Shown one piece after another: positions 1 through 64,000 of a stretch of DNA of 64,000 nt; positions within the stretch are counted from its first letter, which is position 1, and each line of letters begins with the position of its first letter. Under the pieces are notes generated by a model that ran no database searches, was not told the origin of the DNA, and was given only the letters and a program-made list of their open reading frames with translations. Both the position numbers and the translations under genes were made by a program. Where the stretch lies: positions 62,001-126,000 of the forward strand of contig FMBT01000331.1 of NCBI GenBank assembly GCA_900095095.1, read 5' to 3'. The DNA is from Fragilariopsis cylindrus CCMP1102 (taxonomy: Eukaryota > Bacillariophyta > Bacillariophyceae > Bacillariales > Bacillariaceae).

Positions 1-110
1 GATGCCATCACAGTAATTTTTGTTGTTGGCTTGGTGGAAGTTGAGTGGGAGTTCAGACTAAGTAGCAGCAGTAGCTGCTGCTGCAGTGATTTATTTGTTG
101 CTGCACTTGC
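1..110. repeat. Dispersed repeat, copy 1
   Basis: This stretch is clearly related to 15239-15350: both start with a GCCATCAC block, continue through GTTGTTGG, GGTGGAAGTTGAGT and GGAGTTCAGACTAAG, and then enter a CAG/GCTGCTG run. The second copy overlaps the 3' end of the minus-strand gene at 15289-16125, so this may be the tail of a second gene copy lying left of the window. No ORF of note lies here. Confidence 0.6.
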
Positions 111-515
111 TACAATAATGTTGCCCTTTGTTGTCACATACTGCTAGAATACACAATTTTATGCCAGAATTCATTCCCTTTGTGTGCCTACCTACCACAA
201 CAAACAGCAAAACGAGGAGGTACAAGGTAAAAGTGATGCACACAATGCTATTGTATAGTTTATTGATTTCCCTGCATCAAAATGTTAAGGTCTGTGCATC
301 TGCAACCATCTCATATATGGGATAATTTGTTGTGTGTTAGTTATATATATTCAGGCTATGGTGTGAGTGGTACAGTAGGCCACAATATGACCTCCCAAGA
401 GATCAACATGACCAACCATTACAACTGAATTGTACAAAATTAATAATGTTACGAAGTAGTGTGTGTGGCATGGTGTGTTTGGTTGATCCACTCCTTTTCC
501 ACATTGACATTGTGT
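111..515. other. Intergenic, nothing recognised
   Basis: AT-rich sequence with only short, composition-driven ORFs on both strands. I see no domain, RNA gene or repeat here beyond the neighbouring repeat copy. Confidence 0.4.
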
Positions 516-586
516 AACAACACCTGGGAACATGCTTAACTTTGCTGAGCAGACGGGAAGCGGTGCTGTCATGTTGGTATGGTTCT
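516..586 (-). pseudogene. 5S rRNA pseudogene with internal deletion
   Basis: Read on the minus strand, this matches the 5S rRNA gene at 18125-18243 at both ends (the CATACCAACATGACAGCACC block and the CCCAGGTGTTGTT 3' end). About 40 nt are missing where the intact copy carries the GGCCTGGTTAGTACT region and the following internal-promoter box C. It therefore cannot fold as a normal 5S or bind TFIIIA in the usual way. It is most simply a dead 5S copy or a retro-copied fragment. Confidence 0.8.
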
Positions 587-1037
587 TCAGTAAAAAGAGT
601 AAGTGATATGTACTGTAAACAACGAAAGCGCCGTTATAAAATGGGGGAATCGCGCATTCGCGCAATTTTCTGCCCTGGTGGTGTAAAGCGAGGTCTTAGG
701 TCCCGATATAATCACATAATCACATAATATGAGGCTGGTGAGTGTTTACTGAGATCTGTTCTCTTCACATCACCAATGTCAACACTAGCTAGTAACTGCG
801 ATTATGCTCATTGTTTGTTTAAAACGAATACAATAGGGAATAATATCTAGACAATATTCTTTGTTCTTTAAGGCTACTGTACTCGTATAACCCTGGAGGT
901 TCCTTACAAGTACTAGTTTCAACAGTATCTGTATCTACTCTTTCGTTCGCATCCGTGATCGATATCGCAAAACTGAACACTCGATTAATCAATCCCTTAT
1001 ATCGACAGGTAAACTTATTCACGGCGAGAGACAAATC
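587..1037. other. Upstream region of the esterase gene
   Basis: Non-coding stretch between the 5S fragment and the first gene. It contains the promoter and 5' UTR of the gene starting at 1038, but I see no clear TATA or initiator motif. Small ORFs here have no recognisable content. Confidence 0.35.
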
Positions 1038-3689
1038 ATGCGCACCATCTTGTTTCTATTGATTCTTTTGTGTCGCTATTGCCGAGGTGAAAGCGAAAAT
1101 TTAGAATTCGTGCAACATACTAACGGTGCGGCACAAAATACGGACGCCGCCCTATCGTCATTGGACACGTCGTATTATAAACGCCGCTGCCTGCGCGGGT
1201 ATGCCGCTTCAAACTTTGATCTTCTGGACACCGACAATTATGATAAATGGATGGATGACGACACGATTATGTATTTAGCGGAAACTGGTACCTACAAAGG
1301 CCCCAGCGGAATCGCCGAATATATAGGCGGGCCTGTTTATTTTGCATCAAGTTTTGTGGAGTTGGAATCACAGATGCTTCCGATTTCGTTTAATGAAACG
1401 ATTTGTGTGGCTCACTTCAGTATCAAAATTGATCTTACGACTGATCCTGTCAGGGTTGGTGAGCCCGTTGGCCTGGCTTCCACCTTTGGATTTACACTAT
1501 ACTGGACAGTTGCTGTTGCCGACGATGGTGTTGAATTGAATACTACAGATGTCCGTCCTAGCAACAGATTCAACAACTACGATGAAAATTACGACTTCAG
1601 AACTCACAGAATCAATGCATACTTCCCGAATGCATACTTGAGACGACTTTATGGAGTTGAACTTGAGACAGACAAGGTTCGTGACTTTGTTTGTGATGTC
1701 ATCATGAGCCCTGGGTGTAATGAAACACGTGATCTTAATCAACTCAGCTCGCATGAGGAGTGTGTAACAATGTACGAGACCCTTCTCAGTACCAATATGA
1801 CTGGATCTATGGATGACTTCACCAAAGGCTGTCGAATTCTTCACGCCGTATATGCTCTCGAAAACCAAAAACACTGTCCTCACTTGAGTTTTAAACCACA
1901 ACAAGACTATTTAGGTATAACCAAGTGCCAAATTTCAAGCGGACAGGTTCCATCAGATATCTTTTCCGAAGTCGAACTTGATTTCATTCAGCAGCAGAGC
2001 ATCACTTATGGATTCGACAGCCAGGAACAATATATAGAATCTGATCCTGTCCCAGTCATTTCTCATGGAGTTAAGGCCCTCCAATCCACACCATCGGAAG
2101 ACACGTCGAAGTCACCAAAAGACACGGGCAATGAAAGTGAGTTTATGAGGTTGCAATTCTTTGATCCTCTCATTCCATGTGGAGATGGCAGCCCTTCAGG
2201 TGTTTATGTTGAGAATAATCCTAAAGTGCAAAACAGTCAGAACCACATACTGGTATTTCTTGGCGGCGCTGCATGCACAAACCCACAAGACTGTGAAAAG
2301 GCGTATCGAATGGAACCCTTTAAGTTTTCAACTGACTATTACCCATCCACCTTGGAAGGATCTACCGTTCTATCAAGGGACCCGACAATAAATCCGACAA
2401 TGCACAATTACACCAAATGGATGGTACCCTATTGCAGTCAGGATTTCTTTTTGGGTGACATAAAGAAAGGAAAAGTAGGGAATTTCACTCACGCGGGAAG
2501 TCTTATATTTGACGCCGCGCTTAAGTATTGGCAGGGGCAAGTTCGTTCGAATTTTTTTCCTTTGGATTCAACGGGCGGCAGTGTTGTATTAGACAACGTA
2601 GTTGTCGTAGGGATTAGTGCGGGGGCGATCGGCGTTATGAATAAGATCGACACGATCCGTACAATCATCAACTCAGAAGAAGACAAAATCAAGACTCGGA
2701 ACCTCAAGATTATATTAGACTCTCCCTCCGTCATGAGCGATCTACCACATGCTGGAAAGAACTTCAAGACTGCTATGGTGGAGTACACCAACCTTAGTGA
2801 GAATCCCCTTTGCCATCCTCTAAACCCCTTCACTAGGACCTTTGAGAGAATGTCAGCACTACCATGCTGCTTATCTACGCACTGTATGCTTCGCTATGAC
2901 GAGAGATTGTCTAGTTTTTATGACATTAATTGGAAGACTGGCGGCAACAATGCAAATAATGAAGAAGAAATTTTGATTTTAGACTCAGCTTATGATCCGC
3001 TTGCCCTTATGTCATCTGTTGACGTATCTTCCGACCAAGATGACGACAGTAGTACCGACATAACTAGCGCGTTATTCGTTCAACTCGAGATCGGTGGAAT
3101 GAGAAAGAAAGGAGGTGTTGAAACAGCCGCCTTTGCCAAATCGATGGCCCAACAAAAAATGTCACAAAACATAACTTTAGAAGAATTCTATGACCAGCCT
3201 CGGGTGAAATGGATCTTCAGTTCATGCTACCAGCATACTTTTTTGGTACCAAGTTCGTCAGTACTCGAATTGAATTGTCTCTATGGAAACTATGAAGACG
3301 AGCAATTTGACTATGTTTGCCGAGATGGTGGATATTCGTTTGTGATTGAAACGGATAGCCACTATTTCGGTATTTGGAGAACTCCAGACACTTGGGACTT
3401 GGCTGTCTTCCGAGACGAATCAATGCATGACATTGTCAATAACTTTGTTCGTGGAAACTTTTCGGGTCAACTGCCATCACCAGTTGTCCTGGAAGGAGAC
3501 GTAGCTTTGCTTTCGTACGATACTCCCGACGTGATCGACTTCCGACTACAACCTTGCGTAGGTCCTAATTGTCGTGAAGACACAGCGCCCTCCTCGACAT
3601 TACCATCATGCCAGGCGATGATTGAAACTGCTAATTATTTTGTTCCGGTTCCTACTGGATTTGTTGTTGTATGGTTGTTCTACTTCTAA
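1038..3689 (+). CDS. Secreted SnoaL-like plus pectin acetylesterase/Notum-like protein
   Basis: An 883-residue ORF. Residues 1-17 form a signal peptide (MRTILFLLILLCRYCRG). Residues ~48-180 look like a SnoaL/NTF2-type domain. From ~375 the protein matches the pectin acetylesterase/Notum family of serine carboxylesterases, which remove acyl groups from glycans or lipidated proteins. The catalytic set is visible: Ser527 in GISAGAIG, Asp653 in DSAYDPLAL and His733 in SSCYQHTF, in the correct order and spacing. Many Asn-x-Ser/Thr sites and cysteines fit an extracellular location. The last residues run into a hydrophobic segment that is better encoded one frame over (MVVLLLIFLAA at 3671), and the next sequence encodes an ABCG transporter. 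The ORF end at 3689 is therefore probably not the true C-terminus. Confidence 0.85.
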   Translation: MRTILFLLILLCRYCRGESENLEFVQHTNGAAQNTDAALSSLDTSYYKRRCLRGYAASNFDLLDTDNYDKWMDDDTIMYLAETGTYKGPSGIAEYIGGPVYFASSFVELESQMLPISFNETICVAHFSIKIDLTTDPVRVGEPVGLASTFGFTLYWTVAVADDGVELNTTDVRPSNRFNNYDENYDFRTHRINAYFPNAYLRRLYGVELETDKVRDFVCDVIMSPGCNETRDLNQLSSHEECVTMYETLLSTNMTGSMDDFTKGCRILHAVYALENQKHCPHLSFKPQQDYLGITKCQISSGQVPSDIFSEVELDFIQQQSITYGFDSQEQYIESDPVPVISHGVKALQSTPSEDTSKSPKDTGNESEFMRLQFFDPLIPCGDGSPSGVYVENNPKVQNSQNHILVFLGGAACTNPQDCEKAYRMEPFKFSTDYYPSTLEGSTVLSRDPTINPTMHNYTKWMVPYCSQDFFLGDIKKGKVGNFTHAGSLIFDAALKYWQGQVRSNFFPLDSTGGSVVLDNVVVVGISAGAIGVMNKIDTIRTIINSEEDKIKTRNLKIILDSPSVMSDLPHAGKNFKTAMVEYTNLSENPLCHPLNPFTRTFERMSALPCCLSTHCMLRYDERLSSFYDINWKTGGNNANNEEEILILDSAYDPLALMSSVDVSSDQDDDSSTDITSALFVQLEIGGMRKKGGVETAAFAKSMAQQKMSQNITLEEFYDQPRVKWIFSSCYQHTFLVPSSSVLELNCLYGNYEDEQFDYVCRDGGYSFVIETDSHYFGIWRTPDTWDLAVFRDESMHDIVNNFVRGNFSGQLPSPVVLEGDVALLSYDTPDVIDFRLQPCVGPNCREDTAPSSTLPSCQAMIETANYFVPVPTGFVVVWLFYF

Positions 3690-5613
3690 TCTTCCTGGCT
3701 GCCACACCTTTCCTGAGATATCATTTACTAAAATGTTGATAGGCAAAATCGAAGCCGATATGAAGGATGCATTACGCACGACCGTAGAATTACGAACATC
3801 AAGATTATCATTCCATAGCCTAGACAGAGGAAGAAGAAGAAGAAAAAGTACTACGTAATACCAGAAAGTCACGACGAAGTCTCTCCGATAGCACACTTGC
3901 GATCGATGGCATAAGCGTAGTGATGTCAGATGGGAAAAATATTGTGACCGATGTGAGCATTAGCTTGAAGTATGGGACACTTAACGCTCTCTGTGGCAGA
4001 TCGGCAGTGGTAAGAGTACACTGCTGAGAGCGTTGTCATTACTGCATCATCCAGGAATCGAAGTGGAAATTCGAAATGGAAGTTCAATTTTGGAGCGAAC
4101 ACCAAAGGCTTTTCTCCGCCAACACGACGATTCTGTAGGATTTGGCAAGCTTACTCCCGTAGACTATCTTCGCTATACAGCACAGATCATAGGTTGCGAC
4201 AAAGAAAAACAGCAGATGTTCTCTTTTTGCTGACCAAATGTTTTCTCGTAAGAAGAAAAATCGCAGTACCGACCCTGAGAATGATTTCGACGCTTTCACC
4301 TCTACGAAGATTGAAAATTTGAGTGGTGGCCAGCGTAGATTTTTGAACATAGCCGCCACGCTTTTATCAGAACCAAAGTTGCTTCTATTGGATGAGCCTC
4401 TAAGTGGATTGGATTCTGCTTCTAGCCTTTTTGTTCTCGAGGGACTTGAATCGATTGCCCTAGTTTCTGATTGTGCTATCTTCATGACAGTTCATCAGCC
4501 TTCTGAGAGGATTTTGGAGCATTATGACACAGTATTCTTCATGGATGGAGGTCAATTGACTTTTCAAGAGTCGGTCAACCCGGAAATGTCCATGAACTCC
4601 ATACCGAACTTGAGAAGCGCATGATTTCTGATAGCACCTCCAAACCATTCCAACCGATAGATGAAGAGTCTCTCCAACAATCAATTGAACCTAACAACCC
4701 AATAGGAAAAGCTATGGCAGTGACAATTACAATGATAACATTAATTGTACGAAAGTGGAATTAAGATGTTTTCAAAGACCATAAAACAAATTGCTCCATT
4801 GGCTCATCGATTGCATCTCCAATTTGGTTGGGAGCCATTGAGCGGTTGTACACTGGTAATTTTTCTTATGTTTATTGCAGGTTTGCTTCGCTTTGAGAAA
4901 TTCTATCCGCAAAAGGTTGTCTCACTGTCTCTTACTATAATTGGTATTCCGAGTGTTGTTTTTCCGCACAAGGTGGTCGAACATGCTTTAATGTGGAAGG
5001 CTCATAAAGAAGAATTGGACGATAAAAAGATAACGCCCTTGGCGTTTCAAATCTCAACAGCTCTACTCACATTCCCTGTACCAATTTTCTCTCTTCTAGT
5101 TGGGCAAATATTGGTTTACCTGATCGAAGGGTGGTCATTTGATAGCTTTGCGTACCAATGGGTGGTTGCTACCGTTCATCTTATGTGTTCTTTTCAATTG
5201 GGACGAATGCTGATGGTGTGGTTTCGAGGCGATTTCAGTAAGGGAATTCGGTATTATGTAATGTTCCTTGTATATGCATTTATTTTCAATGGTGTCTGCA
5301 TGTCTACAAACAAGCCCCCAGAATTTTTGCGTTGGTTGTATTGGTTCTCGATCAATTTTTGGGGAATTTCCGGTTCGGTGATCCGCCAGTTTGACAGTGA
5401 CGTTTATTCAAATACTGAATATTGCAGTGATCTAATTGCCTGCTGGTCAGTGATAACAATACTATCATACGGAACCTTGGTTTTGCTCCACTTTCAAATA
5501 CTGTTCGAGCGCTCAACATTCTGACTTGCGTATTTGTAGCTTTTTGGCTTCTGGAGTTTGCCATCTTGCATCATAGACGACCGGACATAGATAGACTCAA
5601 GCACAGCTTGTAA
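3671..5613 (+). CDS. ABCG-type ABC transporter, frame-disrupted; likely 3' half of a fusion with the esterase
   Basis: In order the region encodes a membrane helix (3671-3720), a basic linker, and an ABCG nucleotide-binding domain. The domain shows a Walker A region around 4000-4025, the signature LSGGQRR at ~4320, Walker B LLLLDEPLSGLDS at ~4380 and the H-loop TVHQPSE at ~4490. It is followed by an ABC2-type membrane domain (4745-5524) and a short C-terminal tail ending at 5613. No single frame covers it: there are around eight one-base frame changes, nearly all reading as the loss of one base. In Walker A the text GATCGGCAGTGG needs one more G to give GRSGSGKST, which an intron cannot explain. 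The NBD-then-TMD order is that of ABCG half transporters. Either it is a decaying gene or the sequence carries errors; clean conservation between the breaks favours errors. Confidence 0.75.
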
Positions 5614-5960
5614 CGGCTAAGTGGGGCACGTTCGATTGAGGTGCAATCCGAACCCCCAATCTTAAACGATTTCAATAAAATAAATAATTACATATGTACA
5701 GTAGCACTTCGTACTACTTCTAGCATTCATCGATATTGCAGATATGCGTGTTCACGTGTGTTTGGGGCATATGCTGGAGCACTGATGTCGATTGATAACG
5801 TGCCGGACAACTACCATCGCTTGATTCAAAATTATTCCCAACCCCAATTCACCTGGTACATATTTTTCTTTTGCTGACTGGTACAATCGCAACATTTGCA
5901 AGTGATGCCAGCTAAGCTAGCATCGAACTCCCCAATGACAATGAAATTGAGCAAGCGACC
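5614..5960. other. Intergenic downstream of the transporter
   Basis: A 78-residue ORF (5641-5877) crosses this stretch but has no recognisable domain and no neighbour support. I see nothing else firm. Confidence 0.3.
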
Positions 5961-6232
5961 GACGCCAAAAAAATTTCGTCTCTATTAAGCGTACCAATAT
6001 CTATATTTCGTCTAGTAAGTTTATATTAAACAGAGCAATATCCATGGAGGTTCGATTCAATACATTCCCATCATCATCATGATGTGAATAATTTTCCATT
6101 TCAATTCTTAATAATTTAAAAGAATTTTCCTTGTCGCCAGGTATCGCGCAGTATTTTTGAATCATAAAAAATAAGTCCCGAGTGTCCCATGAAAAACTAG
6201 CGTTGAGCCGGAACATGCCATTTACACCCTCC
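5961..6232. repeat. Solo end of the terminal-inverted-repeat element
   Basis: Closely similar, in the same orientation, to the right arm of the element at 7389-8384. It shares ATCTATATTTCGTCT, CCATGGAGGT-CGATTCAATACA, GAATTTTCC and the terminal GAGTGTC...GAGC-GGAAC block. Only this arm is recognisable, so it is a solo or truncated copy. Confidence 0.7.
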
Positions 6233-7013
6233 CCCCGCCCCGGGACAATTTGGAATTTGGCTATGTATTTGTATGCACCTCTATATAGAAAATGCCCCAA
6301 TGTACAAAATTAACAACCCATTCCACCTTGTATTTAGCACTACATATTACGCTAGTCCAAGTGAAGCAGTCACACTATTGCTTTTTATGGACAGGACATC
6401 TATCTCTGTGCACATTCACTGCAGCCCTTTAACTCAAGTTATCAAGAGAAATATACCACCCATCATCATCATCATCTGCTGTCAGGCTGCTACACCTCAT
6501 GCAGTAGGCTGTTTTTGTATCTGCCATTTGACTCAACAAAATCATCATAGTTAATATCCAACGATTTAAATACTCAACATAGGGATTTAAAATCCATTGT
6601 GGCAGTATGATGTAAAATTACAATGACTGTTATTCGATAACACACATAATGTTCAAGACAACACATATATATTATACCCAGTACAAGATCTCATCATTTT
6701 CTTTAAGTATTCAAACACACATGTCCCTACAGGAAAAAGGGTTTTCTTCTGGAACATCTTGTTCCACAATAATTGTTACTTTTCTTAGCCTGCCCTACAT
6801 AATAATTATAGACAACATTCTACAGGAATCCCAGCACACAAAATATCTATCTAAAACCCTTTACTACAGAATAACAGTACTTAAATACTAAAGTCCAGTA
6901 CATGACAGTTGCAACAAGGCGAGCCATACCCAGTCACAGATCATTCACATGGTAAGGAAGATTGCCTACCCATTGAATGGACTAGTGTAATGATGGGAAT
7001 ATCCTAGTTGACT
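6233..7013. other. Non-coding, AT-rich
   Basis: No domain-bearing ORF or clear repeat. Small ORFs (6273-6554, 6649-6891) look like chance open frames in AT-rich sequence. Confidence 0.35.
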
Positions 7014-7388
7014 AGACATTAGTTTAATATCAAAGTATACTATACAGTTGTTATCACCAGAATACATGAGAATCCACAGTGACTTAATACCACCAAAAGA
7101 GATAAAACAGGAATACAATACAGCTGAGTTCACAGACAAAGATGGGTACGTATACATGGAAGTAGCAGGCGCAATATATTGATTGTCTCAATCAGGATAC
7201 CTTGCGGGTATCATCCAGTTAAAAGAACACCAGGACTACGGAAACATGAAACAAGGAGAACTACATTCACACTAGTGGTCGATGACATTGGCGTACAGTA
7301 CTTCAACAAAAAAGATGCTGACCACTCATGCTGACCACTCAAACAACTCAATCAAGGTAAACTACCCTGTGAAAATAGATTGGACAGG

Positions 7389-8384
7389 GGCGTGTTCCGG
7401 CTCAACGCTGCGCAAATATGGTGAATAAAGGACAATCTGCGGACAGACGCCTGCCACACGGGATTGGTTAACACGCGCTATGCAGTGAAGTACTATCAAT
7501 TGGGCGAATTTTTAGCTTCTACAGAAGCTCTTCTTTCCTACAATTGACCAATCATAGGCATGCATTGAATCAAGACGCATCGACAGGTGTAGGTGGTGTC
7601 AGCAAAGCCCTGCTAGTGATCCGAGGAGAATTTCCCCCATTTTGGGCTTCGTCGTCGAAGTTAAAAATTATTATTTATCGCGCACCTATGCAGTGAAAGT
7701 AGGAATTTTCCTTATTAACACACCATGACAATGGGTTGTATTGAATCGAACCTCCATGGATATCCATTTATTTAACAAAAGCTTATGAGACGAAATATAG
7801 ATGCTTGTACTCTTAACAAGGACAAAAAGTTTTGGTTTATTTGGTGGAATTTTAAATACTTAAACTCTCTTTTAGAAAAAGACACACATGATCGGATTTT
7901 CGGAAAAAACACGTCCTACATACACGTTGATAATGGGTCCTCTCTTAATGTACCAATACCAATAAAAATTATCGCATTAACTACTATAACACTAATAGAG
8001 ACTTCTGTATTAGTACTTTATCTATCAATCCATTCTTTGATTTTTAATTTTCCTCTCTTATGCACCTCTTCCTGGCGATTCGAAATTTGCCTGCCACCCA
8101 TGTATATCGTTATAGAATTTTCCCCAGACAACCAAATCCATCCAAAATTTTTCGCCTCTATTTATCGTACCAATATCTATATTTCGTCTTATAATCGTAT
8201 GTTAAATAGATTGATATCCATGGAGGTGCGATTCAATACATCCCATTGTCATGATGACTGGAATTTTCCATTTCAATACTTAATTATTTTCAAAAGAATT
8301 TTCCATTTGTCGCGAGGTATCGCGCATTATAAAATTTTTAGTCGCGAGTGTCTCTCAAACCGCCGCATCGAGCTGGAACGCGCC
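7389..8384. mobile_element. Non-autonomous terminal-inverted-repeat (MITE-like) element, ~1.0 kb
   Basis: It starts GGCGTGTTCCGGCTC and ends with the inverse, GAGCTGGAACGCGCC. Longer subterminal inverted arms pair ~7640-7805 with ~8160-8340 (for example ACCTCCATGGATATC against its complement). CAGG at 7385-7388 and at 8385-8388 looks like a 4-bp target duplication, and the flanks rejoin smoothly within the copia RT sequence (TGGACAGG/ATCAAAATACATAGG). No transposase is visible; the 205-residue ORF at 7785-8402 has no domain. Related ends occur at 5961-6232 and 17265-17322, so this is a small family. Superfamily is unassigned. Confidence 0.75.
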
Positions 8385-8457
8385 CAGGATCAAAATACAT
8401 AGGAATTGATCTAGATTGGAACTACAAAATAGAACAAGTAGTATTATTAGTAGAAGG

Positions 8458-8694
8458 TGTTGAAATCTTAACACGCACGACGGACAGACCGCAAATACCG
8501 TTACTATCGCGCACCGATTCAAACAGTCAAACAAGCCAGTCAAACCCCAAATCCAATTCAAATGATAAATGCCTATCATCACTACTAACACAAGCAACAC
8601 AGCGTCTCAAGGACAGCCTAAGATAGAGCCCATAAATCGTTTAGAACAACCTTAATAACTCAACTAATCTCTTATCTAAACTAGAATCTCAACA
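8458..8694 (+). repeat. Copia 5' LTR
   Basis: 237 bp, TG...CA ends, repeated at 14076-14312. It is preceded by GAAGG, the 5-bp target duplication. Confidence 0.93.
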
Positions 8695-8707
8695 GTTCTA
8701 AACGATA

Positions 8708-10078
8708 TTGTCGCAGGACACGAAACTAGACCTACTAACCCACGAAACAGTCAGCAGTAACCAACGACGTTTCGCAAGCATGACGAAAGTCTTAATCGAA
8801 TATGACTACTCAGGCATTGACCGAGTAGTTGGAATACCAACAACAGGACAGTTAATTACATTCCAGAAGCAGATGGCAAAAGTACAAACTAGTTACAAAT
8901 GCAACATCGCGGAAGCAAAAGACCATGGATGGTCATGGATAATGTGCACTCAAGCGCAGTGGATACTAAAACGAGGAATCATAGCACAAGTACCAGTGCC
9001 AACCGATCCAGGTCCATACATAGGAGACACCAACATCCTCAATGCAGCACACAAGCAAGCGCTCAAACTCTATCAAGAATACGAGGAACACAAGCGCAAC
9101 ACCAACAAAGCAATCCAAGCATGCTTTGATGAAGATTTATTTATCGAATTAGAAACAGATGGATTATTACTCGGAGTTTCACCACACGAGGTGTACCAAC
9201 ACATGTGGATGAATTTTATCCTAACAGTTGACAAAGATCGTGAAATCCTACATGCACGAGAACTACTCAAGGTAGATTACGACCCAGATCGAATAGTCCA
9301 ACACTACTACAAGGCAATCAACGAAGCAAGAGAACTACTAACTGGTCTCCGCGAAACTGTAACAGATGCAGAAGTGATGAGGAATGCATATGCCACCTTT
9401 GAAAAGAACATCGACTTAAAGGATGCATGTCGTGAATGGAACAGAGGGACATTAACAACATGGGAGGAAATGAGGAAACACTTCAGCAAGGAGATCCAGA
9501 TGAATAAAACAGATCCAGCCATTATGAAAAGAACAGAACTCGCAAATGCAGTACTAGCACAAAACAAAGAAGACGAAAATACGCAACGACAAGCAATGGA
9601 ATTAGGAGTACTACAAACACAAAAGATCCAGGAACTAGAGGCAAGGATCGAACAACAACAACTCGCAAACAGCGCAACCAACCAGGTCCCCGGACGGATC
9701 CCAGCTTCAATCAGCACAGGCAGCAGCAATGGCAGCGCCGGTGGTAGTAGTGCAACAAGCACTGTAACCAAAGAAGAGATGATGCAGATGTTCGCACAAT
9801 TCACTCAAAACAACAACCAAGGTGAAAGCAATGCAGGTACAGCAAAGAAGAAAAAGAACAGGTTTGACGGCGAGTATATCCGGAATGATCTAGGAAATGG
9901 AGAACGATCGAAACGCAGATATCCGGATTCAACCAACTACTGCCCATCGTGTGGATACGACATCAAACCAACACACACACCAGGCACCTGCACCAACCGA
10001 AAAGCCTGCCACAATGAAGCAGCTACCCTCACTAACAAAATGGGAGGAGTCACTACCAATTGCCATTTCGTAACCTGA
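8708..10078 (+). CDS. Copia gag-like region
   Basis: Roughly 456 residues directly after the 5' LTR. It is helix-rich and highly charged, with a long coiled-coil-like stretch and a Gly/Ser-rich linker. A C-terminal zinc-binding segment of the form CPSCGYD...H...C...C occupies the nucleocapsid position. Placement between the LTR and pol supports the gag call; no separate host function is implied. Confidence 0.8.
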   Translation: MSQDTKLDLLTHETVSSNQRRFASMTKVLIEYDYSGIDRVVGIPTTGQLITFQKQMAKVQTSYKCNIAEAKDHGWSWIMCTQAQWILKRGIIAQVPVPTDPGPYIGDTNILNAAHKQALKLYQEYEEHKRNTNKAIQACFDEDLFIELETDGLLLGVSPHEVYQHMWMNFILTVDKDREILHARELLKVDYDPDRIVQHYYKAINEARELLTGLRETVTDAEVMRNAYATFEKNIDLKDACREWNRGTLTTWEEMRKHFSKEIQMNKTDPAIMKRTELANAVLAQNKEDENTQRQAMELGVLQTQKIQELEARIEQQQLANSATNQVPGRIPASISTGSSNGSAGGSSATSTVTKEEMMQMFAQFTQNNNQGESNAGTAKKKKNRFDGEYIRNDLGNGERSKRRYPDSTNYCPSCGYDIKPTHTPGTCTNRKACHNEAATLTNKMGGVTTNCHFVT

Positions 10079-10090
10079 AGATGTGGGGAG

Positions 10091-13000
10091 GTGAATAGTA
10101 AGATAAGTCAAAATAATAAAATAAATAATACTGATTTAAACAATTACACATCATCTTCGAGTACCAATAAGCATATATCATATGCAGCAGCAGTTACAAG
10201 CAATAGAGATAGCACTACCCGTTTGTCGACTCTCACAAACAAATTCAAAGCACTACTAACTACCCGAACCACACCACAAGGCCATCCGGATTCAGCAGCA
10301 ACCAGCATGTTCTTATCAAACAAACACAAGCACCTAGGAGAAGCACTACAACACGAAGAAATCAATGTAGGAGTAGCCAACACCAACACGATGAACTCTG
10401 TAACAACTCGACAGCTACAACTAGCACCAGAACTGCCAATGGAAGCACAGAAAGCACATGGATTCAAAGAAATGGAACGATCACTAATATCGGTACCAGT
10501 ACTATGTGATGCCGACTGCACAGTAGTATTCAAGAAGAAAAATGTGCAAGTGATCAAAGCAAACAAAATAATCATTGAAGGACCAAGAGACGCTGAAACA
10601 AACCTATGGTTGATGCCACTAGAAAGTAATAACACAACGAAACCAATCAAGAGACCATTTGTGATCCAACTAAAGCACACTGCCAACAGTGCGTATCAAC
10701 AAAAATCAGCGTCACAGCTACAAGCATGGCACCATGCAACGTTAGGAGCTCCAGTCGTCACAACACTAATCAAAGCAATTGACAAGAATTGGTTAACATC
10801 ATTCCCAGGATTAACATCCAATGGCATCAGAAAACACCTACCAAAATCAATCCAAACAACAATGGGGCATCTACACAAAGTAAGAAAGAACCTACGCCCA
10901 ACAGACAAAGTGACAGCAGAGGAAATAATGGAAGATGAAGAAGATGATCCGGACTATCTACCACCAAGAGAAATCACGAATCGTGAGCACATTGTACAGA
11001 TAACAGCAGTAAACTTTGAAGACCTGAAAGGAATGACCTCAAGTGATCAAACAGGTGCTTTCCCTAACACATCATCGAGAGGAAACAGATACATCATGGT
11101 GATGGAGGATAGTGATTCAGGAGCAATACTAGCAGTGGCAATCAAATCACGAGCAAAAGAACACCTATTAGCAGGATTCATTGAGATGCATATACACTGA
11201 AGAAAGCAGGCATCAATCCAGTAATACACCGAATAGACAATGAATTTTCGAAGGAGCTCATCGAAGAGATAGAATCAAGAGGATTGAAATACCAAATAGC
11301 ACCAAGAGGCAACCATCGGACCATACCTGCAGAAAGAGCAATACAAACAGTCAAAAATCATTTCGTATCAACACTGTATGGGTGTGATCCAACATTCCCG
11401 AAAAGCCAATGGGATAGATTACTACAAGTGGCAATATTAACACTAAACATGCTACGGCCATCACGAATCAATCCAGCAAAGTCAGCCTACAATGAATTAT
11501 GGGGAAACTTCGACTTCAACAAAACACCACTAGCACCACCCGGATGCCTCATTGTAGCACATGAGAGACCACAGGATAGAAAAACATGGGCAGACCATGG
11601 AGTAAAAGGATACTTCATTGGACCAGCCAAACATCATTATCGGAATTATAGAGTATACATACCAGCAACAAGAGGAGAAAGAACAACAGATACAATCGAA
11701 TTCTTCCCTGAACATGTACAAATGCCAAAGACATCATCAGAAGATAGACTAGCAAGCGTAACAGAAGATTTAGTAGCAATACTCCAAAAACCACATCCAC
11801 CTACGCCATTTCTGGATCAAGGCACAACAACCAACGACGCCATTGACAAGTTACGAGAAATATTCACCCCTAGACAACAGAATGAATCTACAAGGGTGCC
11901 GGCATGGGCAGCTACAAGGGTGGTGGGAGATCCAGTGGAAAACCAACAACAATTCTTCAATAGGAACCAAGGTACGAACCAAGTGGGTGATCCAGGGGAA
12001 AACCAACACCAATTCTTCAACATGAACCAAGGTACGAACCGAGTAGCTACAAGGGTGGCATTACCAACAATTACCGAAGATGAGATAGGAACCAAGATTA
12101 TGAAGAACTACAACAACACCATCCAACGCGGAGAAGTAACAAGCTACAATGAAAACGAAAGAATGTACTTTATCGAATATGAAAGTGGGGACAAAGAACA
12201 AGTAAGCAGTAGAACACTCAACAGGTACAAATGCATTGATACAGATAAAGATCTAACACAACGAATCACCAGATTATCAACACGACTTCAACGAGCTAAC
12301 ATGGTACGACAGAATAAGAACAACCCATCAGGAGGAAAACTACCAGGACACTTTGCAATGACAGTATATGATGAAGCAACAGGAAAAATGATAGACTACA
12401 AACAACTAGTCAACCACTCCGACAAGAAAACACGAGAATCATGGCAAAAATCAGCAGCAAATGAATTTGGCAAACTTTTAAAAGGAGTAGGAAAGAATGA
12501 AGATGGCACCCAACGAGTCAAAGGATCAGATACATTCCACTTCATAAAAAGAAAACAAGTACCAATAGGAAAGAAAGTAACGTATGCACGCTTCTGTTGT
12601 GATGTACGCTTACAGAAAGATGATATCAATCGAACACGACTAACAGTAGGAGGTGACAGACTACCATATGATGGAAAAACAAGCACAGAAACAGCAGGAC
12701 TGGAGACAATCAAAATACACCTCAACAGCACCATATCAACCAAGAATGGCCAGTACGCAGCAGCTGACATCGGCAACTTCTACACCAATTCAAAACTTCA
12801 ATCATCAGAGTACATGAGAATTCACATAAGCTTAATCCCAACAGAAATTATAGAAGAATACAACGTAAGGCAATATGTGGAAACAGATGACTACGTCTAT
12901 GTAGAGATCACCGGAGCAATGTATGGACTAGCACAGAGTGGTCGAATTGCAAACCAAGACCTCCAAAAGCACTTAGCACAGTACGGATATTACCCAACCA

Positions 13001-14075
13001 AACGGACACCAGGATTATGGAAACACAAGACAAGACCAATCAGCTTCACACTAGTAGTTGATGATTTTGGAGTGAAATACACCAACAAAGAAGACGTCGA
13101 TCACTTATTCACAGCAATCAAAGAAAAATACCCACTAAAAATAGATTGGACAGGGTCCAAATATATAGGAATTGACCTAGAATGGAACTATGAAAAAAGA
13201 GAAGTAAAACTATCAATGAAAGGGTACGTAAAAAGAGCACTACAGCAATTTCAACACCCAACTCCATCAAAACATCACTATGGACCAACAAAGTATGTAG
13301 CACCTGAATATGGAAAGAAAGTACAATACACCACGGAAGATACAACACCGGAACTAACCTTACTACAAAAGAACCACATCCAGAAAGTTTGTGGCAAATT
13401 CCTATACGATGGAAGATCAGTTGACAGCACACAACTACACGCACTCAATGAACTAAGCATCAAGGCAACAACAGCAACAGAGGACACACAAGCAGCACTA
13501 ATACAATTCCTAAACTACTGTGCCAGCAACCCAGATGCAACCATCATCTACAGAGCAAGTGACATGATATTATCATGTGACAGTGATGCAGCCTACTGCG
13601 TAGCACCGAAATCACGCAGTCGAGCAGGCGGCTATCACTATCTAGGCAACAAACACGGAACCCAATTCAATGGTCCAATATATGTACTAGCAAAAATAAT
13701 CAAAGCAGTAATGGCATCAGCAGCAGAGGCAGAAGTAGGAGCATTGTACATGAATGCACAAGAACTAGCACCAATGAGAACAACACTCGAAGAACTCGGC
13801 CATCCACAACCACCAACACCACTCCAAACCGATAACAGTACAGCAGATGGAATAATGAATAAAACAATCAAACAGAAACAGAGTAAAGCAATGGACAAAA
13901 GATTCTACTGGGTACAGGACAGGGTGGAACAAGGAGAATACAGAGTATTCTGGGCTCCGGGCAAAGTTAACCTCGCCGACTACTATACCAAATACCACTC
14001 ACCAGCCACACACAGAAAACTAAGACCTATCTACACTTATATTGAAGGTAAGAGCCCAACTAGCTTGCAAGGGTG
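10091..14075 (+). CDS. Copia pol region (protease, integrase, RT, RNase H)
   Basis: The first third holds the likely protease and the start of integrase. The integrase continues with core and C-terminal blocks (RTIPAERAIQTVKN, YNELWG, VKGYFIGP). Reverse transcriptase follows with ITGAMYGLAQSG and the catalytic LVVDDFG, then RNase H with DSDAAYCV and AAEAEVGALYMNAQE, ending shortly before the 3' LTR. A proline/glutamine-rich linker with a short duplicated block (GDP-ENQ-QFFN) lies between integrase and RT. The coding part looks largely preserved. Confidence 0.85.
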
Positions 14076-14312
14076 TGTTGAAATCTTAACACGCACGACG
14101 GACAGACCGCAAATACCGTTACTATCGCGCACCGATTCAAACAGTCAAACAAGCCAGTCAAACCCCAAATCCAATTCAAATGATAAATGCCTATCATCAC
14201 TACTAACACAAGCAACACAGCGTCTCAAGGACAGCCTAAGATAGAGCCCATAAATCGTTTAGAACAACCTTAATAACTCAACTAATCTCTTATCTAAACT
14301 AGAATCTCAACA
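14076..14312 (+). repeat. Copia 3' LTR
   Basis: 237 bp, apparently identical to 8458-8694, followed by the GAAGG target duplication. Confidence 0.93.
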
Positions 14313-14863
14313 GAAGGGTATGTAAAAAAGCACTAAAAGAATATCAACACAAAGCACCAACAAAAACATTTGATGCACCTATAAAATACCACAAGCCGGA
14401 ACTTGGACAAAAAGTATGGTATGAAAGAGTGGATGAATCAACATCATTATCACCAACACAAATAAAGATAATACAAGAAGTATGTGGAAAATTCTTATTA
14501 TATACAAGTTGAGCAATAGATAATACTACATGCATGCATTGAATGAGCTATGTATAGCAGCAGCAACAAAACAAACACAAGAAGCACTAGAGTACTTCCT
14601 AAACTACTGTGCAACACATCCGGAAGCATAAATAGACAGTGATACAGCCTACCAAGTGGCAGCGGAATCAAGAATCAGAGCATCCGGATACCACTATTTA
14701 GTAAATTTAGACTGAGTAATATTTGTATTAGCAAGGACAATTAAATCAGTCATGCAACCAGCAGCAGAGGCAGAATGTGGTGGATTGTACATGAACGCAA
14801 ATGAAGCCTTGCCAATGAGAATAACATTAGACATTAATTTAATATCAAAGTATACCATACAGT

Positions 14864-15238
14864 AGCTCAACAAATTCATGTCATCAGTAAACATGTCATC
14901 AGTAAACACCGTTTACAATCCCATCTGTGTTGGTTTGGATGTTGCATCAGATCCCAATTCATGAAACTAGAGGCAGAAGAAGAGGAGATCCTCCTATTGA
15001 TAATTACTCACAGAGAAATTTCTACAAAGAAGAGTAGCAAAGATAAAACTACAGATATTTCTCTGTCTTCTTCGTCTTCTTCTTCTTCTTCTTCTTCTTC
15101 TTCTTCTTTTCTTTTGGTATAGTAAGTTATTATTATAGTCTCACTAGCCTTTCTAAGGCGGTAAGTAAGAAACAATGCAGCAGCTTTTAAATATCAAGTT
15201 ATAAATATATTATATGACAATTATTCTTTCCACCTAAA
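14864..15238. other. Non-coding with a TTC microsatellite
   Basis: No gene seen. A CTT/TTC run lies at ~15067-15108. Confidence 0.5.
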
Positions 15239-15350
15239 AATGCCATCACAATGATTTGGGTTGTTGGTGGTGGAAGTTGAGTAGGAGTTCAGACTAAGCA
15301 GCAGCAGCAGCAGCAGCAGCAGGAGGATAGCTGCAGTAAATTACTTAGCT
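15239..15350. repeat. Dispersed repeat, copy 2, with CAG run
   Basis: Homologous to bases 1-110. It contains about eight perfect CAG units (15297-15322), longer than in copy 1, which is interrupted by TAG. On the minus strand the CAG run reads as a cysteine run at the end of the overlapping ORF. Confidence 0.65.
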
Positions 15351-16125
15351 GGTCATAGCACTGTATATATGCACCTCTTTTTAACAGGACCATGATACTG
15401 TACACACTTCTCTTGCTGTTATAAAAAAGGACAATTGAGTATAAGTATGATGCATCAACAAAACAACTTTTAATACTATTGGAGCTTTTGTTGCTGTTAC
15501 ATAATATGATGGATGCTATGCAAATTGCAAGAGGAGGAACAGACAAGATCTCTAGATCTTGTCTTGTATAATTGGAGTATACTACAGGTGAAGCTGCAGA
15601 TGGAGCTACCGCTGTCTCAACTGTTGCTGGTGATGTCGCAGTCGCTGATGCCACCGCCGTTGAAGATGGAGCTGTATCATTTAATTTAGTCAAGAGAGAC
15701 GTCAGATTCTCTACCAAATTCTCTGCCGAAACTTCAAGAGCACAGGCTAAGTCAACCTTCAATTCTTCTTGTTCTAAACATAGAAACTTACTTGGAGAAC
15801 TTTCATGATCATTACCTGTAACAGTATCAGTAGGAAGAACAACCTTCCTCCTTGGAGTGGAACTGGAGGTCAAAGATGATGATACAGACACTGCACAGGC
15901 CGGTGATAGTAATGATGGTGGTGATAATAACAATTGTCGTGAAGCACCTGGAGGTGGCGCAGCATTTACTCTAGCTGGTCGTCCTCTTTTTTTGTTACTT
16001 TCACTCTGTTGAAGACTGACAGCAGTCGCCGTCACCCCAACTGCAGCATTAGCCACCACCTTGGCTGATTTCCTGCGTCCTTTTCCTTTTTTTCTAATTC
16101 CACTCATTGTGTGTGTGGATGGCAC
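15289..16125 (-). CDS. Small AT-hook-like basic protein, function unknown
   Basis: A 278-residue ORF. The N-terminus is very basic (SGIRKKGKGRRKSAK) and carries an AT-hook core, KKRGRPARVN, around residues 45-55. An Ala/Ser/Thr-rich middle follows, with a short leucine-rich acidic helix (LCLEQEELKVDLACALEVSA region). The C-terminal third, including a cysteine run from the CAG microsatellite, is low quality, so the true stop may lie elsewhere. AT-hooks bind the minor groove of AT-rich DNA, so a nuclear role is possible. ATG choice is uncertain (16125 or the internal Met at 16107). A 49-bp repeat array abuts the start. Confidence 0.5.
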   Translation of the reverse strand: MPSTHTMSGIRKKGKGRRKSAKVVANAAVGVTATAVSLQQSESNKKRGRPARVNAAPPPGASRQLLLSPPSLLSPACAVSVSSSLTSSSTPRRKVVLPTDTVTGNDHESSPSKFLCLEQEELKVDLACALEVSAENLVENLTSLLTKLNDTAPSSTAVASATATSPATVETAVAPSAASPVVYSNYTRQDLEILSVPPLAICIASIILCNSNKSSNSIKSCFVDASYLYSIVLFYNSKRSVYSIMVLLKRGAYIQCYDQLSNLLQLSSCCCCCCCCLV

Positions 16126-16271
16126 CTCACTGGAATGATCTTAGGATCGTAAGATATACAGCGTCGTAACGTACCTCACCGGAATGATCTTAGGATCGTA
16201 AGATATACAGCGTCGTAACGTACCTCACCGGAATGATCTTAGGATCGTAAGAAATACAGCGTCGTAAGCTT
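16125..16271. repeat. Three 49-bp tandem repeats with internal inverted repeat
   Basis: Units start at 16125, 16174 and 16223 and share CCTCAC-GGAATGATC followed by ATCTTAGGATCGTAAGAT and ACAGCGTCGTAA. ATCTTA/TAAGAT form short inverted arms around GGATCG, so each unit could bind a dimeric factor or form a small hairpin. The array lies directly upstream of the minus-strand gene at 15289-16125. Confidence 0.85.
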
Positions 16272-16323
16272 CGTAATGCCAAATACTGTTCTTGTAAATA
16301 CCCTATCTTGCGAGTCGACGTCA

Positions 16324-17060
16324 ACCTATTCGAACACAAGATATGAAGCTCTGTTTCGTCAAAGTCGCATTAAACACAAAAAATAACCAGTTGTTTGTTA
16401 GTGGTGGTGAATATCGCGAATTTGAATGAACAGAACAACACTTACTACGTACGGATTGGTTAACTTATTTGAACGCGAGAAATTTAGCTCTGCTTCGTCA
16501 ACGTCGCATTGAACACAAAAAAAGACCAGTCGTTTGTTAGTGGTGGTGAATATCGCGAATTTGAATGAACAGAACATAACTTACTACGTACGGATGTGTC
16601 ACTCCGATGATGCGTCCGTCGACTTGTATGTGCACTGTACTGTAATTAGAACCAGTTCGAAATGGATGGTCTCTTGTGCTACCCCCACTCTTGTCTTATG
16701 CACCTCTCTTGTTTTAGATTAAGAGAAGAAAAACGCGTTTCGCTTGTACAGTCCGATGTGTCACTCCGATGATGCGTCCGTCGACTTGTGTGTGATATCT
16801 ACTGTAATTAGAAGCAATGCGAAATGGATGGTCTCTTATGATACCCCCCCCTCTTGTCTTAGTCACTTGGCTGTTGTCTTAGTCACTTGGCTCTTAGTAT
16901 ATACCTTAATAGAAGAAACGCGTTTCGCTTGTATCTTGCACCTCGTCAGTGTACTCCGATGTGTCACTCCGATGATGCGTCTGTCGACTTGTATGTGCAC
17001 TGTACTGTACTTAGAACGAATTCGAAATGGCTTGTCTCTTATGCTACCCCAACCTTGTAT
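16324..17060. repeat. Two interlocked minisatellite families
   Basis: Family A has two ~137-bp units (about 16324-16460 and 16461-16593), sharing GTTTGTTAGTGGTGGTGAAT and TTACTACGTACGGAT. Family B has three units starting at ~16594, ~16754 and ~16959, sharing GATGTGTCACTCCGATGATG, TCGACTTGT and CGAAATGG. The spacing of B varies because of internal insertions. ORFs that cross this region just translate the repeats. Confidence 0.8.
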
Positions 17061-17106
17061 GTGGTTGGTTGGTAGCTATGTGGTTGGTTGGTTGGTTGGT
17101 TGATTA

Positions 17107-17246
17107 TTTGTTTGCTTTCTAGAGAATTTTGTTTCGTGTTGTGTCTTTCTTGACAATAACGGCGAAGTAACAAAATACCTGTGTTCGATGATGTACTTGT
17201 AAGGAAAGATGCGACACGAAACAAAATTCTCTAGAAAGCAAACAAA
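17107..17246. repeat. Perfect 33-bp inverted repeat (hairpin)
   Basis: The arms 17107-17139 and 17214-17246 are exact reverse complements (TTTGTTTGCTTTCTAGAGAA and on). The pairing continues inward, with a few mismatches, for about 20 more bases. The structure is a foldback MITE, or a hairpin RNA if transcribed. It follows a TGGT-rich run (~17055-17103). Confidence 0.85.
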
Positions 17247-17264
17247 AAATACCTCCACGCGGAG

Positions 17265-17322
17265 GCAAAATTTTGAGTCGCGAGTGTCCCACAAAATCCC
17301 ACGTTGAGCCGGAACGTGCCCT
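17265..17322. repeat. Fragment end of the terminal-inverted-repeat family
   Basis: GAGTCGCGAGTGTCCCACAA then GTTGAGCCGGAACGTGCCC matches the outer end of the element at 7389-8384. The opposite end of this copy was not found. Confidence 0.6.
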
Positions 17323-17595
17323 AGATGATGATGAACAAAAAACTGTCCTTACTTCAAAATAGAAGATAAAAAACAAAAGAATAAAGACAAAAATAGTCAC
17401 ATACACACTCTATCTGTACACTGTGGTAAAACTACACACACCATTTATTTGTGCACATGTTGTATTGTGTGTACAAACTCCTGGATTTGATTTGATCTGA
17501 TTTGATCAACAATACATGGATAGGACTATACATATTTGGGGGAGCATGGAAGGAATGGCATCACAACCTCAAAATTTTTCATTCATCATCTATCT

Positions 17596-17596
<1 letters not shown>

Positions 17597-17631
<35 letters not shown>

Positions 17632-17744
17632 CAGAAATTGGAAAGATGATTTAGTTATTGCTATTGAGATGAGAGAGAGAGAGAGAGAGAGTGTGTGTGT
17701 GGTGGAATTCTTCTTTAGAAAGGTGATTTAGTTATTGCTACTGA

Positions 17745-17789
<45 letters not shown>

Positions 17790-17830
17790 AGATGCCTACA
17801 CAGTGGGTGGGTGTGTGTGGTGGAATTCTT
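17597..17830. repeat. GA microsatellites within a duplicated block
   Basis: Three GAGAGA runs (~17597-17629, ~17669-17690, ~17747-17782) are separated by near-copies of GATTTAGTTATTGCT and GTGTGGTGGAATTCTTCTT. The block is thus a partial tandem duplication expanded through GA tracts. Confidence 0.8.
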
Positions 17831-18124
17831 CTTCTTATTCTTTTCCACCACCAGCACAGCAATCATGATCAATCAGAGCAATAGTAGATAGGAATGGATG
17901 GAAGGATGGAAGGAAGGAAGGAAACAACAAACAAATAATTGAGAAAAAGGGCAGAACTTATAGCGAGATGAGATGAGAGTAGCCCAGCCAGTACCTGAAG
18001 AGAGTTTAGTTTAGTTTAGTTGTAGGTAAGTAGGTAAGTAGGTAGAAGTAAAACCAAAGCAAAATAAAAGATTAAATAAATGAATTTAAAAAAGAAAAAT
18101 ATGAAAGACAAAAAAGACAAAAAG
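17831..18124. other. Intergenic, simple-sequence rich
   Basis: Contains short GGAA, TTTAG and GTAG repeats only. The AAAAAGG run next to the 5S gene reads as a T-run on the minus strand and would act as its Pol III terminator. Confidence 0.5.
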
Positions 18125-18243
18125 GAGAACAACACCTGGGATTCCAACGTGGTCCCCCACCGTAGTACTAACCAGGCCCGAACATGCTTAACTCCGCTGA
18201 GCAAACGGGAAGCGGTGCTGTCATGTTGGTATGGTCATTCTCT
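18125..18243 (-). rRNA. 5S ribosomal RNA
   Basis: Read on the minus strand, the sequence has the universal 5S blocks: GACCATACC near the 5' end, GAGTTAAGC, GGGCCTGGTTAGTACT and GGGACCACGTTGGAATCCC. The 5' GAGAATGAC can pair with the 3' GTTGTTCTC to close helix I, giving a molecule of ~118 nt. A run of five Ts follows directly and fits a Pol III terminator. It stands alone between protein genes, as is common in protists, and looks intact. A deleted copy lies at 516-586. Confidence 0.93.
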
Positions 18244-18249
18244 CTCGTC

Positions 18250-18649
18250 CATCAGAATTTTGCCTACGTAAATAAGGTAATGTAGTGGAGGCAGAAAACC
18301 ATCTTCTTGTGTGTGGCAGGTGATGTTGTTTTGTGACGTTCTTATTGATGTGTTGAAAACGAGCATTTTTTCTTCTCGACTCATCACAATATAAATGCAC
18401 ATCATCACTCACGATTACGATCTTTTGTCGATGCAAAACAGTTATACGACGCTCTGGTACAATTGAGACGATATGAAATCTTCTAAAGAAACATGACATA
18501 TTCAAAGATCTGCCCTACAGTGTGGTGTTGGATAAATTGTGTTAGCAGTGTGGTTATTTTGTAGACGAAAACGGATTTCGATTTTTAGTTGGTCGACTGT
18601 CAACTCGGCGAAATGTAGCCGTTTACAAATACACCCCGCGATTTCTTTG
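18250..18649. other. Intergenic between 5S and the coiled-coil gene
   Basis: No domain-bearing ORF or RNA recognised. The 5S gene is transcribed leftwards away from it. Confidence 0.35.
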
Positions 18650-18864
18650 AATATTTTAGTCGTAGTAAAACCTGTAGTACAGTGGAAGGGAACCGCTAAA
18701 AAAACACAAACACAAACACGTTCACAATTATTATATTCGATCGATTTTATAACACAAATATAATTATTAACATTATCAACATCAATACGATCATCAACAT
18801 TGCATATATTATCAATCAAATAGATCATCGTCAGATACATTCTCAACACATTTAGCTAATTATC
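18650..18864 (+). promoter_or_regulatory. Conserved upstream block of coiled-coil gene copy A
   Basis: Closely matches 36770-36973 upstream of the paralogue at 36974. Shared are TTTTAGTCGTAGTAA, CGCTAAAAAAACACA, ACACGTTCA, the AACAT-GCATAT-TTATCAATCAA segment and CATCGTCAGATACATTCTCA just before the ATG. It likely holds the core promoter and 5' UTR, carried along in the gene duplication. Confidence 0.7.
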
Positions 18865-19776
18865 ATGTCTCCCCCTAGCGATGGAAAGCCAAAAAGAAAA
18901 AAACGTGTTGTTACAGCAGAGGAAAAGAAAAGGGCTAAAGAACGAAGAAAATATCGAAGCGACGAAACAAAACAGAAGAAAAAAGAAAAAGAAGAAGCAC
19001 TGATTGAAGAAAGGGGTGTACAAAAATACCAACACACACAAGAAGCACTGATTGAAGCAAGGGAAGCATTGATTGAAGCAAGGGGCGTAGCAAGGGGTGA
19101 AGAAAATGCCAAACGAAAAAACAATTTAGAACTGGTTGGTATGATGGTAGAAGCTAATGCAAATTCGAAGAAGACAGCAGCAGAAACGTGTATTAAAGCG
19201 GATCAGGTTCTAGGTAAATTAATACAACCTCTGCTTGAAACATCTACCACTCCTTCTTTATCAACGTCAACATCAACACCAACGTCAACGCCTTCTTTTG
19301 CCTCGGACATGGGCACGGGCACGGACGTAGAAAGAAGCCCGGGACAAATCCTTGTACCAGTATTAACAGAAGAGATGTGTCCACGCCAATCCGATCATGT
19401 AACTTTCCAGCGTACGATTGACCATCAAGTTGATAAAATTCGTTGTCTAGAAAGGGAGAATTCTCTTTTACGTCAGAGTTATGATCAGGAACGTCATCGT
19501 TATGATCAGGAACGTCATCGTTCTGACTCTCTACAAGCGAGAATCGATTATTTGGAGCGTCATCGTCCTGCTTCTCAATCCCGCGACTATGATTCTAACT
19601 ACAACTACAACAACAACAACAACGGTTATTCTGAACTGGAACCTCCTCCTGTTGCCAAGCAAACCTCACCTCCTGCATCGGCATCAGAACCAATGGCGGG
19701 ACTACTACCACTAATAATGAAATCGAACTCATGTGATATTGATGATGATGATGATGATGATGATATCCTGATATGA
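18865..19776 (+). CDS. Coiled-coil protein, short paralogue (unknown function)
   Basis: 303 residues. The N-terminus (MSPPSDGKPKRKKRVVT) is basic, with KRKKR as a probable nuclear signal. A long Lys/Glu-rich helix with an EALIEARE/EALIEERG repeat follows. The middle is Ser/Thr/Pro rich, and a second helix (CLERENSLLRQSYDQERH, DQERH repeated) precedes a low-complexity Asn/Asp tail. It is clearly paralogous to 36974-38572 but lacks that protein's ~150-residue helical middle domain. Right after a shared CP-Q...TF-R-ID block, this copy jumps to the C-terminal helix. No known domain is recognised. A GAT run at the 3' end could shift the stop. Confidence 0.75.
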   Translation: MSPPSDGKPKRKKRVVTAEEKKRAKERRKYRSDETKQKKKEKEEALIEERGVQKYQHTQEALIEAREALIEARGVARGEENAKRKNNLELVGMMVEANANSKKTAAETCIKADQVLGKLIQPLLETSTTPSLSTSTSTPTSTPSFASDMGTGTDVERSPGQILVPVLTEEMCPRQSDHVTFQRTIDHQVDKIRCLERENSLLRQSYDQERHRYDQERHRSDSLQARIDYLERHRPASQSRDYDSNYNYNNNNNGYSELEPPPVAKQTSPPASASEPMAGLLPLIMKSNSCDIDDDDDDDDILI

Positions 19777-20086
19777 TGAAAGGACTGCCCTCGACTCCCA
19801 AGAAGAAGAGGAAGAAGATTAAGAATATGATCGTGAGGACTGCCCTCGACTCCTAAGAAAAAGAAGGAAGAAGATTAAGAACATGACCGTGTTGCCGCCA
19901 CTGTCCTCGACTCCCAAGGAAGAAGAGGAAGAAGAACAAGATGATGATGATGATGATCGTGTAGATCGTGCTGGTGTTTGTTAGCGATGGAATGGTGGTA
20001 AGAATGCTGTTTCGGAGTAGCGATAATAGAAGAAGATGAGCTAAATGAGAATTAAAAATAATAATAATGAAACTTCCTATTTACTT
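19777..20086. other. Intergenic with tandem GAGGACTGCCCTCGACTC units
   Basis: Downstream of the coiled-coil gene a ~60-bp block (ACTGCCCTCGACTCC-AAGAA-AAGA-GAAGAAGATTAAGA) is repeated about three times (19781-19945). No gene is seen. Confidence 0.6.
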
Positions 20087-22048
20087 TTACTTCTTGTTCT
20101 TCTCCTTCTTTTTCTCCTTACTATGATCAGCAAAACTTTCAGTAATTTCGTTCCAACTAATAGTTTGGTTGTTCCAGTTGATATCATCATTCGTCATCGA
20201 AGTATTAGTGTCATTGTTGTTTCGCTTTATGATTACAACATCGTTCTCATTTCTGACTTCTGTTGTTGTTGTTGTGTCATTTGATACTAGTAGTAGTAGC
20301 GGATGATGATGATTATCTAATAACAAAGACTTTCGTAAGAATTGTTGATGTGTCTTTTGACTGATTCTATCTAGTCTCATTTTAGTAAGATGGACAATAG
20401 TCGGATATTGACTTACATCGCTAGTTTTAGCGATTTCTTTAGAAAACAATTGGAAATGTTTCCCCCCATGGTTGTTATCATTGTTGTTATTATTGTCAGT
20501 ACCATAATGATGACTATTATCCTCTGTAATATTATTAGGTAATTCAAAGAACAAACAACGATTTTCTGTAAAATTTTGAGTGTAAACATTAAATAACAAA
20601 GCTTGGTCCATAACATGTTTTTTATTATCCATTTCATATCTCCATGCATCTAAACATCTATTACTATGCTTTGTAGAAAACATAATTTGTCCTGATTGCC
20701 ATAAATGTACTGAATAATGAAATAATAAAAATGGTATATAAGCAATGATGCGGGAAGGAAAGAAGGACGAGGCGGTGGGATTTGGTACCAAGTTTTAAGG
20801 AAAGAAAAACGTAAAAGGGATAATATGGGAGAGAGAGAGTGAGAGAGAGAGAGGTTAGAAAACAACACATTTATTTTAAAAGGTCACATGTTGTATCGTA
20901 TGCCCCCCTTCCGTGGTACTACTCCTACTCTGTTTTCTTATTATATTGCTGAGTGAGAACTTACCACCTTTATGTTTTACGTGCGGATCCTTCCAAAATG
21001 AAAAGAAACTAAAATCATTTGTATTTGCATTTGCAGTTGCACGCAGTTTTGCATTCTTCGACCTGTTACTTTGTTGTTGTTGTTGGGTGGTGGTGGTGGT
21101 CGTTGTTGTTGTTATTATTCTTTTCTTAGCCTCTATTAACTGAATATTTATTGAATTGTAATAATCATTAAAGAAAATCGATAATGGTCGTGCAACGATG
21201 TTATCGACATCGAGATATAGGACATGTTCAATATTTTTGTTACTGTTACTGTTACTGTTACTGTTACTGTTACTATTGTTATTGTTATCAAATTCAAATG
21301 CATATTCTAAATACTTTAACGCTAAAGTTTTGTATCTTTTATATAGCATATGGGTACGTTTTTTATAGTATCTAATATTAGATCCATTTTCATTCTTTGG
21401 TGATATGTCTTCAGTTTTGGTTTCCATTATGATCACTTTGTTATTATTGTTGTTATTATTATTTCCACCTAATAATGTTTCAGTATATTTATTATATCCT
21501 TCTTTATCAGTAATAATAATAATATATCCATTATATTGTCCACCCATACGAATTGATCGTACGCATCGTTCTGTTAACCATGTATCATTAACTACTTTAC
21601 TACCCATCGCAATAAGTATAATTGCAGTATTTGTATCATTTGGACGACTTATTTCATTTTCCTCGTGAATATCGTCAATATGAATATCGTCACGATTATC
21701 GACGGTAGAATTTTTGTCGTTTACGACTGTCCTACTACTACTAGTGTTGTTGTTGCTGTTGTTGTCCCGGTGGATCGTTGTCATTATCTGCCGTTGTTTT
21801 TGTTCTTTTCCTTGCGCTTGATGACTATGATGATGATGATGATGATGACCTCCTGTGTCACTATTATTCTCACCGTAAGAAGAAGAAGAAGATAATGGTA
21901 GAAGTCTTCTTGTTGTTGTTGTTGTTGTCAGTGGTCGATCCAATAATCCTTCATCATAATCTTGTGTTTGAAAAATAAAATAATAACTCCTTGATATACT
22001 AATGAATGATCCTAAAACTAATATAATTAGAAATAAAATAATGTTCAT
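20087..22048 (-). CDS. Type II membrane glycosyltransferase (GT-A-like), two exons
   Basis: Exons 22048-20965 and 20709-20087 join to 568 residues. The intron 20964-20710 begins GTAAGT and ends CAG, and splicing gives a smooth HKG-VHLWQSG. Residues ~4-24 form a signal-anchor helix, so the catalytic domain would face the Golgi lumen. Core features are IILIAMGSKVVNDTW near the start of the domain, the metal-binding DVD at 280-282 in YLDVDNIVARPL, and SGQIMFSTKH...CLDAW...DQALLF in exon 2. These fit a nucleotide-sugar transferase of the GT-A fold. Poly-Asn, Thr, Gln and His runs interrupt loops, as is common in this genome. The sugar and acceptor are not predictable. Confidence 0.8.
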
Positions 22049-22580
22049 ACGAATCTTATAATTTGAACGGCGCTGCCATAATGATTTGATTTAATTTGAT
22101 TTTAAATTTAATTTTCCTTTTTTTTGTATTGTTTGTATTTATCGGATGCCAAATGCAAGAGCGATGATCGATAATTTCACTTCAATCTACGTGACACTGT
22201 ACGTGTTATCTTATCTTCCCTTATTAGATAGACCGACAATGAAGTAGTCCTAAGGGTAGGGTGGGTATGCATGCATAACAAGAAGTCTACAAATAATATA
22301 TACTATAGTAGATTGCTGTATTAACTCTACTACTACTACTAGTAGGCAGAGATTAGGATGGAATTGACTGCGAATGTTGCACAGCCAGTGAATAATGTTA
22401 GTGTACTAGTAGCACTACTGAAGTAAAAGTTCGGTCAACACAGCCAACATGCCGTTGTACAGTATGATGCAGTATCAAGAATATCGTGCTATCGTAGTCG
22501 TTGCTCTTCTTGCCCGACACATCCCGTTGCTAAAATTTGAAAATTGCCGACTTTTAGAGCGAGGCGAGCAGGATTGAAAG
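22049..22580. other. Upstream region of the glycosyltransferase gene
   Basis: Non-coding; presumably holds the promoter of the minus-strand glycosyltransferase. CTACTACTACTAGTAG at ~22328 is a small palindromic run. Nothing else is recognised. Confidence 0.4.
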
Positions 22581-22661
22581 CGCCGCATTCTTAATCGCGT
22601 CGCAAAAACATGCGACTTCAACGTCGATGCATGTTTTTGCGACGCGATTAAGAATGCGGCG
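22581..22661. repeat. Perfect 33-bp hairpin, 15-nt loop
   Basis: The arms 22581-22613 and 22629-22661 are exact reverse complements (CGCCGCATTCTTAATCGCGT and on). It is GC-richer than its surroundings. It could be a young foldback element, a structured RNA or a small-RNA precursor. The sequence does not match the hairpin at 17107. Confidence 0.9.
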
Positions 22662-22872
22662 TATTTTATTTAATCCGTATTTTCACTCTTACTTCCTCCG
22701 TGCATCGCCAGGGTGTCCACGGCGATGCAGGTAGCGCGATAGAAATGTACGCGACAAAAGCACACGGAGAGTAGCTGAGTGATTTGGAGACGACGCTTGC
22801 GGTGGTGCACTCAATTAAATAATTAACATTTCATATATATTATTATAAGCGTACATACTTTTTTTTAATCAA

Positions 22873-23060
22873 TGATAAATAATTGTTCCAGACTATACGT
22901 ATTAGTCGTATTATGGAATATAATTAATGCATATATAATATTATTATATCATATCAGTCGTAATATATATGATAAATAATTGTTCCAGACTACACGTATT
23001 AGTCGTGTTATCGAATATAATTAATGCATATATATTATATATATCAGTCGTATTATGATA
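22873..23060. repeat. Two AT-rich 97-bp tandem repeats
   Basis: Units begin TGATAAATAATTGTTCCAGA at 22873 and 22970 and share ACGTATTAGTCGT and ATATAATTAATGCATATATA. No coding content is seen from here to 23506. Confidence 0.75.
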
Positions 23061-23506
23061 AATAAAACATTTACTATTATATATATATTGCGGTACACGG
23101 ACAAACAATAATGGATTAGGGACGCACATCCACGAGTACGCTTAATTGTTCCTATTCCATTCCCAGTTACCTAATTACGGTGTTGGGAAGCTTAATTCCC
23201 GTTTTTGGATTGACATTTTTGTGATGCATACAACGACGCTCGCGACCACGAAATCCGAGTCGACGTCGATCGTGAAACGTCATACAAGATCGGCTTTTCC
23301 ATGGATGATGCAGAGTTTTTTTTCCTACTCACCCATCACAAGTACGAGTTATGAGTGATATTTTCATGATAAACGACGATTACCACCACCACATCTGTCG
23401 TCAACCTGTCCAAACAGGATCATTAGAGTATTTACAAATATCACTTTTAACTCATTATTTATATCGTAACCAAATCACAAAAAGAAGAAGCACAAGATAA
23501 GCAAGG

Positions 23507-26500
23507 ATGCATATTCCAACTTTTATGAGACACCGCCTTGATGAAGACGACAGAAAGCAACCAGGACATCGTCGTAATGAGGATGACGAGGACGATGAGG
23601 ACGACGAGGACGACGAAGATGATATAACGACGATGATGATGATATCGACGATGATGATGATAACGACGACGATGATGATAACGAAGATGATGATAACGAC
23701 GACGATGATGATAACGAAGATGATGATAACGACGACGATGATGATCCTCATCAACAACAGGGACATCGATCGCGTTGTTTTGGAGGAAGTGATTCTTTGT
23801 CGTTACTTCTATCGCTGTTATTAACAGTAGCAGTTTTTGGGTCAGGTTTCGCTTTTACCAACGTTCTTCGTTCTAGTGAAAATACTCGTCTCATTATCAT
23901 TGGTACCGACACCACCACCACTGTCGACAACAGCAGCAGCGATAATAACGGCGAGCATAATTCTTCCATTATCTCTACCACAGGAGAACTTGTTTTAAGC
24001 GTCAAGGATATCGACCGAGTGTTGTTACGAGAATATGCTACTACCACTATGGTCGGCAGAAGTGTCCATGAATATGAATACGACGTTGTCTATGCTGATG
24101 ACAATTCCAACAAAGACGAAATATTGGAACGAAAACTAAACCCGACATCAAAAGAAAAAGGGAATGACAAAGGAAGCAAAACAATTGCAAGTATCAATGG
24201 ATTATCAGCTTCACCTAAAAATTCATTACCGAAAAAGACTTTAATAAAAGATCTTAAAAGATTTACAGAAGAAATTTTAAGTATTGATGGTGTTATACAA
24301 TCGTCCAATCCTTTTAAAGAGTGTAGTGTGAATGCGATTATACCAAGAACAACAGATTGTAAAAATTTATATCCCTGTGGTGAGGAAATTCCCAAAGACG
24401 TAAAGGAATGTTATGAATATGAAATTAGTATTAGTGGTAGTAATGCAGTTTGCACAGTTGATGCAATTGAATTAATTGCAGGAGAAATATCATCTGACAG
24501 TTATACAACTGATTTTGGTTATCGTGTTATACTAGAACCATCCCCTGAAGTAGATACTGCAATTGTTGAAGTATTAGCTGCGCCACTTAAGGGTTCATCA
24601 AAAAAAAAGTTGAAAAACGATCTAACAAGAGCAGCAAAAGTCATTTTAGATATTAATGGTTTGATAAAGCCATCCAATGTCTACAAAGATTCTATTGTTA
24701 AGATTATTATTGAAGAAAAAATAGACTGCATTAATATATATACTGATGGGCAAATTCCTAAAAAGGTCAAAACATGTCATAAATGTAGAATGAGTATTAG
24801 TGGTAGTAATGCAGATGATGCAATTCGTCTTGTTACAAGAAAAATACCAACAATTGATCTTAGTTTTGGTTTAGTTCTAAAACCATCAGTTGTGCCATTT
24901 ACTGCAAGCGTTAATGGACTAGCTGCTCCCCCCTCAAGTGCATTATCAAAGAGCGATCTGAAAAATGCAATACAAGAGTAACAGAAAGAATTTTATGTCC
25001 ATTCAAAGACTGTATTGTAAAAGTCATTATACCAAAAACAGCAGATTGTAATGATATATATACTGATGGAAAAGATATTCCAGAGAGTGTACAAAAATGT
25101 TATGGCTATGAAATTATAATTAAAGATAACGGGGGTGGAACTTGTAATACAGCAGAAGCAGTTGAAGTAGTTACTGAGGAAATCTCAGATGGTGAATACA
25201 CAAATGACCTCAAATTTGACGTTATAATTGACCCGAACTGCAGAGACGATGATAATTTCCGTTACAAGAACAAAAAAAAGAGGGGTTGCGCAAATTGGGT
25301 GCAAAAAAGAAGTAAGCGTTGTGGAAAGGTTGATCCAAAATCTAAAAAAAAAGTCAGCTTCTTTTGTCAAGCAACATGCAAGCAGAAATGTAGGACATCC
25401 AGTCCAACAGAGTTAAGTGCTTCTCCTAGTTCCGTTCCTAGTCTCGATCGAAGCGACACACCTAGCTCTATCCCAAGTATTGTGGGAAGTACCAATCCTA
25501 GCTCAAAACCAAGCTTCAGGCCGAGTCCTTCATCTAGTTCTGTTCCTAGTCCAGATCCTAGCTTCGATCCGAGTGGCGCACCGAGTTCTGTCCCAAGTGC
25601 TGCCCCAAGTACTGCTCCTACTTCCATACCAAGCTTTGGGCCCAGTCTTCCACCAAGTTCTCTTCCGAGTGCTGTTCCAAGTATTATCCAAGTGCAGGCC
25701 CCAGTCTTTCGCCAAGCTCTATTCCTAGTCTCGAACCTAGCTTCTTCCGAGTGCTTCACCAAGTTCTGTCCCTAGTTTAGAACCCAGTTCCATTCCGAGT
25801 TCCATTCCGAGTGCTGGTCCAAGTGGGGAGCCAAGTAATTTTCCCAGCTCGGAGCCCAGCTGGGAGCCTAGCTCTCTTCCAATGTATTCCAAGCGGTGGT
25901 CCTAGTTCTGATCCAAGTAGCTTCCAAGTGGTGGTCCTAGTTCTGAACCTAGTGCTGTCCCTAGTTTTGTTCCCAGCTTTATTCCGAGTACGGAGCCCAC
26001 TTCGATTCCGAGTGCTGTTCCAAGTATTAGTCCAAGCGCAGGCCCAGTCTTTCGCCAAGCTCTATTCCTAGTCTCGAACCTAGCTTACTTCCGAGTGCTT
26101 CACCAAGTTCTGTCCCTAGTTTAGAACCCAGTTCCATTCCGAGTTCCATTCCGAGTGCTGGTCCAAGTGGGGAGCCAAGTAATTTTCCCAGCTCGGAGCC
26201 CAGCTCGGAGCCTAGCTCTCTTCCAAGCGTATTTCCAAGCGGTGGTCCTAGTTCTGATCCAAGCAGTCTTCCAAGTGGTGGTCCGAGTTCTGAGCCTAGT
26301 GCTGTCCCTAGTTTTGTTCCCAGCTTTATTCCGAGTACGGAGCCCACTTCGATTCCGAGTGCTGTTCCAAGTATTATTCCAAGTGCAGGCCCCAGTCTTT
26401 CGCCAAGCTCTATTCCTAGTCTCGAACCTAGCTTACTTCCGAGTGCTTCACCAAGTTCTGTCCCTAGTTTAGAACCCAGTTCCATTCCGAGTTCCATTCC

Positions 26501-28808
26501 GAGTGCTGGTCCAAGTGGGGAGCCAAGTAATTTTCCCAGCTCGGAGCCCAGCTCGGAGCCTAGCTCTCTTCCAAGCGTATTTCCAAGCGGTGGTCCTAGT
26601 TCTGATCCAAGCAGTCTTCCAAGTGGTGGTCCAAGTTCTGAGCCTAGTGCTGTCCCTAGTTTTGTTCCCAGCTTTATTCCGAGTACGGAGCCCACTTCCA
26701 TTCCGAGTGCTGTTCCAAGTATTAGTCCAAGCGCAGGCCCCAGTCTTTCACTAAGTAGCCTTCCGAATTTAGAACCAAGTTCATTGCCGAGTGCTGCACC
26801 CAGTCCCATCCCAAGTCTTGATCCGAGTGCTGCCCCTAGCCTTGCTCCCAGTGAGGTTTCTAGTGCGGACTCAAGCGCAGCACCAAGTGCTGATCCAAGT
26901 GCTTCTCCTAGCTCTGCTCCTAGCTTTGATCCAAGTGATGCACCGAGTTCTGTTCCAAGTGTTGTCCCAAGTACTGTTCCTAGTTCTCATCCAAGCGCTA
27001 TTCCTAGTTCAGAGCCAAGCAAGTCTCCAAGTGCTGCGCCGAGTTCCATTCCGAGTCTTGGTCCAAGTTCTGTCCCTACCCTTGCTCCCAGTGAAGGTCC
27101 TAGCTTCGATCCGAGTGGCGCACCAAGTTATGTCCCAAGTGCTGCCCCAAGTACTGCTCCTAGTTCCAGACCCAGCTCCGGGCCCAGTCTTTCACCAAGT
27201 TCTCATCCGAGTTCTGTTCCAAGTCTTGACCCAAGTGCAGGTCCCAGTCTTTCACCAAGCTCTGTTCCTAGTCTCGAACCTAGCTTACTTCCGAGTGCTT
27301 CACCAAGTTCTGTCCCTAGTTTGGAACCTAGCTCTATTCCAAGTTTTATTCCGAGTGCTGATCCAAGTGGGGAGCCAAGTAATTCTCCCAGCTCAAAGCC
27401 CAGCTCTCTTCCAAGTTTAGTTCCAAGTTTAGTTCCAAGCGGTGGTCCTAGTTCTGATCCAAGCAGTCTTCCAAGTGGTGGTCCTAGTTCTGAACCGAGT
27501 GCTGTTCCCAGTTCTGTTCCAAGCTCTATTCCGAGTACGGACCCCAGTTCGATTCCGAGTTCTATTCCAAGTCTTGACCCAAGCGCAGGTCCCAGTGTTT
27601 CACCAAGTAGCCTGCCAAGTTTAGAACCAAGTTCATTGCCGAGTGCTGCACCCAGTCCCATCCCAAGTCTTGATCCGAGCGCTGCTCCTAGTGCGGATCC
27701 AAGCGCAGCACCGATTGTTGATCCAAGTGCTTCTCCTACCTCTATTCCTAGTCTGGATCCGAGCGGCGCACCAAGTGTTTTTCCAAGTGTTGTCCCAAGT
27801 ATTAATCCTAGTCCGAGACCGAGTTTTATGCCCAGTCTTGCACTTAGTTCTGTTCCTAGTCTTGAACCCAGCATTGATCTGAATGCAGCCACGTGTGGGA
27901 TTGGGTGCCTAACCTGCTCAACTGCACTTGCCGTCATACCACCGGTACAAACCATAACCTCAGGAACCTCAGGAGAAGCGTGCGCAAGAGGGACCACAAC
28001 AGCGACCGCCACTGGGACGAAAACAGCATGTGCAACTGCGACTGAAAATATAGCAGGAACCGCTACAGCGACTACAACAGGGACTGTAGATACTTTTTCA
28101 ACCGCAACTGGAATTCTGGCAGCAACTACTACAGCCACTTCGACTCTTGAAGCGACAGCTTGTTCAACAGCGAAAACCTCAGCTTCGACAGCAAGTGGGG
28201 TAATATCAGCAACAGCAATTTCAGACTCAACCGTAGACTTAGCCGGATCAGCAGCAGCAACAGCAACCACAACAAGAACTGGTGGGACTACGGCTGCTTC
28301 AGCGACCACGGCTGCTTCAGCGACCGCGTCAGGATCCGTAGCTGCTGCCGCAACAGCTACAGCAACTATTGCGTCTTCCCCATTCGCCGTTGGTCCTAGT
28401 GAAGCAACTACAACATCGTTGGCAAATGAATCATCGTCATCAACTGCAGTAGCAACATCAACAGTAGCAACAGCACCATTTGCAGTAGCAAGAGCAACAG
28501 CAACAGCATCAGCATCAGCATCAGCATTAAATACCGTAGCAGCAACCGCAACCGCAACAGCAAGTGCAACTGGAACAAGTAAATCGTGTGCAATAGCGAC
28601 CGCCACAGTGACTGCATTTGCTACTAGTAGTAAAGCTGCTTGTGCAACTGCAACCGTAACAGTGGTGGGGTCAACTGTACTGTCCGCCCCGCCCATAAAG
28701 ACAAAAGAACAATGTACAATAGTAGGAGTTGGTGGAACAGTAGTAGTAATGGTACATCATGGCGATTGCGAAGGCTATGTTACATCACCACACCGTCATT
28801 TAAATTAA
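23507..28808 (+). CDS. Large Pro-Ser repeat cell-surface protein
   Basis: In order: an acidic Asp-rich N-terminus (23570-23750), a signal-anchor or signal helix (LSLLLSLLLTVAVFGSG at ~23798), and four ~110-residue repeats built on GLSA-P---L-K--LK followed by a Cys-containing strand (24180-25210). Next comes a Cys-rich module of the kind seen in diatom surface proteins (RGCANWV...RCGK...FFCQATC at ~25285-25390). A very long PSSxPS array follows (25410-27870), then an Ala/Thr/Ser-rich tail. The make-up suggests a glycosylated wall or adhesion protein. Frame breaks occur: one near 23600, one near 24970 (GCAATACAAGA lacks one T against its paralogous repeats), and several in the first 348-bp repeat unit. 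The open stretches are 23797-24981, 25299-25775 and 26784-28808. Confidence 0.75.
25676..26760 (+). repeat. 348-bp higher-order repeat within the Pro-Ser array
   Basis: Three units, marked by GCTGTTCCAAGTATTA at ~25670, ~26012 and ~26359 and again at ~26707. The distance between matching points is 347-348 bp for the later units and ~343 for the first. Each unit encodes 116 residues of PSxxPS. Later units keep the frame; the first carries several one-base losses. Confidence 0.85.
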
Positions 28809-28969
28809 CTTATCACATGAGTTAAATAAAATTATGGTGTGAAAATGTGATGTGATAAACGATTGGCCATAACTATTATCACACTTTGAAAAAAATAAAA
28901 AAACAATGCTTTTAACGTAGCTTGCTAGGCCCAACTATAGTAAAAGATAGGAAGTGATAAACATGATGG

Positions 28970-29072
28970 ATCCAAGTGCTGCCCCTAGCCTTGCTCCCAG
29001 TGAGGTTCCTAGTGCGGACCCAAGCGCAGAACCGAGTGCTGATTCAAGTGCTTCTCCTAGCTCTGCGCCTAC
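28970..29072 (+). repeat. Orphan fragment of the Pro-Ser array
   Basis: A ~100-bp near copy of 26818-26925 (GATCCAAGTGCTGCCCCTAG...AGCTCTGC) lies 160 bp past the gene's stop, outside any reading frame. It is either a displaced duplication or the remains of a second, deleted gene copy. Confidence 0.8.
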
Positions 29073-29662
29073 CACTTCGATAGTATCTAACAGACATTAG
29101 TCAGTTGACCATCAGATAACTACTTCTGTCTTAAAGATATTGACTGGTTAGTGGGCTCCTCACCCAAATGTGTTTTTGGATACCTATCAAACCATATGCA
29201 TTATTAGTGCTCAATGTTTAAACAGAAAAATACAGTCTTTTGGTTGAGAAGAATACTGATTACATACATATGCATTATAATGAAGCTGCTCTACTACACT
29301 ACACTATAATCCATTCCTAGTTACTACTAGCAGTAGATAAAATTATTTGATTTTATCGTATGGTTTTCAGTAGTAGTATTTTCCTTCTTTTATTTTAATG
29401 ATGTGTATACGTATATAGTTTTCTATCTTTATTACTACTACTATTTGTTGTTGCTGTTGCTGTTGTATGTATACAAGCTCACGCTATACAACAGTACGCT
29501 TATATAGAATGCATGCTACCATTCTACAACCATTTTTGTTCTGATCATTGCTTTATTTTTTCCCCCCTTGTATAATATACATACCGGTAGGCATTATAAT
29601 CTCGTTCATATTATTATTTTTTGTGTTACTTAGATCTATTTGTGTTATACCATCTTTTGTTT
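29073..29662. other. Intergenic
   Basis: AT-rich with short CTA and TTG runs. No gene seen. Confidence 0.4.
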
Positions 29663-31123
29663 TTATCTTGTTTTTCTTGTTGTTGTAGTACCTGACCCAC
29701 ACGAAGGCACACCATTGGAGATACTTAAATGTTTGCACTTTCTACCACTACCACTACCATTATTATAACTACCTGTTGTTCGAGAAATCTTTACCGGTTG
29801 TTCATCTTCATCTTGAACTTCTTCATTATCATGTTCATCTTCTTTAAGAACAAAAGCGCTTGGAAGACATCCAACACTTACTGGTGATATCTCAATTGGT
29901 ATATCCCATCCTAATAGTGGCAATGATTCTTGCTGTTGTTCATTATTCGACGTGTATTCAACATCCATTGTTGCTACTGTTGTTGCTATAGTTGCTATTG
30001 TTGCTGCCTCATCAACATCAACAACGGGTTCTTGTTCTACTTTGATTTCTGTTATTCGATCAAATTTAACTTTCATACCCAAAGATGAGATGAAATCATT
30101 GTTATTAATCTTGTTAGCGTATTCAATTAAGAAATCATCATTTGATGGAATTCCACATGAACATGATGGATTTCTTATTGATAGTTGTTCTTGATGATAA
30201 TCAAATAATGATATCCTACAATTATTGTCATCATTTGAATCATCCGATAATAATAACCCCTCTGCTTCTTCCTGCTGCCCTTGTTGTTGTAGTAATGATA
30301 AATTTTCTTGACAATGACTACATTTCAAATCTAATGACATTAATATAAATGATGTTGTAAAGTCATCAGAAGTTTTTGTATCAAGCTTGTTCTGACTCCT
30401 CTCATCATTATGATCATAACCAAATAAGAAGTATGAGTCATGAAGTTCACGTGTTGGTGATGACGACTGCGAATCTTCTGTTGTATCATCATTAAAGATT
30501 GGACAATCAGTAACAAGTTCATTATATGCTTGAATAAAAGAATCTTGTAATATTGTTTGTAATAATATTTCTTCTTCTTTACTGTTGGTATTAATATCGA
30601 TGTTGTGAAAATCTAAAAACTTTTTGTTGCTTTCATCGTCTTCTTCATCCGTAGTAGTAGTAGTACTTGTACTTTCCTTGACAGCTTCTAACTCGTAGGA
30701 AATAAACATATTTTTTGTATATAAGAATGGTATTGAATCTAATACAGTCACAGGTGTACATAAACTTGACGATGTGCTTGTTGTTGTCGTTTTGACATTG
30801 CTACCGTCGTTGTTGACGTTAGTAGTTGTAAGAATACTGCTATCAGCTCCACTTCCACTTCCACTTCCACCTTCTCGACTATTTCCATTATCACCTCTTT
30901 GATCTCGATCAGCTTTTTTCATTCTTTCTCGTTCAAGATCTCGATGAGGAGGACCTCCTCCTCGTAAGAATAGTTGATGACTGCGATCTTGTTGTTGTTG
31001 TTGTTGTTGACGATGTGAAACGGAGGAACCAGAGGAACGACTACCGCTGATACTACTCGTCACAACTACCGGTGATTGCAGTAGAAGTAAAAAGCATAGT
31101 AATGAATAAGAAGTTGTCATCAT
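29663..31123 (-). CDS. Secreted protein of unknown function
   Basis: The reading frame opens at 31345, but the Met at 31123 starts a good signal peptide (MTTSYSLLCFLLLLQSPVVV) and is the better start, giving ~486 residues. A Gln/Ser/Gly-rich linker follows. The conserved-looking part runs from CTPVTVLDSIPFLYTKNMFI to the end, with a FHNIDINTNSKEEEILLQTI helix, CSHCQENL and CSCG pairs, and acidic linkers. I do not recognise the family; the shape is that of a secreted or luminal Cys-containing protein. The last residues (GTTTTRKTR) look unnatural, so a 3' exon or frame change near 29700 is possible. Confidence 0.6.
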   Translation of the reverse strand: MMTTSYSLLCFLLLLQSPVVVTSSISGSRSSGSSVSHRQQQQQQQDRSHQLFLRGGGPPHRDLERERMKKADRDQRGDNGNSREGGSGSGSGADSSILTTTNVNNDGSNVKTTTTSTSSSLCTPVTVLDSIPFLYTKNMFISYELEAVKESTSTTTTTDEEDDESNKKFLDFHNIDINTNSKEEEILLQTILQDSFIQAYNELVTDCPIFNDDTTEDSQSSSPTRELHDSYFLFGYDHNDERSQNKLDTKTSDDFTTSFILMSLDLKCSHCQENLSLLQQQGQQEEAEGLLLSDDSNDDNNCRISLFDYHQEQLSIRNPSCSCGIPSNDDFLIEYANKINNNDFISSLGMKVKFDRITEIKVEQEPVVDVDEAATIATIATTVATMDVEYTSNNEQQQESLPLLGWDIPIEISPVSVGCLPSAFVLKEDEHDNEEVQDEDEQPVKISRTTGSYNNGSGSGRKCKHLSISNGVPSCGSGTTTTRKTR

Positions 31124-31532
31124 GGTGGTTGTGTTGTGTTGTGTTGTTTTGTTTTGTGTTGATGTTTGGGATTTATTTTGTGTTACAGTATTAGTGCGGT
31201 ACAATACAATACGGTACGTTTTTTTTAAAATCTTAATGAGATCAAGTCTTTTTGATCGGGTTTGTGTCCTTGATGTGATGCAGATTTTCTCAAGTGCTTC
31301 ATTTCCACGACAAAGAAACATTGTGTCAACGCCCAAAACACACAATTAGCTAGTAGGTACAGTATGAGATTGATTCTTCTTTATCCAGGATTGGTACTTC
31401 ATTAATGCGAACAGTCTTGTGAGGGAACCGGAACTCTGATAATAAAAATGAAAGGGCATTATATTATAACATTTATTGAAGTCCCACATTGAATGAAGAA
31501 TCGATGCATCTTCAAAATTTGTCGTACAACTA
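31124..31532. other. Upstream region of the secreted-protein gene
   Basis: Non-coding, with GTGTTGTGTTGTGTTG repeats in the 5' UTR position. Small ORFs show no domain. Confidence 0.4.
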
Positions 31533-31735
31533 TTTTTAGAAGAATTCTTTGAATAGGAATTATAAATGTTAAAAATCATAGGATTCGCGGTATTCGCACA
31601 TTTTACTATCAATCCTTTCACACTTTTTCTCTTTTTAAAACATGAAATGCCATACACATATTGAACATAAGATTTTAATTCGCAAACGGCAAGTGACACT
31701 CATAGACGATGGACGTACGGGCGGACGACGCCATA
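31533..31735. repeat. Dispersed ~200-bp repeat, copy 1
   Basis: Shares TTTAGAAGAATT, GAATAGGAATTATAAATGTT, AAGATTTTAATTCGCAAACG and ATAGACGATGGACGTACG with 33463-33645 in the same orientation. The two copies flank the gene at 32440-33156. Confidence 0.8.
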
Positions 31736-32439
31736 AAACAACAAAAACATGTAGCGAAGACTCATATCTGCATTAACATAGAAATATTGGACGAGAATAA
31801 AATTAGCGATAAATGTCATCCCACAAAAATGGTTTTGAATTAAAAAAGATTCCCAATGTATCAACGACAAGAGAATAATAGTAGTAATAATTGATTGCGT
31901 TCCAGACTAGTAATGCCTATATTGTAGATGTATTCGTCATAGTCATCGTCCTGGGCATAACTCCGAGGACAAGAATTAGATTTCCGGGGCGGAATAGGAC
32001 CAAAAGAAATGGCACAGAAATAAATAAGAATGAAAAAAGCAGGAACAATATAACAATGACATGTATTTATCTATCGTATTGAATAGTTGTATAAATGAGA
32101 GTAGTAACATAACAGTGTAGTAATGACGGATAGAAAAATTACAATGATAGTGACAATGGATGATTGCTCATGTTCTATTGTCCACTTGGTTCACTACTTA
32201 TCCACGTCCTATTCTCTTTTAAAGGCTTTGTTCTTTCTATAGTTTTTTCAAGCAATCGTAATCTATCAATTATTTCTTTACGATTCACTATAAACGTATG
32301 TCGTCCTTGATACTACTACTCTCGATGTAATGGAAACTATGGAAAGCACGAGCGATATTTCCCATATTTCTCCTTTCAATCAAAATCAGCACTCCGATAG
32401 AATCTTTTCCTTACGACATATCTAGGGAGAGAGCAGGTA
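31736..32439. other. Intergenic
   Basis: No convincing gene. On the minus strand a GGTATGT and CCCTAG pair occurs just past the next gene's stop, but it would make an intron of only ~26 nt. Confidence 0.35.
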
Positions 32440-33156
32440 TTACATACCTTTTCTTGTATGATAAGCAAAGGAAATTGATTCGTATTCCTTCTCGTCGATT
32501 CCGTATCGTTCCATAATATCGTCTAATTCAATATCTGCATCCCACTGTGCGTTGATTGCTTCCCATGCGCTATAGCTCCCAGTTTCGTCGTAATCCATAA
32601 CTGCGTCACTATATACCCCGCCAGAATTTGGTGCTGAAACAAGTTCTAACGCTAATTGTCGGAGATCCCAGTTCTGGATCAATTGTTGGATCTCGAGTTC
32701 CAATGAAACGAGTTTTGTGTGAGCAGACGTTGACAATTTGCAAGGATAAGGATATTGGACATCGGCTCCCATGTCGAAATATTCCTTGCCATTAATCATC
32801 TTCAACGATCGAACTTGGTGGAAGAATTCGGATAACCTCTTCTCTGCGTTATTATCATTCAATTCCACTTCTAAGTCCAGATATTCAAGACAATTATCTT
32901 TGGAATCACGAAGATCTAGCCACATGTCGACTCCAACATCTCTCTCGTCTAGCCCAACGATTAGGGTGGCATTATCATCAATGCAGTCGTTGTCAATGTT
33001 TACTTTTCCGAGCGACCATTGCCAAGTACCGGCGTGGACCTCACACTCGTCACAAGGAACATAAGTACCAGTAGTACGCACAGTTGTGAAATACCGTGGT
33101 TTCGGAATTCTAGAAAACAACACCCTGCGATACTGACGTGCAAACGAAACAAACAT
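32440..33156 (-). CDS. Hypothetical protein with mitochondrial-type N-terminus
   Basis: 238 residues in one uninterrupted frame. The first ~25 residues (MFVSFARQYRRVLFSRIPKP) are rich in Arg, Ser and aromatic residues and lack acids, as in a mitochondrial transit peptide. A CDEC pair lies at ~36-39. The rest is acidic with mixed strands and helices (DMWLDLRDSKDNCLEYLDLE, a long EIQQLIQNWDLRQLALEL helix). No family is recognised. Codon use looks normal and the frame is clean, so it is probably a real gene. It may extend past the stop if a short intron near 32440 is used. Confidence 0.65.
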   Translation of the reverse strand: MFVSFARQYRRVLFSRIPKPRYFTTVRTTGTYVPCDECEVHAGTWQWSLGKVNIDNDCIDDNATLIVGLDERDVGVDMWLDLRDSKDNCLEYLDLEVELNDNNAEKRLSEFFHQVRSLKMINGKEYFDMGADVQYPYPCKLSTSAHTKLVSLELEIQQLIQNWDLRQLALELVSAPNSGGVYSDAVMDYDETGSYSAWEAINAQWDADIELDDIMERYGIDEKEYESISFAYHTRKGM

Positions 33157-33462
33157 CCTATTTTGATAATACGAGTAACAAAGGAAAAAAAATAGTTTGA
33201 TGTTATGATTTTTGATCCTCTTTTTGTTTAATGATTATCATAGTAGTACAGTAGTGTTATTGCACATCATTTGAAATTTCTGAAGCAAAATACCGTCATG
33301 GAATTTTGTTCCCGCCAAAACGTCAAACTAGCGTGTGATAATGGATACACAAAAGAGGTTTTCATGCACTCTCGAGGTCGAAATCATATCTTTGGGACGG
33401 TACGATCGTATTCAGACAGAATATCAAAAATGTACGTCGGTGTCTACGCGTAAGAAGTGGTA
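33157..33462. other. Upstream region of the hypothetical gene
   Basis: Non-coding stretch between the gene and repeat copy 2. Nothing further is recognised. Confidence 0.35.
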
Positions 33463-33645
33463 TGTTTAGAAGAATTGTTCTTTGGAATAGGAATTATAAA
33501 TGTTTGCATCGACATTTTACGCTACTAGTACTACACGTAGTACCATGCCATCACATTGAACATCAAGATTTTAATTCGCAAACGGCGAGTGACACCCACA
33601 TAGACGATGGACGTACGTACGGAAGGACGACGCTGCGATGCGCGA
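33463..33645. repeat. Dispersed ~200-bp repeat, copy 2
   Basis: Same-orientation partner of 31533-31735, with a few small indels between them. Confidence 0.8.
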
Positions 33646-34022
33646 TTCAAAGCAAGGAAGATAACCAAACAAAAAGATTTCACAAAAATTGACTTCCAAA
33701 AATTATTTGAGACAAAATATTTGAAGTTTGCTTCTTCGACCCTCCCTCACATGCAACTCACAACCAAGCCACAACAACGAACCACGACACATCAATTCAC
33801 ACAATACACACAATAATTCAAGACAACAACAACAACCGCTTTGAATTGGTAGGATGTACCGTCGTTCGTTGCTCATAAAAATAAAGTAGCAAAGGAAGAG
33901 TTTACTTACGCAATTGCTGTTTAGTCGTAGTCGTAGTCGTAGTCGTAGTACGAACGATAAGAAATAAAATTAATGAATTAGCCTGTCAATTTCTTGATAA
34001 TCTAGGAAATGATATTCATGAT
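33646..34022. other. Upstream region of the MFS gene
   Basis: Includes a CAACAACAAC run and four GTCGTA units at ~33924-33950. No gene is seen. Confidence 0.4.
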
Positions 34023-35726
34023 ATGGCTACTATTAGTTCGGAAGATTGCACTTTAACTTCAGATAATAATGAGAATAGTAATGATACTAATAACGGATAT
34101 ATGAAATCATGCTCGACAACAAAGAAGAAGAAGAAGAAGTATTCATCACATCGATGGGCGTTAGGTTTATTTTCTATAACGACTGTTTTACTATTTGCGG
34201 ATCAAAATCTCATGTCACCAAATTTAACAACAATTGCCGACGAATTTGATATGGATGACGAAGAACGTGATCGTAAATTAGGAGGGGATATATCCTTAGC
34301 TTTTTTTCTATTGGGTGCACCAGCAAGTTTTGTGGTGGGTATGTTAGCAGATACACAAGACAGGAGTAAGGTATTCGGTTGGACAGTATTTATTGGTGAA
34401 ATGGCTTGTTTCTTAACGTACTTTGTACGATCCTACAATCAACTATATATTTGTCGTGCCGTGACAGGATTTAGTATTGGTGGTGCTCTGCCTGTCATCT
34501 ACTCTGTATTGGGTGATCTTTATAGCGCGGAAGGTATGTAGTAAATAATACTTTTTCAAATATTTTTTGTTTGTCAACACAAAAAGGGGGGAAAAAATGT
34601 TGCAATCATATGCGTATACTTACAAATCATTGATCATGCATTTCGTGGCGGAAAAGATCGACACGTTGTATCTGCTATTGTTAGTATTGGTATGGGAGCT
34701 GGAATTTCAGTGGGCCAAGGTGTAGCAGGTTTTTTGGGACCAATATATGGATGGAGACTACCATTTCTCGTCATATCCGTTCCAGCTTTATTTTGTGCTG
34801 CGTTGGTCTTCTTTACAGTAAAAGATCCCGAGAGGGGTACTATGGAGCGTGTCTCTAACGAAAATATGGCTGATGATGGGGGAGAAAATGAGGATGGGAA
34901 TGGGGATGGGATATCACTAGTTCCTATCGCATCATATAGAAACGACACCGATCAACCATACGATTCGGTAATGATTGATCAAACGCATGATACTAATACC
35001 TCGTATGAGATGGATAGAGAGACTGCCGAATGTTTCTATGAGAATAGTAATAGATCTATTCCCGCCTGGAAATATCACCTTAGGACGATATTGAATCTAC
35101 TTAAGACTCCGACTGTAGCTTTGAGTTTATTTCAAGGCGCTCCAGGCTGTGTCCCTTGGGGTATCATAAACACATTTCTGAATGACTATCTTAGTGAAAA
35201 TCGTGGATTTTCAGTTCAGGGAGCAACGACGATTCTTATGTGCTTTAGTACGGGAGTTGCGTTGGGAATCATAACAGGAGGTGCTGGAGGTAGAGCTCTT
35301 TATAAAATTGACATTCGATTACCAGCTTTGTTTGCCGGTGGCACGGCTATAATGGCTTGCTTCCCGTTATGGTTTCTTATCAATGGTATCAACAGTACTA
35401 CGCCCTACTACATTACGATTTTGAGTGCGATTGTGGCCGGATTCGGGAGTGGACCAACGGGTCCAATTATTAAAGCAACCTTAACGAATGTAACTTTACC
35501 AAATACTCGAGGAAAAGCATTTGCGTTGTTCAATGTGTTTGACGACGTTGGTAAAGGCCTAGGCCCGTACTTCGTCTCTCTTCTGATTGTTAAATTTGGT
35601 GGGAGAACCCGGGCCTTCAATATCGGTGTTTCGTTTTGGATTTTATGTGGACTGGCTAATTTAGTTATCTTTTTTACCGTTGTCCGTGATGAGCAACGGG
35701 TTCAAACAGCATTGCAGCGCAGCTGA
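34023..35726 (+). CDS. Major facilitator superfamily transporter (Spinster-like)
   Basis: Two exons, 34023-34533 and 34657-35726, give 526 residues. The 123-bp intron starts GTATGT and ends AAAAG, and splicing restores LYSAEDRHVVSAIVSIGMG. Twelve membrane segments are expected. MFS signs include DQNLMSPNLTTIADEF in helix 1, GMLADTQDRSKVFGW (the loop 2-3 motif), CRAVTGFSIGGALPVIYSV in helix 4-5, and GPTGPIIKATLTNV in the C-half. The loop between halves is a long acidic cytoplasmic segment (~residues 230-315). This pattern resembles Spinster-type lysolipid/sphingolipid or organic-anion carriers, but the substrate cannot be told. The frame is clean throughout. Confidence 0.88.
34534..34656 (+). 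other. Spliceosomal intron of the MFS gene
   Basis: Starts GTATGTAGT, ends GGCGGAAAAG, 123 bp, phase 1. Splicing makes the codon GAT (Asp). Confidence 0.8.
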
Positions 35727-35939
35727 ATGTGGTTTGATTACAACAATCTTTCTGCATGAACGCCATAACCCGGCTTTTGTGAGAATTATCGTGGTTTGGA
35801 TAGTCATCGTGATATAGAAATAGAAGTTGCAACTGCCATACGGTTCTTTCCCTATGTATTATCTCAAAGAACTAGTTCCTTTCCTGATGTATTATCTCGA
35901 AGAACTAGACCAGAGGAAGAACGAGACGAATATTACTAT
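35727..35939. other. Intergenic after MFS
   Basis: A short ORF (35796-36071) starts here but only its second half has any family likeness. It includes an imperfect ~45-bp duplication (TATGTATTATCTCAAAGAACTAG / GATGTATTATCTCGAAGAACTAG). Confidence 0.45.
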
Positions 35940-36412
35940 CCTATTCAATGTCAAGTACTTATCACTAACGGTGCGGATATTGGGTGCAGCTCCAAGGCTG
36001 TATCGTTTCTTCCGCTCTTAGTTAAGCTCGTGATAGAGTTTGGTAGTTTTGCTGTGGAAGACAGAGGATGATCACTAATAGAAGATGCAAGTGGGGCTGA
36101 TGTTTTGCAACTCCTTATGATACGTAATAAAGACATCAATAATAAAAATTATCTAGAAAATCGTGACATCATTAATAAACATTGTGGATGCAATTAATAA
36201 CGGCAGCTATTGACGAAATTGTTCATTTAGATTGTGTATATTTTTTGATGAAATCCGGATGTGCTGCAACAAGAACTATTATCACCGTTAGCTGCCGTAC
36301 AAATCAAATCTCAGAAAACGAGAGAGAGAAAATGCTTATTTTACTGGCGGGACGGGACGGGTGCACTCCTCTGTATTACTATTGGTTAAGAAATGGCGAA
36401 CTTCGATCGTAA
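35940..36412 (+). pseudogene. Ankyrin-like gene relic
   Basis: Open pieces read FLPLLVKLVIEFGSF-VEDRG, then after frame changes DVLQLLMIRNKDI and finally EREKMLILLAGRDG-TPLYYYW. This resembles the C-terminal part of a large ankyrin-like repeat family in diatoms (recall of family style, not a search). No intact frame is present. Confidence 0.35.
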
Positions 36413-36464
36413 AATGTGAAACTTATTTTTTGCAATGCTCTGTATTACTATTGGTTAAAAAAAT

Positions 36465-36700
36465 GAGGAAATGGCGAACTTCGATCGACCAATCAGATTA
36501 GTGATACCTGTTTGTGTGAATGTTGGCATAAATTTAGGGTTAGGGTGAGGAAATGGCGAACTTCGATCGACCAATCAGATTAGTGATGCCTGTTTGTGTG
36601 AATGTTGGCATAAATTTAGGGTTAGGGTGAGGAAATGGCGAACTTCGATCGACCAATCAGATTAGTGATGCCTGTTTGTGTGAATGCTTCATAAATTTCA
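36465..36700. repeat. 82-bp tandem repeats with telomere-like motif
   Basis: Units start GAGGAAATGGCGAACTTCGA at 36465, 36547 and 36629, an exact 82-bp period. The first two end with TTTAGGGTTAGGGT, a telomere-like double unit. Two weaker partial copies precede the array (CTCTGTATTACTATTGGTTAA at ~36369 and ~36439). The third unit loses the telomere-like end. Confidence 0.88.
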
Positions 36701-36769
36701 ACCGTGGAAAAGTTCGATTAGGTTTTTTTCGAAGTGATTTTTTTTTTTTAAACAAACACGCTCTTATGA

Positions 36770-36973
36770 ATTTTAGTCGTAGTAATAGCTGTACAACGTA
36801 TGTAGTAGCGCGGTAAAGAACGCTAAAAAAACACAGACACGTTCAGTTCACAATTTCGATTGACTCTACAAAACAAAATTCTTACAATTATCAACAGCAA
36901 TACGATCAACATCGCATATTATCAATCAATTAGACCATCGTCAGATACATTCTCAGTACAGTAGCTAATTATC
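36770..36973 (+). promoter_or_regulatory. Conserved upstream block of coiled-coil gene copy B
   Basis: Partner of 18650-18864. TTTTAGTCGTAGTAA, CGCTAAAAAAACACA and CATCGTCAGATACATTCTCA keep the same order and distance to the ATG. Confidence 0.7.
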
Positions 36974-38572
36974 ATGTCTCCCCCTAGCGATGGAAAGCCA
37001 AAAAGAAAAAAACGTGTTGTTACAGAAGAGGCAAAGAAAAGGGATAAAGAACGAAGAAAATTTTTAAGCAACGAAAAAAAACAGAAGAAAAAAGAAAAAG
37101 AAGAAGCACTGATTGAAGAAAGGGGTGCACAAAAATACCGACAACAATTAGAACTGACTGATCGCGTAGCGGAAGCTACTGCATCTTCGAAGAAGATAGT
37201 GGCGGCCGAAAATGAAGCTTCGAGCAAGAGAGTAGCGGCCGAAAATGAAGCTTCGGGCAAGAGAGTAGCCGAGCACGCTAAAATGTCGTTGCAGATAGTA
37301 GCGGACGACGCTGAAGCTTCGAGGCAGATAGCAGCGGACGACGCTAAAGCTGGACGAGAGCGATTGGCGAAAACGTGTACTGAAGCGGATCAGATTCTAG
37401 TTGAATCTATTCAACCTCTGTTTAATACGGCAGTCCCACAACAGGGAGATACACAGAAGGTGGAAGGGGGTCCACTCTCCATGCCCGTACCAAAAAGTGC
37501 CAAACTCAAGGATCTTGACTCTATGCTAGATGAAACACCTTCCACTCCTTCTTCATCAACGTCGACACCTTCTCTTGCCTCGGACACGGGCATGGACGTA
37601 GAAAGAGTTCGGGATCTCAACTCTACGGTAGATGAAACATATCTTTCTTTTGATTCGGAAATGGGCACGGACGTAGAAAGAGGTCCGGAACGATGCACTT
37701 TACCAGTATTAACAGTGGAGTTGTGTCCAAGCCAATGCGAGATTGGAACTTTCCGTCGTGCGATTGACTATCATAATAAATTTGTACAAGAATGTCGTGA
37801 TAAGGGTTATACTGAAGCAGGAATCTTACATATGTTGTTGGAATTCGGGGAATGTTCATCCCAAATGATCAGTGAATTTCATAAACATCCAACGGGATCA
37901 AAACCTTCTACAGAAGAATTCGGAATGATTGCATATATCGTCAATGTGGTCAGTAAACAAGTCAAGCATACAAATCGGTTGTCCAGTCCTGTTCAAGACA
38001 ATGTTTTAGAATATTTCTCGGGATTTGTTGGTATGTTACAACTCAGCACAGAAGTAGCTTCTGATATAATAGAATCCATACAGAAGTGTGCTAAAACATC
38101 ACCTACCACACGTGGAAAAGATTTCAGGAATCGTAATAAAACTCAGAGTAAGAATCCTCAAACTCCTAATAAGAAACGAAAAGGAAATTATGGAGGCGGC
38201 AACACTCAGAGTAAGAATTCTCAAACTCCTAATAAGAAACGAAAAGGAAATTATGGAGGCGGCAACCATCAAGCTGATAAAATTCGTGGTCTAGAAATAG
38301 AGAATTCTCTTTTACGTCAGAAATATGATCAGGAACATCATCTTTCTGAGTATCTACAAGCGAGAAACGATTACTTGGAGCGTCATCGTCCTGCCTCTCA
38401 ATCCCATGGCAGCAGCGACCCTGGCTCTCAATCCTATGGTAGGGAGAGTATAACACCGCGAGCACTCCATTATGGTAATTCTCCACATCATTCTCAATCC
38501 AATGGCAGGGGTGATAGTCGTAACAACGATCATAGTGACGATCGTCATACTCATGATCGTCGTGATGATTAG
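36974..38572 (+). CDS. Coiled-coil protein, long paralogue (unknown function)
   Basis: 532 residues, clean frame. It has the same basic N-terminus as the 303-residue paralogue at 18865. A heptad-like array follows (AAENEASSKRV, AAENEASGKRV, DDAEASRQIAADDAKAG; ~residues 75-130), then a Ser/Thr-rich linker with two MG-DVER blocks. Next is a ~150-residue helical domain (FRRAIDYHNKFVQECRDKGY to IIESIQKCAK) that the short copy lacks. Two copies of NKKRKGNYGGGN look like nuclear signals. A coiled coil (IRGLEIENSLLRQKYDQEHH) and an Arg/His/Asp-rich tail end the protein. No known family is recognised. The domain boundaries suggest gain or loss of a whole module between paralogues. Confidence 0.8.
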   Translation: MSPPSDGKPKRKKRVVTEEAKKRDKERRKFLSNEKKQKKKEKEEALIEERGAQKYRQQLELTDRVAEATASSKKIVAAENEASSKRVAAENEASGKRVAEHAKMSLQIVADDAEASRQIAADDAKAGRERLAKTCTEADQILVESIQPLFNTAVPQQGDTQKVEGGPLSMPVPKSAKLKDLDSMLDETPSTPSSSTSTPSLASDTGMDVERVRDLNSTVDETYLSFDSEMGTDVERGPERCTLPVLTVELCPSQCEIGTFRRAIDYHNKFVQECRDKGYTEAGILHMLLEFGECSSQMISEFHKHPTGSKPSTEEFGMIAYIVNVVSKQVKHTNRLSSPVQDNVLEYFSGFVGMLQLSTEVASDIIESIQKCAKTSPTTRGKDFRNRNKTQSKNPQTPNKKRKGNYGGGNTQSKNSQTPNKKRKGNYGGGNHQADKIRGLEIENSLLRQKYDQEHHLSEYLQARNDYLERHRPASQSHGSSDPGSQSYGRESITPRALHYGNSPHHSQSNGRGDSRNNDHSDDRHTHDRRDD

Positions 38573-39533
38573 AGTGAAAGTAATTGTGGTCGTCGTTAAG
38601 AATCAGTTTTGAAATAGAGATAGTGCATTATTTGTTTATTCCTACGAAAGGAAATGTATCTTCCGAGAGAGAGAGAGAGAGAGAGAGAGCGTACTATGGA
38701 CGCCAATTATCTCAATGCACAATAAGTGTGCGGGCATTATATGCCATACACATTCGCATCACTAGAAATACAAGTAGTGCCAATACTGTAGCCGCATGTT
38801 CACCGTCACTACAGCACAGCATAGTACAGTACAGTATAGTACAGTAAAAGAAGTCTATAATAGAGGAATCATTATTAGTTACAATACTCCTTCATACAAA
38901 ATAATTAGAATGCAAACCAGCCGCCCTCTATAGGAAAGGTTTATTCGCTAATCCATATATCGCCATGATTGTACGTAAAACGAACCTGATCTAGTTCTCC
39001 TTTCACTATATTCAACAAGTAGTACTAGAGAAAAATTCGATTTGTATTTGATTTTTGGCCGCATTTTTGCTTGGGAGCGCTTCATCGATGATGGGAGGGG
39101 GGGGGGGGGGGGGGCGGAATACACAATATCAAAACGAAATCAGGTATGGGATCATTTACCGATGATCGTAATTGCTCTACTGTTGTTGTACGTGTCAGGG
39201 CAAATAAACCGATGAAGTTCCTAATAAAAGCAATGGTAAAGATCTTCGAATAGTTCTTAAATATCACCCTTGTCCATATATATATATGTAAAGGAGAAAA
39301 AACAAATCTCTCTATATAACATGTTATGAGCAGAAATTCGAATAGAAACGAGTACTGCTTCTAGATCGTTCTGTGGTGTTGTAGTAGGCAGCAGAAGTAG
39401 TAGCAGTAGTAGTAGTTCTACTATCCTATTCGTGAAGAAATATTATGATCGTTTGTTGTTGTTTGTATTTTGATGTTAATGATACTGTTATGTTATCGTA
39501 TGATGTTATCGTGTGTTTATGTTATCTTTGTAC
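38573..39533. other. Intergenic with GA, CAGTA and poly-G runs
   Basis: No gene seen. Simple sequence includes GAGAGA (~38666-38688), AGTACAGT repeats (~38821-38846) and a G-run of about 18 (39096-39114), which is likely to be hard to sequence. Confidence 0.55.
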
Positions 39534-40060
39534 CTACTGCTGGCTGGTGGTTGTGGAAGTGGAAGTTGTTTTTGACAAAGACAATTCGATAGCGTATTCA
39601 TATAATTCTTTATCTAATGCATTGTATTTATAAAATTCTTCTCTTGTATATAATAATTTTGTATTTTTTTGTCTCAACATTTTATCTTCTTTATCGTAAT
39701 CATATTTTTCATTATTTTTTGGTAATGCATAAATTGGATCATCTTCACCATCACCATCACCAGCAGCACTGTTGTTAGTGTTGTTATTGTTGTCACTACC
39801 ACTTAATTTAATAAATTCAAAATATTTATATAATTGTTGATATGTATCGGGACGTTCTAAGATAAGTATCACATCAAACATATCACGTAATCGTTGTTTG
39901 GCTATATTTAAATGTGTACGATTTAAACCAAACGCAAAATAATCAAAACTATAATTATCGTTTTCTTTCTCATCGCCACTATCATCACCATTTTGAGCAA
40001 ACCCATTCAAATAGCTTACATAATAGTTTTATAATTTTTTTATGATAAGAAAAAGACATC
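39534..40060 (-). CDS. C-terminal part of a sulfotransferase-like protein
   Basis: The open frame 40010-39534 has 158 residues. Just upstream on the same strand the sequence reads NYYVSYLNG into it. The block LNRTHLNIAKQRLRDMF followed by DVILILERPD and later FYKYNALDKELYEYA is the C-terminal signature of the membrane-linked sulfotransferases common in diatoms. The PAPS-binding N-terminal part is not next to it. A complementary N-terminal piece lies at 45460-46971 on the same strand. Ser/Thr and Asn/Asp runs interrupt loops. It is a partial gene, or the 3' exon of a split one. Confidence 0.65.
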
Positions 40061-40762
40061 GGAACAATTTTATTTCATTACTTTCAAACTACATTTACTA
40101 ACCTGGATTCGATGATTCCCGCACGATTCGGTTCGCCGTTCTTATAGTTCTTCCGGCATTTATGAGTGCAACATGGACAGTAATATAATTATGTTGTGCG
40201 CCAAGAGAGAGGGGGTGTTTTGGAAATATTATCGGCAGATGCTTTTTTATATACATTGTTCCATGGTTTCATTACCCAGAAACCTTCAATATATTCATAA
40301 GGTCAAAATAAGCCAACAATGCATGGAACATCTGCCATATTGGTGGTGTAGTTGGGCGAGGAACAATAAGAATAGACATAAAATGGCCCAAAATGCACAG
40401 ATGCAAAAATATTTGAGATGTTACCGCGCCCATACCAGGTATGCTGAGTCCCAAATAAAACAGCTAGGCATCAACCTAATTCATAAAGGTTGGAATATAG
40501 CATTCTATAAGGTAACCATACATACATTTTGGGTGCCACGGGTCAAAACCCACTGCTATTAAAAAGCACAATTTCTCTAAGTGCCAAGTACACCATCAAT
40601 ACAGACCTAATAACCTTGAAAAATTATATGGAGCTCAACATATACCTATGGTACAAGGTCCAACAATTGCTTAGGGCTCTAGGGAGGTTAGGAAGGCGTT
40701 TGGGTGTGCTAAGCCCCAAATTTTGGTCATTAAGGCCACAAAACAGGTTTTCCCCCTCTAGG
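40061..40762. other. Non-coding, no gene recognised
   Basis: ORFs here (40173-40562, 40529-40861) have no domain and read across repeat-rich sequence. Possibly the edge of an unclassified transposable element. Confidence 0.35.
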
Positions 40763-41485
40763 GTCCTGCCCATAGCTCGCCAAGTTTATATTCCCTTTGA
40801 TGTATATGGTCAACCCAATGTGCTTACTTTGGGACAATTCATCTTTTTGAGTGTGTACTAGGTCACATACCCTCCCAAATGGGAAATTTTCCCACGTCCT
40901 AGTCTGCATCACACCCTGTACCACCTTCCAGTGTGAAGAACACATACCTAGCGCCCCAAAGTCTGGTCTAGGTTTCCACCCTATGTATATTAAGCTCAGA
41001 TTATACCATCTGATTGGGACTTTATATATGCTAGGATGGGTTACCACATCAGCATGGTCCTAGCCATAGCTCGCCATTTTTATATTCCCTTTGGTGTATA
41101 TGGTCATCTCCATGTGCTTACTTTGGGACAATTCATCTTTTTGAGTTATCACCTTCCAGTGTGGAAAATGCATACCTAGCGCCCCAAAGTCTGGTCCAGG
41201 TATCCACCCTATGTTCTGTGTATGTATGTTCTGTGGGTAGTTTTTGAATGACATTGGCATGATTAACTTGTACTAAAAGAATTTTTAATTTATGCACATA
41301 CAACATACATTGTTTTATGTGCCATTATTTGAGTATTTTCAATATGTTGCACTTCTAGATGTTGTTGTATTTTTAGTCCATTTTGCCTGGAGGAATTGTT
41401 TGCAGTTCTGTGTATGTATGTTCTGTTGGTAGAATTGAATGACATTGGCATGATTAACTTGTACTAAAAGCATTGTTAACTTATG
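40763..41485. repeat. Nested partial duplications, unclassified element
   Basis: Unit 1 is at 40763-40995 and again at 41057-41215 (shared CATAGCTCGCCA, GTGCTTACTTTGGGACAATT, ACCTAGCGCCCCAAAGTCTG). Unit 2 is at ~41211-41290 and ~41404-41485 (shared TGTGTATGTATGTTCTGT, GAATGACATTGGCATGATTA). No protein domain is seen. Confidence 0.75.
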
Positions 41486-41934
41486 CACATACCACAACAA
41501 ACAGTGACAATGGAGCCAGGAGTGGCAAAAGACCCAGTAGTATGTTGGGTGAAAAGTGTCTTGGTCATTACACAAATAATAAATCAAACTTGAAGTTTCG
41601 TACTGAAAATTTAAGTCACAGTTCTAACTCAAACCCTAATGTTAAAAATTAGCACAATTTAAATTGTTACTTAACGTTCTTTTGACTAGTATCGAAAATC
41701 GAAAATCGAAAATACATGCGCACTAATGGTTACTGTAGTTGATCGAAAAAAAAGGGAGGTGAGGTTTATGAAAATGTAACGAAAAAATAAAAACTTTTAA
41801 GATTGGTGACCTGTTTAGTTAGTTAATTTGCACGATAGACTCCTGTGGTCTTATAACAAATATGATTACTCAGTCTAAAAGATCATAATAATATTTTACA
41901 GTAACTAAAACACAGAAATCTTATTCAAAGCAAT
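41486..41934. other. Upstream region of the HA/HNH gene
   Basis: Non-coding and AT-rich, with a short ATCGAAA tandem (~41693-41713). It holds the promoter and 5' UTR. Confidence 0.4.
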
Positions 41935-44900
41935 ATGAATAACTCAAGCAAACAAGATATCGATTATGATGTGTGGACTTTTCGCTCAAACACCATAGAT
42001 GCATGTCCTCCTCATAAAAAGAAGGATCTTAATCAATTGTATAAACAAATGCACGGCGATGAAGATAAGATTATAGAAAAAATTCAACAATGGTGGGAAG
42101 AACCTGCACAACTCGCTCAAGAATTATCTTGGGAAGCTGTTGATAAGAAAAAGCCAATCAAGAAAAAGCGGACTGTTAGCGGCGGTGGTGGTAGTGGTGA
42201 TCGCAGAGATCATGCTAGTAGAGAAGATGGAAACGACTCTGCTAGTGGCCGAGGGGGAGTATGTAATCGTGGTGTTGCTCGTAAACGAGCTGTCAAGTTA
42301 GGGAAATTGAAACCACCACCACCACCACAACCATCAGTGATCACAGGCGTGGACACGGCTACAATTCTATCAAAGCAGCAACCAACGGCGCATGCAAGTC
42401 TCCAACAGAATGACGAGGAAGAAGAGGAGAACGACGGCGACTTCAACAAGGAAGGCGACGATGAGGATGGGGATAGCAATGGCAGCAAGGAGAACGATGA
42501 CGACTTCAACAAGGAAGGCGACGATGAGGATGAGGATAGCAATGGCAGCAAGGAGAACGATGACGACTTCAACAAGGAAGGCGACGATGAGGATGAGGAT
42601 AGCAATGGCAGCGACGACGAAATTGTAAGTAATGTGTGTGGGTGACAATATTCAATATAATTGTATCATTCTTTTATTCTAACGATATATTTCTCTCTTC
42701 AGATCTGTTATAATACAGAAGTAACCCGTGCTAGTCGTGCTGCTAATCGTGGGAAGATAGTCAGTAATTTAACAAAGCAACAACAGCAACAACGTCCATT
42801 TTCTTCTACCAAATGTAACGAGAAGAAAACACCTCCTCGTCCTTCTCCCGCCAAATCATCAGTTGGAGTAAAGAAGGCACAGCAATCCGACGACGACGGG
42901 GACGATACCCAGTCCTCACCTTTTGCTGCACTCAACCTTGTAAAGGTCAACAGTAAGATTAGAAGATCATTGCCATCATCATTATCTCGTTATAGCTCTC
43001 GCCATCGTCGCTTCAGTCATACAACCACTTACCGCACTACGGATGGTACTACTACTACGACTAAAAACGAATCGGCGTCAGGGGCTGTGGCAGTGTCTGT
43101 TGCGGAAATGCCTTCATCCACATCTTCATTATTGTCATCGAATAACAACAAGAAAAGGAAGAGCAACACCGCCGCCGTTGACGACAATAACAACAAGAAA
43201 AAGAAAAGCAACAGTTACAAAAGTACACCACTCGCTGCTAGTATTGCTAATCATTCTGCTAATCGTGGGAAGACAATACAGCCCACATCAGCAATCTCTA
43301 CAATCGGTAATTTAACAAGTGACAAAGTCGATGATGATGATGATAGCGAGGACGATGTTGGTGATAGTAAGGACGATGTTCCACTAATACCACTTTCATC
43401 GCCATCAGATAACGTTACTGCTACAACATATGATGTAACAAGCATTATAGCAAAGAAAGATGACACTGTACACAACGTCCGTCCCGTCGCTGTTAGCTAT
43501 ACACGGAAGAGAGGCAAGGGTCGTGGTAGTGTGTTGCCATCATCAACGTTGGCAACAGCAAATCACCGACAAAAGGAAGGGAAACAACAAAAATTTGGAG
43601 ATCGATTGGCACAGCTTGCTGATTACAAGGAAAAGAATGGGCACTGTATTGTTCCTCGAAGCTTTCAAGGATATGGAAACCTTGGACATTGGTATAACCG
43701 CATGAGACAAGAATACAAGAAATATAAAGAAAGCAAACCGAGCAGTATGACGAACGAACGAATTTGTGCATTAGAAAAACTTGATTTTAAATGGAGTAAT
43801 GTTAAGTCTACAGAACTAGCCAAGAGGAGAGATCGTCCACTAATGAAATTCAATATTCGAAATGTCAACCAACGACCAGTCGGTTCCACCGACAAAAAAG
43901 AAATGGAATTTGTGAACATGAAAAATGCTATCACTTTAGCATGGTCTAAAGTTAAAGATCTACCTACCAATCAAAAACCCAAGATCGAAGATGTTATACA
44001 AGAACAACAAGTTCTATTTGGATTAGATCCGTCAATCTATCTAGTATCAAGTGATACAATTTATTCCCGAATCCAATGTAACAGGCCTCTCGAAGCTGAA
44101 CCCGAAGCTTCACCTATTTCTATGCCAGAAATCTATAGACAATACACCGATGATGCTGGCTATAGATTTATCAAAACGTCCATCCGAGTCCATATAACTA
44201 AGGACATAAACAATCAAAAATACACTACCAAGGAGCGTGACTATCTAAAAACTTATGAAAACATAGATATTCACAATAGATGTCGACAAGTATTGGATGA
44301 ACTGATTAGAAAAGATATGTTCACTGCAGGTTCTACCGACGCCGCTGGAGGCTATCTACCTAATGGAATTCTTCTCGGAGCATGGGCCGGCGTACTCACG
44401 TTGTCATTGGATCGAATCGATAACACTAGACCGCATTTTTTAGAAGATAAACCAATCACTGAGAATTTAAACTTAGTTGCAGGTGGAATGAATAATGGTG
44501 CAAGTATAGTTGGTAGATATAATGATGGTACATGTAAGAAAATTCGTTCAATGATTGATGCGAGTAACACGGAGTCAAGAGATAGCCTCAATCGCCGCTT
44601 GAATGAGGCATGGAATATGCCTTGCACTATGGTCAACACAGTCTATGCTACCTGTAATAGTGTTTATAATAGGGAAAAAAATGACTTCATTAAGTACAAA
44701 AGGGATCGACAGGGGAGTGATACAACCAAAGATGGGTTGGCAATGGAGAAATTCCAAGACCAGTTTCCAGATGTGAGGGCATTGTATATTCATGTACGTA
44801 ATCTGTTCATTGAACAGCATGGTAGATGCAAAGTTTCCAACATTATAATGGAGAAATACAACGATGTTAATTGCTTCCAAGTATCCCTTGACGCTATTTC

Positions 44901-45123
44901 CCCAACGAGACGACATGTCAAGGGTAACTTACGTTTAATATGTTGGTTTTTGAATAACGTCAGTCATGAGAAACGCAATAGAAATTACGTTGCCAATGAT
45001 ACATCAGGCATTTGGACCACTGAAAGTTTGTATGACTACATTGACTATTCTGACAACATTGTGGCCTATAATGACTACGTTTTCAATGGTCGCACCCCTT
45101 TCTCCCGTGACACTCAGGGGTGA
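41935..45123 (+). CDS. HA-domain protein with two HNH-nuclease-like segments
   Basis: Exons 41935-42624 and 42703-45123 give 1036 residues. The 78-bp intron is GTAAGT...TTCAG, phase 0. The N-terminus has a small helical UBA/CUE-like segment (KKDLNQLYKQMHGDEDKIIE). Basic and Asp/Glu-rich regions follow, including three 21-residue acidic repeats. At ~527-596 a helicase-associated (HA) domain appears (FGDRLAQLADYKEKNGHCIVP, then GHWYNRMR), with no helicase. The C-terminal ~400 residues hold LSLDRIDNTRPH at ~796 followed by ITENLNLVAGGMNN, and a second unit from ~937: GRCKVSN, VSLDAISPTRRHVKGNLRLI and CWFLNN. Both resemble HNH/endonuclease VII-type cores. The second keeps Cys, Asp, His and Asn positions; the first is more degenerate. 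Function is unproven: nuclease, DNA-binding factor or mobile-element protein. Confidence 0.75.
42439..42613 (+). repeat. 63-bp coding tandem repeats
   Basis: Units at 42439, 42502 and 42565 encode DFNKEGDDEDxDSNGSKEND. They are nearly identical, so recent expansion is likely. Confidence 0.9.
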
Positions 45124-45459
45124 TCCTTCTCCACTTTCTAATTCTGCACCCGTCAAGTGTGGATAATGGCAATAGTATTATCGTCGTCGTTTGGAGTAGT
45201 ACAGTAACCATATTGATCGTCAACGTAACGATTATTATTATATTTATTATAATATTCTCCTTTGTATTGTTCTAAAATAGCAATAGTATGATCATTATCA
45301 TTCATAACGATATATTTAGCAATACAATTACGTACGGTATCTTTCGCAATGCAATTGAGTTTTAAATGATATGATAGTATCGTTATGTAATTGATTTGAT
45401 AAAGAATACCTAGTTGCATAATGGTAAGAGTAACAATGTCATCTTTGATTACTTCATTA
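45124..45459. other. Region between convergent genes
   Basis: The minus-strand ORF 45153-45485 may be an extension or intron of the sulfotransferase piece; no domain is recognised. A tandem TTTCGCAATGCAATT/TTAGCAATACAATT element lies at ~45315-45355. Confidence 0.35.
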
Positions 45460-46971
45460 TCACGATACATCAATCGTAATGACAATATCTCCCCATCGGT
45501 TGATGTAAATTGGTTTGTTATGATTTAAATGAAAATCAACATTTGTTATAACCTTCCCATATTGGATTGTAGGTTTATTACCAATTCTTATATGTGTTCC
45601 ACCCATTTTATTTTTTACGTTTACCTCAATAGGATATACACTACCTCTTTTTCGTATAAAGTCTTTTTGTGACCATTCCAACGGACCATATTCATTATCA
45701 TCATTTATCTTATCACGATTAATATTATCAAGTAAAAAAATTAAAATTAGATATAAATCTTTCATATGGGTCACGTAGTATTGTAATAAGTTCCATGTTT
45801 GCATCATTTTGTAAATAATTAATATCAGGTTGAAAGAAATGATCTTGTTGAAGAAAATTCCATTCCATAGCCAAAAATTCAACACCACCATCACTATCAC
45901 CACCTTTTTCTTTATTAGTATTATTCTTCATCATTCTACTTTCACTACTTTGACTTTGTGAAGCACCATCCAATAAAAAATTTGTAAATTGTGTACGATT
46001 ATAATTCCAAAATTGCAAGACATTATTACTTTGACTTTTTGGATTGCCATTGGCATTCGGTCTCCAACATTTATAACCACCATCGACACGAAATTTATTC
46101 ACAATAGTGGTACCACCTGCTTTATGAAAATGAACAAACAATATTAATTCTTCTTCTTCTTCTTATTACTGTTGTTGTTGTTGTTGTTGTTGTTATAGCT
46201 ATGACGTTGTTGATATCGTTGTTGTTGTGTTTGTTTATTTCTTCTTTCTCGTTCACGTATTTCTTTACGACTTTTTAAATTACTACCACCTTTTAGATTT
46301 TTTTGAAAACGGTCATGATGACGATGACGACTATTCCCAGCATCAGCAGCAGCCCCTTCTTCACTATGATGATGGAAAGCTTTATTATCTTTTCGTCGTC
46401 GTCGTCGTCGTTTATTACGATGATGATATCCTATTCCTTCGTCATTGTCATTGTCATTATCATTGTTATCACCATCATATTTTGTATCACCATAAAGTTC
46501 CGTACTCTTCTTCTTCTCCTGCTGCTGCTGTTGTTGCTTCTGTTGTCCCAGTACTTTTATCCGTTGCTGCTGCTGCTTTGCTTTATCATTATTATTGTTG
46601 TTGTTGTCATTGTCATTGTCATTGGAATGCAAATCGAGGATATGATTTTGGTTTTGATTTATTTGATCTTCAGTAGCAGTAGTAGTAGGAGTTTGATATT
46701 GATATTCATATTCGTTGATATTCATATAAAAATCGTTGATATAACGTAGATATAATAATAGGAACAAAAAACAACCTAATCCAAGATATTGAGTAAATTT
46801 CAATTTTTGTTGTTGTTGTTGTGCTGCTGTTAATAACGTTACTGGAACTACTACTGGTACTATTGGTTTTGAGATGCTGCTACCGCTACTGCTTTTGCTT
46901 CTGCCTGATAATGATCTACTACCACTATTAGTACTAGTAGTTATTAACTGATTCTTGCGATGTGTCACCAT
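45460..46971 (-). CDS. N-terminal part of a type II membrane sulfotransferase
   Basis: Start at 46971. Residues ~62-77 form a membrane anchor (FTQYLGLGCFLFLLLYLRYI). A long Gln/Asn/Lys-rich stem ends in AAC and AAG microsatellites at ~46145-46195. At that point the frame must shift by one to read ELILFVHFHKAGGTTIVN, the 5'-phosphosulfate loop. LITILRDPYERFISNF (~45745-45790) is the 3'-phosphate site, so PAPS binding is well supported. A further shift in a T-run (~45735) leads to GPLEWSQKDFIRKRGSVYPIEV. The expected C-terminal half does not follow here; a matching one lies at 39534-40060. Products of this family sulfate glycans in the Golgi. Confidence 0.7.
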
Positions 46972-47625
46972 GGTTATTGCCTTTTGAATTCCTCTTCGTT
47001 CGTCTGCTTTTATTCGCAGCAGTCTCTTTACCTTACTACTTTAAAAGTTAACAACATATGATTGCTTTCAGTATTCATTCTTGTATCGTATCTTGTACAA
47101 TACTTATTTTCAAATTATGCATCGGTGCAGTAACGTCACCGGTAAGTTATGTGATATTTTCGCGCTAAAAATTTTTCAATGATGAGTCTTCAGTCCTGGC
47201 TGGTGTGTTTCAAATTCAGTGACGAGTGAGTCTCGTGAATGGATAGCTAACTAGTGATGCGGTGCGGTTATGCTTTTATTATCTTCTTTTTCTCTGCCTT
47301 CCTTCTTTCTTTCTTCACAGAGTCTCTCCACATCATCATACCGGCAAACAGTTTTTTTTGTACAGCATGTTACTGTAGTTGGAAGGAAGCACCTACCTTT
47401 TAACAAAGCTATAGCTACCGGTACGAGATATATTTGATTGATTCCAGCAGCGCAGCGCAGCCTAGCCTGTGGAAAAAGATAGATACTGGGAAAGGGTTGT
47501 GATAGGATATAGATTTTATTTTACAAAGAAGCGACCATCAAAGAGAATTGATATATCTATCAATCAGCCAATACAATACAATACTACGGTACACGACTAC
47601 AGTAGAGGAAGAAAAAGAGAAGACG
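46972..47625. other. Intergenic between divergent genes
   Basis: Shared 5' flank of the sulfotransferase (leftward) and RING (rightward) genes. It holds one arm of an inverted repeat at 47205-47235, whose partner is at ~49637-49675. No gene is seen. Confidence 0.4.
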
Positions 47626-49441
47626 ATGACCACGACCAAGAAAGAAGACGAGGACGACGATTTTGACATTTGTCCTATTTGTCTAAGTGAGAATAACAAT
47701 AATCGTAGAAAAAATAAAATAAAAATGACGAGTCCTCTTCGTCAGACAATGATTCATCATCATCATCATCATTAATTTTTTGTCGTTCACATACGTGTGG
47801 TCATATATTTTGTAAACCTTGTGCAGAATTATTATATATATGTGGATCTGATACTCGAATGGGTGGTAGTAGTGTGGATAATAATAATAATAATAATGAT
47901 ATTTACTACAAGATTCCTACCCATGGACGATGTCCAATCTGTCGTACGGGTGTTCGTCTTTTTGAATTTAATGTTGTTGATAATGCGTTGACATCGACGT
48001 CGACGTCGACGTATGTGTATCCTAAGAATGAAAATGTCACAACATGGCCTATTTATAAATCAATATTCAAAGGAAGAAATTATCTTAATCCATATGACGT
48101 TACTACCCCCATCGAAAAACCATTATCTGATGATGATGATAATAATAATACTATTCAACTTTGTTTTCGTTTCTTAGATCGAGGACCGACTATTCAATTT
48201 GGAAATAATAATAAAGAAATTATAACATTCAATCAGAATCACAGTATCATACTAGTACAACAACCAAAAAACCAGATGATGATTCCAACGATGATAAAAT
48301 TTCTTCTTCTTGTTGTTATTTTTCTAAAAAACCATGACATTCCATGGATCTATTAAGTATCAAATACCTGTTGGACCAGAACAGTGTATTGAAGTGGATT
48401 GTGTATTACAATTTTCTCGTGAATGTGAATATATCCGTGATGGGTATGTACGTCGGAAGTTTGTAACTGCACCACCTCTTCTTCTTCTTCTACTCCTCCT
48501 CTTAATAATGATCTTTCATTAAATTCATCTTATCCATTAGTAGATGGGAACGACGAAGTTATATTTGTAGTCCTCACAGACAACACCGGCAACATCAGGA
48601 GTACGCCGCGTCCTCAGTTATGCTATACCAACGAGTACAATTGAACGCTATTAATCAAGAGGAGGAGGAAGGTACCACCGTCGTCACTCAGCCATTATCA
48701 TGTAAACCTATTTATAATGGACATACGTTATGGGGCAATACCTTCTATCAAAGCTTTCTGTTTGGATTAGCATCGTATCATTTCAAATCAAGCAGCAGCA
48801 GCAACGACAACAATAACGACACCCATCACTACGACGCTTATATTTCGTATGAAAATCCAAATACATCGGTGTGGGGTAGTCTTGACGATGGATCACCAAT
48901 TCCATCAAAGATTAAATTCCATAATATTGAATGGGATGAATCGAACCGGATCTTCCGTGGTTCTATTTTATGGTTTGAAGATTACGGTACGACATGGAAG
49001 GGTAAAGAAAAATGGTCCTACGAAATGAAATTTGATGCATCCTACATGTTTATTGTTTCTGGAACATGTAAAATGTTTTATAAAAAAATATTATTGTTGG
49101 ACGGAGAAGAAGAAGCAGAAGAACAGCAAGAACAGCAGCAAGAAGTCGAAGTGCATCAGTTTGGAGTTGATTTAGTCTACATCAATGCTTGTAGAAATGC
49201 ATGGATAAGGGGTCGATTTTTAGTAGAAGAGGAACACTATCATGTGCACTTACATGATCTTGCTGATGATGTCATATCGTACTGTCGTTCGGAAAATGCT
49301 TCTGATATTATATGTCGGTCGGTTTTATGTGAAATTGTCGCATTTGCATCTGAATTTAAATTTTGGCCTGATGCCCAAATTGTTGAAATGTGTTTATTGA
49401 TGGATCGAATGATTGATGAGTCGAGTCCCATTGTAGTATGA
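47626..49441 (+). CDS. RING-finger protein, frame-disrupted
   Basis: Starts MTTTKKEDEDDDFDICPICL. The RING finger has CPIC (~47669), then after a frame change HTCGHIFCKPCAELL (~47785-47825) and, past an Asn-rich insert, GRCPICR (~47930-47945): a C3HC4 type typical of E3 ubiquitin ligases. The rest holds a conserved-looking domain (GHTLWGNTFYQSFLFG; GKEKWSYEMKFDASYMFIVS) and a final helical part ending at 49441. Six stretches lie in successive frames, each one base earlier than the last. The shifts fall mostly in A-runs of six or a TTC repeat, as if one base had been lost each time. It may be a working gene with sequence errors rather than a pseudogene. Confidence 0.7.
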
Positions 49442-50397
49442 TAAAGAGGGTATTTTCATAGATTTGACACATGCTGTGTCTTTCTGTGCACAGCTGTACT
49501 GGCAATAAAATTTGAAATTCCAACACATCACCTAGCCATTATATGATGCACATCATACTGTAGTCATAAAAGGTTTAGTAAAAAGTAATATTGTTTTTGT
49601 TTTTGACCATCATAATCAAAACTACCCATTCAACGACACGACTGAGACTCGTCACTGAATTCAAATTTGAAACACAGAATCCTTCTTCCGTTTGAAATGA
49701 GACTCACTCGACTCATACTTCTGTGATAGCTTGTGCTTTAGTGTGTGCATGATGTTGACCCCTGCCTATCAACTGAGGAAAAAGACACAGCAACAACAAC
49801 ACACTATCCTCTCAATTTGTTGGTACTACTTAGGAATTTTGCTATGCATCTGACATGACATCATCTGTGTCACTGCATGCACTGCGCTGCGTACATGTGA
49901 GGAACTGGAACTGGAACTGGAACTGGAACTGGAACTTGCTTACCTATCTGGGCATTCTAGCTATCTAGTTAGCTAGCTACTGGACTGTATCCTCTTCTTT
50001 GAAAAAAATCTTAATAAGAAAGGAAGATAAGAATTATTCTGTCTGCTTTTCTCTGACACATCGTCCGTTTTTTCGCGCTCTTTTTTTCAGCCGTCTTTTC
50101 TTCGTCCGTTTTCAAATTTTCCGGCGCGCTTTCGATAGCATTTTTTGATTTAGTATGTTTGTCGTAAAATGCGAAGTGAAATCAAAAATCATTTAAATAT
50201 CACAACACAAACACAACACAAGCTCACTCACTCGCTTTGTTTATCAAACCGCCTATCCGTAATACATGAAAGTTCATTGCTTGATAGACAGCAACTCCTA
50301 CAAAACTAATCACGACCTCTTCTAAAACATTATTTGTTTGTGCCAATAGAAGGCCGCCGCTTAAACATATTATATTATAATACAATTCATTAACAAA
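49442..50397. other. Intergenic with a GGAACT hexamer repeat
   Basis: A TGGAAC run (~49900-49936, about six units) and the second arm of the inverted repeat (49637-49675). A GTCCGTTTT repeat pair (~50063, ~50105) lies in the promoter area of the next gene. No gene is seen. Confidence 0.5.
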
Positions 50398-53300
50398 ATG
50401 TCATTCCTCATGTCCTGGCTTTCGCCTAATGATGATACAAGTGGCGATGTTGCGGTGGATAATAAAGATCCACAGAAAAAACCAAGTTGTACAGGCAAAG
50501 CTAATGAATACCATGACCTTGATGACGAAAATAAGGTCAACGACGATGACAACGATGATGAGGATGATGATGGCAACGATGATGATGATGACGGGGAAGA
50601 TTCAGCATCATCGTCTGATGACGACGAATCTGATGACGATGACGATGACGATGACGACGAAATTGACGATAATAATCGACCACCCAACAATGATGGATTA
50701 TCTAATTATGAACGTCTTCGTTTAGAACGTATTCGACGAAATCAAGCACGATTGCAACAACTTGGATTACAACAATTTAATATTGCACCAACGGATAAAA
50801 TCAAGAAAACGAAGAAGAAGAAGAAAAAAGTATCAATCATCATCGGTGATGCTAGATCACAACCAAAACGATCAGTGAAGAAAAAACTACAACATGGTGA
50901 ATTATTAGAAGGTGGTCTTAACGTTCCAAAGATGAGATTATCATTAGGATTAACAACACCATCCGGGAAAAAAATAAAATAAAACAAATAAACATATGTA
51001 TAGCAAACGTTGTAAGTTATTTCTTTTATGATGATTTTTTTTTTCGCTTTATTTGGTTGTTTTTTTGTTGTTGTCGTCGTCTAACATTTATTATTATTTT
51101 TATTTACTATGAATGCAGACCGATGTGGTGGTTGTCGTGGTTGTATCCGTGAATATGATGTGAAACATGTATTCATTGTGCTGCACGACAACGGCAGGAG
51201 GAACACCAGCAACAACAACAAATCAAGGAGGAGGAGAAACAAGATGGGCAAGTAGTAGTGGTACAATTAGAACAAATCGTCGTTGTATATTCCGTGTGTG
51301 CTTTCAACGTCTTGTAGATTGTTTGGAAATTGAAATGTAATATGGATGCTGCTTGTGTTATGTGAGAAGAGTAAAGCTGATGTTAATAGAAAGCGGTGTG
51401 GTTGATGTTGGTGGTACTAAAGCTGACGTTAATGTTGATGAGCTTGGTGCGGTTAAAGCTAGGTGGTTGATAGCGTCGTTAGTAAGAATAATGGTGATAC
51501 TAATAAGGATCTTGGCGGTGAGGAAGGAATAGCTGTTACTCCGGTGCTGAAGGAAACAAGGGCGTCGTCGAGACTGCTAGTGGTGATGGGGCTGCTACTA
51601 GTGTAGATGGTGATACTATTGATAATGGTGCTAAAAAAGATGATAATGATAATGATGATGATAAGGTTAATGTGGTGGTGATGAAGTTAAATGTTGTTCA
51701 AGTCCGATCGAAGAAAAGAAGAAGAATGTTGACAATTGGACGTCGCCGATGAGGACCGACAATAATGCTGCTACAAATGACGCAACAAACGACGATGTTA
51801 AAAGCAACGATAATAATAAGGCTACTGCTGCTGCTGCTGCTCCCATTAACGTTGAGACTGTTGATGTTGCCGCTGCTACTGTTGCTACTGCTGCTGCTGT
51901 TGTCCTCAAAGTCGACCCACCACCAAAACCAAGACCAATTATTCCATTATCAAAACAATTTGATGATCTGGATGAATTTCAAGAATTTTTAACAACAATT
52001 CCACACGGACCAATGAATAGAGTACTTGGACAAAAAGCATTAGAAAATACTATTGGTGTTGTGAGTAAATTAATCTCAGGGAAAGGAATTACTTATTATT
52101 TATGGCCAGAAGGGATTCATTTCAAACGTGGTATAAATATTCATATGGGTATGGATTTAGATATACTTCTTGATGAAGGTATTGCAATGGAAAAGAAGTA
52201 TGAAGATCGCCGGAAGGGATCTTTATTACGACATCCAATTGCAAAGATGGTATGTTACAAGGAATGGGTATTAAGTGGAAAACCAAAAGCACCACCACTA
52301 CCATCCTCGTCGCCGCATCATAGTATCAGTGGTGAATATATGTATAAAGCCAAGGACGGTGTTGATGAAACAGATAAGGAGCTGCGTCAGAGGGAGAAGA
52401 TGGTTGTTACTATGACTTTAGAGAAATGTATCAAACCGAACCGGGTCAAATGGTCTACGACGACGGATAATGCAGATGCAAATGCAAATGCGACCACGAT
52501 TGTAGTAGTGGTAGTAAAGAAGATGACGATACGAAGAATATTAGTACCGCCGTCGATGGTGGCGATAATAAAATCGAGGCTACTGCGAATGCTGATGGGG
52601 AGATCAACAATGAGCCTCTACTAGTACTGTTTCTCACGGTGATAGTGATAATTCTAAATCAGATCCTACTAATAATAACGGAAATGATAACACGACCGAT
52701 ACCCCTAATGCCGATGTGGATATGGATACCAATGTCAATGATCCTTCTGCTACCGTTTCATCAGCTTCTGAAAATAACGGCAGAGATAAGAAGATCGACG
52801 ATGCACCTAATGTCGACATGGATACTGCTAACGAACCTGACGTCACCGCTTCGAATAATACAGATACCAATACTTCCATATCAGCTGCTGTAACAAACAA
52901 AGTGGTAGATAACCATAACAATGAGACCTGTGAGTTCCCAAGTAGCTGCCATGTATGCTCTAAGGACGGCGATTTAATTTGCTGTGATAAATGTGACCGT
53001 GGCTATCACAGCAATTGTCACAATCCTAAAATCAAAGAAATTCCGACGGGAAATTGGATATGTAAAGATTGCAAACCGAAGAAAACATCGTATTATTGGT
53101 TGAACAAAAGCAAAAACGCCGGTGGTATCAAGATTAAGAAAGAGAAAGTTCCTGTTAACCTTAACTTATTTGAAGGAGAACACGAGGATGATTGTTATAT
53201 CTGTTTCTTTGGTGGGGATTTAGTTTGTTGCGATTTTTGTGAGAAGGCTTTTCACTGCGCATGTCATATCCCACCTTTACAGGCTATTCCCGATGGTAAG

Positions 53301-55422
53301 TTCATTTCTATGTATCCACCGGACCTCTTGGCTTTATTTGTGAGATCGCGCGATCATTAATTGTAATGATTAAAATTTTCTCAACGTTGGCTTGTTTCTC
53401 CTTCTGATTTGCATACTTTTACTCTTTCAATTGATTTACGCTCATTCGTCGTCGTCCGTTGTTATATCGGTCCATCTATACCATACATCCCCAAAGGTAT
53501 CTGGAAATGCTGCGAGTGTTCAGCTGTCGAACGGAAAAAGAAATCTCGTTGTGGAGAATGTAAGGCATGTTTAAGGGTGGAATGTGGAAAATGCAAACAC
53601 TGCCTAGATAGTAAGTTACATGCATATAATACACGTTACATATCCTACATAAAATACATGTGTGTATAGTCCATTTATACAATTACAGTCACAATTGATT
53701 TACTTACTCACTTACTTTTCACCTTGTTCGTCCATTCGCTCATCCGTCTTGCTCTTGCTTCTCACCATTTTATCATAGGACCCAAGTTTGGTGGTATGAA
53801 TAAGATCAAACAAATCTGCATCCATAAAGTTTGTCCGTATCCGCGGTTCGCTCCTCCTGCGTCAAACAATCCAGTACCCGGTTTGGTTACTACCAAGAAA
53901 TTATCAAGAACATCGTTGGGAACGCCTGCTAAAGGAGGTAAAAAGCGTGGAAGACCCCGAAAATCAGGGGACAATGTCGACGATAATCAGACATACAGTG
54001 CGAAGCGAGCTAAGACCGGAGTTCACAAAACGAAGGTAGGCATAACGGATGATATTGAAATTGTCGAATCAGAGGAGGAGGATGAATTTGAAGGTGGACC
54101 AATTGTATTCAACTTCAAGCTTTCGGCTCTAAAATCTGCATACATGGACCCGGACTCTATAAAGATTCGCAAGTATATTAATAGCGCTGTTCGAGAACCT
54201 AATGACTACAAGGCTCAAGATAAAACATGCGAACAGCTTCGCAAGTGCCTTACGTCAATTGATAACGCGAAGAAGATTGTTCTCTTTGGTGGTGTTGAAG
54301 TGATTTGTAACGCCATGAAAGGACACCCTGATAAAAGCATCGTCGTCGCTGAAGCCAGCTGCACGCTCTCTGAATTGGTGTGGATTTTCCCCGATATCTC
54401 GTCCAAGTTAGTTCACGTAGGGGCAATTGATCTCATAATCACAGCTATGAACAATTGGCCAAATAATTCCAACAAGGTGTTACAGATGGGATGCGCTGCA
54501 CTCCGAGCCTTGTCGTCTGATGATAATAACATAAAGAAAATTATCGACGCCGGTGGCCTACGTGTCGTACTGACTTCGATGGAACGCAACCCGAATAGAT
54601 TTGAAGTTCAGAAGCTGGGATGTCATTTTCTTCAAAATATCGTTGTCTATTCCATCGACGCAGCCAGTGCCATCTCGAATTCTCAAGTTTTACCTATACT
54701 TATTGAGGCTATGTCAAAGGATAGTTCTGATACAGAATTTAAGCATATTTTTTGTCTACTTATTGCGAACTTAGCATTGGTTAAGGTTAGTAAGGAATCG
54801 GTAAGCAAATCTGGTGCAATTTCTGTCATCATTGAACATTGAATTCTACCAACGATGTTGATGTCAAGCAAGCGGCATGTATCAGCCTAAACACTTAGCT
54901 ACGGGAAGCACTGAAATTCAAACAAAAATAACGAAGGCGGGAGGCCTTTCTTCTGCATTTGGTACAATCGAGTCCTACCCAAATGATCCAGACCTTCTTT
55001 TTTCATTACTTAGTTTGATCAAGGAACTTTGTATCAGCGATGAAGATGTTGCACGACAAATTATCGAAATGGGTGGTATCAAAATCATTTTGAACGTAAT
55101 GGAAACTAATCCTGACATTTCCACGATTCAGCAGGCTGCCTGTAGTGTTATAGGTTACCTTGTTCTTGAAGGGAGAAACGAAAAGTATGCTCCGAAGCTT
55201 GCCAAGGCGATTATTGCTGCAATGAAGAATCACAGCGATGTTGGAGAGGTTCAAGTTCAGGCGTGTGATGCGTTGTTTGAACTTTCTCAAGTACGAGCGA
55301 CACGTGAAGTCTTAAAGGAAAAGAAGACGCAAGAGCTACTACTTCAAGCCAAGAGTCATTTCAAGCCCTGTGAGTCGGATGTTGATGACATAATTGCTTC
55401 TTGCGTGAGAAGTAGTAAGTAA
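50398..55422 (+). CDS. Large chromatin-type protein: CXXC, PHD-PHD, CXXC, AT-hook, armadillo
   Basis: Order: an acidic N-terminus ending in NYERLRLERIRRNQARLQQL; a first CXXC zinc finger (RCGGCRGC at ~51120, closing with RRCIFRVC at ~51287); a Val/Asp/Gly-rich linker; a conserved segment (FQEFLTTIPHGPMNRVLGQK, ITYYLWPEGIHF); PHD1 (CHVCSKDGDLICCDKC, ~52948); PHD2 (CYICFFGGDLVCCDFC, ~53194); a second CXXC finger (RCGECKACLRVECGKCKHC) completed in the next exon by PKFGGMNKIKQICIHKVC; an AT-hook (KKRGRPRKSG); then armadillo-like repeats to 55422. Clear introns are 53296-53496 and 53611-53778, both GTAAGT...AG. Several single-base losses break the frame, for example ATTG and CTTAG at ~54840 and ~54897 within the ARM part. 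CXXC fingers bind unmethylated CpG and PHD fingers read histone tails. Two genes joined in error cannot be excluded before 51.7 kb. Confidence 0.72.
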
Positions 55423-55798
55423 TCACGGCCAAATACAATATCATGATACAGTACATAGAAAACTATCCTTACTAATAAACATTGTGATATTTGAGATAAA
55501 CTAACTACAATAAATGAAGACGGAAAAGTATATTACTTATTGCTTGTATTAAAATAGCTGGATCTGTTATTATCTTTGTCAATAGTTTTTTTTGAGCGTG
55601 TATTTCATCTGGGTCGTCTTACAGCAACAATTTCCTCATTCATTCGCTTCATGATACATTCGTATCATATCATCATCACTTGAAATCGGTTCATTCATAC
55701 ACACCCATTGAAAGCCACCAAGGTTTCGCACACATAACGTTTAAATCTCTTCATTATCATCAATACTATTACTGGACGAACACGTTTCTTCTCGGAGT

Positions 55799-56086
55799 TT
55801 ATTCTTTGTTCACTTTCATACTCATGATCATAAAAACAGGGCTCAAGTGCTTGACCACTACCAGCAATTTCTTAAAGTGCGTGTCTTTATCTTGGCTTAC
55901 TTCTTGGTATCCTTTCTTAGCCAAATAATTGTAAGCCTTTTCGAACGAAGAGAAGTTTTTAGTTTCTGGGCAACGAATAGAAAATCCGGTCAAACTTGAA
56001 TAACGAATAACGGAAATCACTTCAACTTTGTTATGTTCCATTCGACGGGCAGCAATAACGATCGAATCTGCAAGTTCTTCAGACAT
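55799..56086 (-). CDS. Small conserved protein, copy 1
   Basis: 95 residues beginning MSEELADSIVIAARRME. It is about half identical to the 120-residue copy at 56719-57081 over its full length (ISVIRY, AYNYLAKKGYQE, MIMSMKVNKE). It ends early: the second copy continues past the shared VNKE with ETFPEETCSSNN, while this one has a stop although the DNA beyond is still similar (AGAAACGTGTTCGTC). No family is recognised; the mixed alpha/beta pattern suggests a small single-domain protein. Confidence 0.6.
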   Translation of the reverse strand: MSEELADSIVIAARRMEHNKVEVISVIRYSSLTGFSIRCPETKNFSSFEKAYNYLAKKGYQEVSQDKDTHFKKLLVVVKHLSPVFMIMSMKVNKE

Positions 56087-56718
56087 GATTATAGTGATGT
56101 GTTAACAGTCAACATAGAATGGAATGGTTGTCAGGTTCAATGTAATGATTATTCCCTTCTATTGCTTTTTTGTGTGTGACAGATTAAGAATGAAAGGACA
56201 CTTTTTAATGTGCTTTAAAAATCATTACCTCCACTTTGAATTTGCAGCGTGGAAAGTCCCGTATTTATATACATGAGAGAGTACCAACCGTGAATTGCGT
56301 AGTTCTTTTTGAGGTTTTTGTCGCAACCATTCATAAAAAAAAAGATGCGACTGACTTAGATTTTGTGTTCTCCCTTCCATATGGATATAACAGCAACTAA
56401 ATTTCTATAGTTTTGCTGACATCATCATTTTTTGAACATAGAAAACGACTCCTTAATTTGATAAACGTTGTGATATTTAAGATAAACTAACTACAGTAAA
56501 CAAAGACGGAAAAGTGCATTACTATATTGCTTATAATATTAAAATAGTTGGATCTATTCTTAGATTTTTGTTAACGTAAACATCATATAGGTCGTCTTAC
56601 ACAGCTATCTCGTCATTCATCCACTTCGTGGTACCATGTCATGCCAACCACATGATACATTCGTATCGTATCATCGCACGAAATCACTTCATTCGCTCAT
56701 ATCCATCGCACACACCAT

Positions 56719-57081
56719 TTAAATATCTTCAGTAACATTATATTTCAAATTATTAGACGAACACGTTTCTTCTGGAAATGTTTCTTTGTTCACTACTTTC
56801 TTACTCATAATCATAGCCACATGGCAAATGTGTTCTGCACGACCAATTTTCATAAATTTCAGTAGGTGTGAGGATCTTTCTATGCTTAGTTCTTGGTATC
56901 CTTCCTTCACCAAATAATTGTAGGCTATCTCGAAGTCGTCGAAGTTATATCTTTTCGGATCTTTAATACTATAATATCCCATACTTGGGTTGTAACGAAT
57001 AACTGAAAGTACTTCAGGGATATCGCTCCATTCCATTTTACGGGCAGCAATAACAATGGAATTTGCAAGTTCTTTAGACAT
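56719..57081 (-). CDS. Small conserved protein, copy 2
   Basis: 120 residues (MSKELANSIVIAARKMEWSD start), the fuller member of the tandem pair. The N-terminal helix, VLSVIRYNPSMGYYSI strand pair and FEIAYNYLVKEGYQEL helix are shared with copy 1. It has a longer C-terminal tail. Conservation of the protein above the flanking DNA implies that both have been under selection. Function unknown. Confidence 0.65.
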   Translation of the reverse strand: MSKELANSIVIAARKMEWSDIPEVLSVIRYNPSMGYYSIKDPKRYNFDDFEIAYNYLVKEGYQELSIERSSHLLKFMKIGRAEHICHVAMIMSKKVVNKETFPEETCSSNNLKYNVTEDI

Positions 57082-57200
57082 GATTACTTACTGTATCGTG
57101 TTCAATAGTCAAAATAAGAAAAAGGAATGGTCATGTTTTATGTTATTAGTTTCAATAATGTAATGACTATTTTCTTCTACTGCTTTTTTTTAATGTTGTT

Positions 57201-57603
57201 GTTGTGACAAAAATGGATACAAATGCTTTTTCGCAATCCTTCACTTTCATTTGTGGCATGGCTTGGAATAATCCCCGTAGTTATTCGACATAATTGTACA
57301 TGCTTCAGGTTTTTGTCGCAACCGACCATTCATTAAAAGAAATAGATGCGTCATAATTTTTTGAGTGACATCATCATGTGTGACTGAGCCAAGCATACCA
57401 ATAACCGTATGTTACTGCCTAGTATCATCAATTATGTCTTAAAACAACAGGCTATTATTAATGACTGAAATATTACTAACTACTAATGCCCAAAGGCAAG
57501 ACATACTGTATAACACATTACAGTAGCTAAACAGTATGGTGTATGGTGTTTGGTGTAGTTTCTTGAGGACTAATGTCACCTATATCATGAAAGTAGGAGA
57601 AGA
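57201..57603. other. Intergenic
   Basis: No gene recognised. It ends in a GAAGAAGAAGAAG run next to the LINE remnant. Confidence 0.4.
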
Positions 57604-58465
57604 AGAAGAAGTTGAAATAAAGGAATAGTTGGTGTAAAACAAGGTGGTAACCTTGGTCCAATTCTATTTATTCTGCTCATTCAAGCTATATCATCAACAC
57701 TTGATAAGGAATGGAATTTTTCTACACCTGATTTTAGGAGACATTCTCTCAAGAAAGATGGTGAAGTGAAATACGTTAACGAAGGAAAGTGTCAACAATA
57801 TCGTAAGGTATTCCTTTCTCATTCTGAAAGTCTTATTATGTAGACGATACTGTATATCTGTTCCTGTCAAGGAAGGATGTTGAAGATGCTTCGAAACTAA
57901 TCAAATCACACTTACAGCCCATTGTAGTGGTAGAAGAAACGATGGAAGTTTGAAAGCAGAAGCAGTAAATATAGCAACAAACAGCAACAGATACGGCAGA
58001 TGTATTAATCAACGAAAATGAATTCTTTTCATACTGAGATAGATTCAAATATCTTGGTAGCATCTTTACCTCCTTATTGAAAGATGATATGGACATTCAA
58101 CGACAAATCAATCAAGGAAATGGTCTGTTTATTACAATGTAACAAGTATTATGTAATAAAGATCTATCAACAAAACTTCGAATGAGACTATACAATGCTA
58201 CAGTAATCAGCATACTCCTATGTGGATCCAAATCCTTGGCATTAACAGAAGAATTACAAAGAAAACTAGAAGTTTGCCATCACTGATTTTTAAGAAAAAT
58301 GATAGGAATAACAATATATGATGTAAAGTAAAGGACCATTACATTTCAAATTTTCAAGTTAGAGAGGAACTTAACAATTATTGTTATACATTCCATCAAT
58401 CACTAGAACTTAGAAGAGCAAGATGGCTGGGAAAATAGCACTGATGAGCTGTAAACAAGGACCAC
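57604..58465 (+). mobile_element. LINE (non-LTR) reverse transcriptase remnant
   Basis: GIVGVKQGGNLGPILFILL (57622 on) is the RT block with QG-x-LGP. YVDDT at 57837-57851 is the catalytic motif, in a different frame. FKYLGSIFTSLLKDDMDIQ (~58030) and LSTKLRMRLYNATVISILL, HH-FLRKMIGI follow in LINE order. Multiple stops and at least one frame change (between 57650 and 57837) show it is dead. It is 5'-truncated: no endonuclease or start of RT is seen. The style matches LINEs with a C-terminal YLGS region. Confidence 0.8.
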
Positions 58466-59333
58466 AAAACACATTGCTTTTATGGATCAATGAAAAATCT
58501 ACAAAACAAGGTGGTCAACAACAACACATTCCAACTAGTTTGAGTAACACACTCACCTGTAGACAGTTTGCACTTCGAAATAGATCAACTGAATGATTGG
58601 ATGCTAGAAGCAAAAAAACCTGGTACCTCAAACTTACATACCTTTAAAACTTCGAAATTGGTAGACCTTGGGGGGCATAGGCTAGAAAATAGGTAGATTT
58701 AACAAATTACTTGGGCATGATATACCTCTCTCTCTCTCTCTTTCTCTGGTGTAGTTGTATAGTAGGCACGACTAACACCGCGTCTATTATATTTTATCAC
58801 GACAAATTTTTAAAAAACATCAACTGCGAGCAACGCAACACGTGCCGTCCCTGTTCTTTGATTTGTTTGATTTTTTGAACGGAGTGGACGCGTATCTTTT
58901 TTTCACACGTGCATTATTTATTGCTTACCAGCCACACAACACAACACACACACTGCCTGGATTTGAAATATTAATTCGGATATAGAATGTGACTCACAAA
59001 TACGAAGTACAGTAAGTTACTGGAACGATGCTTGATGCAGTCTTTTTTGAACAAGACCGCGATTATTATACTTCTCAAATTAAGTTAGTTGTATCAGTGT
59101 ATCAGTATCAGTTGTCACGATTACGATCACAACATACAGTATTCAACATTCAAGCAATATCATATCGCTCATTCTTCTTTCCATCGATCGTTGACACGCA
59201 AAAAGCAAGTACAGGCAAGAACACGAACAAGAACAAGTCAATTAAGAAACCTATATAGGCAAGAAGGAAAGGAGACTCGACTTCGACTCGATTCGACTCG
59301 ACTCAAACTCACTGTACTCAGCCACTTACTTGA
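58466..59333. other. Intergenic upstream of SWEET
   Basis: Contains a CTCT microsatellite (~58727-58746), an AACACAAC run (~58937) and GACTCGATTCGACTCGACTC repeats (~59276-59302). No gene is recognised; the ORF at 59028-59258 has no domain. Confidence 0.4.
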
Positions 59334-59405
59334 CTTCGATCTTCGACATTCGATCTTCGACATTCGATCTTCGACATTCGATCTTCGACATTCGATCTTC
59401 GACTA
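59334..59405. repeat. 14-bp tandem repeat in the SWEET 5' flank
   Basis: CTTCGACATTCGAT is repeated about five times and ends 12 bp before the SWEET start codon, so it lies in the 5' UTR or core promoter. Confidence 0.85.
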
Positions 59406-59416
59406 CTAATACAATC

Positions 59417-60881
59417 ATGGTTATAATAACAATGAGTGCAACAGAAATTATTTTCGAATATATCTGTCCAACATTGGGATTAATTTTTGCGAATATCATG
59501 TTTGCAGCACCATTACGTGACTTACAAAATGCTGTATCAATAGGTCAAAATGGATTAGGGGATTTAAATCCCACACCATGGGCATTTATGTTAGGGAATT
59601 GTATCGGTTGGACCACCTATGGTATTATCACAAATGTAAGTTGTCTTATAAATTTATATATGAGTTTAGAGAACAGACACGTCCGTCCCATTAAAAGAAA
59701 ATAAAACAGGAGACAAAATACTTCCTCCGTTGCACCGCATTAATTTTCACCCGATATCCCGCTGTGCGCAAAATGCGGTGCATGGAGGAAGGAACAAAAG
59801 GAAGGAAAGAAATCAATTCATTACTAATTACAACTTCATTGTAAATACTCACACAACGTTTTTCTATTCCTCTAATTTCTCTCTACAAAAATACACACAC
59901 ACACACAAACGAAACATAACACAAATTTAGAATTGGTTTATATTTTGGGCCAATTATCCTGGATTTTTAATTTCCTGTTGGTTAAATTTAGGTGCCGTCA
60001 AATTGTTATATTCCTATCATCATCAACAAATTGCCAGAACCTCCATTGTGAATTATTTGACACAATCACAGCAGTTACAGCAAGCTTCTCAACAGTTAGC
60101 GTTATTGAATGTAAATGATGATGACAACGACAATGATGATGACGAAGTTGTTGTTATTGACAACGGTGATAACAACGATTACGACAGAGACAATAATAAA
60201 AAGACTGAAGAGATATCACGAAAAATTAATTATTTCGGTAGTAGTACAAATACTGAAACTGCAGATGAAACATCATTGCCACTACCACAGGTAGCAGCGA
60301 ATACTAATACAAATAATAATACTAAGGATTGGGCCAAAGTTATTTGGGATGTCACATCCCAAACAACGCCAGCAAAGACACCACATGAACGTCTGATTAT
60401 GGGTATTATAGTATTATGGACATTAGTAGTAAGTGGTATTGGTTTTTATAGTGTAATTACAACTAGTAGTAATACTGATGTTGATACTACTATTAACGAT
60501 ACAAATAATTCTAATAATAATATACCACAACTGATTGTGGGATATATAGTCAATCTAAATTTAATTTTTTTTTATGGTGCACCATTAAGTGCCATTCAAA
60601 CAGTCCTGAAAACAAAACAGAATAACACGTTACATGTACCAACAATGATCACTAATACATTATGTTCGATATTTTGGACAGCGTATGCAGTGGCACCACA
60701 AATTAATGATCCATTTATATATGTTCCCAATGGATTAGGTGTCTTACTTGGTCTAATACAATTTATACTATATATGATATTTCCTCGATCATCCTCAACA
60801 CCGGAATCGAAAATTACTGCCATTACTGAACAGCAACAACAACAGCATACGGATGTCACTACTTCTGTTGTTGATGTTTGA
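59417..60881 (+). CDS. SWEET (MtN3/saliva) sugar transporter
   Basis: Exons 59417-59635 and 59931-60881 give 389 residues; the 295-bp intron is GTAAGT...TTTAG, phase 0. Seven helices in the 3-1-3 SWEET order are visible. The first repeat has TM1 (GLIFANIMFAAPLRDLQ), TM2 (PWAFMLGNCIGWTTYG) and TM3 (FIFWANYPGFLISCWLN). TM4 (LIMGIIVLWTLVVSGIG) links them. The second repeat has LIVGYIVNLNLIFFYGAPLS, NTLCSIFWTAYA and FIYVPNGLGVLLGLIQ. A ~95-residue acidic Asn/Asp loop between TM3 and TM4 is much longer than usual. SWEETs pass mono- or disaccharides down their gradient at the plasma or vacuole membrane. An in-frame Met further up (59330) would translate the 14-bp repeats; 59417 or 59432 is preferred. 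Confidence 0.9.
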
Positions 60882-61202
60882 AAGAATTGATATGAAATAG
60901 ATTGATACTGTACGTGATACGATTCAAGGTAATCGTAAAGCACGACAGGACCGACGACAAAATAGAAGGAAAATGTTCCGGTAAAACAAAAATAGAAAGA
61001 AACAAGAAAGATTCCTACACGAAATTTAGATTCTATACATTACAACTAATAATATTATTTACTCATCTACAATAATGTTGCTTTTGGAAAACAACCTTCC
61101 CTAATCGGCACCCCGTTCATATTAGTCGATTGTAGTCTAGATACCGACCTATATCACCATCGTTACTTATTTACTATGGAACAGTTCTACAGAATCATTC
61201 GC
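60882..61202. other. Intergenic between convergent genes
   Basis: 3' flanks of SWEET and the armadillo-like gene. Nothing else is seen. Confidence 0.4.
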
Positions 61203-62315
61203 CTACAATGCTAAGATTTTACACATAAGCCCACGCACATTGTCTTTCTCAACTTCGTCGATATCCTCCGAAGTCAATAGCGGAGCAAGGCCAACCATCG
61301 TATCCGCCCTTTCAAAAATCTTTTTGTCGTAGATAGTTGAGTATGCAGCATAGAGTAACTGGACAACTTTCTTTCGAATTGCACCATTTGCAGGGAATTC
61401 TTTTAATCCGATGACACAAATATAAACGAAGCTTTCCTGATCCGAATCCCCATTCAATAGCTTCATGCGTTGGCACGTATCCAAAAAGTCAATGACTGCT
61501 GACATTATTTCGCCGTTCTCGCATCTGAACATCGTACCATCCTTTTTGAAGATCTCCAAGCATTTGGAAAGGATGGCTTTTCCTTTGAACTCTTTAGTCA
61601 AATCAATGTGATCCACTACCATTATATTATTTAAAGTATCAAGTACATCACATAAAATTTCGTATGTCAAAGGATCCGTCACTGATCTGAGATGGCCAAT
61701 GATATCAACACAGCAAATAAATATGCAATAGGCTCGCTCGTGTACAATCATATCTCCAGCAAGACAGGTAACACTCGACAATGTATACCAGATCAACGAA
61801 GTGATCTTCAGCGTTGAACCGCTATTTGACGTATCAGCCTTACACTCATTACTCGCAAGAAGCAGGGTTTCAATTCCACCAACATATACAGCATTCCTTG
61901 CGTTGTTCTTGACAATATCCATGATGGTTTCGTCTACCCCAAGAAAGCATACCCGGGCAGTAAGACGTACCGCTTTCCTGATGAACTTCATACGGACTAC
62001 CCTATCGCATGTCTCATTATCGGTGACCGTCCGTAGAAAATACAAAACTCTTGCAACTCCACCGAACGTATCAAAGTTCTCAAAGAAGGTTGAGTCTTCA
62101 GAGTAGGCCCATTTTCCCATAGTATCTAGTGCAACCAAAGCTTCTCCTCGATAAAACATTGAATGGCCAGTGTTGGCAAAAATGTCGATATGGCAGAGGT
62201 ATTTTGATACTTCGTTTTGTGTCGATAGTTCAATTCTGTCGTTGACGTCGACTTCGTCTGCAGTGGAGACTGAGTCGTCGTCATTGATAGCGTGAACCGG
62301 GCTAACCAGACACAT
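61203..62315 (-). CDS. Armadillo-like helical repeat protein
   Basis: 370 residues, one clean frame. Apart from an acidic N-terminus (NDDDSVSTADEVDVNDRIEL) it is all alpha-helical, with ARM-like pairs such as FDTFGGVARVLYFLRTV, YVGGIETLLLASNE and EILCDVLDTLNNIMV. Diatoms hold many such proteins of unknown role; ARM folds serve as protein-binding scaffolds. The start at 62315 (MCLVSPVHAINDDD) is the only good Met. It resembles in style the ARM portion of the 50.4-55.4 kb gene but shares no long identity that I can see. Confidence 0.75.
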   Translation of the reverse strand: MCLVSPVHAINDDDSVSTADEVDVNDRIELSTQNEVSKYLCHIDIFANTGHSMFYRGEALVALDTMGKWAYSEDSTFFENFDTFGGVARVLYFLRTVTDNETCDRVVRMKFIRKAVRLTARVCFLGVDETIMDIVKNNARNAVYVGGIETLLLASNECKADTSNSGSTLKITSLIWYTLSSVTCLAGDMIVHERAYCIFICCVDIIGHLRSVTDPLTYEILCDVLDTLNNIMVVDHIDLTKEFKGKAILSKCLEIFKKDGTMFRCENGEIMSAVIDFLDTCQRMKLLNGDSDQESFVYICVIGLKEFPANGAIRKKVVQLLYAAYSTIYDKKIFERADTMVGLAPLLTSEDIDEVEKDNVRGLMCKILAL

Positions 62316-62916
62316 GATGTCGCTCTCTTTCGTTTACTTATTACGTCGTTCTATACTAAACTAGCTAGAGGTACGATTATGAAACAAGCAAGGTTTTATG
62401 AAGCGATTGAGATTTTCGAGGAGAGCGATTTTTGTTTGAGTTTGAAGTAATTAGCGTGTTTGTGATGAAAAGGTGAGGTTTGCTTGTTTGTGCAATCTTT
62501 CCAGTCGTTTCGTGACTAGATTATCGATCGTGATTGCTTGAATAGTAGTCGACGTGACGGTCAAAGTTCAACTGTATTATTTCAAACAGACGAGGCTTCG
62601 GGCGAACGAACCGCATTTTTTTTAAAAAATAAATAAAGAAAGAAATATCTTGATAAAATATCTACAGTAACGTTATTAATACTTCGAAGTAGTAGAAGGA
62701 GAACAGTTGCTACTGTACTTACAGAAGGACATACATTAGCAGAACGGGTCATCACCCTCATCAAGATCCATCATCCCTCATCACACAAACGTATCAAGAA
62801 GGCAGTCCTGCTACACCGTACATCAATTTACCCCCCCCTCCCCCCCATTCGATCAGGAAGATTCTAATACAAATTCAAATACAACCTACAGGAGAAGTGA
62901 ATAATTATTGTTTATC
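62316..62916. other. Divergent intergenic region
   Basis: Promoters of the armadillo-like (left) and small-protein (right) genes. It has a C-run block (62832-62848) about 70 bp before the right-hand start. No gene is seen. Confidence 0.4.
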
Positions 62917-63528
62917 ATGTCCGGATCAGATTTAGCACCGTTCGTTGCTGCTGTCTTAAAAGACAGCACAATGCATGAAATGATAAATGAAATTGATGTA
63001 TTACAATCTAAATTGACGGACCGTGACAATAAAAGGTTATTAGTGGAAGTAACGGGACAGCATGGTTCACCAATTTATTATGAAGAATCACTCAAAAATA
63101 TTAAACAATTTGGTGATGATGAAATTGTCTTAGGCTTTGATAATGATGGTAGTAGCGATGGTTTTCCATTTAGTTCATTAGATAAAATTGAAATACGATT
63201 AGGTGGAGTCGTCGTACAACGATTTAATATAGATGATCTAGATATTCACTTCGAGGATGATCTTTATGATGAGGAAAATCAAATGGAAACTATATTGTTA
63301 GATATTAATCGTCGTCACTTATACGGTCCAATCGTTTGTGTGGATGCACGTATTAAACCGCTGCCATTGGGATTGAGACAGGGACATACAGGTGATGAGA
63401 TGCTATTGACAGACTTCTTTGAACTAGTTGCTGATGAAAACAATGAACTGGCACCTCAAACTTTCATAATTAAAGCATTATTCTTTGATGAAAAAGATAT
63501 AGCTGGGGTGCCAGATCTTCCTGTATAG
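62917..63528 (+). CDS. Conserved small diatom-type protein, function unknown
   Basis: 203 residues from the ATG at 62917 (MSGSDLAPFVAAVLKDSTMH). An N-terminal amphipathic helix leads into a short coiled coil (EMINEIDVLQSKLTDRDNK). A strand-rich domain follows (LLVEVTGQHGSPIYYEESLK, IEIRLGGVVVQRFNI) with an acidic turn and RRHLYGPIVCVDARI. I recall similar short diatom proteins that start SDLA-FVAA and share a TG--GSPIYYE block, but none with a known role. Frame and codon use are clean. Confidence 0.75.
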   Translation: MSGSDLAPFVAAVLKDSTMHEMINEIDVLQSKLTDRDNKRLLVEVTGQHGSPIYYEESLKNIKQFGDDEIVLGFDNDGSSDGFPFSSLDKIEIRLGGVVVQRFNIDDLDIHFEDDLYDEENQMETILLDINRRHLYGPIVCVDARIKPLPLGLRQGHTGDEMLLTDFFELVADENNELAPQTFIIKALFFDEKDIAGVPDLPV

Positions 63529-64000
63529 TGGTATGCCGTTCACGTCTATCACTTGCCGGAAGTAGTTACATTAAGTTACCATATTATATAAAAAATGAGA
63601 GATGACATGAGATGAGAAGAGAAGAGAACGCACGCGTCGGAATATCATAGTAATATTGGATTAATGAAAGATATCTATGTATAACAGGGAAATATGCAAT
63701 CGAAACCCTATTATATATACATCATATGAGGTAAGTGTACGTTTATTACGTTATTACGTTGACGTTACGTTACATTTATTAGGAATACAAGATACAGATA
63801 TAACGTAACAATAATAGTTCAACTTTGTCCCGTTCGTTCGGTTCAATTCAGTGCAATTCTAATTCCAAATTTCTAACGTGTACGTACTTTTTCCTTTCTA
63901 TCTTACTTTCCTCTTCTCACCTTTTTATTCTACTCGTGTTTGACCTACTTCAATTTCAATTTGACTATTGGATCCAATCAAGATATTGGAAGATGGTTTA
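63529..64000. other. Intergenic to window end
   Basis: AT-rich, with an ACGTTATTACGTTGACGTTACGTTAC run (~63748-63773, tandem ACGTT). No gene is seen. Confidence 0.4.

Follow-up and report, generated by a model that had tools for sequence, protein, structure and literature searches.

A pectinacetylesterase/Notum-type gene directly abutting a frame-broken ABCG-type transporter half in Fragilariopsis cylindrus

The esterase half

The window analysed here is a stretch of 64,000 nucleotides from a contig of F. cylindrus CCMP1102, and all positions refer to its forward (+) strand, on which every feature described below lies. Silicon transporters occur in the genome, as expected of a diatom. An open reading frame of 883 codons runs from an ATG at 1038 to a TAA stop at 3687-3689 (1038-3689), and the last residues of its 883 amino acid translation form a short hydrophobic tail, GFVVVWLFYF. 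A preliminary description of this DNA placed a signal peptide at the start of the frame; a hydrophobic N-terminus is indeed seen there (MRTILFLLILLCRYCRG, 1038-1088), and its identity as a signal peptide is a reading of the sequence. An N-terminal domain follows (residues 36-158, 1143-1511), with 27-28% identity to free-standing ORFs, and then a Cys-containing domain (residues 256-341, 1803-2060) with 41-42% identity to three other loci over 60-86 residues. The first of these had been called SnoaL-like. However, no Pfam family matches residues 1-361 of the protein at E<=1, and SnoaL_2 is found in the paralogue L003 only, at 16.8 bits, below the cut-off of 27. Thus the SnoaL label is weak, and is kept tentatively.

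The pectinacetylesterase (PAE)/Notum domain (residues 381-547, 2178-2678) was recovered as described, with the Pfam profile PF03283 scoring 69.3 and 70.6 bits against a cut-off of 26.6 (E 4.4e-19) in a match that spans positions 24-176 of 355 of the profile only. Notum structures are among the PDB matches (best 4uzj, E 2.2e-14). Catalytic motifs of plant PAEs are GCSxG, NxayDxwQ and HCQ (PMC5465549). The three residues named in the preliminary description were all located. Ser527 (2616-2618) lies in GISAG, a GxSxG nucleophile motif within both the PF03283 match and the best Notum match. The candidate Asp653 (2994-2996) lies in the SAYD of DSAYDPLA, resembling the plant NxayDxwQ motif, and the candidate His733 (3234-3236) in SCYQHTF, resembling HCQ; both are outside the Pfam match. 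Structure models have pLDDT 30 for the PAE part and 38 for the N-terminal part, too low to interpret.

The transporter half and its reading frames

An ABCG-type half (3671-5613) adjoins the esterase on the same strand without an intergenic gap, in alternating frames (given here as position modulo 3). It opens with a membrane helix in frame 2 (3671-3733), one shift after the esterase frame, and a linker in frame 1 (3739-3840). The ATPase starts in frame 2 (3842-3994, ending ...SISLKYGTLNALC; frame reading and stitched profile match), and continues in frame 1 with Walker A, IGSGKST (4000-4200), and in frame 2 with LSGGQ, LLLLDEP and HQPS (4223-4564), these two segments being recognised by frames, alignment and profile. 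The ATPase tail and a further linker are in frame 1 (4570-4746), an ABC2-type membrane domain in frame 2 (4751-5500; profile and protein comparison), and a last membrane helix with its stop in frame 1 (5524-5613); the linkers, the ATPase tail and this helix come from frame reading. The first helix straddles the first frame change, and has a hydropathy of 2.71 when joined to the end of the esterase, the TAA of which falls within it.

Walker A, signature and Walker B are present in the ATPase, which, when stitched with an X at each change, matches positions 2-136 of 137 of the ABC_tran profile at 61.8 bits; the unstitched fragments score 15.6 and 35.8 bits. Downstream, ABC2_membrane (PF01061) reaches 32.8 bits against a cut-off of 26.9. 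The top PDB matches of the stitched ATPase are CDR1 and ABCG25/ABCG16 chains, in a set of 497 distinct PDB sequences at E<=0.001 (chain names are those of the best 60). As ABCB and other ABC chains are also matched, the ABCG assignment rests on the top matches together with domain order. A frameshift-aware alignment to seven ABCG ORFs of the same genome scores 169, against 23-27 for three shuffles; it starts at Walker A and ends at 4564, short of the upstream side and the membrane domain, and crosses one change without a gap there. The helix at 3671, the ABC ATPase and the ABC2 domain of the preliminary description are therefore present, on one strand and with no gap after the esterase.

The frame changes eight times, at about 3668, 3735, 3841, 3997, 4205-4222, 4567, 4748 and 5501-5523, so that the continuous frame expected of a functional ABCG gene is absent. 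No stop is found in the 625 piecewise-assigned ABC codons, a count that excludes some 65 nt around the changes and is taken over pieces picked as open. A stop-free path through 3671-5610 needs at least six frame switches. First-order Markov controls need 22.1 on average and 13 at minimum (0/1000 at six or fewer), and three noncoding stretches of the window need 18, 22 and 20; thus the openness of this region exceeds chance. That each change amounts to a net single base was discarded as evidence, because, modulo three, this is true of every change of frame.

The preliminary description suggested that the esterase ectodomain and the ABCG part could form one polypeptide. The two domains are real, but the fused protein is unreadable here, where only the esterase half yields a readable protein: its frame stops at 3687-3689, and no single open frame holds both domains. 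If the changes were introns, or were bypassed by programmed frameshifting, one product could still be made, which we consider very improbable. GT-AG pairs of at least 30 nt that would rejoin the frames were enumerated and exist at all eight changes, but the cheapest choices remove 15, 16, 16, 11, 14, 15, 9 and 17 residues of assigned sequence, and were rejected for this loss. Around Walker A 11 or more residues would go, yet the alignment of the stitched ATPase runs through the changes. We know of no diatom parallel for eight programmed frameshifts in one gene. With eight frame changes, and splicing that costs 9-17 residues at each, one present-day polypeptide is unsupported by the sequence.

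An ancestral single gene, on the other hand, is supported by the direct abutment, the shared strand and the membrane helix at the expected tether site. It is unlikely that these are instead two adjacent genes, with a complete gene for a secreted esterase up to 3689 and an ABCG gene or pseudogene downstream of it. Two genes would account for the clean stop of the esterase ORF, and for there being no other PAE-ABC pairing among the 5 PAE and 34 ABC2_membrane matches of this genome. However, no space is left for an intergenic stretch: from an ATG at 3671, the helix frame overlaps the last esterase codons, and it meets a stop at 3737. None of AATAAA, ATTAAA or TGTAA occurs between 3689 and 5257. 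Diatom poly-A signals are not strict, and an AATAAA after the ABC part (5674-5679; motif scan) is likewise weak evidence.

Decay or consensus error

We infer that the locus is the remnant of one PAE-ABCG gene, in which the esterase half remained open and the transporter half lost its frame by real decay, not by errors in the consensus; we hold this reading to be evenly poised between right and wrong. It is supported by the abutting same-strand domains, the helix over the first change, the stitched ATPase and the clustering of the changes, all eight of which fall within the 1940 nt that begin at 3671, while the 2649 nt of the esterase half have none (P 0.001 if uniform). An open esterase half beside a broken half is expected if the esterase is still selected.

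The main rival is an intact gene for one PAE-ABCG protein, the eight changes being local errors of the consensus, such as low coverage or the merging of two haplotypes would cause; this is possible, though we lean against it. Each one can be assigned to a single base, and several are next to short runs, as in consensus errors: an AAAA tract near 3732, a GAA repeat near 3835 and a TTTTT tract near 4224. The ATPase motifs are kept, and the absence of stops in the 625 codons also counts against decay: at 8 substitutions for each of 8 indels, 2.5 nonsense changes are expected (P of none 0.08; 0.39 with 3 substitutions per indel, 0.002 with 20). Haplotype merging is made possible by the locus being found once in the assembly, since two other loci are on two contigs each. 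No second copy of the gene was found in the assembly by protein (other nucleotide-binding domain matches are at <=41% identity) or by DNA, where matches were confined to short repeats that lie upstream of the gene. Contig C771, which carries a near-identical retrotransposon, shows no sign of being the other allele: over its first 4500 bases, blastn gives nothing at E<=1e-8 against positions 1-30000 of the window. Contig C559 matches contig C770 at 56.07-56.54 kb and ends there.

Against consensus error stand the unbroken 2649 nt adjoining the changes and the rest of the window, where the other genes keep long frames (8446 nt of coding stretches are open, though picked for openness). About 3 kb downstream, a retrotransposon and its closest copy are separated by 17 mismatches and one gap in 4614 bases (19 mismatches and 6 gaps to the next copy). 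Thus the contig as a whole is not rich in one-base indels, although so clean an element may have been polished by reads from its other copies. Codon use is uninformative, synonymous choice being too weak here to separate coding from decayed sequence. A codon-based frame model (14 training sequences minus L003, left out for the terminal stop within its coordinates; not decisive) ends clear coding at 3670 and calls most of the ABC half noncoding, but 4220-4596 coding, which neither decay nor consensus error predicts cleanly.

A possible fusion and its relation to known systems

Under decay, the ancestor would have been one gene for a secreted PAE/Notum-type ectodomain, a membrane helix and an ABCG half-transporter, the ectodomain perhaps acting outside the cell on a glycan or lipid moved by the ABC part. 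About eight small indels would then have put the transporter half of this copy out of frame. The current product would be the 883-residue esterase, predicted to be secreted and to hydrolyse acyl esters (acetyl esters, perhaps) at the cell wall or surface. Some diatoms, perhaps including this one on accurate reads, might carry one protein in which an extracellular PAE/Notum esterase is tethered to an ABCG transporter and deacylates the substrate where it is moved; we rate this slightly below even. If so, the genome shows either the fusion masked by consensus errors or a copy that has lost the transporter and retained the enzyme.

Among the literature matches listed for PAE, Notum or pectinacetylesterase with ABC/ABCG transporters and for diatoms, no paper describes this enzyme-ABCG layout; the main text of PMC5465549 has no occurrence of 'abc' or 'transporter', and the passages of PMC3681718 contain no PAE-ABC combination. 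No relatives of the gene were confirmed in the viral and prokaryotic contig collections. If the fusion is intact anywhere, an ester-cleaving enzyme would be physically coupled to an ABCG-class transporter. As it stands, the locus looks like a fused gene with one half still readable and the other losing its frame, and is a warning that fusions should not be called from domain order alone.

Within the same genome, the loci L041/L040 also join a PAE-family domain to a membrane domain, but theirs is Der1/rhomboid-like and in a single frame, open on two contigs, whereas that of the window gene is ABC. The L041 PAE domain scores 28 bits in the genome profile search and is absent from the whole-protein Pfam listing. 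Notum and plant pectin acetylesterases (PF03283, CE13) share with the window gene a significant profile and sequence match over the first half of the domain, the Ser in GxSxG, and candidate Asp and His in similar motifs. The plant motifs are partly kept (GISAG, DSAYDPLA, HTF), and the window gene differs in its extra N-terminal region and former ABC tail.

With the ABCG half-transporters ABCG25 and ABCG16 and the full-length CDR1, whose chains we take to be of plant and fungal origin, the transporter half shares the order of ATPase and membrane domain, the P-loop, LSGGQ, LLLLDEP and ABC2_membrane; it differs in its eight frame breaks and in the large enzyme-bearing ectodomain in front. Plant ABCG24/28-type proteins have an extracellular N-terminal region before the ATPase, and if the frames are stitched the window gene has the same order of ectodomain, helix, ATPase and membrane domain. 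However, the ectodomain here is an esterase, and the gene is not in a single frame.

Architecture of the esterase half

The upstream half of the gene reads as one open frame of 883 codons (1038-3689), which begins with a hydrophobic, signal-like stretch. In a profile search, residues 381-547 match the pectin-acetylesterase/Notum domain (PAE, PF03283), and Notum makes up eight of the ten distinct sequences among the PDB matches listed (E 2.2e-14 to 1.2e-13). Ser527 lies within the PF03283 match, in GISAG. Asp653 (SAYD) and His733 (SCYQH) are similar to the plant PAE motifs NxayDxwQ and HCQ, respectively (PMC5465549). As these two residues fall beyond the matched part, Ser527/Asp653/His733 are a likely catalytic triad.

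In a protein search of the assembly, residues 36-158 recur on contigs C500 and C678 (27-28% identity), and residues 256-341 on C643, C500 and C678 (41-42% identity); the C500 and C678 copies stand free, as ORFs 369 and 363 codons long, respectively. Loci L003, L004 and L002 of the same genome encode secreted-like proteins with the esterase's N-terminal and Cys-containing domains, separated in L003 and L004 by KTKAP-type repeats. The SnoaL-like label of the preliminary description has as its one basis a sub-threshold SnoaL_2 match in a free-standing relative, L003.

The transporter half and its junction with the esterase

After the esterase (frame 0), the frame order from 3671 is 2, 1, 2, 1, 2, 1, 2, 1, with eight assigned pieces giving 625 codons and no stops. 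By a greedy count, stop-free passage of 3671-5610 takes at least 6 frame switches, compared with at least 13 (mean 22) in 1000 Markov controls. The stitched protein, with X at seven frame changes, matches ABC_tran over profile positions 2-136 of 137 (61.8 bits) and ABC2_membrane (32.2 bits). Because the ATPase precedes the membrane domain, the predicted transporter is of ABCG type. Among the best 60 of 497 PDB matches, CDR1, ABCG25 and ABCG16 come first, ahead of many ABCB chains. A profile search of the contigs finds 34 ABC2_membrane matches, this gene's (31.5 bits) being among the four weakest. A search of this assembly with its membrane domain gives no paralogue at E<=0.001.

The frame-2 helix starts at 3671, upstream of the esterase stop at 3689, leaving no intergenic space, and sits at the tether site expected between ectodomain and ATPase. 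A scan for three poly-A-like motifs gives no hit from 3689 up to a TGTAA at 5257; a second TGTAA lies at 5609 and an AATAAA at 5674. Together, the missing gap, the helix and the motif-free interval favour, though indirectly, one ancestral gene. The first observation is partly confirmed: the signal-like start, PAE/Notum domain and abutting ABC domains hold, but the single reading frame does not, and with alternating transporter frames the proposed single polypeptide finds no support in this sequence.

Cause of the frame changes

GT-AG splicing would remove at least 9-17 assigned residues per change, and the stitched ATPase aligns across the changes; introns are therefore rejected. The eight changes are confined to the 1940-nt ABC half and spare the 2649-nt esterase half (probability 0.001 under a uniform distribution). 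This points to decay, with the ABC half having lost its reading frame. The few gaps in a retrotransposon copy about 3 kb downstream also count for decay: over 4614 bases its nearest copy differs from it by 17 mismatches and a single gap, and the next-nearest by 19 mismatches and 6 gaps. Consensus error is somewhat less favoured, although every change can be put down to a single base, short runs adjoin several of them, and there are no nonsense changes, the probability of which under decay is 0.39 to 0.002 (3 to 20 substitutions per indel). Decay is preferred by a modest margin, and under either cause a fusion, ancestral or present, is the natural source.

The LTR retrotransposon (8457-14313), Copia-like as read from its domain order, has identical 239-base ends and starts about 2.8 kb beyond the ABC remnant; near-identical copies lie on C771 and C637, with many others in the genome. 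Elsewhere in the window, a long frame (26031-28808) carries PSxxPS-type repeats, then a Thr/Ala-rich part.

Related architectures and proposed function

The window covers bases 62001-126000 of contig C770, in an assembly that comprises 818 contigs (67.9 Mb). A profile search gives 27 matches to the silicon-transporter family PF03842, strong ones among them (best 757 bits), which points to a diatom genome. Two loci compared in pairs each lie on two contigs at 92.5-95.7% identity by piece; thus both haplotypes are probably partly represented. Profile searching finds five PF03283 matches, this gene plus two contig pairs. On C809 and C395 (L040:712-4260, L041:2918-6415), frames of 1182 and 1165 codons, respectively, stay open and encode a PAE-like part (GCSAGG), after which the C395 copy, the one tested, gives a Der1-like match (27.8 bits against 26.6) and a weak rhomboid match. 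Judged from these predicted domains, this genome therefore has at least one further, readable case of a PAE-type enzyme linked to a membrane domain. On C590/C420 the PAE match is spread over several frames, with internal stops on C420; introns or decay are candidate causes.

Read as it is, the sequence would yield an esterase that starts with a signal-like stretch and ends in a short hydrophobic one; this protein might be released or loosely anchored, or it might bear a GPI-type signal. In an intact form the enzyme would face the outside of the membrane and the ATPase the inside and, as the preliminary description proposed, the enzyme may deacylate a surface glycan or lipid, with the transporter moving that glycan or lipid. 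No relatives were confirmed in viral contigs or prokaryotic genomes by scans that reach close relatives only. We know of no description of a PAE-Der1/rhomboid-like pairing. The literature listings searched show no description of a PAE-ABCG layout. The gene is moderately interesting: it may combine these domains in a new way, and it reads as a fused gene with one half broken.
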